A DNA stretch of 35,284 bases from Asanoa siamensis (GTDB taxonomy: Bacteria > Actinomycetota > Actinomycetes > Mycobacteriales > Micromonosporaceae), in assembly GCF_016862555.1 (NCBI RefSeq), contig NZ_BONE01000082.1, forward strand, positions 1-35,284, read 5' to 3'. Below the pieces are notes generated by a model. It was not told the DNA's origin. It did no database searches and worked only from the letters and a program-made list of their open reading frames with translations. Made by a program: the position numbers and the translations under genes. The first letter of the stretch is position 1. Each line of letters begins with the position of its first letter. This document shows, in pieces, positions 1 through 35,284 of the stretch.

Positions 1-4
1 GGGT

Positions 5-556
5 CTAGCCCTTCTCCGCCCGTAGCTGCTCGATCAGGCCGTTGACGAAGTCCTTGCGCGGCGTCTCGGCGAGGCTGAGCAGCGTCTCCGTGCGCGAGAC
101 GCCGGGGATCTGCCAGATGCCCTCGAGCAGGATCGTGCGCAGGTGCGCCTGGTCGCGGACCCGCAGGCGGGCGAGCAGGTCGATCGACCCGGTGACCACG
201 CTGATCTCCTCGACCTCGGGGATCGCGTGCAGCGCCCGGATGATGGCGGCCTGGTCGGTGGCCGCGATGACGGAGAGGAAGACCTGCATCGGGAAGCCGA
301 GGGCCGCCCAGTCGATGTCGGCGCGGTAGCCGCGGATGACGCCGAGCCGTTCCAGCCGGGCGATCCGGTCACCCACCGCGGGCGGCGACATCTGCAGCTC
401 CCGGGCGAGCCCGCGCTGGCTCGTGCGGGCGTCCTGGACCAGCAACTCGAGCAGGCGGAGGTCGATCGCGTCCAGCGTCGCCGGTGCCGCGGGACTGCTC
501 ACCACTTCCGCGATCGCCGCCAGCGGGCTCGTTTTTCTCGGCGCGTCTTCCGTCAC
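5..556 (-). CDS. Lrp/AsnC family transcriptional regulator
   Basis: A 183-residue DNA-binding regulator. From the GTG at 556, an N-terminal winged helix-turn-helix (about residues 25-75, with the AsnC-type run LDAIDLRLLELLVQDAR) is followed by a RAM ligand-binding/oligomerisation domain (about 80-165, with the VTGSIDLL stretch). Length and order match the family, whose members usually form octamers and sense amino acids; the ligand here cannot be told. The frame stays open to 682, but I chose the GTG at 556 because a good -10 box (TATAGT, 563-568) lies only 6 bases upstream and there is no Shine-Dalgarno, so the mRNA is probably leaderless. The extra residues of the longer frame do not look conserved. 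A 21-bp dyad at 609-629 is a candidate autoregulatory site. The gene diverges from the LVIVD-repeat gene. Confidence 0.88.
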   Translation of the reverse strand: MTEDAPRKTSPLAAIAEVVSSPAAPATLDAIDLRLLELLVQDARTSQRGLARELQMSPPAVGDRIARLERLGVIRGYRADIDWAALGFPMQVFLSVIAATDQAAIIRALHAIPEVEEISVVTGSIDLLARLRVRDQAHLRTILLEGIWQIPGVSRTETLLSLAETPRKDFVNGLIEQLRAEKG

Positions 557-562
557 GCGGGA

Positions 563-568
563 ACTATA
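563..568 (-). promoter_or_regulatory. -10 box TATAGT of the AsnC-type gene, probably leaderless
   Basis: On the minus strand TATAGT is followed by six bases and then the GTG start, so transcription would begin at or next to the start codon. No convincing -35 box is visible. Inferred from sequence only. Confidence 0.5.
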
Positions 569-608
569 ACGGTGCGGGCGATCCGGCCATACACACCGTA
601 AGGGATCG

Positions 609-629
609 CGGTCATTCCCGGCATGACCG
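609..629. promoter_or_regulatory. Dyad CGGTCAT-N7-ATGACCG, candidate regulator site
   Basis: A perfect 7+7 inverted repeat lies 53 to 73 bases upstream of the AsnC-type start and in front of the divergent LVIVD gene. Lrp/AsnC proteins commonly bind dyads in their own promoters, so autoregulation is a reasonable inference, though no binding partner can be proven. Confidence 0.35.
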
Positions 630-818
630 AAATATGTTGTCGATCCGCCCGCGTGTGCCAGGAAGCGTTGCGGGCTTGACAACTGTTCGCGACAACCGGC
701 TGACGAAAAGTTGCCCGTAAGGCATTATCTGATGTCCACTGTTCGATATAACGTGTGCGGTGTCATGCGGTCGTTACCCGGCCGCACCTGTTGGGTCCCC
801 TGCCCCGAGAGGCTCCAC

Positions 819-2801
819 ATGGCACTTTCCGCTAGAAAGGGCATCGTCGCGACCGCGGCCGCCCTCCTCGTCCTGGCGTTCACCCCCGGTGTCGCCGCCG
901 CCGATCCGGATCCCCGGATCGGGCTCGGCGGCGGTTGGCTCGATGCCGAGGAAGCCGCCAGCAACATCGAGCGCCTCGCGCACGTCGACAAGCCGGCCGG
1001 CTCGTTCGACCCGGCCAACCCCTCGAACTTCTCGTACGTCGCCTCGGACCTCGCGTTCAAGGGCAACACGGCGTTCATGGGCGGCTACAACGGTTTCACC
1101 GTCTTCGACGTGTCGAACCCGTCAGCGCCGTCGCTGCTGACCACCGTGGTCTGCCCCGGCGGCCAGGGTGACGTCTCCGTCTACGGCAACCTGCTCTTCA
1201 TGTCGGTCGAGGAGACCCGCGGCCGCGTCGACTGCGGCACCAACCCCGCGGTCGGGCAGCGCTTCCAGGGCGTCCGCGTCTTCGACATCAGCAACGTGAC
1301 CAACCCGCAGCAGGTGGCCGCCGTGCAACTCTGCCGCGGCTCGCACACCCACTCGCTGGTCACCAAGCCCGGCGACACCGAGAACGTCTACGTGTACGTC
1401 TCCGGCACGGCCGGCGTCCGCGGTGACGGCCTGGCCGGTTGCAACAACAACCCGGCCTCCGGTGTGGACCCGTCACGCTGGCGGATCGACGTCATCAAGG
1501 TGCCGGTCGCCGACCCGGCCGCCGCGGCCGTGGTCAGCAACCCGCGCCTGTTCGCCGACGAGACGGGCAAGATCGACGGCCTGCAGAACACCCCGCCGAC
1601 GCCGCAGCACCCGTCGGGCAGCAACTGGGGCCCGTCACCCATCACCAGCGCCTGCCACGACATCACGTCGTACCCGGCGCTCGGTCTGGCCGCCGGCGCC
1701 TGCCAGGGCAACGGCATCCTGATCGACATCTCCGACCCGGCCAACCCGAAGCGGATCGACGAGGTCTCCGACCCCAACTTCGCGTACTGGCACTCGGCGA
1801 CGTTCAACAACGACGGCACCAAGGTCATCTTCACGGACGAGTGGGGCGGTGGCACCGGTGCCCGGTGCCGCGACACCGACCAGCCCGAGTGGGGTGCCAA
1901 CGCCATCTTCGACATCGTCGACCGCAAGATGGAGTTCCGCAGCTACTACAAGCTGCCGGTGCCGCAGACGATCCAGGAGAACTGCGTCGCCCACAACGGC
2001 TCGCTCGTCCCGGTGCCCGGCCGCGACATCTTCGTCCAGGCCTGGTACCAGGGCGGTCTGTCGGTGTTGGACTTCACCGACTCGGCGCACCCGAAGGAGA
2101 TCGCCTTCTTCGACCGGGGCCCGTTGAACCCGGCGGCGCTCTCGCTCGGTGGTTTCTGGTCGACCTACTGGCACAACGGCCAGGTCTACGGCAGTGAGAT
2201 CGCCCGCGGCTTCGACACGTTCGGCCTCAAGCCGAGCGCGGACCTGTCCGCGGCCGAGATCCAGGCGGCCCGCGAGGTCGTGGTGGCGGAGACCAACCCG
2301 CAGCACCAGCAGAAGATCAGCTGGACGCAGAGCCGGGCGACCTCCCGCGCCACGTTCGACCAGCTGGCCCGCACCTGCACCTCGACGATCACCGGCAACC
2401 GCAACGGTGTCCTGGTGGTCGACGGGGTGACCTGCCTCGACGGTGCCACCGTCCGCGGTGCGATCACCGTGCGGCGGGGCGGGACGCTCCTCGCGATCGA
2501 CTCGACGATCAACGGCGCGGTCGCGTCGTCGTCGGCCGCGGCGCTGCACCTCTACGACACCACCGTCAACGGTGCGGTCGCGGTCAGCGGCACGACCGGC
2601 AGCCTGGCGGTCGTCGACTCGCAGCTGCGGGGCGCGTTCTCGCTGAGCGGTGCCCGTACGCCGGGCTTCGCCTCGGTCGTCGCCGGCAACGAGATCAGCG
2701 GTGTGCTCTCCTGCACCGGCAACACCCCGGCCCCGATCAACGTCGGTGCCAAGAACAAGGTGCGCGGACTGGCCGTCGGCCAGTGCGCCGCACTGGACTG
2801 A
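819..2801 (+). CDS. Secreted LVIVD-repeat protein with C-terminal beta-helix-like tail
   Basis: A 660-residue exported protein. A Sec signal peptide (ATAAALLVLAFTPGVAAA) covers about residues 1-31. A long LVIVD-repeat region (about 60-490) follows, with recurring units such as FTVFDVSN, VRVFDISN and ILIDIS that fold as beta-propeller-like blades, plus several Cys pairs. Residues about 517-660 form a separate repeat domain, GATVRGAITV, DSTINGAVA, DTTVNGAVAV, DSQLRGAFSL, consistent with a short right-handed beta-helix. This tail type recurs on actinobacterial secreted proteins. The biochemical function is unknown. I chose the ATG at 819 because GAGAGG at 807-812 is a well-placed ribosome site and the signal peptide starts there; the frame is open from 711. 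A strong terminator follows at 2891, before the DUF305 gene. Confidence 0.85.
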   Translation: MALSARKGIVATAAALLVLAFTPGVAAADPDPRIGLGGGWLDAEEAASNIERLAHVDKPAGSFDPANPSNFSYVASDLAFKGNTAFMGGYNGFTVFDVSNPSAPSLLTTVVCPGGQGDVSVYGNLLFMSVEETRGRVDCGTNPAVGQRFQGVRVFDISNVTNPQQVAAVQLCRGSHTHSLVTKPGDTENVYVYVSGTAGVRGDGLAGCNNNPASGVDPSRWRIDVIKVPVADPAAAAVVSNPRLFADETGKIDGLQNTPPTPQHPSGSNWGPSPITSACHDITSYPALGLAAGACQGNGILIDISDPANPKRIDEVSDPNFAYWHSATFNNDGTKVIFTDEWGGGTGARCRDTDQPEWGANAIFDIVDRKMEFRSYYKLPVPQTIQENCVAHNGSLVPVPGRDIFVQAWYQGGLSVLDFTDSAHPKEIAFFDRGPLNPAALSLGGFWSTYWHNGQVYGSEIARGFDTFGLKPSADLSAAEIQAAREVVVAETNPQHQQKISWTQSRATSRATFDQLARTCTSTITGNRNGVLVVDGVTCLDGATVRGAITVRRGGTLLAIDSTINGAVASSSAAALHLYDTTVNGAVAVSGTTGSLAVVDSQLRGAFSLSGARTPGFASVVAGNEISGVLSCTGNTPAPINVGAKNKVRGLAVGQCAALD

Positions 2802-2890
2802 CGCCACACGTGGCGCCCGGCTCCAGCTCCCCCCGCTGACCGGGCGCCACGCCGGTGGCGCGCCGCCGTCGCGGCGGCGCGTCCCGACCC

Positions 2891-2931
2891 AGGGCGCTCG
2901 CCCCTGCTCCCCCCGCAGGGGCGGGCGCCCT
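2891..2931 (+). terminator. Hairpin terminator after the LVIVD gene
   Basis: A 17-bp stem (one G-U pair) pairs 2891-2907 with 2915-2931 around a 7-base loop and is followed by TGTTT. Two weaker hairpins (2844-2861 and 2860-2880) precede it. It separates the LVIVD gene from the DUF305 gene, whose start is only 28 bases further on. Confidence 0.7.
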
Positions 2932-2958
2932 GTTTGACAGCTCGGAGATACGAGGATC

Positions 2959-3639
2959 ATGCAGCTCAGCCGCCGCGCCATCGGCGTTTCAGCGTTGGCC
3001 GCCGCCCTGATCGCGGCCGCCGTGGGCATCTCGGTCGCGGCCGGCCGCGACGATTCGGCCCCGACGACCGCGGCCTCGCCGCCGGGTCGGGTGGTCCAGC
3101 CGGGCGCACCGGGCCAGGACTCCCGCACCCTGTCCCCCGACGAGCTCTCCCGGCTCTCGGCGCCGCCGCACTCCGCGGCCGACGCCGAGTTCATGCGCAG
3201 GATGGTGACGCACCACCTGCAGGCGCTGGAACTGACCGCGCTGGTCGGCGGGCGCTCCACGAGCGCGGACGTCCCGCAGCTGGCCAAGCGCATCGAGGTG
3301 TCGCAGAACGAAGAGATCGCGCAGCTCCGGCAGTGGCTGGTCGACCGCGGCGAGCCCCTGCCCGAGCCGCACGCGAACCATGTCGGCCACGGCGACCTGA
3401 TGCCCGGCATGCTCGACGCCACCGACCTGACCGCGCTGGCGGCCGCCAAGGGCGCCGCCTTCGACAAGCTGTTCCTGGAGCTGATGATCCGCCACCACGA
3501 GGGCGCGATCACCATGGTCCAGCAGCTCTACCGCGACGGCGGCGGCGTCGAGTCGGCCGCCGACCGGGTGGCCCGCGAGGTCAACGCCGACCAGTCCATC
3601 GAGGTCCGCCGCATGCGGGACATGCTGGCGACCCGCTAG
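2959..3639 (+). CDS. DUF305 family secreted or membrane-anchored protein
   Basis: A 226-residue protein. An N-terminal hydrophobic segment (about residues 6-28, Arg-Arg then Ala-rich) acts as a signal or anchor, so the rest is extracytoplasmic. The DUF305 core (about 73-224) is a ferritin-like four-helix fold with two paired-histidine helices: VTHHLQALEL (His85-His86) and IRHHEGAITM (His179-His180). Between them HANHVGHGDLMPGM (139-152) is rich in His and Met. These residues suggest metal, perhaps copper, binding; the biochemical role of the family is not established. GAGG at about 2950-2953 is a plausible ribosome site. The gene follows the LVIVD gene on the same strand but across a terminator, so it probably has its own promoter or depends on readthrough. 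Confidence 0.88.
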   Translation: MQLSRRAIGVSALAAALIAAAVGISVAAGRDDSAPTTAASPPGRVVQPGAPGQDSRTLSPDELSRLSAPPHSAADAEFMRRMVTHHLQALELTALVGGRSTSADVPQLAKRIEVSQNEEIAQLRQWLVDRGEPLPEPHANHVGHGDLMPGMLDATDLTALAAAKGAAFDKLFLELMIRHHEGAITMVQQLYRDGGGVESAADRVAREVNADQSIEVRRMRDMLATR

Positions 3640-3665
3640 CGACGGCTCCGCATCGCTTCGTCGCT

Positions 3666-3689
3666 TTGGGTAGCGATCTCGCCACCCAA
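3666..3689 (+). terminator. Possible terminator hairpin after the DUF305 gene
   Basis: TTGGGT and ACCCAA form the outer arms, with GCGA and TCGC inside and one A/C mismatch. There is no U-run. It lies 26 bases past the DUF305 stop and 45 bases before the NERD gene, so it could also be an operator for the latter. Confidence 0.4.
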
Positions 3690-3734
3690 GGTGATAGGAG
3701 TGTGTAGATTCGTCGATGCGGAGGGCGGCGGGCG

Positions 3735-4550
3735 ATGCGTGTCGAAGTGCTGTCCGACCACGCCGGCGCCCTGCTGCTGCAGTCCCGGGCCGGGCTGCGC
3801 GGGGCCGGCGCCGCGCTCACGGCGCGGCAGGCCGACTACCGCACCGCGTGGGCCCAGCTACGCGCGACGGCCGGCCCCTGGTGGCGCCGCCTGTTCGGCG
3901 TCCCGCCGGCCGACCCGCGCGCGGTGGCCGCCCAGACGCGGGCGAGCTGGCAGGAGGTCCTGCTGGCGTCGCAGGAACCGGGCCGCGCCAGCCACCGCCT
4001 GCGCCAGCGCGCGGCCGGCGTGCTCGGCGAGGACACCCTGACCGCGGCGCTCGGCGTGCTCCCCGACGACTGGGTGATGCTCCGCGGCTACCGCAACCGC
4101 CGCGGCGAGACCGACCACGTGCTGGTCGGCCCGCACGGCATCTGGGTCGTCGAGGTCAAGCGCCGGCGCATCCGCCTGCACGCGGTCGGCGACCACTGGT
4201 GGTGGGAGAAGCTGGACGCCCGCGGCCGCAGCGTCGAAACCGGCCAGGCGGTCGACGGCGGCGGCCGCACCTGGGCCCGCCAGGTCAACGACGTGGCCGA
4301 CGACCTTGCGGCCTGGCTGCGCCGCAACCGCCAGCCGGTCCCGGTCCGCACGGCCGTGGTGCTGATGCACGAACAGGCGCAGTTGGGCCGCTGCCAGGAC
4401 CCGACGGTGACGCTGGTCGGCACGCACCCGACCCACCTGCTCGACGCGCTGGCCCGCTACGCCACTCCGCTGTCGGCGGCCCCTGAGGTGGCCGATCTGG
4501 TCCGCCGCGACCACGCCTTCCACCAGCACCGCCGCGCCCGCCGCCGCTAG
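3735..4550 (+). CDS. NERD-domain protein, predicted nuclease-related
   Basis: A 271-residue protein. The first 95 residues are helical and Arg-rich. The NERD domain (about 96-215) carries a PD-(D/E)xK-like core: GE at 98-99, the run ETDHVLVGPHGIWVVEVK with Asp127, Glu140 and Lys142, and a later Trp-rich strand (HWWWEK). This is the residue set expected of the NERD family, which is related to restriction-type endonucleases; activity is inferred, not known. No signal peptide or clear membrane segment is visible, so it is likely cytoplasmic. The start is the ATG at 3735, after a purine-rich GGCGGGCG. The gene stands alone and converges on the GH87 gene, with a highly structured intergenic region between them. 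Confidence 0.82.
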   Translation: MRVEVLSDHAGALLLQSRAGLRGAGAALTARQADYRTAWAQLRATAGPWWRRLFGVPPADPRAVAAQTRASWQEVLLASQEPGRASHRLRQRAAGVLGEDTLTAALGVLPDDWVMLRGYRNRRGETDHVLVGPHGIWVVEVKRRRIRLHAVGDHWWWEKLDARGRSVETGQAVDGGGRTWARQVNDVADDLAAWLRRNRQPVPVRTAVVLMHEQAQLGRCQDPTVTLVGTHPTHLLDALARYATPLSAAPEVADLVRRDHAFHQHRRARRR

Positions 4551-4609
4551 TCGACGACCAACCTCGGCCTCGCACGCGGACGGGCGTTGGCGGCGGGCAG
4601 GTCGGTCCG

Positions 4610-4659
4610 GGCGCGTACATGTTCTGGCATGTGCGTACGTGCCAGAACACGTACGCGCC
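4610..4659. repeat. 50-bp inverted repeat between convergent genes
   Basis: The left arm 4610-4629 (GGCGCGTAC, one mismatch, TGTTCTGGCA) pairs with 4640-4659 (TGCCAGAACA, mismatch, GTACGCGCC) around a 10-base centre that itself contains CGTACG. Nineteen of 20 positions pair. It lies 59 bases past the NERD stop and could end that transcript, but it has no U-run and is less GC-rich than typical terminators here. Confidence 0.7.
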
Positions 4660-4683
4660 GGGACACCTACCGTCCGCGGACGG

Positions 4684-4720
4684 CGTCGCGCCCCGGTGGG
4701 TGGGCCACCGGGGCGCGACG
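4684..4720 (-). terminator. Terminator of the GH87 gene
   Basis: A perfect 16-bp stem (4684-4699 with 4705-4720) with a 5-base loop starts 10 bases past the GH87 stop. A 14-bp palindrome, CCGTCCGCGGACGG at 4670-4683, abuts it. Because the genes converge, it probably works in both directions. Confidence 0.75.
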
Positions 4721-4730
4721 GGTCGAGGGG

Positions 4731-7700
4731 TCAGTTGATGACGAACTGGGTGCCGGGCTCGCGGACGATGTCACCCGTCGCCGAGTTGGTGATGGTGACG
4801 TTCGACAGCGTGGCGGTGCCCTGTGCGCCGCTCATCGCGAGGATGCCCGCACCGTTGTTGGACCTGTCGATGCGGACGTTGGTGATCGTGGCCGTGATCC
4901 GGCCACCACCGGTCTTGAACTGGATGCCGTCGTAGGTCGAGTCGACGATCTCCGTGTCCCGGATGACCACGCCGGGGATGCCGGTGCTCGGGGCGAACAG
5001 GGTGATCGCGCCGAACTTCTGGGCCTCGCCCCAGAACGCGCCGCCGGTGCGGTAGAGGCCGTTGTTGGCGATCGTCGTCGTGCCGCTGAACGGTATCGGC
5101 GAGTGGTCGGTCGCCAGCATGATGCCGGGGTAGTTCATCGTGTCGTACACCAGGTTGTTCTCGATGGTGTTGCCGTAGCCGCCGTAGACCGCGATGCCGT
5201 TGGCCCGCCACGGGAGCTGGATCGTGTTGTTGGTGAAGTGGTTGTCGTGCCCGATGTCGACCGACTGGTCCTTGACGTAGGTGCTCGACCAGACCGCCAG
5301 CGAGTCGTCGCCGGTCGTGCGGAACGACGAGTTGAACACCGTCGAGTTGCGGGTGCTGTTGGCGAAGTTGATCCCGTCCGCGTACGTGTCGCGGATGCGC
5401 ATCCCGGAGAACTGGATCCCGTCGCCGGGGTTCCAGTACGCCGGCGTGTCCGAGTAGTCGCGGCCGACCCAGGCGCCGACGTTGACGTGCTCGATCCACA
5501 CGTTGCTGATCCTCGTGTTCTTGCCCAGCCGCCCGTTGATGCCGTGGCCGCGGGTGTTGCGGTTGGTCGTCATTCCGAAGATGGCCAGGTCGGAGATCTG
5601 CGTGTTGTCGTCGACGTCGAAGCCGACGTTGCCCTCGTGCGGGTGGTTGATGTTGCCCTGCACGTTCTGCGGCTCGGTGTTGGTGTAGAGCTTGGTGTGC
5701 CACATGCCCGCGCCGCGGATGACGGCGTTGCGGATGCCCTTCTGGTTGAAGCCCGTCCGCGTCGGGTCCGGCGAGAGGATCTTCTGCTCCTGCCGCCACT
5801 GGCCGGCCGGGATCCAGACGCAGGAGATGACGCCGTTCTCGTCGTCGGTGACCGCGCGCTGGATCGCACCCGAGTCGTCGACGTTGTCGTTCGGCACCGC
5901 GCCGTACGAGGTGATCGAAGTGCACCCCGCCGGCTGGCTCAGCGGCGGCGCGACCTGCTCCAGGTCGATGAGGTCCAGGTAGTAGAAGGCGGCGTCGTCA
6001 CCGGCGTCGCGCTGCAGCTTGAACCGCGTGCCGGCCGGGTACGAGGACGGCAGCAGCGCCTGCGACTCGTCGAAGAGCCGGCGGGCGTTGGCCTGCGGCG
6101 TGTTCGACAGGCCCTCGGTGTCGTCGGTCAACCCGTAGAGCCAGCTGTTGCGCGAGGAGAGCGTCAGCTTCTGCACGAACTGGTCGTTGGCGTAGAGGCT
6201 GATCGTCGCGGTGGTGCCGCCGCCGCCCGGCGCGTCCGGGATCGAGTTGCGCACCACGATCGAGTTGGTCGGGACGGTCGAGGTGAACTGCACGTACTGG
6301 CCCTGGCTGGACAGCCGCACGGACCTGCGGCCCGACGACTCGGTGCCGAAGTTGGTGTGCCCGAACGTCCGCAGCGCGTCGGCCTCGACCAGCGTGCCGG
6401 TGTAGGTGCCGTTCTCGGCCTCGTAGGAGGTGTACGGCAGGGCCGCGCCGCGACCGACCACGATGGACTGCGTACGCGTGTTGTTGGTCTCGTTGGTCTC
6501 CGCCACCACGTTGGTCGCGTCCGCGGTGGCCGTGATGGTCGCGCCGCCGCTGGTCGCCGTCCACGTGCCGCTGACGGCCACCGTGGCGGTGGCGCCGGCC
6601 GCGATCGTGCCCGTGTTGGTGTTCAGCGTGGTCGAGCCCACCGCCAGCCGGGTGACCGACGCGGCCGCCGCACTGGTGCCCCGGTTGTTGACGCTGACGG
6701 TGAAGGACACCGCCGCCCCGACCGCCGGGTTCGCCGGGTTGGTGGTGATGCCGGTGATCTGCAGGTCGGGCCCCGGCGCCTGCGCGACGACCAGTTGCGA
6801 CGGCGCCGTCGTGCTGTTGTTGGCGTTGTTCTGCTCGATGATCGTGTTGGTCGGGTCGACCACCGCGGTCACCGCGTAGCTGCCCTGGGCCCGGTTGCCC
6901 GCGTTGAACGTGACGGTCTGCGCCGCGCCGGCCGCCAGCGCGCCGACGTTGGCCGAGCCGACGACCAGGCCGCCGAGGCTGAAGTTGACGGTGGTCGCGC
7001 CCGCCGCCGCCGAGCCGGCGTTCTGCACGGTGGCCGAAAGCGTGATCGTGCTGCTCTCGTTGGGTGACGCCGGGCTCCAGCTCACCGAGCTGACCACCAG
7101 GTCGGGGTTGGGCGCCGGGGTGCCGCAGACCTCGAACTCCGCGACCTGGCCGCTCGGGGCGCCCGTGTTGGAGGTGAACCGCAGCCGCACGTCGGCGACG
7201 GTCGCCGAGACCGGGATCGCGACGACGTTGTTGCCCTGCACGAACTGGTAGTTGGCCGCCGGCACCAGGCTGGTGAACGTCGAGCCCGCCTGGTCACGAC
7301 CCAGGACCTGGATGTTCTGGGTACGGGTGCCCCAGGACGCGTCCGGGTTGAGCTTCACGTTGACACCCGTGATGCCGTGGTTCGCGCCGAGCGCCACGGT
7401 CAGGTCCTGCGGATAGCTCGCCGAGCCCTCCCAGTAGGTGCCGAGCTGCCCGTCGTTGGCCTTCTCCGGGGTGAAGGTGAAGGTCGAGCCGGTCGCGCTC
7501 ATCGTCTTGCCGGCCGCGACGTTGGTGCAGCCCGGCGGCTGGGTGCCGGTGCGGGTCACGGTGTTGCTGTTGCCCGACAGGTTGCCGGCGTTGTCCCGCG
7601 CCCGCACGTAGTAGGAGACCGTGGCCGTCGCCGGCTGGCTGTCCTGATAGGACGTGCCCGTGCCGGCCGTCGCGATCTGGGTGCCGTTGCGGTAGACGTT

Positions 7701-8750
7701 GTAGCCCGCCAGCCCACTGCCGCCCGTGTCGGTGGACGCACCCCAGTTCAGGGTGATCGTCGTGGCGCTGACCGTGTAGGACAGGGTGCCCGGCACGCTC
7801 GGCGCGGTGGTGTCCGGGGTGCTGCCGCCGGGGCCGTACACCTCGAGCTCCGAGAGCTGGCCGGCCGGCCAGGCGCTGTTGGCGGTGACGTTGATCCGCA
7901 CGTATCGCGTGGTGGCCTGGTTGAAGCTGATGGTGACCGCGTTGCCGGCCACGGCGGGGTTGAACGTGTAGGCCTGCGAGCCGGCCAGGTCGGTGAACGA
8001 CGTGCCGTTGGTGCTGCCCTGGACGCTCAGCGTCTGGGTGCGGGTGCCCCAGCCGCTCGTCGGGAGCTTCAGCACGACCCGGTTGACGGCCTGCGCCGAC
8101 CCGAGGTCGACCTGCACCCACTCCGGGAACGAGTTGTTGGTGCTCTCCCAGTAGGTGCCCTGGTTGCCGTCGACGACGTTGCCCGAGCCGTAGACGTCGG
8201 CGTGGCCGCTCTCGGCCGTCGCCTTGCCCTGGGCGAGGTTGCCCGTGCCCGTTCCGCTGACCCCGTAGACCTCGAGTTCCGACAGCTGCGCCGCGCCCCA
8301 GCCGCTGTTGGCCGAGATGCTGGCCCGCACGTACCGGGTGGTCGCCGCGGTGAAGTTGATGGTCACCGCGTTGCCGCTGCTGGGGTTGAAGGCGTATGAC
8401 GCGGAGGCGCTGAGCGTGCTGAACGACGTGCCGTTGGTGCTGCCCTGCAGGGTGACGGTCTGGTTGCGGGCGCCCCAGCCGCCGGGCAGCTTCAGCACGA
8501 CCTGGTCGACCGCGGTGGCGGCACCGAGGTCGACCTGCCCCCACTGGGGCAGCGCGCCGGAGCTCTCCCAGTAGCTGCCGGCGTTGCCGTCGTTGAGGTT
8601 GCCGGCGCCGAAGCCGCCGTTGGTCGAGCTGGCCGAGGCGGTCTTGCCGAGGGCGAGGTTGGGGCCGCCGGCGGCCCGCGCCGACACCTGCCAACCCATG
8701 GTTACCAGGGCCGCCGTGAGGGCGACGGCCACGATCCTGGAGCGTCTCAT
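4731..8750 (-). CDS. Secreted multi-domain GH87 alpha-1,3-glucanase (mutanase/mycodextranase type)
   Basis: A 1339-residue exported enzyme predicted to cleave alpha-1,3-glucan (fungal wall glucan or bacterial mutan). Order: signal peptide (1-27); two discoidin/F5-8-type modules (about 28-163 and 170-307); a fibronectin III module (about 315-403); a third, divergent discoidin-like module (about 407-543); two CARDB modules (about 548-655 and 662-765); a beta-sandwich carbohydrate-binding module beginning YEAENGTYTGT (about 772-933); and a catalytic right-handed beta-helix (about 942-1339) starting SYGAVPNDNVDDSGAIQRAV. The catalytic aspartates of GH87 fit Asp1125 (ADGINF) and Asp1148-Asp1149 (TTGDDSLA). 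The ATG at 8750 was chosen for the ribosome site AAGGAC and the following signal peptide; the frame is open from 8822. A promoter and palindromic operator lie upstream. Family assignment is by motif and architecture; substrate is inferred. Confidence 0.85.
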   Translation of the reverse strand: MRRSRIVAVALTAALVTMGWQVSARAAGGPNLALGKTASASSTNGGFGAGNLNDGNAGSYWESSGALPQWGQVDLGAATAVDQVVLKLPGGWGARNQTVTLQGSTNGTSFSTLSASASYAFNPSSGNAVTINFTAATTRYVRASISANSGWGAAQLSELEVYGVSGTGTGNLAQGKATAESGHADVYGSGNVVDGNQGTYWESTNNSFPEWVQVDLGSAQAVNRVVLKLPTSGWGTRTQTLSVQGSTNGTSFTDLAGSQAYTFNPAVAGNAVTISFNQATTRYVRINVTANSAWPAGQLSELEVYGPGGSTPDTTAPSVPGTLSYTVSATTITLNWGASTDTGGSGLAGYNVYRNGTQIATAGTGTSYQDSQPATATVSYYVRARDNAGNLSGNSNTVTRTGTQPPGCTNVAAGKTMSATGSTFTFTPEKANDGQLGTYWEGSASYPQDLTVALGANHGITGVNVKLNPDASWGTRTQNIQVLGRDQAGSTFTSLVPAANYQFVQGNNVVAIPVSATVADVRLRFTSNTGAPSGQVAEFEVCGTPAPNPDLVVSSVSWSPASPNESSTITLSATVQNAGSAAAGATTVNFSLGGLVVGSANVGALAAGAAQTVTFNAGNRAQGSYAVTAVVDPTNTIIEQNNANNSTTAPSQLVVAQAPGPDLQITGITTNPANPAVGAAVSFTVSVNNRGTSAAAASVTRLAVGSTTLNTNTGTIAAGATATVAVSGTWTATSGGATITATADATNVVAETNETNNTRTQSIVVGRGAALPYTSYEAENGTYTGTLVEADALRTFGHTNFGTESSGRRSVRLSSQGQYVQFTSTVPTNSIVVRNSIPDAPGGGGTTATISLYANDQFVQKLTLSSRNSWLYGLTDDTEGLSNTPQANARRLFDESQALLPSSYPAGTRFKLQRDAGDDAAFYYLDLIDLEQVAPPLSQPAGCTSITSYGAVPNDNVDDSGAIQRAVTDDENGVISCVWIPAGQWRQEQKILSPDPTRTGFNQKGIRNAVIRGAGMWHTKLYTNTEPQNVQGNINHPHEGNVGFDVDDNTQISDLAIFGMTTNRNTRGHGINGRLGKNTRISNVWIEHVNVGAWVGRDYSDTPAYWNPGDGIQFSGMRIRDTYADGINFANSTRNSTVFNSSFRTTGDDSLAVWSSTYVKDQSVDIGHDNHFTNNTIQLPWRANGIAVYGGYGNTIENNLVYDTMNYPGIMLATDHSPIPFSGTTTIANNGLYRTGGAFWGEAQKFGAITLFAPSTGIPGVVIRDTEIVDSTYDGIQFKTGGGRITATITNVRIDRSNNGAGILAMSGAQGTATLSNVTITNSATGDIVREPGTQFVIN

Positions 8751-8868
8751 CGCTGTCCTTTTCGCAGTGGGGACTTCTCCCCGGGGCCGTGGGCCGTCGG
8801 GGAGGGGCGGAAGTCGGCACATCGCCGGTGGAACGGCTCGTGGTGGTGCTGCGCGAAAATTTCAGGTC

Positions 8869-8890
8869 CTTGTCGCAATCTTGCGGCAAG
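8869..8890. promoter_or_regulatory. 22-bp palindromic operator for the GH87 gene
   Basis: CTTG-T-CGCAA, two central bases, TTGCG-G-CAAG: a symmetric site with only one asymmetric pair. It starts 9 bases past the -10 box of the GH87 promoter, over the likely transcription start, where a bound repressor would block initiation. The GCAA/TTGC core resembles LacI-family operators. No LacI gene lies in the window. Confidence 0.6.
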
Positions 8891-8899
8891 TTGTGCGCC

Positions 8900-8929
8900 A
8901 GGTTACCGACGTGCTACGGAAAGCGTCAA
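8900..8929 (-). promoter_or_regulatory. Promoter of the GH87 gene
   Basis: On the minus strand, a -35 box TTGACG (8924-8929) and a -10 box TAACCT (8900-8905) are 18 bases apart, close to the housekeeping sigma pattern. The predicted 5' leader is about 140 bases long. Confidence 0.5.
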
Positions 8930-8943
8930 CGGGTGGACGAGAA

Positions 8944-9912
8944 TCAATGCGCGTCGAGCGAGATGTGCCCGCGCTTCTCGAGGGCGCGGAGGAAGTCGGC
9001 GGCGTCGAACATCCGGCCCGCCGACGCGACGCCGATGGCCTTCGTGCGGCCGTCGAGGATCCGTTCGACCGCCTCCACCGCGAGCGGGGCGCTGACGGCG
9101 TAGATGTCCTGGCCGGTCGCGGAGATCCGGCGCTCCGTGCCGGCCCGGCGCACGCGGACGTCGACGGTGAACGTCTGTGTCGGGCTGGGCCCGGCCGGGT
9201 CCGCCGCGGCCAGGTCGCCGGCGGCGTTGGTGCTCATGTAGGTGCGCACCTCGGGGATCGGCAGGTGGCTCGGCACCGTGACGATGTCTGCCATGGAGAA
9301 GTCGCCGAGGACGGCCCGGCTGCCGTCGGGAAAGTCCCAGGTGAGCGCGGGCAGCGCGGCGGCGGTGTAGTAGTCCAGCCGGCCCCGGGTGTAGCGGACC
9401 CGCCTGCCGCCGCGCCGGTCGTGGGAGACGGTGCCGGAGGCGAGGGTGCCGGCCGTGGGGTGCCAACTGCTCAGGCCGTACGCGACGTGCGCCTCGTCCG
9501 CCGCCGTCCAGTCGCTCATCGCCGCGGTGACCAGCAGGTCGCCGAGGCCGCCGAAGAAGGCCATCGCGGGCACGACCGCGGTGCGGGCGCGGTCCGCGAA
9601 GTGCGCGAAGGTGTCGACGTTGGCCTCGATCTCGGCGGCCACGTCGACGTACGGGATGCCGGCGCGCAGGGCGGCCTCGACCAGCGGTGCCGCGGTGTCG
9701 GCGAACGGGCCCGCACAGTTGATCACCGCGGCCGTCCCCACCAGGGCCCGGTCGAGGTCGCCGACGCCGGCCACCCGGTGGTCGAGCCCGAGCGCCCGGA
9801 GCCTGCTCTCGTCGCGGCCGAGGGCGAGCGGGACGAGTCCCCGGTCGGCGAGCTCCGCGGTGACGAAACGGCCGGTGTGCCCGTAGGCACCGAACACTGC
9901 GATCGTGGTCAT
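8944..9912 (-). CDS. Saccharopine dehydrogenase-like NAD(P)-binding oxidoreductase
   Basis: A 322-residue cytoplasmic protein. It opens with a Rossmann fold: TIAVFGAYGHTGRFV gives the GxYGxTG nucleotide-binding loop (residues 8-14), typical of saccharopine dehydrogenase/trans-acting enoyl reductase relatives. A second conserved stretch, DVAAEIEANVDTF, follows at about 85-100. No saccharopine- or lysine-pathway genes are near, so the substrate is unknown. The ATG at 9912 was chosen because the Rossmann strand begins there and GAGG lies 9 bases upstream; the frame is open much further upstream, but over the divergent gene. It diverges from the AraC/GlxA-type regulator with 71 bases between starts, so that regulator may control it. 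Confidence 0.82.
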   Translation of the reverse strand: MTTIAVFGAYGHTGRFVTAELADRGLVPLALGRDESRLRALGLDHRVAGVGDLDRALVGTAAVINCAGPFADTAAPLVEAALRAGIPYVDVAAEIEANVDTFAHFADRARTAVVPAMAFFGGLGDLLVTAAMSDWTAADEAHVAYGLSSWHPTAGTLASGTVSHDRRGGRRVRYTRGRLDYYTAAALPALTWDFPDGSRAVLGDFSMADIVTVPSHLPIPEVRTYMSTNAAGDLAAADPAGPSPTQTFTVDVRVRRAGTERRISATGQDIYAVSAPLAVEAVERILDGRTKAIGVASAGRMFDAADFLRALEKRGHISLDAH

Positions 9913-9943
9913 GGGGAAAGCCTCGCAGCGTGCGGCGGACCTT

Positions 9944-9954
9944 CGACAGTGTCG
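9944..9954. promoter_or_regulatory. Palindrome CGACAGTGTCG between divergent genes
   Basis: An 11-bp perfect palindrome (odd centre) lies in the 71-base divergent interval, upstream of the regulator's -10 box and close to the reductase start. It is a candidate operator, though such a short site could occur by chance. Confidence 0.3.
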
Positions 9955-9970
9955 GGAACGCCAATGCCCG

Positions 9971-9976
9971 TACAGT
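9971..9976 (+). promoter_or_regulatory. -10 box TACAGT of the GlxA-type regulator, probably leaderless
   Basis: TACAGT is followed by seven bases and then the ATG at 9984, with no Shine-Dalgarno, suggesting that transcription starts at the ATG. Confidence 0.5.
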
Positions 9977-9983
9977 TTCGGAC

Positions 9984-10922
9984 ATGACCACGATCGCGCT
10001 CGCCGCCACCGACGGGATGCTGCACTTCGAGCTGGCGATGGCGCTCGAGATCTTCGTGCGCGACCCGTCCGGCCTGGCCGCACCGTGGTACTCGCTGGTG
10101 GTCTGCGCGCCCGGGACGGTGCGGGTAGGCCGGTTCGTGGTGGAGCCGGACGATGATCTGGATCGCCTCGCCCGCGCCGACACGGTGATCGTCCCGTCGA
10201 TCGAGGACGTCGACGCACCGGTGCCGGCCGACCTGGTCGAGGCGGTCCGCGCGGCCCACGCCGCCGGTGCCCGGCTCGTCTCGTTCTGCACGGGCGCGTT
10301 CGTGCTGGCGGCGGCAGGGGTGCTGGACGGGCTGCGGGCGACCACCCACTGGGCGCACACCGACGCGTTGGCCGCCCGCTATCCGGCGGTGACGGTCGAC
10401 CCGGACGTGCTCTACGTCGACAACGGCACCGTGCTCGCCTCGGCCGGCAAGGCGGCGGCGATCGACCTGTGCCTGCACCTGATCCGCCGCGACCACGGCT
10501 CGACGGTCGCCAACGCCGTGGCCCGCCGCCTCGTCGTGCCGCCCCACCGCGCCGGCGGCCAGGCGCAGTTCGTCACGACACCGGTGCCGGCCCGCGAGGA
10601 CCACCCGCTGGGGGCACTGTTCCCGTGGGCGCTGGCCCGGCTCGACCGCCCGCTGACGGTGGAGGATCTGGCCCGCCAGGCCAACATGAGCTCCCGCCAC
10701 CTGGCCCGCGTGTTCCGCGCGGTGACGGGCACGACGCCGTTGCAGTGGCTGGCGACGCAGCGGATCCGCCGGGCCCAGGAACTCCTGGAGAACACGGACG
10801 ACGGCATCGACACGATCGCGTCGGCGGCCGGCCTGGGCACCGGGACGACGCTGCGCCGCCACTTCCACCGCGCGGTCGGCGTGCCCCCGGACGCGTACCG
10901 GCGCACGTTCCGCAACGCCTGA
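9984..10922 (+). CDS. GlxA-type AraC family regulator (DJ-1/PfpI domain plus HTH)
   Basis: A 312-residue transcription factor. Residues about 1-175 form a DJ-1/PfpI-like domain, with the nucleophile-elbow-like run VSFCTGAFVLAAAG around residue 98. Residues about 215-310 hold two AraC helix-turn-helix motifs, including MSSRHLARVFRAVTGTTPLQWL and IDTIASAAGLGTGTTLRRHFHRAVG. This is the GlxA/FtrA architecture. The Cys of the elbow is present, but in this family it usually does not imply protease activity. The start ATG at 9984 fits the domain start and a leaderless promoter. It is divergent from the reductase at 8944-9912, its most likely target; the inducer is unknown. It ends at a multi-hairpin terminator. 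Confidence 0.88.
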   Translation: MTTIALAATDGMLHFELAMALEIFVRDPSGLAAPWYSLVVCAPGTVRVGRFVVEPDDDLDRLARADTVIVPSIEDVDAPVPADLVEAVRAAHAAGARLVSFCTGAFVLAAAGVLDGLRATTHWAHTDALAARYPAVTVDPDVLYVDNGTVLASAGKAAAIDLCLHLIRRDHGSTVANAVARRLVVPPHRAGGQAQFVTTPVPAREDHPLGALFPWALARLDRPLTVEDLARQANMSSRHLARVFRAVTGTTPLQWLATQRIRRAQELLENTDDGIDTIASAAGLGTGTTLRRHFHRAVGVPPDAYRRTFRNA

Positions 10923-11039
10923 GGCACGGGACCCCCGTCGACGGTTGTCGCGCGGGAGGGGGTCCGTGCCGACGCCCGCCCCTCGCGGGCGTGTGCGGAG
11001 GGGGCCCGTCCCCGCGGCAACCGTCGACAGGGCCCCCTC
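10923..11039. terminator. Bidirectional multi-hairpin terminator
   Basis: Three hairpins lie between convergent genes: 10923-10970 (13-bp stem, GGCACGG...ACCCCC arms, one bulge), 10972-10992 (8-bp stem) and 10998-11039 (perfect 10-bp stem GAGGGGGCCC/GGGCCCCCTC). The loops of the outer two are themselves complementary: 10937-10952 pairs with 11014-11029 over 16 bases with one G-U. The array would stop both the AraC-type and the MMPL transcripts. Confidence 0.7.
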
Positions 11040-11046
11040 GTGCGGA

Positions 11047-13215
11047 TCAGACGCCGACCGGGACGCGGGCCGGGGGTTCGACGAGCTCCGCGCGGAGCTT
11101 CTCGCCCTCGATGTCCACGTTGGGCAGTGCCCGGTCGAGCCAGCGCGGCAGCCACCACGCGCCCCGGCCGAGCAGTGACATCACCGCCGGCACGATGGTC
11201 ATGCGTACGACGAACGCGTCGATCGCGACGCCGAGCGCCAGCGCGAACCCGATCGACTTGATGATCGGGTCGTCGATCAGCACGAAGCCGGCGAACACAC
11301 TGATCATGATCAGCGCGGCCGCGGTGACCACCCGGGCGCCGTGCCCCATGCCGGCGATCGTCGCCTCCTGCGCGTCGGCGCCGTGCACGTGGTCCTCACG
11401 CATCCGGGACACGAGGAACACCTCGTAGTCCATCGCGAGACCGAACAGGATGCCGACCAGCAGGATCGGCAGGAAGCTGATCAGCGGCCCGGGCGTGCTG
11501 AGACCGACCAGGTCGGCCAGGTGCCCGTCCTGGAAGATCCAGACGGTGATGCCGAACGTGGCGCCGACCGTGAGCAGGAAGCCCAGCGCGGCCTTGATCG
11601 GCACCAGGATCGACCGGAAGACCAGCATCAGCAGCAGCACCGAGAGCCCGACGACGATCAGCAGGTAGATCGGCAGGGCGTCGGCAAGCTTCTCGGACAC
11701 GTCGACCCCGACCGCGGTCTGCCCGGTCACGGCGACGTCGGCCCCGCCGAGGCCGTGGGTCTTGGCCCGGACGTCGTGCACCAGCGTCTCGGTGCTCGCG
11801 GCGGTCGGGCCCTCCTTCGGGATGATGCCGAGCAGCGCGGTGCGCTGGTCGCCGCTGAGCGTGGGCGGGGTGACGGTGAGCAGGTTGGGCGTGCCCTGCA
11901 GGACCGGGCCGACCTGCTGCACCGCGGCGGCCGTCGTCTCCGGCGAGTCGCTGGAGACCACGAGCGTCAGCCGGCCGTTGAAGCCCGGCCCGAAGCCCTC
12001 GGCGACGAGGTCGGCGGCGACCCGCGCGGGCGTACCCTCGGGTCCCGATCCGGCGTCCGGCAGCGCGAGCCGCATGTCGGCGGCGGGCAGCGCCAGGGCG
12101 CCGAGACCGACGATCCCGACGAGGATCACGGGTACGCGCCCGCGCCGCACCAGCCGGGCCCAGCGGAAGCCGAAGCCCTCCTTGTGCTGCTGGGGCGCGG
12201 CGCCCCGCAACCGGCGCGGCAGGATCCTGCGGCCCGCGAAGCCGAGCAGCGCCGGCAGCAGCGTGATGGCGACGAGCACGGCGACCGCGACGGTGCCGGC
12301 GGCGGCCAGACCCATCGCGCTCAGGAACGGGATGCCGACGATCGCGAGGCCGGCCAGCGCGATGACCACCGTGACGCCGGCGAACACGACCGCGGACCCG
12401 GCGGTGCCGACGGCCCGGGCCGCCGCGTCCTCGGGCTCGATGCCGTCACCGAGGTTCTGTCGGTAGCGCGAGGTGATGAACAGCGAGTAGTCGATGCCGA
12501 CCGCGAGGCCCAGCATCAGCGCGAGCACGGGCGTCACGTCGGTCAGCGAGACCACACTGGACAGCGCGAACAGGCCGGCCATGCCGGCACCGACGCCGAT
12601 CAGCGCGTTGAGCATCGTCATGCCGGCGGCGACCAGCGACCCGAACGTGATCAGCAGGACGACCAGCGCGATCGCGACACCGATGGCCTCGGTGCCACCG
12701 ACCTCGGGCGGCGAGTTCATCACCTCGCCGCCGTGCCCGACCCGCAGCCCGGCCTCCTGCGCCCGCGCGCCCGTCCGCTCGTACGCGGTGCGCTGCTCCT
12801 CGGTCAGCTCGTCGGCGCGGCCGGCGAACTGGACCTGGACGAGCGCGTACCGCGTGTCCTGCGAAAGGGCCTTCGCCTCGAACGGGTCGACGGCGCCGAC
12901 GACGCCGGGAAGGCCGTTCGCCTCCGCGACGAGCTGCTTGACCGCGTTGGTGAGCGGCGGATCGGTCAGCGTGCCGCCCTCGGGCGCGGCGACGACGATC
13001 AGCCCGACGGCCCCGCTCCCCTCGGGAAACTCGTGCTTGAGCGCGTCGATGGCCCGCTGCGACTCGGTGCCCGGCATGGTGAAGTTGCTGGAGGTAGGCC
13101 CCTTGAACGCGACGGCGGCGCCACCCAGCCCGGCGAGAAGCACCAGCCAGAGAACGACAACCAGCCTTCGGCGACGGTACGAGGCGCGACCGAGCCGGTA
13201 GAGCAGGGTAGCCAT
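11047..13215 (-). CDS. MMPL/RND family transporter
   Basis: A 722-residue inner-membrane export pump of the MMPL family, probably driven by the proton gradient. It has the duplicated RND layout: one N-terminal membrane segment (about 17-37), a large extracytoplasmic loop, six-helix bundle one with LGLAVGIDYSLFITSRYRQNL, a second loop, and bundle two with LFGLAMDYEVFLVSRMRED. The two Asp-Tyr pairs are the proton-relay signature. The start ATG at 13215 follows GGAAGGAC, which lies inside the end of the TetR gene; the two genes are one base apart, so translation is likely coupled. The substrate could be a lipid, siderophore or drug. Regulation is almost certainly by the adjacent TetR protein. 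Confidence 0.92.
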   Translation of the reverse strand: MATLLYRLGRASYRRRRLVVVLWLVLLAGLGGAAVAFKGPTSSNFTMPGTESQRAIDALKHEFPEGSGAVGLIVVAAPEGGTLTDPPLTNAVKQLVAEANGLPGVVGAVDPFEAKALSQDTRYALVQVQFAGRADELTEEQRTAYERTGARAQEAGLRVGHGGEVMNSPPEVGGTEAIGVAIALVVLLITFGSLVAAGMTMLNALIGVGAGMAGLFALSSVVSLTDVTPVLALMLGLAVGIDYSLFITSRYRQNLGDGIEPEDAAARAVGTAGSAVVFAGVTVVIALAGLAIVGIPFLSAMGLAAAGTVAVAVLVAITLLPALLGFAGRRILPRRLRGAAPQQHKEGFGFRWARLVRRGRVPVILVGIVGLGALALPAADMRLALPDAGSGPEGTPARVAADLVAEGFGPGFNGRLTLVVSSDSPETTAAAVQQVGPVLQGTPNLLTVTPPTLSGDQRTALLGIIPKEGPTAASTETLVHDVRAKTHGLGGADVAVTGQTAVGVDVSEKLADALPIYLLIVVGLSVLLLMLVFRSILVPIKAALGFLLTVGATFGITVWIFQDGHLADLVGLSTPGPLISFLPILLVGILFGLAMDYEVFLVSRMREDHVHGADAQEATIAGMGHGARVVTAAALIMISVFAGFVLIDDPIIKSIGFALALGVAIDAFVVRMTIVPAVMSLLGRGAWWLPRWLDRALPNVDIEGEKLRAELVEPPARVPVGV

Positions 13216-13216
13216 G

Positions 13217-13762
13217 TCAGTCCTTCCCGGGGATGAGAGCGCGCCGGGCGACGACGACCAGGGCAGGCCGCAGTTCCCCCTCGTCGCGCTTGTCGTCGAT
13301 AACCACAGCGGCGATGCCGGCCAAGAGGACCTTGGCGGCGGTCTGGTCGGCGAGATCGGCGGAACGCCCGGCGAACCCGGCCACGAGCGCATCGGTCAGC
13401 TCACGCACACGGTCGAAGGCGGGCTCCTGCAGAAACTGCGGCGTGACATCGTAGATGAGCGCGACCTCACGTCGATACCGCAGAACGAGATCGACAAACC
13501 CTTCGATGGCGGCGTCCCGCACACCCTTGTCGTCGACACCGGCCAACCGCGCCACAAGATCGATCAACGACTGCCGCGCGGGCTCGATGAGCGCGAGCAG
13601 GATCGCGTCCTTGTGGGCGAAGTGGTAGAGGAGGGTGGCCTTGGAACACCCCACCTCGGCGGCGATGTCGTGCAGCGAGGTGCCCTTGAAGCCGTAGCGG
13701 GTAAAGAGCTCCGCGGCGACCCGCAGAATCTCGTCACGCGTCCGGATACGAACCACGGACAC
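13217..13762 (-). CDS. TetR/AcrR family repressor of the MMPL operon
   Basis: A 181-residue repressor. The N-terminal helix-turn-helix (about residues 8-54) reads ILRVAAELFTRYGFKGTSLH and then CSKATLLYHFAHKD, the classic TetR pattern. The C-terminal ligand-binding helices (about 60-178) are less conserved. The first in-frame GTG at 13762 is given as the start; a second GTG at 13756 is possible, since a -10-like TAATGT at 13761-13766 would overlap the first. It is the first gene of a two-gene operon with the pump. Two operator copies lie directly upstream at 13771-13803, so it very likely represses itself and the pump. Confidence 0.9.
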   Translation of the reverse strand: MSVVRIRTRDEILRVAAELFTRYGFKGTSLHDIAAEVGCSKATLLYHFAHKDAILLALIEPARQSLIDLVARLAGVDDKGVRDAAIEGFVDLVLRYRREVALIYDVTPQFLQEPAFDRVRELTDALVAGFAGRSADLADQTAAKVLLAGIAAVVIDDKRDEGELRPALVVVARRALIPGKD

Positions 13763-13770
13763 ATTATTCC

Positions 13771-13803
13771 TGACCGCTCGGTCAGATCCTGACCGAGCGG
13801 TCA
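13771..13803. promoter_or_regulatory. Double TetR operator, two TGACCGNNCGGTCA sites
   Basis: Site one at 13771-13784 (central CT) and site two at 13790-13803 (central AG) are each perfect 6+6 palindromes. They are reverse complements of one another and are separated by GATCC, with centres 19 bp apart. They lie just upstream of the TetR start and cover its promoter; they also face the hypothetical gene at 13953. Confidence 0.8.
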
Positions 13804-13952
13804 GCCTTCGTGGCCCACGTCACACCTGTGAGTGACGGAGGGTCGAAGCTGACCGGTCTGCGGCGGCGCTCCACGTACATACGACGAGTACGCCAGTCGA
13901 GCGGAGGGCGAATCCAAGGCCATGCCGGCCACGTTCGAACGAAGGCAGTCAC

Positions 13953-14357
13953 ATGTTGGAGTTGGCCGCTACGGCGGTCCGAGCCCTCGCCTCGGTCGCA
14001 GCGCTTTTTACCTGCATGGCGAACACCGCCACAGCGCAGGTGCCGCCGCTCGTCAAATGGGCATACCGGATCCACTACGCGAGGATGATCACCGCAGTGA
14101 CCAATGAGTTGTGCGCATGGCCTACCCAACCGCGGGGCGACTCGTGGCGGGCAACGCGGCGTCTCGCGGCAGAGGCCATGGTCCAAGATGTCTTCCGAAC
14201 GCTACGGACCGAGGTCGAAGACGGCCGTGGTCCGTCGAGCGCTCAGCTGGGACTGTGGCTGATGAAACGCACCCGGCGTAAGACAACCGAGTTTCTCAGC
14301 CGAGAATGGCAACGGAACGCCGATCAGCTCGGACCGCCGGCCAGCCGCGCCGCATGA
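13953..14357 (+). CDS. Hypothetical protein, orphan
   Basis: A 134-residue protein I do not recognise. The first 29 residues (MLELAATAVRALASVAALFT and on to ATAQ) are hydrophobic and could be a signal peptide or one membrane helix. The rest is basic and helical, with a KRTRRKTTEFLSREWQR stretch near residue 110. A ribosome site, GAAGG, lies 8 bases before the ATG. Third-position GC is clearly above 50% but lower than in neighbours, and codons such as TTG, CTT, TTT and AAA appear, so it may have been acquired more recently. It runs divergently from the TetR gene and could share its operator region. Confidence 0.5.
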   Translation: MLELAATAVRALASVAALFTCMANTATAQVPPLVKWAYRIHYARMITAVTNELCAWPTQPRGDSWRATRRLAAEAMVQDVFRTLRTEVEDGRGPSSAQLGLWLMKRTRRKTTEFLSREWQRNADQLGPPASRAA

Positions 14358-14558
14358 CCCGCTCGGCGTCGACGACCTAGCGTCGGCGACCACCGCGGTG
14401 ATCGTGCGGCCCCACAAACAGCTCGGTCACACCAGTTAGGCGCCGAACATCGCCGAGGCGACGGCGCCCTCGTCAATCCCTCGCGCCCTTCGGCGCCACG
14501 GCGCTCCTTGCCGTCGACGGCGCGATCCATCGGGTCCGTCCGGCCCCGCAGGACCCGG

Positions 14559-14831
14559 TCAGGTGCCGTCCAGCAGGTGCGTGGCGGCGCAGGTCACGCA
14601 GCGAGCGATGGCGGGCGGCAGTTGGCGATCCCACGGGTCGTGCGACGGCAAAGCCCTGTTCTCGACCGGTATGCAGGGCGGTCGCCTGTCCGTGTTCCCG
14701 GCATGCGCGCGCATGCGGCCGGTGCCCTCGATGGAGACGTTGCTGTAGTCGTCGCGGATGGGCCCTCCGTCCCGGGTGCGGACGACGAACGGCTCGAGAA
14801 TCTCGTACCACACGATCGGATCGCCCTGCAT
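14559..14831 (-). CDS. Small hypothetical protein, 90 residues
   Basis: A short gene with clear coding signs: GGGAGG lies 7 bases before the ATG at 14831, and third-position GC is very high. The product begins MQGDPIVWYEILEPFVVRTR and ends in a Cys-containing stretch (RCVTCAATHLLDG). One CxxC plus another Cys and several His residues could bind a metal, but this is weak. There is no signal peptide or membrane segment. I do not recognise the family. It lies downstream of aceE on the same strand, past a terminator, so it has its own promoter or uses readthrough. The 200 bases between its stop and the gene at 13953-14357 show no gene I can support. Confidence 0.65.
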   Translation of the reverse strand: MQGDPIVWYEILEPFVVRTRDGGPIRDDYSNVSIEGTGRMRAHAGNTDRRPPCIPVENRALPSHDPWDRQLPPAIARCVTCAATHLLDGT

Positions 14832-14879
14832 CGTATCGCCTCCCTGGCCACGGACGGGACGACCGCACGACCGATGAAG

Positions 14880-14905
14880 AGGGCGCCCCACGACGGGGGC
14901 GCCCT
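14880..14905 (-). terminator. Terminator of aceE
   Basis: A perfect 10-bp stem AGGGCGCCCC/GGGGCGCCCT with a 6-base loop lies 19 bases past the aceE stop. On the minus strand it is followed by TCTTCATC. Confidence 0.75.
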
Positions 14906-14923
14906 TCTCACAAAACCGCAGAC

Positions 14924-17674
14924 CTACGAGTCCCCGCCGGTTTCGCCGACCGGGGCCGCGTTGACGTCGTCGATCGCGTACTTGCGGGCCGCTTCCACCG
15001 GGATCGCCGGGGCGATCTCGCCGCGGACCGCTAGCTGCCGAAGCGTCGCCACCGCCACCGATTCCGCGTCGACGTGGAAGTGGCGGCGTAGCGCGTGCCG
15101 CGTGTCCGACATGCCGAAGCCATCCGTGCCCAGCGACGTGTAGTCGCCCGGCACCCAGCGGGCGATCAGGTCCGGGACCGCGCGCATGAAGTCGCTGACC
15201 GCGACCACCGGGCCCTCGGCGCCCGCCAGCTTGCGGCGGATGTAGGGGACCCGCGGCTCCGAGCCCGGGTGCAGCAGGTTGTATTCCTCGGCCTGCACCG
15301 CGTCGCGCCGCAACTCGGTCCACGACGTCACCGACCAGACGTCGGCAGCCACACCCCAGTCCTGCGCCAGCAGCTGCTGGGCCTTGAGTGCCCACTGCAT
15401 GCCCGTACCCGAGGCCAGGATGTTGGCCTTGATGCCGCCACCCTCCAGCGCGGGCGCGGGCGAGTAGCGGTAGATGCCGCGCAGCACGCCCTCGACGTCG
15501 AGGTCGACCGGCTCCGCCGGCTGCAGGATCGGCTCGTTGTAAACGGTGAGGTAGTAGAAGACGTTCTCCGCCTCCTCGCCGTACATCCGGTGCAGGCCGC
15601 GCTCCACGATGTGCGCGATCTCGAACGCGAACGCCGGGTCCCACGCCACGACCGCCGGGTTGGTCGCCGCGATCAGGTGCGAGTGGCCGTCCTCGTGCTG
15701 CAGGCCCTCACCGTTCAGCGTCGTCCGGCCGGCGGTGGCGCCGAGGACGAAGCCCCGCGACATCTGGTCGGCCGCGGCCCAGAAGCCGTCGCCCGTGCGC
15801 TGGAAGCCGAACATCGAGTAGAAGATGTAGAGGGGGATCATCGGCTCGCCGTGCGTGGCGTACGACGAGCCCGCGGCGGTGAACGAGGCCACCGAACCCG
15901 CCTCGTTGATGCCCTCGTGCAGGATCTGGCCGCCGGTCGACTCCTTGTAGGACAGGAACAGCTCCCGGTCGACCGGGGTGTAGTTCTGCCCGTGCGGCGA
16001 GTAGATCTTCTGCGTCGGGAACAGCGAGTCCATGCCGAACGTACGCGCCTCGTCCGGGATGATCGGCACCCAGCGCTTGCCGAACTCACGGTCCTTCATG
16101 ATGTCCTTGAGCAGGCGTACGAAGGCCATCGTGGTGGCGACCTTCTGCTTGCCCGACCCGCGCTTGACGTCGGCGAACCGCTCGCTGCCGGGGATCTGCA
16201 GCGGGATCACCGTGGTGTTCCGCGACGGCAGGTAGCCGCCCAGCGCCCGCCGGCGCTCGTGCAGGTATTCGATCTCCGGCGACTTGGTGTCAGGCCGGAT
16301 GTACGGCGGCAGGTACGGGTTCTCCTCGAGCGCCTTGTCCGAAATGTTCAGATAGAGCCGATCGCGGAACGTCTTCAGGTCGTCCAGCGTCAGCTTCTTC
16401 ATCTGGTGCGTCGCGTTGCGCCCCTCGAACGACGACCCGAGCGTCCAGCCCTTGATCGTCTTCGCCAGGATCACCGTCGGCTGCCCGGTGTGCTCCGTGG
16501 CCGCCTTGTAAGCCGCGTAGATCTTGCGGTAGTCGTGCCCGCCGCGCTTGAGGTTCCAGATCTCGTCGTCGGACATGCCCTCGACCATCTTGCGGGTACG
16601 GGGGTCCCGGCCGAAGAAGTGCTCCCGGACGTACGCGCCGGACTCCGCCTTGTAGGTCTGGTAGTCGCCGTCCGGCGTGGTGTTCATCAGGTTGACCAGC
16701 GCGCCGTCGGAGTCGGCGGCGAGCAGCGGGTCCCACTCGCGGCCCCAGACGACCTTGATCACGTTCCAGCCGGCGCCGCGGAAGAACGCCTCGAGCTCCT
16801 GCATGACCTTGCCGTTGCCGCGGACCGGGCCGTCGAGCCGCTGCAGGTTGCAGTTGATCACGAAGGTCAGGTTGTCGAGCTCCTCGCGGGCCGCGACGCC
16901 GATCGCGCCGAGCGACTCGGGCTCGTCCATCTCGCCGTCACCGAGGAACGCCCATACGTGCTGGTCGGACGTGTCCTTGATGCCCCGGTGCTGCAGGTAG
17001 CGGTTGAACCGGGCCTGGTAGATCGCGTTCATCCCGCCGAGGCCCATGGAGACCGTCGGGAACTCCCAGAAGTCGGGCATCAGGCGCGGGTGCGGGTACG
17101 ACGGCAGGCCGCCGCCCAGCCCGGCGTGGGACAGCTCCTGGCGGAAGCCGTCGAGCCGCTCCTCGGAGAGGCGACCCTCCATGAACGCGCGCGCGTACAT
17201 GCCGGGGGACGCGTGGCCCTGGTAGAAGATGTGGTCGCCGCCGCCGGGGTGGCTCTTGCCCCGGAAGAAGTGGTTGAACCCGACCTCGTAGAGCGCCGCG
17301 GCGCTCGCGTAGGTCGAGATGTGCCCGCCGACCCCGATCTCGGGGCGCTGGGCCCGGTGCACCAGCATCGCGGCGTTCCACCGGATGTAGGCGCGGATCC
17401 GCCGCTCGACGAACTCGTCACCGGGGAACCAGGGCTCACGCTCCGGCGGAATCGTGTTGATGTAGTCGGTGGTGGTCAGCGGGGGGACGCCGACGTTGCG
17501 CTCGCGCGCCCGCTCCAGCAACCGCAACATCACATAACGGGCGCGCTTGGCGCCACCCGCGTCGATAACTCCGTCGAGCGACTCGACCCATTCGGCGGTT
17601 TCCTCGGGGTCGACGTCCGGAAGCTGGCTCGGCAGGCCGTCACTGATTACCGGGCGCTTGCGTTCCGTAGCCAC
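14924..17674 (-). CDS. aceE: Pyruvate dehydrogenase E1 component, homodimeric type
   Basis: A 916-residue thiamine-diphosphate enzyme that decarboxylates pyruvate and acetylates the lipoyl group of E2, feeding acetyl-CoA production in the cytoplasm. Length and sequence match the AceE family throughout. Seen: an N-terminal core including [17 protein letters not shown] and [22 protein letters not shown]; the diphosphate-binding motif starting [10 protein letters not shown] (Gly245) and closing about 28 residues later at [10 protein letters not shown]; and the transketolase-like domain with [17 protein letters not shown]. Start: an ATG at 17680 is possible, but TGAGGA ends only one base before it, whereas the GTG at 17674 is correctly spaced from the same ribosome site and gives the start [13 protein letters not shown]. 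No E2 or E3 gene is in the window. A terminator follows. Confidence 0.96.
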
Positions 17675-17828
17675 AGGCATTCCTCAGATTGTGGGGACGA
17701 CTGACATTTCGGAGCCAAGTGTCCCGGGTGTGGGATACGTCTCCAACGCCATCCTGCCCCGTTTCTCTCCCCCGCGTCACGTCGCCCACTGCCAGACGCG
17801 ACTCTCGACACACGTACGCGCGGGTAAC

Positions 17829-18236
17829 TCATCCTGGAAGGAACGAAAACCGGACCTGTCGGACAGCGTTGTCGCCGTTCGTGTCGACCAGGCAGATGGA
17901 CTGCCAGGTGCCCAGGGCGAGCCGGCCACGCAGCACGGGGATCGAGGCGTACGGCGCGACGAACGCCGGCAGCACGTGGTCACGACCGTGGCCCGGCGAG
18001 CCGTGCCGGTGGCGCCACCGGTCGTCGGCCGGCAGGAAACCGTCGATCGCGGTCATCAGGTCGGGGTCGTCGGAGCCGGAGCCGCTCTCGATGATCGCGA
18101 TGCCGGCGGTGGCGTGCGGGACGAAGACGTGCAGCAGGCCGTCGTCCTCGCCGGAGACGAACTGCTGGGCTTCCGCGGTCACGTCGCGCACCGCCGGACG
18201 GCGGCCCGTCTGGACCGTGATCACCTCACTCCGCAT
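17829..18236 (-). CDS. YjbQ/UPF0047 family protein
   Basis: A 135-residue cytoplasmic protein matching the whole YjbQ (UPF0047) fold. Conserved stretches are LLHVFVPHATAGIAIIE (about 34-50), the Gly/His segment HRHGSPGHGRDHVLPAFVAP (about 76-95) and LALGTWQSICLVDTNG (about 106-121). Members show weak thiamine-phosphate synthase activity and the true role is unsettled. Next to aceE, a thiamine-diphosphate enzyme, that is a suggestive but unproven link. The ATG at 18236 has no ribosome site, but TAGACT (18243-18248) is 6 bases upstream, so a leaderless mRNA is likely. The palindrome at 18246-18259 overlaps this -10 box. Confidence 0.88.
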   Translation of the reverse strand: MRSEVITVQTGRRPAVRDVTAEAQQFVSGEDDGLLHVFVPHATAGIAIIESGSGSDDPDLMTAIDGFLPADDRWRHRHGSPGHGRDHVLPAFVAPYASIPVLRGRLALGTWQSICLVDTNGDNAVRQVRFSFLPG

Positions 18237-18242
18237 CCGGCA

Positions 18243-18248
18243 AGTCTA
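18243..18248 (-). promoter_or_regulatory. -10 box TAGACT of the YjbQ-family gene, probably leaderless
   Basis: On the minus strand the hexamer is followed by six bases and the ATG at 18236. It overlaps the adjoining 14-bp palindrome by three bases. Confidence 0.5.
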
Positions 18249-18259
18249 GTGATCACTAG
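18246..18259. promoter_or_regulatory. Perfect palindrome CTAGTGATCACTAG, candidate operator
   Basis: A 14-bp perfect palindrome lies between the divergent YjbQ-family gene and the fused E1 gene. It overlaps the -10 region of the former and lies about 60-70 bases upstream of the latter. The size and AT content fit a GntR- or MarR-type site. No such regulator gene lies in the window. Confidence 0.55.
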
Positions 18260-18315
18260 TGCTTCCCAGGGGGCCGATGGGGCAGGTGACTGGCCGTGAG
18301 TGGTGTCGGTCGGTA

Positions 18316-20565
18316 ATGCTTTTCGTCGTGACGACGCCGCAAGATCTCGACGAACGGTTCCGGTCGGCGGTCGGCGAGCTCGCTCCCGGCTCGGCCGGCC
18401 TCCCCGACGGGATGCCCGCCGAGCTGGCCCGCGCCGTGTTCGACGCCCAGCTCACCAGCCGCCACCTCGACCTGGCCGCGCGCTGGTTGCGCAGCTTCGG
18501 CGAGGGTTTCTACACGATCGGGTCCGCCGGGCACGAGAGCGACGCGGTGGTCGCCGCGGCCGTCCGGCACACCGACCCGGCCTTCCTGCACTACCGGTCC
18601 GGCGCCTTCTACGCCGCGCGCGTCGCACAGGGCGGCACCGCCGACCCGGTCGCCGACACCGCCCGTGACGTGCTGCGCGGCGTGGTGGCGTCGGCCAGCG
18701 AGCCGATCGCCGGCGGCCGGCACAAGGTCTTCGGCAACGCCGCGCACCACGTCGTGCCGACCACCTCGACGATCGCCTCGCACCTGCCCCGCGCGGTGGG
18801 CGCGGCGTTCGCGATCGAGCGCCTCCGCAAGGTCAACGGCAACGGCGATCCGGGTACGCCGTGGGCGGCGGACGCGATCGTCGTCTGCTCGTTCGGCGAC
18901 GCCTCGACCAACCACGCGACGGCGACGGCGGCCTTCAACACGGCCGGCTGGATCGACCACACCGGGCTGCGGCTGCCGGTGCTGTTCGTCTGCGAGGACA
19001 ACGGCATCGGGATCAGCGTGAAGTCGCCCGACGGCTGGGTCGAGAAGACGCTGCGGGCGAAGCCGGGCCTGCGCTACTTCGCCGCGGACGGCGCCGACCC
19101 GGTCGGCGCGTACGCGACCGCCGCCGAGGCCGCCGCGTACGTGCGCCGCACCCGCAAGCCGGCCGTGCTGCACCTGCGGACCGTCCGGTTCATGGGGCAC
19201 GCCGGCGCGGACGCCGAGGTGGCCTACCGCCCGGCCGCCGACCTCGACCGCGACCTGGCCCGCGACCCGGTGGTCGCGACCGCCCGGCTGCTGGTCGAGG
19301 CCGGGCTGGCCAGCCCGGAAGAGGTGCTCGCCCGCTACGACGAGGTCGGCTGGCAGGTGCGCAAGGTCGCCGAGGAGGTGCTCGGCGAGCCGAAGCTGAC
19401 CAGTCCCGGCGAGGTCGTGGCCACGCTGGCGCCGAGGCGGCCGGTGCGGGTCGCCCGTACCGTGTCGGACCTGTCCGGTCTGGCGACCACGGACCGCGCG
19501 GCCGCCTTCGGTGGGCGGCTCCCCGAGGACGCCGGCCCGCTCACCCTGGCCCAGACGATCAACGCCGCGCTCGCGGACGGCCTGGCCGCCAACCCCAAGA
19601 TGGCCGTCTTCGGCGAGGACGTGGCGGCCAAGGGCGGCGTGTACGGCGTGACCAAGGGCCTGCGCGAGCGGTTCGGCGCGACCCGGGTCTTCGACACGCT
19701 GCTCGACGAGACCTCGATCCTGGGGCTGGGCCTCGGCGCCGGGCTGGCCGGGATGCTGCCCGTCCCGGAGATCCAATACCTGGCCTACCTGCACAACGCC
19801 GAGGACCAGTTGCGCGGTGAGGCCGCCACGATGCAGTTCTTCTCCGGCGGCGCCTACCGCAACCCGATGGTCGTGCGGATCGCCGGGCTCGCGTACCAGG
19901 AGGGTTTCGGCGGGCACTTCCACAACGACAACTCGGTCGCCGTGCTGCGCGACATCCCGGGCCTGGTGGTGGCGGTGCCGGCCCGCGCCGACGACGCCGC
20001 GCCGCTGCTGCGCACCTGCCTGGCCTCCGCCGCGGTCGACGGCAGCGTCTGCGTGTTCCTGGAGCCGATCGCGCTCTACCACACGCGTGACCTCTACGAG
20101 GACGGCGACAACGAGTGGCTCGCGCCGTACCTTGCGCCGTCGTCCTGGGCCGACGCCCACGTGCCGATCGGCCGCGCCCGGGTCTACCACGTCGGCTCGG
20201 CCGAGGACCTGACGATCATCACCTTCGGCAACGGCGTACGGATGTCGCTGCGGGTCGCTGCCCGGCTCGTGGAGGAGGGCATCGGCGCGCGCGTGGTCGA
20301 CCTGCGCTGGCTCGCCCCGCTCCCCGTGGCCGATGTGATCCGCGAGTCATCGGCCACCGGCCGCGTTCTTGTCGTGGACGAGACACGACGCTCAGGCGGG
20401 GTCGGAGAGGGCGTTCTCGCGGCCCTGGTCGACGCCGGATATGTCGGATCTGTTAGCCGGATCGCGTCCGTCGACTCCTTCGTCCCGCTCGGTCCCGCGG
20501 CCAGAGAAGTCCTGGTGGCAGAGGATGCGATCACTCAGGGTGCCCGAGCCCTCCTGGCACGGTAA
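18316..20565 (+). CDS. Fused alpha/beta 2-oxoacid dehydrogenase E1 (branched-chain type)
   Basis: A protein of about 749 residues joining what are usually two E1 subunits. The alpha half (about residues 30-370) holds GFYTIGSAGHESDAVVAAAV and the thiamine-diphosphate motif GDASTNHATATAAFN...CEDNGIGIS. The beta half (about 405-745) opens TLAQTINAALADGLAANPKMAVFGEDV and continues with the conserved EIQYLAYLHNAEDQL and GGHFHNDNS. It should decarboxylate branched-chain 2-oxo acids (or a related 2-oxo acid) and pass the acyl group to an E2 not found here. The start is uncertain: ATG at 18316 or GTG at 18328, which sits 8 bases past a TAATGC -10-like box and would be leaderless. The only hairpins after the stop are weak ones (TCCCC/GGGGA and CCGG/CCGG), with no U-run. 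Confidence 0.88.
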   Translation: MLFVVTTPQDLDERFRSAVGELAPGSAGLPDGMPAELARAVFDAQLTSRHLDLAARWLRSFGEGFYTIGSAGHESDAVVAAAVRHTDPAFLHYRSGAFYAARVAQGGTADPVADTARDVLRGVVASASEPIAGGRHKVFGNAAHHVVPTTSTIASHLPRAVGAAFAIERLRKVNGNGDPGTPWAADAIVVCSFGDASTNHATATAAFNTAGWIDHTGLRLPVLFVCEDNGIGISVKSPDGWVEKTLRAKPGLRYFAADGADPVGAYATAAEAAAYVRRTRKPAVLHLRTVRFMGHAGADAEVAYRPAADLDRDLARDPVVATARLLVEAGLASPEEVLARYDEVGWQVRKVAEEVLGEPKLTSPGEVVATLAPRRPVRVARTVSDLSGLATTDRAAAFGGRLPEDAGPLTLAQTINAALADGLAANPKMAVFGEDVAAKGGVYGVTKGLRERFGATRVFDTLLDETSILGLGLGAGLAGMLPVPEIQYLAYLHNAEDQLRGEAATMQFFSGGAYRNPMVVRIAGLAYQEGFGGHFHNDNSVAVLRDIPGLVVAVPARADDAAPLLRTCLASAAVDGSVCVFLEPIALYHTRDLYEDGDNEWLAPYLAPSSWADAHVPIGRARVYHVGSAEDLTIITFGNGVRMSLRVAARLVEEGIGARVVDLRWLAPLPVADVIRESSATGRVLVVDETRRSGGVGEGVLAALVDAGYVGSVSRIASVDSFVPLGPAAREVLVAEDAITQGARALLAR

Positions 20566-20710
20566 ATTTCCCCGGGGGACCCGAAAGTCCGAGTAACGAA
20601 TCCGGCTCGCCGGAAAATCGAGCCCGGATCGGTCGGTGCGCCACTTGCGCGCGAGCCGCCGACTGTGTGGACTTTGCGGGAACTACACCGAATGAGGGAG
20701 GCACGCAACA

Positions 20711-21145
20711 GTGAGCGCCACCGCAGGTCAGGCCGCCGACGGCGTAAAGAGCCTGGCGGACCGGTTCGGCATCGAGCCGGGGATGGTCGTCATGGAGATG
20801 GGGTACGACGACGACGTCGACCAGGATCTCCGCGATGCCCTGACCGACCGCGCCGGTGAGTTGGTCGACGAAGACACCGACGAGGTGGTCGACGCGGTGC
20901 TCCTCTGGTACCGCGACGGCGACGGCGACCTCTTCGAGATGCTCGTCGAGACTCTCGGACCACTGGCCGGCAACGGCGTCGTCTGGCTACTGACGCCCAA
21001 GGCCGGTCGCGACGGCCACGTCGAGCCGAGCGAGGTCACCGAACTCGCGCCGACGGCGGGCCTGCAGCAGACGTCGACGGTCAACGCCGGCAAGGACTGG
21101 ACCGCGGCGAGGCTCGTGGTGCCCCGCGGGTCCCGCAAGAAGTGA
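20711..21145 (+). CDS. DUF3052 family protein
   Basis: A 144-residue acidic cytoplasmic protein matching DUF3052 over its length. It begins near KSLADRFGIEPGMVVMEMGYDDDVD, has a negatively charged middle (DEDTDEVVDAVLLWYRDGDGD) and ends in a basic tail (RGSRKK). The function is unknown. In many actinomycetes this gene lies beside aceE and a peroxiredoxin gene, and the same set is here, although the aceE side is interrupted by the E1 and YjbQ-family genes. The GTG at 20711 follows GGGAGG (20695-20700). Its stop overlaps the start of the peroxiredoxin gene. Confidence 0.9.
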   Translation: MSATAGQAADGVKSLADRFGIEPGMVVMEMGYDDDVDQDLRDALTDRAGELVDEDTDEVVDAVLLWYRDGDGDLFEMLVETLGPLAGNGVVWLLTPKAGRDGHVEPSEVTELAPTAGLQQTSTVNAGKDWTAARLVVPRGSRKK

Positions 21146-21609
21146 TGCCGCTGGTCGGCACGCCGGCTCCGGACTTCACGCTCAAGGACCAGAACAACCA
21201 GGAGGTACGACTCTCGTCGTACGCCGGGTCCCGCGCGGTCCTGTTGGTGTTCTATCCGCTCGCCTTCTCCGGGACGTGCGGCGGCGAGATGGCGGCGCTG
21301 GAGAAGGCGCTGCCATCGTTCACGTCGGCCGGCGTCGAGGTGTTGACGATCAGTGTCGACTCGGTCTACGCCCACAAGGTCTGGCTCGACCGCGAGTCGT
21401 GGTCGCTGCGCATGCTGTCGGACTTCTGGCCCCACGGCGCGGTGGCATCGTCGTACGGGGTCTTCAACACGACGGCGGGCTTCGCGGACCGCGGCACGTT
21501 CCTGATCGACCGGGCCGGCGTGATCAGATGGTCGGAGCACCAGGGACCGGGCGCGGCGCGCGACACGGCCGTGTGGCTGTCCGCGGTGGCCTCCCTGGAC
21601 GACGGCTGA
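21145..21609 (+). CDS. AhpE-type 1-Cys peroxiredoxin
   Basis: A 154-residue thiol peroxidase of the AhpE/Bcp group that reduces hydroperoxides. The active-site run YPLAFSGTCGGEM gives Pro38, Ser42 and the peroxidatic Cys45, matching PxxxT/SxxC. No other Cys is present, so there is no internal resolving Cys and an external thiol such as mycothiol, mycoredoxin or thioredoxin must recycle it (known for AhpE, inferred here). The ATG at 21145 overlaps the DUF3052 stop (TGATG), so the genes are translationally coupled. The tRNA-Val gene begins 34 bases downstream. Confidence 0.93.
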   Translation: MPLVGTPAPDFTLKDQNNQEVRLSSYAGSRAVLLVFYPLAFSGTCGGEMAALEKALPSFTSAGVEVLTISVDSVYAHKVWLDRESWSLRMLSDFWPHGAVASSYGVFNTTAGFADRGTFLIDRAGVIRWSEHQGPGAARDTAVWLSAVASLDDG

Positions 21610-21643
21610 CAGAAACCTGGTCGGGTAAGCTTCGCCCGGTCCG

Positions 21644-21715
21644 GGGCGCGTAGCTCAGCGGAAGAGCACTCGCCTTACAAGCGAGGGGTCGCAGGTTCGA
21701 ACCCTGCCGCGCCCA
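21644..21715 (+). tRNA. tRNA-Val (anticodon TAC), copy 1
   Basis: A complete cloverleaf: acceptor GGGCGCG/CGCGCCC, D arm GCTC/GAGC, anticodon arm CTCGC/GCGAG with loop CTTACAA giving TAC, five-base variable loop, T arm GCAGG/CCTGC with loop TTCGAAC, and discriminator A. CCA is not encoded. A -10-like TAAGCT lies 12 bases upstream (21626-21631). It differs from the second copy at only five positions. Confidence 0.97.
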
Positions 21716-21716
21716 C

Positions 21717-21812
21717 CCGAATCGCTTGCTAGTCCGTGTCCGCTGCGCGGCCACGGACTAGGAAGCGATTCGGCATTCCGATTCCGGGGGCGACCCCCGG
21801 AGGCCCCACGGT
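21717..21812 (+). repeat. Post-tRNA element, copy 1: long hairpin plus conserved 38-base block
   Basis: Directly after the tRNA, 21717-21773 folds into one long hairpin: outer arms CCGAATCGCTT/AAGCGATTCGG, a G-G mismatch, inner arms CTAGTCCGTG/CACGGACTAG, and a CCGC/GCGG tip. The block 21775-21812 is identical to 26148-26185 and contains a second hairpin, CCGGGGG-CGA-CCCCCGG. Compared with copy 2 the arms differ by compensating changes. It may be part of the tRNA primary transcript, a terminator, or a dispersed repeat. It is not coding. Confidence 0.8.
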
Positions 21813-21850
21813 CTGGTGGGTGCGGTCCGCGGTTCTGCGGCGAGATCAGA

Positions 21851-21868
21851 CCCGACGTCAGCGTCGGG
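21851..21868 (+). terminator. Possible terminator downstream of tRNA-Val copy 1
   Basis: CCCGACG-TCAG-CGTCGGG is a 7-bp GC stem with a 4-base loop, preceded by a weaker GGTCTG/CAGACC pairing (21810-21852). There is no U-run. The region 21716-21907 holds no protein gene. Confidence 0.4.
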
Positions 21869-21907
21869 CCTGCCCTCGCGCGGGCGCCGGCTGGCATGAT
21901 CTGTGCG

Positions 21908-22561
21908 GTGAGCGACTGGGGCCGGTTCCTGCGGGAGGTTTCCTGGTTTCTCCGGCCTGGTGAGGCCGTCGAGGTGGGTGCTTCGCGGGCGTGGACGCGC
22001 GGGGCGGTCGACGGGTTGCCGGCACTCTCCTCGTTGCTCGCCGCCACGACCGTGACGCCGGTGTCCGTGGGTGGTGAGCCTTACGAGTTGCTGGCGTGGG
22101 GGGCGGCGGACGAGCGGCGGGGGTGGCTGTGCCGCCCGCCTCAGGACGGGGACGTGGGCGCTGTTTCCGGTGCGCACGAGAGCTTCTGGAAGGTGTGCGG
22201 CGGGATCGTCGAGCGGTTCGGCGAACCCGACACCTGGTGGACCAACCAGAACGAGGTGCTCACGGTCGAGGCCACCCGCGTAGGGGTCGCCGAGGTTCTC
22301 GCGGATTACGCGTGGCTCTGGGAGGACAACGGCCTCACCCTGCCCGTGCGCCCGGAGGACTACTACGCGGTCGCGGTGGAGGCGAACGGGAACCTGACGC
22401 TGGCGCACCGCACCGACGGGCGGTTGCTGCTCTTCGCACCGGACCACGCGTTCGCACACGTCACGCCACTGGCGGGCTGCCCGCCCTACTCACTGCTCAC
22501 GCTCGACCACGTGCCCGACCTGACGGGCTGGATAGAGCAATGCGCCACGGCCTGGCGGTGA
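21908..22561 (+). CDS. Hypothetical protein
   Basis: A cytoplasmic protein of about 217 residues that I cannot assign to a family. It is rich in Trp (WGRFLREVSWF at the start, then ESFWKVCGGIVERFG and TWWTNQNEVL) and ends with DGRLLLFAPDHAFAHVTPLAG and a short helix. The general pattern is loosely like SUKH/Smi1-type small proteins, but I do not claim it. There is no signal peptide. The GTG at 21908 is preferred because a -10-like CATGAT ends 7 bases before it; an in-frame ATG at 21896 would overlap that box. It lies between the tRNA-Val element and the epoxide hydrolase gene, all on one strand. Confidence 0.65.
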   Translation: MSDWGRFLREVSWFLRPGEAVEVGASRAWTRGAVDGLPALSSLLAATTVTPVSVGGEPYELLAWGAADERRGWLCRPPQDGDVGAVSGAHESFWKVCGGIVERFGEPDTWWTNQNEVLTVEATRVGVAEVLADYAWLWEDNGLTLPVRPEDYYAVAVEANGNLTLAHRTDGRLLLFAPDHAFAHVTPLAGCPPYSLLTLDHVPDLTGWIEQCATAWR

Positions 22562-22641
22562 TGGAGTGTAGGCAGTCCCCACCGGTCGCGGAGGCCAAGA
22601 TCCTTCCGTTGAGCCACGGCCGCGCGGTCCCGCCTTTCCCG

Positions 22642-22647
22642 TAGCGT
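22642..22647 (+). promoter_or_regulatory. -10 box TAGCGT of the epoxide hydrolase gene, probably leaderless
   Basis: The hexamer is followed by seven bases and the ATG at 22655; there is no Shine-Dalgarno. The same hexamer and spacing precede the small Cys/His gene at 26482. Confidence 0.5.
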
Positions 22648-22654
22648 TCCGGGC

Positions 22655-23791
22655 ATGCCTGAACCGTTCGTGGCGCGTACCGGGGCCGATGTTCTCGACG
22701 ACCTTCGCCGGCGGTTGCGGGCGACCCGCTGGCCCGACGCGCCCGAGGACGCCGGGTGGTCGGAGGGCACCGATGTCGCGTACCTGCGCGATCTTGTCGC
22801 CTACTGGGCCGATGGCTTCGACTGGCCCGCTCAGGAAGCCGCGCTGAACCGGCTGCCCCGCTACACGACCGATATCGCCGGGCACCACGTCCACTTCGTC
22901 CATGCCCGCGCCGACACCCCCGCGTTGCCGATCGTGCTCAGTCATGGCTGGCCCGACTCGTTCTGGCGTTACACCAAGGTCATTCCGCTGCTGACCGATC
23001 CGGGTGCGCACGGCGGCGATCCCGCCGATGCGTTCGACGTCGTGGTGCCGGACATGCCCGGGTACGGCTACTCCGCCCGGCCCACCGGGACCGCCCCCGA
23101 CACCGTCGCGGTCGCCGGGCTGTGGGCGCGGCTCATGAGCGATCTCGGCTACGACCGGTTCGGTGCGGCCGGCGGTGACATCGGCAGCGGGGTCAGCCGC
23201 TACCTGGCCCTCGACCACCCCGACCGGGTCGTCGCCGTGCACCGCATGGACGCCGGCCTGCCCGTCTACGTCGGCGACCGCGCCGATCTCGCTCCCGAGG
23301 AGCGCGACTTCCTCGACGGTGCCATGGCCTGGGGCATGACGGAGGGCGCGTACGCCGCCATGCACCGGACCAGGCCGCAGACCGCCGCGGTCGGGCTCAC
23401 CGACTCGCCGGCCGGGCTCGCCGCCTGGATCGTGGAGAAGCTGCGTGCCTGGAGCGACTGCGGCGGCGACGTCGAACGCGCCTTCTCCCGCGACGAGATC
23501 CTCACCAACGTCACCATCTACTGGCTCACCGGGACGATCGGCTCAGCCATGCGGATGTACCGCGCGAACGGCGCCATCCCCGCCGCCCAGCACGCCCGCC
23601 GCGTCGAGGTGCCGTCCGGCTTCTCGCTGTTTCCCGCCGACCTCGTGCGGCCGCCGCGGGCCTGGCTCGACCGGGTCGCCAACACCGTGCGCGTCACCGA
23701 GCCCGCGCGCGGCGGCCATTTCGCCCCGTTCGAAGAGCCGCAGGTGTACGCCGAGGAACTGCGCGCGTTCTTCCGACCCGTCCGTCCGTAG
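22655..23791 (+). CDS. Epoxide hydrolase, microsomal-type alpha/beta hydrolase
   Basis: A 378-residue enzyme that opens epoxides to diols through an alkyl-enzyme ester. An N-terminal EHN segment (about 1-85, with RRLRATRWPDAPEDAGW) precedes the alpha/beta-hydrolase fold. Visible residues: oxyanion-hole motif SHGWPDS (96-102), nucleophile Asp175 in AAGGDIGSG, lid tyrosine about Tyr302 in RMYRANG, and the base His355 in GGHFAPFEEP. This is the complete set for the family. There is no signal peptide. The physiological substrate is unknown; neighbours give no pathway. Next on the same strand is the zinc dehydrogenase gene, 80 bases away, with its own likely promoter. Confidence 0.93.
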   Translation: MPEPFVARTGADVLDDLRRRLRATRWPDAPEDAGWSEGTDVAYLRDLVAYWADGFDWPAQEAALNRLPRYTTDIAGHHVHFVHARADTPALPIVLSHGWPDSFWRYTKVIPLLTDPGAHGGDPADAFDVVVPDMPGYGYSARPTGTAPDTVAVAGLWARLMSDLGYDRFGAAGGDIGSGVSRYLALDHPDRVVAVHRMDAGLPVYVGDRADLAPEERDFLDGAMAWGMTEGAYAAMHRTRPQTAAVGLTDSPAGLAAWIVEKLRAWSDCGGDVERAFSRDEILTNVTIYWLTGTIGSAMRMYRANGAIPAAQHARRVEVPSGFSLFPADLVRPPRAWLDRVANTVRVTEPARGGHFAPFEEPQVYAEELRAFFRPVRP

Positions 23792-23871
23792 AACGGGCCG
23801 ATGCCGGTCACGAACGGCGCAATTTTCGGCGCTTCGGGTCGGCGCCGCCGCAGATGGATTACGTTTCGGCC

Positions 23872-25500
23872 GTGGGTGACCTTCTGGACGACTACCGCAA
23901 AGCGGCCGGGCCGCTCCCCCAGCAGCACAGCCTGTGGCGACTGACCGGCCCGGGACTGTCCGACCTGGAACCGCCGGCGGCCGAGCCGTTGCCGGTGCCG
24001 GGCGCCGACGAGTTGCTCGTGCGGCACGACGCCGTCAGCCTGTGCGCCTCCGACGCGAAGATCGCGCGACTCGGCCTCGACCATCCGCGCGTCCGGCGGT
24101 TTCCAGTCGTCCCCGGGCACGAGGTGTCGCTCACGGTGGCGGCCGTGGGTCCACGACTGCGCGACGCGTACGCGCCCGGCGACCGCTTCGTCGTCCAGGC
24201 CGACATGACCGTCGGCGGGGTCGCCCGGGCGTACGGGTACGACCTGCCCGGCGGTCTCGCCCAGTACGCCGTGCTCGGCGCGGAGGCGTTGGCCTACCTC
24301 GTACCCGTGCGGTCCGGCACCGGTTATGCCGAGGCGGCGCTCGCCGAGCCCTGGGCCTGCGTCGAGGCCGCCTACGCCGCTTCCTACCGCAGCACCTGGC
24401 AGGCCGGCGGCACGGTGTGGCTGACCGGCGACGGCGCCGGGGCCGACCTGGGCGCCGCGGCCGGCTGGCGCCCCGACCGGGTGCACCTCGACGTCCGCGA
24501 CGACATTTTCGCCGAACGGGTACGCGCGTGGGCGCACGCGTCCGGCGTGGAAGTGGTCGCCGGCCCACCGCAGGCCGCCGTGGACGACGCCGTGGTGCTC
24601 GGGCCCGATCCCGACCGCGTCGAACGCGCCCTGGCCGCGCTGGCACCACACGGCACCTGCGCCCTGGTCACGGTCGCGCCGTTGCCGCGGCCCGTGCGGG
24701 TCGACGTCGGACGGCTCCACTACGACGGGCTGGCCCTGATGGGCACGGCGCACCAGGACCTTTCGGCCGCGTACACGCCGATCCGCACCGAGCTCGCCCC
24801 CGGCGGACGCCTCTGGCTGCTGGGTGCCGGCGGGCCGATGGGCCGGATGCACCTGCGGCGCGCACTCCAGCGCGACGGGGCGCCGGCGAGCATCATCGCG
24901 AGCGACCGCAGCGGACGCTCGGCGAACACCTTCGGCGGTTTCACCCCGCCGACGGTCACGTTCCTCTCGGAGCGGGAGTGCGGCGACGCGGAGACGCTGG
25001 CGAAGCGGCTGAACGAGGCGACCGGTGGGCTCGGCTTCGACGACGTCGTGGTGGCGGCGCCGAGCGCGCGGGCCGTCGAGGCGGCGTTCGAGCACCTGGC
25101 CGACGGTGGAGTGATCAACCTGTTCGCCGGGCTGCCGCCGGGAACGCTGTGCGCGTGGGACGTCACCGCGGTCGCGCACCGCGGCGTGCGTGCCGTCGGC
25201 ACCAGCGGCTCGTCGGTCGCCGACCTGCGCCGGGCCCGCGACCGCATCGAGGCTGGCGTGCTCCAGCCGAACCGGTCGGTCGCCGCGGTCGCCGGGCTGG
25301 ACGGTGCGCCGGAAGCGCTGCGTGCCGTGGCCGAGAACCGCTTCGGCGGCAAGGTGCTGATCTTCCCCAACCTGAGCCGGCCGCTGCCGCTGACCCCGCT
25401 GGCCGAGCTGGCGGGCGTGCTGCCCGGGGTCGCGGCCCGGTTGGAGCGTGGACACTGGACGGTCGCCGCCGAGGAGGAGCTGCTGCGCGCGCTGATCTGA
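23872..25500 (+). CDS. Zinc-dependent medium-chain dehydrogenase with an extra inserted domain
   Basis: A 542-residue oxidoreductase, well over the usual 340-410. The N-terminal catalytic domain has Cys58 (SLCASD), His83-Glu84 (VPGHE) and Glu159/Cys163 (LAEPWACVEA), the expected catalytic-zinc set; the structural-zinc loop is missing. Residues about 180-310 form a Rossmann-like segment without a proper glycine loop. A second, proper nucleotide-binding loop, LWLLGAGGPMGRMHL, follows at about 313-327, then the rest of the dehydrogenase. The order resembles sorbose-1-phosphate-reductase-like proteins with an insertion. Start: the GTG at 23872 lies 6 bases past TACGTT; an ATG at 23854 is upstream of that box. 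Substrate is unknown. Confidence 0.85.
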   Translation: MGDLLDDYRKAAGPLPQQHSLWRLTGPGLSDLEPPAAEPLPVPGADELLVRHDAVSLCASDAKIARLGLDHPRVRRFPVVPGHEVSLTVAAVGPRLRDAYAPGDRFVVQADMTVGGVARAYGYDLPGGLAQYAVLGAEALAYLVPVRSGTGYAEAALAEPWACVEAAYAASYRSTWQAGGTVWLTGDGAGADLGAAAGWRPDRVHLDVRDDIFAERVRAWAHASGVEVVAGPPQAAVDDAVVLGPDPDRVERALAALAPHGTCALVTVAPLPRPVRVDVGRLHYDGLALMGTAHQDLSAAYTPIRTELAPGGRLWLLGAGGPMGRMHLRRALQRDGAPASIIASDRSGRSANTFGGFTPPTVTFLSERECGDAETLAKRLNEATGGLGFDDVVVAAPSARAVEAAFEHLADGGVINLFAGLPPGTLCAWDVTAVAHRGVRAVGTSGSSVADLRRARDRIEAGVLQPNRSVAAVAGLDGAPEALRAVAENRFGGKVLIFPNLSRPLPLTPLAELAGVLPGVAARLERGHWTVAAEEELLRALI

Positions 25501-25525
25501 GCGCCACACAGTATTCTCCGGCGCC

Positions 25526-25990
25526 ATGAGCTACGACCTGACGTTCCTGCCCAAGACCGACGACCAGTCCTGGGAAGAGGCGATGGCGGCCGCCGAAGAG
25601 GCCGAGGACGGCGACGCGCCGAGTGCGCAGGTGTGGGCGGAGCTGCTCGCGGCCGCCCGGCAGGAGCTCGGCGAGGTGGAGGTCTTCGAGAGCGAGGACT
25701 CGTACGAGCTGGACCACGAGCCGTCCGGCATCCAGCTCAGCTACTACGCCGGCGAGGCGGCGATCTCGGTTCCCTACTGGCACCGCGCCGAGCGGGCCCG
25801 GGCCGTCGTCGACTCGATCTACCGGCTCGGCGCGGCGGTCGAGCGGTTGACGGGGCTGCGGGGCTTCGACCCGCAGCTCGAGCTGCCGCTGACGGAGGCC
25901 GCCGCGCGGCACGATCTCGCGGTCGAGACGTTCGACCGGGTCGCCGCCTCCTTCGCCGAACGCGGCATCGAGAGCCCCAGCCACCATTGA
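25526..25990 (+). CDS. Small acidic hypothetical protein
   Basis: A 154-residue protein, strongly acidic in its first third (SWEEAMAAAEEAEDGDA), then a beta-strand run (GIQLSYYAGEAAISVPYW) and a helical end. Codon use is typical of the genome and the frame is clearly coding. I recognise it only as a conserved-looking actinobacterial hypothetical; no catalytic motif is seen. A -10 box TATTCT (25512-25517) lies 8 bases before the ATG, and there is no ribosome site, so it may be leaderless. It is the last gene before tRNA-Val copy 2. Confidence 0.78.
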   Translation: MSYDLTFLPKTDDQSWEEAMAAAEEAEDGDAPSAQVWAELLAAARQELGEVEVFESEDSYELDHEPSGIQLSYYAGEAAISVPYWHRAERARAVVDSIYRLGAAVERLTGLRGFDPQLELPLTEAAARHDLAVETFDRVAASFAERGIESPSHH

Positions 25991-26016
25991 CGACGACCGT
26001 TACGGTGGGCCGGTGG

Positions 26017-26088
26017 GGGCGCGTAGCTCAGCGGTAGAGCACTCGCCTTACAAGCGAGAAGTCGCAGGTTCGAAACCTGCCGCGCCCA
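26017..26088 (+). tRNA. tRNA-Val (anticodon TAC), copy 2
   Basis: The same cloverleaf as copy 1, with anticodon TAC in loop CTTACAA. It differs by one D-loop base, three successive bases at the start of the variable loop region reduced to two changes (GG to AA), and the last T-loop base (TTCGAAA), which is normally a pyrimidine. CCA is not encoded. A -10-like TACGGT lies 10 bases upstream (26001-26006). Confidence 0.96.
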
Positions 26089-26185
26089 CCGAATGGCTTG
26101 CTAAATCATGTCCGCTGGCGCGGCCACGATTTAGGAAGCCATTCGTGATTCCGATTCCGGGGGCGACCCCCGGAGGCCCCACGGT
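26089..26185 (+). repeat. Post-tRNA element, copy 2: long hairpin plus conserved 38-base block
   Basis: Outer arms GAATGGCTT/AAGCCATTC (26091-26099 with 26136-26144), inner arms CTAAATCATG/CACGATTTAG with one A-C mismatch, and a CCGC/GCGG tip. The 38-base block at 26148-26185 is identical to that of copy 1. Four base pairs differ from copy 1 by paired changes that keep the stem. Confidence 0.8.
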
Positions 26186-26257
26186 GGGTGGGCGCCGTGC
26201 GCGGTATGCGCGAGGGCAGGACGTCGCGTCGGCTGTCACCTGACGCGTCCACCGTCC

Positions 26258-26482
26258 TCAGGGGTCTATCGGGAGCATGGGGTGGTTTTCGGCTGGAGTG
26301 TGGCGGTGGGCGCGGCAGCGGCCGCCGCCTGTGGCTGTGCCGCAGCGGCCGCCCGCCCGCCTCGGGGCGCCGCACTGCACCGCGGGGTCGTGGACGTGGC
26401 AGAGGCCGGACGGGCGTGGGCCGATCGGGCAGCGGAAACCCTTGCGGGTGATGGCCCGGCAACGACGGTTCGGGAGACTCAT
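26258..26482 (-). CDS. Small Cys/His-rich protein with two zinc-binding-like motifs
   Basis: A 74-residue protein. It holds two related motifs of the pattern C-x-A-x-x-x-x-G-x-x-C-x(n)-G-x-x-C-x-x-H: one from CRAITRKGFRC to LCHVH (about residues 8-30) and a second from CGAPRRAGGRC to RCRAH (about 37-59). This arrangement recurs in small bacterial proteins and probably binds zinc; the role, perhaps nucleic-acid binding, is inferred. The ATG at 26482 was chosen because the first motif follows at once and a -10 box, TAGCGT (26490-26495), lies 7 bases upstream. The frame is open to 26587, but the extra part is low-complexity. It diverges from the GNAT gene. The strand assignment rests on the repeated motif. 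Confidence 0.65.
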   Translation of the reverse strand: MSLPNRRCRAITRKGFRCPIGPRPSGLCHVHDPAVQCGAPRRAGGRCGTATGGGRCRAHRHTPAENHPMLPIDP

Positions 26483-26639
26483 CCGCGGCACGCTAGGAGC
26501 GGCCGGCCGCGGCCGCGGGGCCGATGCGGGAAACCGGGCCTGCCGGCGGCGATCGTTACGGATCGGAGACGCGGCGATCTCGATCACATTCGTGGGAGCG
26601 GTTCACCAGGCGTAACACGCGGCGGCTTTGATTCGCGGC

Positions 26640-27464
26640 ATGGATCTGACGACGATCGCCGAACGTGTCGAGGCCGAGGTCACCGAACTGCTGGGCGCGG
26701 TCACGCCCGACCAGGCGCGGGCGGCGCTCGGCATGGCCGTCGAGCACATCGGCGGCGGCGTGGTGATCTCGCTGCGCGACGACCCGACCGGCGGGCACTT
26801 CAACCGCGTCCTCGGGCTCGGGATCACCGAGCCGGTCACGGCACGCGTGGTCGCCGGCGTGCTCGACTTCCACCGGCGGCAGGGCAGCCCGGCATGCACC
26901 TTCCAGATCCCGCCGCACCTGCTGCCGGCCGACTGGGACGACATCGTCGCCGCGCACGGACTCATCCCGGGCAGCACGACCGTGAAGTTCGCCGGCGAGG
27001 TCGACGCCGTGAAGCCGGCCAGCACCGACCTGCGCGTCGGGCCGGTCGGTGACGACGAGATCGACACCTGGTCGGCGCTCGTCTGGGAGCTGTTCGGGGT
27101 GCCAGGACCCGACTTCCCGGCCGTCACCGCGGCGGCCGCCCGTACCCGGAACTATCAGGCGTTCGCCGCCTGGGACGGCGCCGAGATGGTCGCCGTGGCC
27201 GCCCTCTACGTCAACGGCGAGGCAGGCCAGCTCAACTCGGCCGCCACGCGGGAGACGCACCGCCGCCGCGGCGTCCAGGCCGCACTGATCGCCGCCCGCA
27301 CCGCGCACGCCGCCGGGGCCGGCTGCCGCTGGGTCGTCTCCGAGACCGGGAAACCGCGGACCGAGGGCGGCAACCCGTCGCTCAACAACATGGCCCGCGC
27401 CGGGCTGACCCCGCTCTACGACCGCCCCGAGTGGGTCTGGCGTCCCGACGTTCAGGTCCGATAG
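26640..27464 (+). CDS. GNAT family N-acetyltransferase
   Basis: A 274-residue protein. The N-terminal half (about 1-128) is a non-catalytic domain (AEHVE-type helices, then VISLRDDPTGGHFNRVLGLG). The GNAT domain lies at about 130-262, with the acetyl-CoA loop in ATRETHRRRGVQAALIAARTA (about 202-222) and a final strand WVVSETGKPRTEGGNPSLNNMARAG. Acetyl-CoA binding is well supported; the acceptor is unknown. The ATG at 26640 is chosen; an upstream in-frame start at 26628 is possible. The gene reads away from the Cys/His mini-protein, and the isocitrate-lyase-family gene begins 40 bases after its stop. Confidence 0.85.
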   Translation: MDLTTIAERVEAEVTELLGAVTPDQARAALGMAVEHIGGGVVISLRDDPTGGHFNRVLGLGITEPVTARVVAGVLDFHRRQGSPACTFQIPPHLLPADWDDIVAAHGLIPGSTTVKFAGEVDAVKPASTDLRVGPVGDDEIDTWSALVWELFGVPGPDFPAVTAAAARTRNYQAFAAWDGAEMVAVAALYVNGEAGQLNSAATRETHRRRGVQAALIAARTAHAAGAGCRWVVSETGKPRTEGGNPSLNNMARAGLTPLYDRPEWVWRPDVQVR

Positions 27465-27504
27465 CCGCCGGACCCGGCCGGCCGGAAACGGTTGGCTGGG
27501 TCGC

Positions 27505-28260
27505 ATGACACACGAACTCTTCCGGTCCGGCCGTCCGCTGGTGCTGCCGAACGCCTGGGACGTGGCCAGCGCCAAGCTGATCGAGCGGGCCGGCGCGGTC
27601 GCGATCGCCACGACCAGCGCCGGCGTCGCCTGGGGGCTGGGCCACCGCGACGGTGGCGCGATCGGCCGGGCGGCGGCGCTCGAGATGGTGGCCCGGATCG
27701 TGGCCGCCACGTCCGTGCCGGTCACCGCCGACGTCGAGGACGGCTACGGCGACGTCGCCGGCACCGTCAAGGGCGTCGTCGATGCCGGAGCCGTCGGCGT
27801 CAACATCGAGGACGGCATCCACGCCGAGCCCGACCGGATCGCGACCGCCCGCCGGACCGCCGGCACCGACCTGTTCCTCAACGCCCGCGTCGACACGTAC
27901 CTGCTGGGGATCGGCGCTCCGGAGAGGCGCCTCGACGAGACCCTCGACCGGGCCGCGGCCTACGTCGAGGCCGGCGCGGACGGCATCTTCGTCCCGGGCG
28001 TGACCGACGCCGACACCATCGCCGCCCTCGCGAAGGCCCTGCCCGTGCCGCTGAACGTCATGGCCGGCCCCGGCTCACCCGCCGTCGCGGACCTGGTCGC
28101 CCTCGGCGTCGCCCGGGTCAGCGTCGGGCCGGCGATCACCCTCGCCGCGTACGCCGCGACCCGTCGAGCCGCCCGCGAACTGCTCACGACCGGCACCTAC
28201 GGCGCGCTCGACGGCGACACCCCGAGCGTCGCGGACATCGAGATGCTGATGGGGCAGTAA
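27505..28260 (+). CDS. Isocitrate lyase/PEP mutase family enzyme
   Basis: A 251-residue TIM-barrel enzyme that acts on C-C or P-C bonds next to a carboxylate. Visible family marks: PNAWDVASAKL (about 15-25), TTSAG (36-40), the magnesium-binding ADVEDGYG (75-82), GVNIEDG (98-104) and NARVDTYL (126-133). The KKCGH motif of true isocitrate lyase is absent, so it is more like the short phosphonomutase, oxaloacetase or 2-methylisocitrate-lyase-like members; the substrate is unknown. It is on the same strand as the GNAT gene and may be cotranscribed. The next gene starts only 18 bases later. Confidence 0.88.
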   Translation: MTHELFRSGRPLVLPNAWDVASAKLIERAGAVAIATTSAGVAWGLGHRDGGAIGRAAALEMVARIVAATSVPVTADVEDGYGDVAGTVKGVVDAGAVGVNIEDGIHAEPDRIATARRTAGTDLFLNARVDTYLLGIGAPERRLDETLDRAAAYVEAGADGIFVPGVTDADTIAALAKALPVPLNVMAGPGSPAVADLVALGVARVSVGPAITLAAYAATRRAARELLTTGTYGALDGDTPSVADIEMLMGQ

Positions 28261-28277
28261 CCGTACAAAGTGGTTAC

Positions 28278-29339
28278 ATGCATGCGGTCACATGGGATCA
28301 GGTGCTCCGCTGGCGGATGCGCCGGCACCATCTCGCCGGCGACAAGGCGACCGACCCCGTGGCCGTCGCGCGCCGCGTCGTCGGTGTGCACGCCCAGGTC
28401 GCCGCGTCCGCCGTCACGGCGACCGGGCTGCGCACCAGGAGCGCCACCACCCTCGACAGCCTGCTGTACGAGCAGCGCACGCTCGTGCGTACCTGGGCCG
28501 CCCGGGGCACGCTGCACCTGATCCCGGCCGACGACTACCCGGTCTGGGTCGCGGCGATGTCCACCCGCACGCGCGAGACGACCAACTCGTGGCTCCGCTA
28601 CAACAACGTGACCGCCGAGCAGTTGCAGGACATCCTGGCCGCCCTCCCCGACGTGCTGGGCGCCGAGCCGCTGACCCGCGAGGAGCTCGCCGACGCGATC
28701 ATCACGGCGACCGGCCACCAGGACCTGCGCGACCGGCTGACCCAGGGCTTCGGCACGCTGCTCAAGCCGGCCGCCTTCCGTGGTCTGCTCTGCTCCGGCC
28801 CACCGCGCGGCCGCAACGTCACGTTCGTCGCGCCGCGCGCGTGGCTGGGCGGCACCGAGCAGGCCGACACCGACGCCGCGATCGACCATCTCGTCAGCGA
28901 CTATCTCGGCGCCTACGGACCCGCCGCGCCCGAGGAGTTCGCCCGCTGGTTCGACCTCACCCCGGCCCGGGCGAAGAAGGCGTTCAAGCGGCTCGACCTG
29001 GCCGAGGTCGACCTCGACGGCGAGACCACGTTCCTCCCACCGGAACACCTGGCCGACCTGGCCGGCCTCGCCACCAGATCAACGTCGGCGGTCGCGCTGC
29101 TGCCCGCCTTCGACCCCTACATCACCGGCAGCACCCGCCAGCTCGAGAAGATCGGCGCCGCGGGCCACAGGAGCGCGGTTTCGCGGCCGCAGGGCTGGAT
29201 CTCCCCCACCCTCGTCGTCGACGGCTGGGTGCGCGGTGTCTGGGAGCCCGGAGACGACGGAAAGCCGAAGATCACCACCTTCGGGACACTCCCGGCGACG
29301 GTACGGAAGGCAGTGACCAAACTCTCGACTGGCGGCTGA
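28278..29339 (+). CDS. AlkZ/YcaQ-like winged-helix DNA-binding protein
   Basis: A 353-residue protein of the HTH_42/AlkZ family, whose characterised members are DNA glycosylases that unhook interstrand crosslinks, often near antibiotic clusters. Seen: an N-terminal helix set (MHAVTWDQVLRWRMRRHHLAG), RRVVGVHAQVAASA, RTWAARGTLHLIPADDY, tandem winged-helix segments (LTREELADAIITATG, and PAAPEEFARWFDLTPARAKKAF) and a C-terminal barrel with LLPAFDPYITGSTR and WISPTLVVDGWVRGVWE. The catalytic QxQ motif of AlkZ is HAQ/VAA here (residues 39-41 region), so glycosylase activity is uncertain. It starts at the ATG at 28278. Confidence 0.82.
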   Translation: MHAVTWDQVLRWRMRRHHLAGDKATDPVAVARRVVGVHAQVAASAVTATGLRTRSATTLDSLLYEQRTLVRTWAARGTLHLIPADDYPVWVAAMSTRTRETTNSWLRYNNVTAEQLQDILAALPDVLGAEPLTREELADAIITATGHQDLRDRLTQGFGTLLKPAAFRGLLCSGPPRGRNVTFVAPRAWLGGTEQADTDAAIDHLVSDYLGAYGPAAPEEFARWFDLTPARAKKAFKRLDLAEVDLDGETTFLPPEHLADLAGLATRSTSAVALLPAFDPYITGSTRQLEKIGAAGHRSAVSRPQGWISPTLVVDGWVRGVWEPGDDGKPKITTFGTLPATVRKAVTKLSTGG

Positions 29340-29369
29340 TCCGGGGCTACAGTCCGAGCCAGTTTCGGC

Positions 29370-29383
29370 TTACCGGCCGGTAA
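29370..29383. promoter_or_regulatory. Perfect palindrome TTACCGGCCGGTAA, candidate operator of the beta-glucosidase operon
   Basis: A 14-bp perfect palindrome lies 18 bases before the GH1 start and 17 bases past a -10 box TACAGT (29347-29352). A bound regulator would sit over the leader and block elongation. It differs from the GH87 operator. Confidence 0.55.
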
Positions 29384-29400
29384 CGACTCGAGGAGGCTGG

Positions 29401-30717
29401 ATGCCGGAGCTGCCAGGCGGGTTCCTCTGGGGAGTGTCCACCTCCGCCTACCAGATCGAGGGTGCCGTCGCCGCCGACGGGCGCGGCGCGTCCATCTGGG
29501 ACACCTTCAGCGCGGCGCCCGGCCGTATCGTCGACGGGACCTCCGGCGCGGTCGCCACCGATTCCTACCACCGCTACCCGGAGGACGTCGCGCTGCTGCG
29601 CGACCTCGGCGTCGGTGCCTACCGCTTCTCGGTCGCCTGGCCCCGGATCCAGCCCGACGGCACCGGCCCCGCCAACCAGCGGGGCCTCGACCACTACGAG
29701 CGGTTCACCGATGCCCTGCTCGAGGCGGGCATCGCGCCCGTCGCCACCCTGTTCCACTGGGACCTGCCGCAGCACCTGCAGGACAAGGGCGGCTGGCTCG
29801 ACCGCGAGACGGCACACCGGTTCGGCGACTACGCGGCGCTGGTGGCCGAGCGCCTCGGCGACCGGATCAGCATGTGGATCACGCTGAACGAGCCCTTCGT
29901 ACACATGTCGCTCGGTTATGCCCTGGGCACCCACGCACCCGGCGAGCAACTGCTCTTCGGCGCGTTCCCGGTGGCGCACCACCAGCTGCTCGGGCACGGG
30001 CTCGCCACCGCCGCGCTGCGCGACCACTCGGCCGGCCCGGTGGCGATCGCCAACAACTACTCCCCCGCCCGGCCGGTCAGCCAGGCGCCCGCCGACCTGG
30101 CCGCGGCGGCGGCCTACGACGCCCTGCACAACCGGGTCTTCACCGATCCGCTGCTCGGCCTCGGCTACCCGGAGGGCGCCGCCGACCTGTCCGTCGTCCG
30201 CGACGGTGACCTCGACGTGATCGCGGCGCCGCTGGACGCGTTGGGGGTCAACTACTACAACCCCACGGGTGTACGCGGCCCGGAGGACGGCAGCCCGCTG
30301 CCGTTCGAGATGGTCCCGCTGGACGGCTACCCGACCACGGCCTTCGGCTGGCCGGTGGCCCCCGACGGTTTGCACGAGTTGCTCGTCGGGCTGCACGGCC
30401 GGTACGGCGCGGCGCTGCCGCCGATCTACGTCACCGAGAGCGGCTGCGCGTACGACGACGTGGTGGCCCCCGACGGCACGTGCGACGACCCGGAGCGGAT
30501 CGCCTACCTCGACGCCCACCTGGCCGCCCTGCACGCCGCGCGGGCGGACGGGGTCGACGTCCGCGGCTACTTCGTCTGGTCGCTGCTGGACAACTGGGAG
30601 TGGGCCGAGGGGTTCACCAAGCGGTTCGGGCTGGTGCACGTCGACTTCGCGACGCAGGCGCGTACCCCCAAGAGCTCCTTCGCCTGGTTGCGGGAGCGCA
30701 TCCGTGACCACGGTTGA
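29401..30717 (+). CDS. GH1 beta-glucosidase
   Basis: A 438-residue intracellular retaining glycosidase (no signal peptide). The GH1 signature FLWGVSTSAYQIEGA is at 8-22. The acid/base residue is Glu164 in TLNEP and the nucleophile Glu346 in YVTESG; the C-terminal WSLLDNWEWAEGF aglycone/glycone-site motif is intact. Length is normal for the family. It likely splits cellobiose or another beta-glucoside brought in by the MFS protein encoded next. GAGGAGG lies 5 bases before the ATG, the strongest ribosome site in this part of the window. The transporter start overlaps the end of this gene by 14 bases. A palindrome upstream suggests sugar-responsive control. Confidence 0.95.
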   Translation: MPELPGGFLWGVSTSAYQIEGAVAADGRGASIWDTFSAAPGRIVDGTSGAVATDSYHRYPEDVALLRDLGVGAYRFSVAWPRIQPDGTGPANQRGLDHYERFTDALLEAGIAPVATLFHWDLPQHLQDKGGWLDRETAHRFGDYAALVAERLGDRISMWITLNEPFVHMSLGYALGTHAPGEQLLFGAFPVAHHQLLGHGLATAALRDHSAGPVAIANNYSPARPVSQAPADLAAAAAYDALHNRVFTDPLLGLGYPEGAADLSVVRDGDLDVIAAPLDALGVNYYNPTGVRGPEDGSPLPFEMVPLDGYPTTAFGWPVAPDGLHELLVGLHGRYGAALPPIYVTESGCAYDDVVAPDGTCDDPERIAYLDAHLAALHAARADGVDVRGYFVWSLLDNWEWAEGFTKRFGLVHVDFATQARTPKSSFAWLRERIRDHG

Positions 30718-31981
30718 CCCGGAGGCGTCCGCCCTGCCGGCGGCGCTCGCCGAGCCGGCCGTCCGGGTCCGCCGGGGTTGGATCGCGCTGCTCTTCTCCG
30801 CCAACCTCGGCCTCTGGATGGCGTTCTTCACGCCGATCCAGATCCTGCTGCCCAACCAGGTCGCCGCGATCGCGCCGGACGACAAGGAGACGATGCTCGC
30901 CTGGGCGATGGGCCTCGGCGCGATCGCCGCGATCGTCGCCAACCCGCTGGCCGGCGCGTTCTCGGACCGCACGACGCTGACGATCGGCGGGCGCGCGTTC
31001 GGCCGCCGGCACGTCTGGACGGTCGGCGGCGCGGTGCTCGGCGCGCTGTCGCTGGTGGCGCTCTCCCAGCAGAGGACGATCCTCGGCGTCACGCTGGCCT
31101 GGGTCGCCGCGCAGGCCTGCTTCAACGCGATGCTGGCCGCGCTGACCTCGGCGCTGCCCGACCGGGTTCCGGTCGACCAGCGCGGCGGCGTGTCCGGCTG
31201 GGCCGGCATCCCGCAGGCGCTCGGCCTGGTGGTCGGCGCGGTGCTGGTCACCACGGTGTTCACCGGCAACATGTCGGGCTATGTCGCGGTGGCGGTCGGG
31301 GTGCTGCTGCTCGGGCTGCCGTTCGCGTTGCTCACCGGCGACGACCCGCTGCCCCGGGAGCACCGGCCGCCGCTGTCCGGGCGTGAGCTGATCCGCGGCA
31401 TGTGGATCAGCCCGCGCCGCTACCCGGACTTCGCCTGGGCCTGGGGCACCCGGTTCCTGGTGCAGGTCGGCAACGCGCTGGGCACGCTCTATCTCCTCTA
31501 CTTCCTCGAGGACGGGGTGCACCACGCCGATCCCGAGGGCGGGCTGCTGATCCTGATCCTGCTCTACACGGCGGGCATGATGGCGACGGCCGTGGTGGCC
31601 GGGCGGCTGTCGGACCGCTCGGGGCGCCGCAAGATCTTCGTGGTCTGGTCCGGCGTGATCATGGCCGTGGCGGCGCTGATCCTGGCGATCTGGCCGATCT
31701 TCGCGGCCGCGGCGGTGGCGGCGGTGCTGCTCGGCGCCGGCTACGGGGCCTATTTGGCGGTCGACGCCGCGCTGATCACCCAGGTGCTGCCGGCGGCGAC
31801 CAGCCGGGGCAAGGACCTCGGCGTGATCAACATCGCCAACTCGGCGCCCCAGGCGCTGGGCCCGTTCGGGGCCGCGTGGATCGTGGTCTACCTGGGCGGA
31901 TATCCCACGTTGTACGCGGTGACCGCCGCCGTCACGCTGCTCGGCAGCGTCCTGGTGGGCAAGATCCGCTCGGTGCCGTAG
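30704..31981 (+). CDS. MFS transporter, probable sugar permease
   Basis: A 425-residue inner-membrane carrier with about 12 predicted membrane helices. After a short cytoplasmic N-terminus, helix one is [20 protein letters not shown]. The MFS loop 2-3 motif appears as [24 protein letters not shown] and again in the second half as [12 protein letters not shown]. The GTG at 30704 follows GGGAG by 7 bases and gives the start VTTVDPEAS, overlapping the last 14 bases of the beta-glucosidase gene. The two genes are translationally coupled, so the carrier probably imports the glucoside that the enzyme cleaves; this is inferred from context, since the sequence does not show the sugar. Confidence 0.9.
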
Positions 31982-32042
31982 GCGCCCGAACCGGACAAAT
32001 GGCAGCGGGAAACCTGGTGGCGGAGCGCCCCGGGCGCGCCCG

Positions 32043-32048
32043 TACGCT
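32043..32048 (+). promoter_or_regulatory. -10 box TACGCT of gltX, probably leaderless
   Basis: The hexamer is followed by seven bases and the GTG start at 32056, with no Shine-Dalgarno. Confidence 0.55.
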
Positions 32049-32055
32049 TGACGGC

Positions 32056-33462
32056 GTGACGGTACGCGTGCGGTTCGCCCCATCCCCGACGGGAATGTTC
32101 CATGTCGGCGGCGCCCGGTCGGCGCTGCAGAACTGGATCTACGCCAAGCAGCACGGTGGCGCCTTCGTGCTGCGGGTCGAGGACACCGACGCCGCGCGCA
32201 ACCGGCCCGAATGGACCGAGGGCATCCTCTCCGCGCTCGACTGGATCGGCATCGCGCGGGGCTCCTACGAGGGCCCCTATTTCCAGTCCGCCAACGCCGA
32301 CGAGCAGCGGGCCGCCGCCGGCCGGCTCTACAGCGCCGGGCGGGCCTACTACTGCGACTGCACCCGCGAGATGGTGCAGGCCCGCACCGGCAACTCGTAC
32401 GCCGGATATGACGGTTTTTGCCGTGACCGCAACCTCGGACCGGGCGAGGGCCGCGCCCTGCGCTTCCGCACCCCCGACGAGGGCGAGACCAGGGTCGTCG
32501 ACCTGATCCGCGGCGAGCCGACCTTCGAGAACGCGAAGATCGAAGACTTCGTGATCGCCCGTGCCGACGGCTCGCCGGTGTTCCTGCTGGCCAACGTCGT
32601 CGACGACATCACCCAGGGCATCACACACGTGATCCGGGCCGAGGAACACCTGCCCAACACGCCCAAGCAGCAGTTGCTCTGGGACGCGCTCGGCGTCAAG
32701 CCGCCGATCTGGGCGCACGTGCCGGTGGTGGTCAACGAGAAGCGGCAGAAGCTGTCGAAGCGGCGCGACAAGGTCGCCCTGGAGGCCTACCGCGACGAGG
32801 GCTACCTCGCCGACGCGATGCGCAACTACCTGATGCTGCTGGGCTGGGCGCCGAGCAACGACCGCGAGATCGTGCCGTGGTCGGTGATCGAGGAGGAGTT
32901 CCGCCTCGAGGACGTCAACCCGTCCCCCGCGTTCTTCGACGAGAAGAAGTTGCGCGCGTTCAACGGCGAATACATCCGCGCCCTGACCGTCGACGGGTTC
33001 ATCGCGGCCTGCCAGCCGTGGCTGACCGGCACCGCGACGATCCCGGCGCCGCCGTGGTCGCCCGCCGAGTTCGACGCGGCGGCGTTCGCGCAGGTGGCGC
33101 CGCTCGCGCAGACCCGGGTGGCGGTGCTCGGCGAGATCGTGGCCAACGTCGACTTCCTGTTCCTGGCCGAGCCCGCCGTCGACGAGGCGGCGTGGGCTAA
33201 GGCCATGAAGGACGGTGCGGCCGACCTGCTCGACGCCGCGGCGTCGGCCTACGAGGCTTTGTCCGAGTGGGAGGCTGGGGCGTTGAAGGACACGCTCGAG
33301 CAGGTGGGCGCGGAGCGGGGGCTGAAGCTGGGCAAGGCGCAGGCACCGGTACGCGTCGCCGTCACCGGGCGTTCCGTCGGCCTGCCGCTCTTCGAGTCGC
33401 TCGCCGTGCTCGGTCGCGAGCGCACCCTCGCGCGGATCCGCGCGGCCCGCGCCAAGCTCTGA
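32056..33462 (+). CDS. gltX: Glutamyl-tRNA synthetase
   Basis: A 468-residue class I synthetase that charges tRNA with glutamate in the cytoplasm. The N-terminal Rossmann domain has the HIGH-type motif [13 protein letters not shown] (His16) and the KMSKS-type motif KLSKR (232-236). The conserved zinc-site region holds Cys100, Cys102 and Cys122, with Asp124 where the E. coli enzyme has His. The C-terminal anticodon-binding domain (about 300-468) is helical and ends [11 protein letters not shown]. Sequence details (HVGG rather than [19 protein letters not shown]) differ from the usual actinomycete enzyme, so this may be a second or displaced GluRS. The GTG at 32056 is chosen for the leaderless promoter. 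No synthetase partner or amidotransferase gene is near. Confidence 0.93.
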
Positions 33463-33659
33463 TCCCCGGTCCCCATCGGGTGGCGCCCGCCGGTTACGAT
33501 GCCGGCCAGCCGATGATCACGGCGGTGTCCCTCCGACGAGTGTCACCGAGATGGCAGAAGCTGCAAATAACCCGACGGTCAGGTGCAACCTGCCGGCCGG
33601 TCGCGGAGTCTATGCATTAAGCACCAGCCAGCCATCGGAACGGGGCGAGGAGGACGGTG

Positions 33660-34337
33660 GTGGGGCGATCGGTCAGCAGGCGATTGTTATTGGTGGTGGC
33701 AGCGGGTTTCGTGCTCGCCGCGACCGCGGCGGCTCCGGCGCTCGCCGGGCCGCGTCCGGCCACTGTGGCCGGTCAGGCGCCCAAGGCACCCAAGCCCACC
33801 GCGGTGACCATCACCGGTGAGGGCATGGCCGACATCAGCGTCACCGCGCAGGAGAAGCCGCAGCTCTTCAACGACCTGCTCAAAGAGGTCAGCTTCCTCG
33901 GCGGCACGGGCAGCCAGATCAGCGCGCCGAAGACCGCGAGCCTGGGCCGGAAGTTCAGTGTGGTCGTGCACTACGACAACAAGCCGCGGTTCGCGTACGA
34001 CCTCTATCCCATGGCCAGCGGCGGCCCCAAGGCCTTCCGCCCGGCGGCGCAGCCCGACAAGAAGAAGGCCAGCCCGGCCTGGTTCCTGGGCCGCATGACG
34101 ATGTCCGAGGCCCTCCGCATCGCCGGCGCCCCGATCCCCGAGAAGCCCGACGTGATCAGCGGCGGCATCGGCGGCGGCGCCCGCGTGATCCCCGAAGACT
34201 CCCTGCCCACGGGCCGCGACCTCGACACGCTGCTGGCCGAGCTACGCCAACTCGTCCTGCTCAACGGCGGCGTGGTCCTGGTCCTGGCCTTCCTGGTGGC
34301 GGGCGTCGCGCTGATCATCCGGCACCGCACCCGCTAG
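33660..34337 (+). CDS. Secreted protein with C-terminal membrane anchor, unknown function
   Basis: About 225 residues. A signal peptide (RRLLLVVAAGFVLAATAAAPALA) covers about 1-29. A Pro/Lys-rich linker precedes an extracytoplasmic region (about 48-185) with TGEGMADISVTAQEKPQLF, and a C-terminal membrane helix (about 199-219, NGGVVLVLAFLVAGVALII) ends in a basic tail (RHRTR). This is a type I membrane layout; I do not recognise the family. AGGAGG (33648-33653) is three bases from the GTG at 33657 and six from the GTG at 33660, so I chose the second. A -10-like TATGCAT lies at about 33611-33617. It is convergent with the TetR gene; their stop codons overlap. Confidence 0.82.
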   Translation: MGRSVSRRLLLVVAAGFVLAATAAAPALAGPRPATVAGQAPKAPKPTAVTITGEGMADISVTAQEKPQLFNDLLKEVSFLGGTGSQISAPKTASLGRKFSVVVHYDNKPRFAYDLYPMASGGPKAFRPAAQPDKKKASPAWFLGRMTMSEALRIAGAPIPEKPDVISGGIGGGARVIPEDSLPTGRDLDTLLAELRQLVLLNGGVVLVLAFLVAGVALIIRHRTR

Positions 34338-34347
34338 CCCGAGCGGG
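34330..34347. terminator. Shared short hairpin at the overlapping stops
   Basis: CCCGCT-AGCCCG-AGCGGG is a 6-bp stem covering both stop codons of the convergent genes. It is the only terminator-like signal there, and it is weak. Confidence 0.4.
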
Positions 34348-34885
34348 CGATCACCGCTTCGATGAGGCGGATCTCGTCATCGAGATCCGCCGCGAACTCA
34401 CTGTCCCAGTCGCCGCCCGCCGGTCCGGCCCCGAAGCGCCCGTTGACCTCGGAGTTGGCGAAGCCGAGCATCAAGGTCGAGATCAGCCGCTCGAGCCTGG
34501 GCACCTCGTCGGCCGGCACACCGGCGGCACGCAGAATCTCCTCGATCAGATCGTCGAGACGCCGCGACTCGGCGGTGGCACCGGGCCGCGACATGATCAG
34601 GGGGTACGCGCCGGGATGCCGCCGGGCAAGCGCCCGCACGGCCTTGGACACGGCCCGCAGCCGGTCCTGCCAGCCACCGTCGCCGTCGGCCATGGTCAGC
34701 AGCTCACCGAGCAGCCGCTCCACGATGGCGTCGAGCAGAGCATCCTTGCTACGCAGATACGGATAGAGCGCCATTGGCGAAAGCCCCAGCCGCTGCCCCA
34801 CGGCCCGCATCGAAACGGCCTCGACCCCACTCTCATCGGCGAGCGCGATCGCCTGGTCGACAATCAGCCGCTGCTTCTCATCCAT
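34334..34885 (-). CDS. TetR/AcrR family transcriptional regulator
   Basis: A 183-residue regulator. The N-terminal helix-turn-helix (about 6-52) reads IVDQAIALADESGVEAVSMR, GQRLGLSPMALYPYLRSKDAL. The C-terminal ligand-binding domain (about 75-180) is of the kind found in drug- or steroid-responsive members. The target and ligand are unknown; no palindromic operator as clear as that of the other TetR gene is seen. The start ATG at 34885 lies 10 bases past a -10 box TAGATT. Its stop codon overlaps that of the secreted-protein gene by two bases (CTAG). Confidence 0.87.
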   Translation of the reverse strand: MDEKQRLIVDQAIALADESGVEAVSMRAVGQRLGLSPMALYPYLRSKDALLDAIVERLLGELLTMADGDGGWQDRLRAVSKAVRALARRHPGAYPLIMSRPGATAESRRLDDLIEEILRAAGVPADEVPRLERLISTLMLGFANSEVNGRFGAGPAGGDWDSEFAADLDDEIRLIEAVIARSG

Positions 34886-35284
34886 ATCGGGCCAAAATCT
34901 ACATCGCGGACGCTGCGCTCCCTAGCACCTGAGGCCCGCCGCGCGATCTAGGTAACCAACTGCCGCCCCCGGCGACATCTTCTACCAAGATCTCGTTTTG
35001 GGCGCGGCGGTGTGCGAATGCACGGACCGCAAATGCACGAAAGCGGAAGCAGACGGGAAGGCGCGGGGGCGGCGCGGCGCGGAAGCCCGCCGCGGCGCGC
35101 GGGAAGCGCGGCACGACACGCGGCACGGCGCGGCGCGGACGCCCGGCGGCGCGCGGGAAGCGCGGCACGCGCGAAGCGCGGCACCCCACGTGAGCACGGC
35201 GCGCGGGAAGCGCGGCGCGGGCGCGCGGGAAGCGCGGCGCGGGCGCGCGGGAAGCGCGGCGCGGGCGCGCGGGAAGCGCGGCGC
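34886..35284. other. Non-coding terminal region
   Basis: About 400 bases with no gene I can support. It holds the TetR promoter (-10 box TAGATT at 34896-34901), two AATGCACG copies 15 bp apart near 35017 and 35033, and from about 35090 a GC-only repeat-rich stretch. Open frames on the minus strand are low-complexity Arg/Ala/Pro strings and look like by-products of the repeats. Confidence 0.6.
35200..35284 (+). repeat. 22-bp perfect tandem repeat, 3.9 copies, running off the window
   Basis: Units at 35200-35221, 35222-35243, 35244-35265 and 35266-35284 (cut by the window end) are identical, each beginning CGCGCGGGAAGCGCGG. Related single copies of GCGCGCGGGAAGCGCGGC occur at 35095-35112 and 35149-35166. 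The unit is not a multiple of three, so it is unlikely to be coding. There are no spacers. The function is unknown. Confidence 0.85.

Follow-up and report, generated by a model that had tools for sequence, protein, structure and literature searches.

A paired hairpin element that stands behind both tRNA-Val(TAC) genes of a 35,284-nucleotide stretch of Asanoa siamensis DNA (hereafter the window) is a real, conserved RNA structure. Judging from its sequence and position, this A-B element is most likely a composite terminator of tRNA and tmRNA genes, and its two copies apparently bracket an inserted block. We are inclined to think that the terminator module, acting as RNA of the tRNA-sense strand, also serves as the right half, the constant one, of an insertion site.

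The sequence-only reading had described a hairpin with an identical tip and the same 38 bases behind each tRNA-Val(TAC) gene, and sequence, folding and alignment all bore this out. Both parts are present, the two tails being identical over 38 bases; the element, however, is larger than first described. Similarity of the two copies extends about 155-165 nt past each tRNA, and four parts make up the full element of ~155 nt: hairpins A and B, the latter reading GGGGG-CGA-CCCCC, then a conserved stretch and finally a third hairpin, D, which is variable (Table 1). The arms of hairpin A change fast and its tip is conserved. The folding energy was -63.3 kcal/mol (z -7.4) for the A+B stretch of 93 nt and -51.6 kcal/mol (z -5.6) for that of 94 nt, a stability reached by none of 200 shuffled controls for either copy. 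The four compensated changes of base pairs claimed earlier (C-G to G-C, G-C to A-T, T-A to A-T, and C-G to T-A) were recovered in the alignment, together with the sole uncompensated one (G-C to A.C).

Table 1 Features of the two element copies and of the block between them in the window.
Feature	Position	Strand	Remark
tRNA-Val(TAC), copy 1	21644..21717	+	upstream genes syntenic in four relatives
Hairpin A, copy 1	21717..21773	+	long covarying stem, conserved tip
38-base tail, copy 1	21775..21812	+	contains hairpin B (about 21782-21802)
Remainder of copy 1	21813..21880 (end approximate)	+	conserved CCCCACGGT..GGTGGG stretch (its second half); hairpin D, the third of the unit
Apparently inserted block	21718..26090	+	4,373 bp, tRNA end to tRNA end
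221-aa protein	21896..22561	+	no Pfam match
378-aa epoxide-hydrolase-like protein	22655..23791	+	EHN, Abhydrolase_1 (Pfam)
548-aa zinc-type alcohol-dehydrogenase-like protein	23854..25500	+	
154-aa protein	25526..25990	+	no Pfam match
tRNA-Val(TAC), copy 2	26017..26090	+	right end of the 4,373-bp block
Hairpin A, copy 2	26090..26145	+	
38-base tail, copy 2	26148..26185	+	contains hairpin B (about 26155-26175)
Remainder of unit, copy 2	26186..26245 (end approximate)	+	

Arm pairing was counted on 20 copies from the genus of the window, Asanoa, because automatic consensus folding had located the A arms badly in the mixed alignment. In this set 96.8% of 500 cells were paired, 10 pairs showed a double change, and the covariation score was 0.355 compared with 0.150 after shuffling. 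A strand bias was found in the other genera: the share of G.T among G.T and A.C mismatches was 0.83 versus 0.67 in shuffled data, and 0 of 1,000 shuffles reached the observed value. Such an excess of G.T over A.C beyond chance, combined with paired arms, indicates selection on the RNA of the tRNA-sense strand. Together with the presence of copies behind unrelated tRNAs in relatives, the covariation and the bias support the earlier claim that the RNA is under selection and that the two copies are not simply drifting duplicates. The covariation and the conserved sequence of tip and tail would also suit a small RNA that is stable, or a specialized tail of the tRNA precursor, serving some purpose other than termination. 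We consider this quite improbable: only tRNA and tmRNA reached Rfam gathering scores, further Rfam E-value matches being weak and below theirs, and the hosts (tRNAs of many kinds, tmRNA, protein genes) have no single transcript in common.

In soil actinobacteria, many tRNA genes of various types carry the module behind them. Among the pattern loci, 25 of 30 lay immediately behind an intact tRNA or tmRNA gene; for the named genomes the count was 37 of 80 loci, as opposed to 0 of the 19 hairpin-less loci among them. Copies are not confined to tRNA genes, a point on which the sequence-only reading had called for a check, since tmRNA, tRNA fragments, 27-bp mimics of a tRNA end and some protein genes serve as hosts as well. 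In the loci read, A-B always had the orientation of the tRNA, and several species had a unit of one type at corresponding tRNA-Leu and tRNA-Val loci. Both this constancy of position and orientation and the recurrence argue against a dispersed palindromic mobile repeat (REP or MITE type) landing by itself at tRNA 3' ends, an explanation that tandem gene-less copies behind tmRNA or tRNA-Phe (L018, L022, L125) would favour and that we hold to be highly improbable.

Among the options first proposed, a special terminator fits best, whereas the precursor tail and the dispersed repeat are disfavoured. As in a classical terminator, a stable GC-rich hairpin lies directly 3' of a transcribed gene. A U tract right behind the stem was absent from the window (Asanoa) copies, in which stem A is followed by GCATTCC or TGATTCC and B by GGCCCC. 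Short T runs are present in some other genera. Terminators without a U tract and hairpin-cluster terminators (PMC8355165) resemble the element in having adjacent GC-rich hairpins that end a transcription unit; in the present element, by contrast, tip, spacer, B loop and tail keep their sequence across genera, and the unit recurs at block boundaries.

Four genes and the second tRNA-Val lie between the two copies in the window, an arrangement that the sequence-only reading had not pointed out. In four relatives, the tRNA-Val loci showed the upstream genes but no homologue of any of these four. The right end of this block is a whole tRNA, with no mimic. Boundary evidence was obtained at tRNA-Leu as well.

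Direct-repeat arrays were observed in relatives. Behind the tmRNA gene of Actinoplanes, short blocks of genes stand in a row, several of them toxin-antitoxin pairs. Every block closes with a 27-bp mimic of a tRNA end, after which the hairpin module usually comes. Actinoplanes sp. KI2 is among the carriers of such arrays. The mimic is 5 bp longer than the real tRNA end of 22 nt. One genome, G224, has seven units behind tmRNA in one orientation, with the mimic in 5 of the 6 units beyond that of the tmRNA itself and one mimic altered. The spacing is exact: a length of 27 was found in 23 of 32 scorable units without a tRNA and in 0 of 37 with one, and in 18 ssrA regions all 10 strict mimics had this length, while 19 other lengths gave none. 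Strict mimics are rare (11 of 300 family genomes). A VapBC block, whose homology starts at the tRNA-end core, adjoins tmRNA in several Actinoplanes, and the arrays of G224 and G190 have a right-flank gene in common; inheritance at one locus thus explains much of this sharing. The core reads CACCTCCAC. Some units are truncated, including the second one at C19 in Asanoa's own genome, and some left arms occur without A-B.

These arrays bear on a further alternative, namely that the element is only a strong tRNA/tmRNA terminator family kept similar by gene conversion and co-duplication with tRNA genes, the blocks having arisen by ordinary island accretion or recA-type recombination between tRNA-plus-terminator repeats, with the hairpins irrelevant. 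Consistent with it, A-B also occurs behind protein genes without any array in sight, ordinary islands with genuine tRNA 3' fragments exist (C41, own genome), and the whole tRNA-Val at the end of the window block could come from simple duplication. We nevertheless regard this account, taken as one joint reading, as rather unlikely: the exact 27-nt mimic was seen in Asanoa, Actinoplanes, Catenuloplanes and one genome of another family, block homology starts at the core, and a tyrosine-recombinase profile, run on 12 genomes, had no match within their arrays.

Under the favoured hypothesis of a terminator that is also half of an insertion site, hairpin A, hairpin B, the conserved stretch and hairpin D would together terminate tRNA and tmRNA transcripts, and blocks of one to several genes would enter between the tRNA or tmRNA 3' end and the module. 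Each block would open with the module and close with a tRNA 3' end, supplied by the 27-bp mimic or, in the case of the window, by an entire tRNA. With insertion at this point, the tRNA would retain its terminator each time and the module would recur at block boundaries. Site-specific recombination by an enzyme acting in trans is presumed here; we likewise infer actual termination and present-day mobility.

Several candidates for the enzyme, the vehicle and the identity of the mimic were rejected. Of 15 genomes, 8, including G224, had no match at E 1e-20 to a tyrosine recombinase that lies beside one left arm. The mimic pattern gave 0 matches in viral contigs, the Actinoplanes-type unit 0 in plasmids and phages, and the Asanoa-type unit 0 in plasmids. 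The left arm of the mimic matched a tRNA in none of seven loci. Nor does the mimic appear to be an antisense gene start, for which the reverse strand reads VEVLSAYLN: the 31 Actinoplanes-type arms are barely conserved past ~39 nt and lack a codon-position signal at 64-90 nt (0.68/0.68/0.68), with 18 stops in frame 0 and 39 and 8 in the other frames. Third positions were slightly more variable in 12 Asanoa arms (0.257/0.294/0.340). PADLOC gave scattered matches to 24 families, mostly one protein apiece. Nothing on such elements or arrays was found in the open-access literature searched.

Integrons also carry toxin-antitoxin blocks. The conserved left block of the present arrays, GTTCRAG, departs from the attC consensus box (GTTRRRY). 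Both integrons and CALINs, which are integrase-less cassette arrays (PMC11389934), and the present arrays are rows of blocks, each ending in a repeated site near a long hairpin, and G224 indeed has several small blocks in a row with sites in one orientation; the present arrays, in contrast, are anchored on a tRNA or tmRNA gene, and no integron integrase passed the cut-off (TIGR02249, 0 of 12 genomes). Genomic islands at tRNA and tmRNA genes (Islander, PMC4383910) have an intact tRNA on the left and a displaced tRNA end on the right, to which the ends of the present blocks may correspond. The present blocks differ in being short, have no recombinase match inside the arrays, end in the longer mimic or a whole tRNA instead of a plain fragment, and have a conserved hairpin module to the right of each end. 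Integron-like capture, in which a putative recombinase would place integrase-less blocks at the mimic-plus-terminator site behind tRNA or tmRNA, may be suggested tentatively, at rather less than even confidence. Besides toxin-antitoxin pairs and enzymes, such blocks would carry even entire tRNA genes.

The module offers a reason for tRNA terminators in these bacteria having a common sequence as well as a common shape, and it can be used to mark the boundaries of blocks. Should the cassette reading be true, actinobacteria, which are major antibiotic makers, would gather genes behind their tRNAs in an integron-like manner that leaves the tRNA unharmed, and tRNA genes themselves could travel in blocks.

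Directly behind each of the two tRNA-Val(TAC) genes in the window lies a hairpin of 56-57 nt (hairpin A), followed by the 38-base tail that the sequence-only reading had described as identical in both copies; it is so, and it contains a further hairpin (B). The four compensated pairs and one break that this reading had counted between the two A hairpins were every one confirmed by sequence and alignment. Similarity of the copies extends beyond the tail, to about 155-165 nt, and its downstream portion comprises the conserved segment CCCCACGGT..GGTGGG and a third hairpin, which is variable, the whole being referred to here as a unit. The window is one entire contig of a genome of 8.78 Mb in 219 contigs.

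The proposal that such hairpins reflect a selected RNA rather than drift of two duplicates was supported by pairing and covariation in one set and by a G.T excess in another. Aligned to a 25-pair structure, 20 copies drawn from six genomes in the genus had 96.8% of 500 cells paired compared with 84.7% after shuffling (0 of 500 shuffles as high), cells with double changes numbered 63 compared with 24.6, and covariation was 0.355 compared with 0.150; when the partner was shifted by 1-3 columns, only 30-44% were still paired. Neither the count of doubly changed pairs (10; 95 of 500 shuffles) nor that of pair types (16; 480 of 500 shuffles) was unusual. The second set consisted of 82 nonredundant hairpins, mostly from other genera, with 749 of 984 cells Watson-Crick compared with 494 after shuffling; since the tip GCGGAAAGCGC was the search key and retention required 9 of 14 matching pairs, tip and pairing per se are no proof in this set. 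G.T cells (103) exceeded A.C cells (21), and the G.T share of 0.83 was reached in none of 1,000 shuffles (mean 0.67), a result expected of an RNA read on the tRNA-sense strand and independent of the pairing filter.

A DNA search of the genome containing the window yielded 28 matches with E values of 10 or less, including 7 below 1e-4. Judged by eye, A plus B stand behind 7 of 68 tRNA/tmRNA predictions, namely Val(TAC) twice, Leu(TAG), Asn(GTT), Gly(CCC), Val(CAC) and tmRNA, and additional copies stand after a tRNA 3' fragment (contig C41), a protein gene (C25) and a mimic (C75), that is, a 27-bp tRNA-end lookalike, 5 bp longer than the real end, that closes a gene block. Copies are not confined to positions after tRNA genes: fragments, mimics and coding genes also precede them. 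A query of 130 bases had hits in 16 of 61 relatives; these included each of the six genus genomes, at 6-11 matches apiece. The tip-gap-B pattern was present in 40 of 200 genomes from the family, against 0 for the reversed control, with an intact tRNA or tmRNA immediately before 25 of 30 pattern loci; of the other five, two lie behind coding genes and one each behind the 3' half of a tRNA-Val, the end of a tRNA-Ala and a mimic of the tmRNA end. Among the matches listed for named genomes, the tip lies 18-26 nt behind an intact tRNA or tmRNA in 37 of 80 loci, and 19 of the 80 had no hairpin by eye, 17 of these 19 being outside Actinomycetota by title and none behind a tRNA. One coding context recurs before the unit (loci L113, L128, L174 and L281, several from Actinoplanes), and the gene that the unit ends there is, judging from its letters, presumably rpoZ. 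Individual arrangements seen along the way are collected in the table; the CTA-anticodon call may be false or a suppressor-like tRNA.

Coordinates of individual arrangements ("own" is the genome containing the window; G002 is a relative)
Locus	Position	Feature
G002, L303	3981-4457	tRNA-Ala(GGC) with unit, then within ~285 bp tRNA-Leu(TAG) with unit
Own, C41 (L005, L065)	~50.5-64.6 kb	tRNA-Ala 3' fragment with A-B unit, 14 kb from intact tRNA-Ala(GGC), same strand
Own, C41	62821	recombinase-like match
L018	352-734	tandem units, ~120-138 bp each, behind tmRNA, no intervening genes
L022	1501-1757	tandem units, ~120-138 bp each, behind tRNA-Phe, gene-free
L125	364-640	tandem units, ~120-138 bp each, gene-free
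Own, C2 (L091)	131174-133567	tRNA gene array, 17 of 65 tRNA matches within 2.4 kb
Own, C95 (L086)	15211-15282	ARAGORN tRNA, anticodon CTA (named Pyl)
Own, C101	20006-21031	tyrosine recombinase
Own, C101	21613-21696	tRNA-Leu(GAG), near the recombinase

Three genes upstream of the first window tRNA-Val are syntenic in four relatives, and the content between tRNA-Val and the flank varies among the genomes compared. Flank gene 27505 lies 2.5-8 kb behind a single tRNA-Val in all four relatives and flank gene 26628 is at this locus in just one of them; of the four genes that separate the window copies, none was found within 16-18-kb stretches of the tRNA-Val loci in any of these relatives. At tRNA-Leu(TAG), the own genome and the relatives G001, G003 and G005 are similar until 135-170 nt behind the tRNA, past which the stretches compared have no same-strand match at E 1e-10 save further units; G001 has two additional ones, 4.2 and 13.3 kb further on. 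The G002 arrangement in the table looks as if a block carried nothing but a tRNA gene, and that on C41 is probably an island that displaced the tRNA's old terminator.

The loci examined, some retrieved via tRNA searches, contain 156 unique units, 91 of which stand behind an intact tRNA or tmRNA, with a GTTC-to-CCAC distance of 22 in 29, 19 in 7 and 20 in 1 (54 unscorable). For the 65 others it was 27 in 23, 22 in 7, mostly true tRNA fragments, and 19 in 2 (33 unscorable). In 18 ssrA regions the strict form of the mimic had 10 matches at length 27 and none at 19 other lengths tried, with a single antisense match, at length 18; the loose form gave 15 matches at 27, 15 at 22 and 0-4 at other lengths, and 0-5 antisense at every length. 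All 14 strict sites of the family search had 6 free bases, though 4-7 were permitted. The two 9-bp blocks and variable centre resemble a tyrosine-recombinase core site, a layout that the expressions partly fix. Asanoa genomes share a longer conserved left arm (13 occurrences in 5 of 6 genomes), with A-B behind it in some cases and absent in others.

Behind the tmRNA of Actinoplanes sp. KI2 (G224) seven units follow one another in the same orientation at a spacing of 0.9-3.3 kb: the first is the tmRNA's own, and of the remaining six, four carry a strict mimic, one carries an altered form and one lacks a mimic. The blocks encode VapBC, a YceI-like protein and YoeB (Pfam), as well as TetR, SDR proteins, an acyltransferase-like protein and methionyl-tRNA synthetase, all of this second group named from their letters or from Pfam totals not broken down by member. 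By the expression used, 9 of 18 ssrA regions contain at least one 27-nt mimic, a figure that is no prevalence because the genomes were partly picked for matching earlier searches; among 300 evenly drawn family genomes the strict mimic occurs in 11 (reversed control, 0), including G290, apparently the same genome as G224. A conserved downstream gene, called in 13 of the 18 regions, lies between 2.0 and 21.3 kb from ssrA. Among 66 block proteins, several of them one block repeated across species, 7 match Phd/YefM antitoxin, 6 PIN and 3 YoeB.

The VapBC blocks of G224 and another genome, G190, are 82% alike from the tmRNA core (the tRNA-end sequence at the boundary) rightward and unlike left of it, the likeness stopping short of the following core, by 24 bp in G190 and by about 110 bp in G224. 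The block is the first behind tmRNA in G224 and lies about 10.5 kb from it in G190; a gene further right is common to both (75%), which indicates the same chromosomal place. Of 30 loci with VapC relatives, 7 have a tmRNA nearby and 6 a unit, so that much can be explained by inheritance at a single locus. In other genera, VapC relatives at L356, L359 and L369 stand about 15-85 bp from tRNA-Leu(TAG) or tRNA-Met 3' ends, without a unit.

A profile search of 12 genomes found no integron integrase above cut-off, and none of its weaker tyrosine-recombinase matches lay inside the arrays described. With the queries tried, no units or mimics were found in plasmids, phages or viral contigs. The C101 tyrosine recombinase is 95% identical to one adjoining a conserved left arm in G001 (contig C6), and its type is present in 7 of 15 genomes searched. 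Searches of open-access literature turned up no title or beginning of an abstract that describes such an element.

On the best reading, the hairpins form a conserved composite terminator for tRNA and tmRNA genes and double as an insertion site's constant half. The RNA structure in this reading is well supported, and the hairpins would be where transcription terminates. The insertion site, which rests on anatomy and synteny, would be served by an enzyme that may be active at present.
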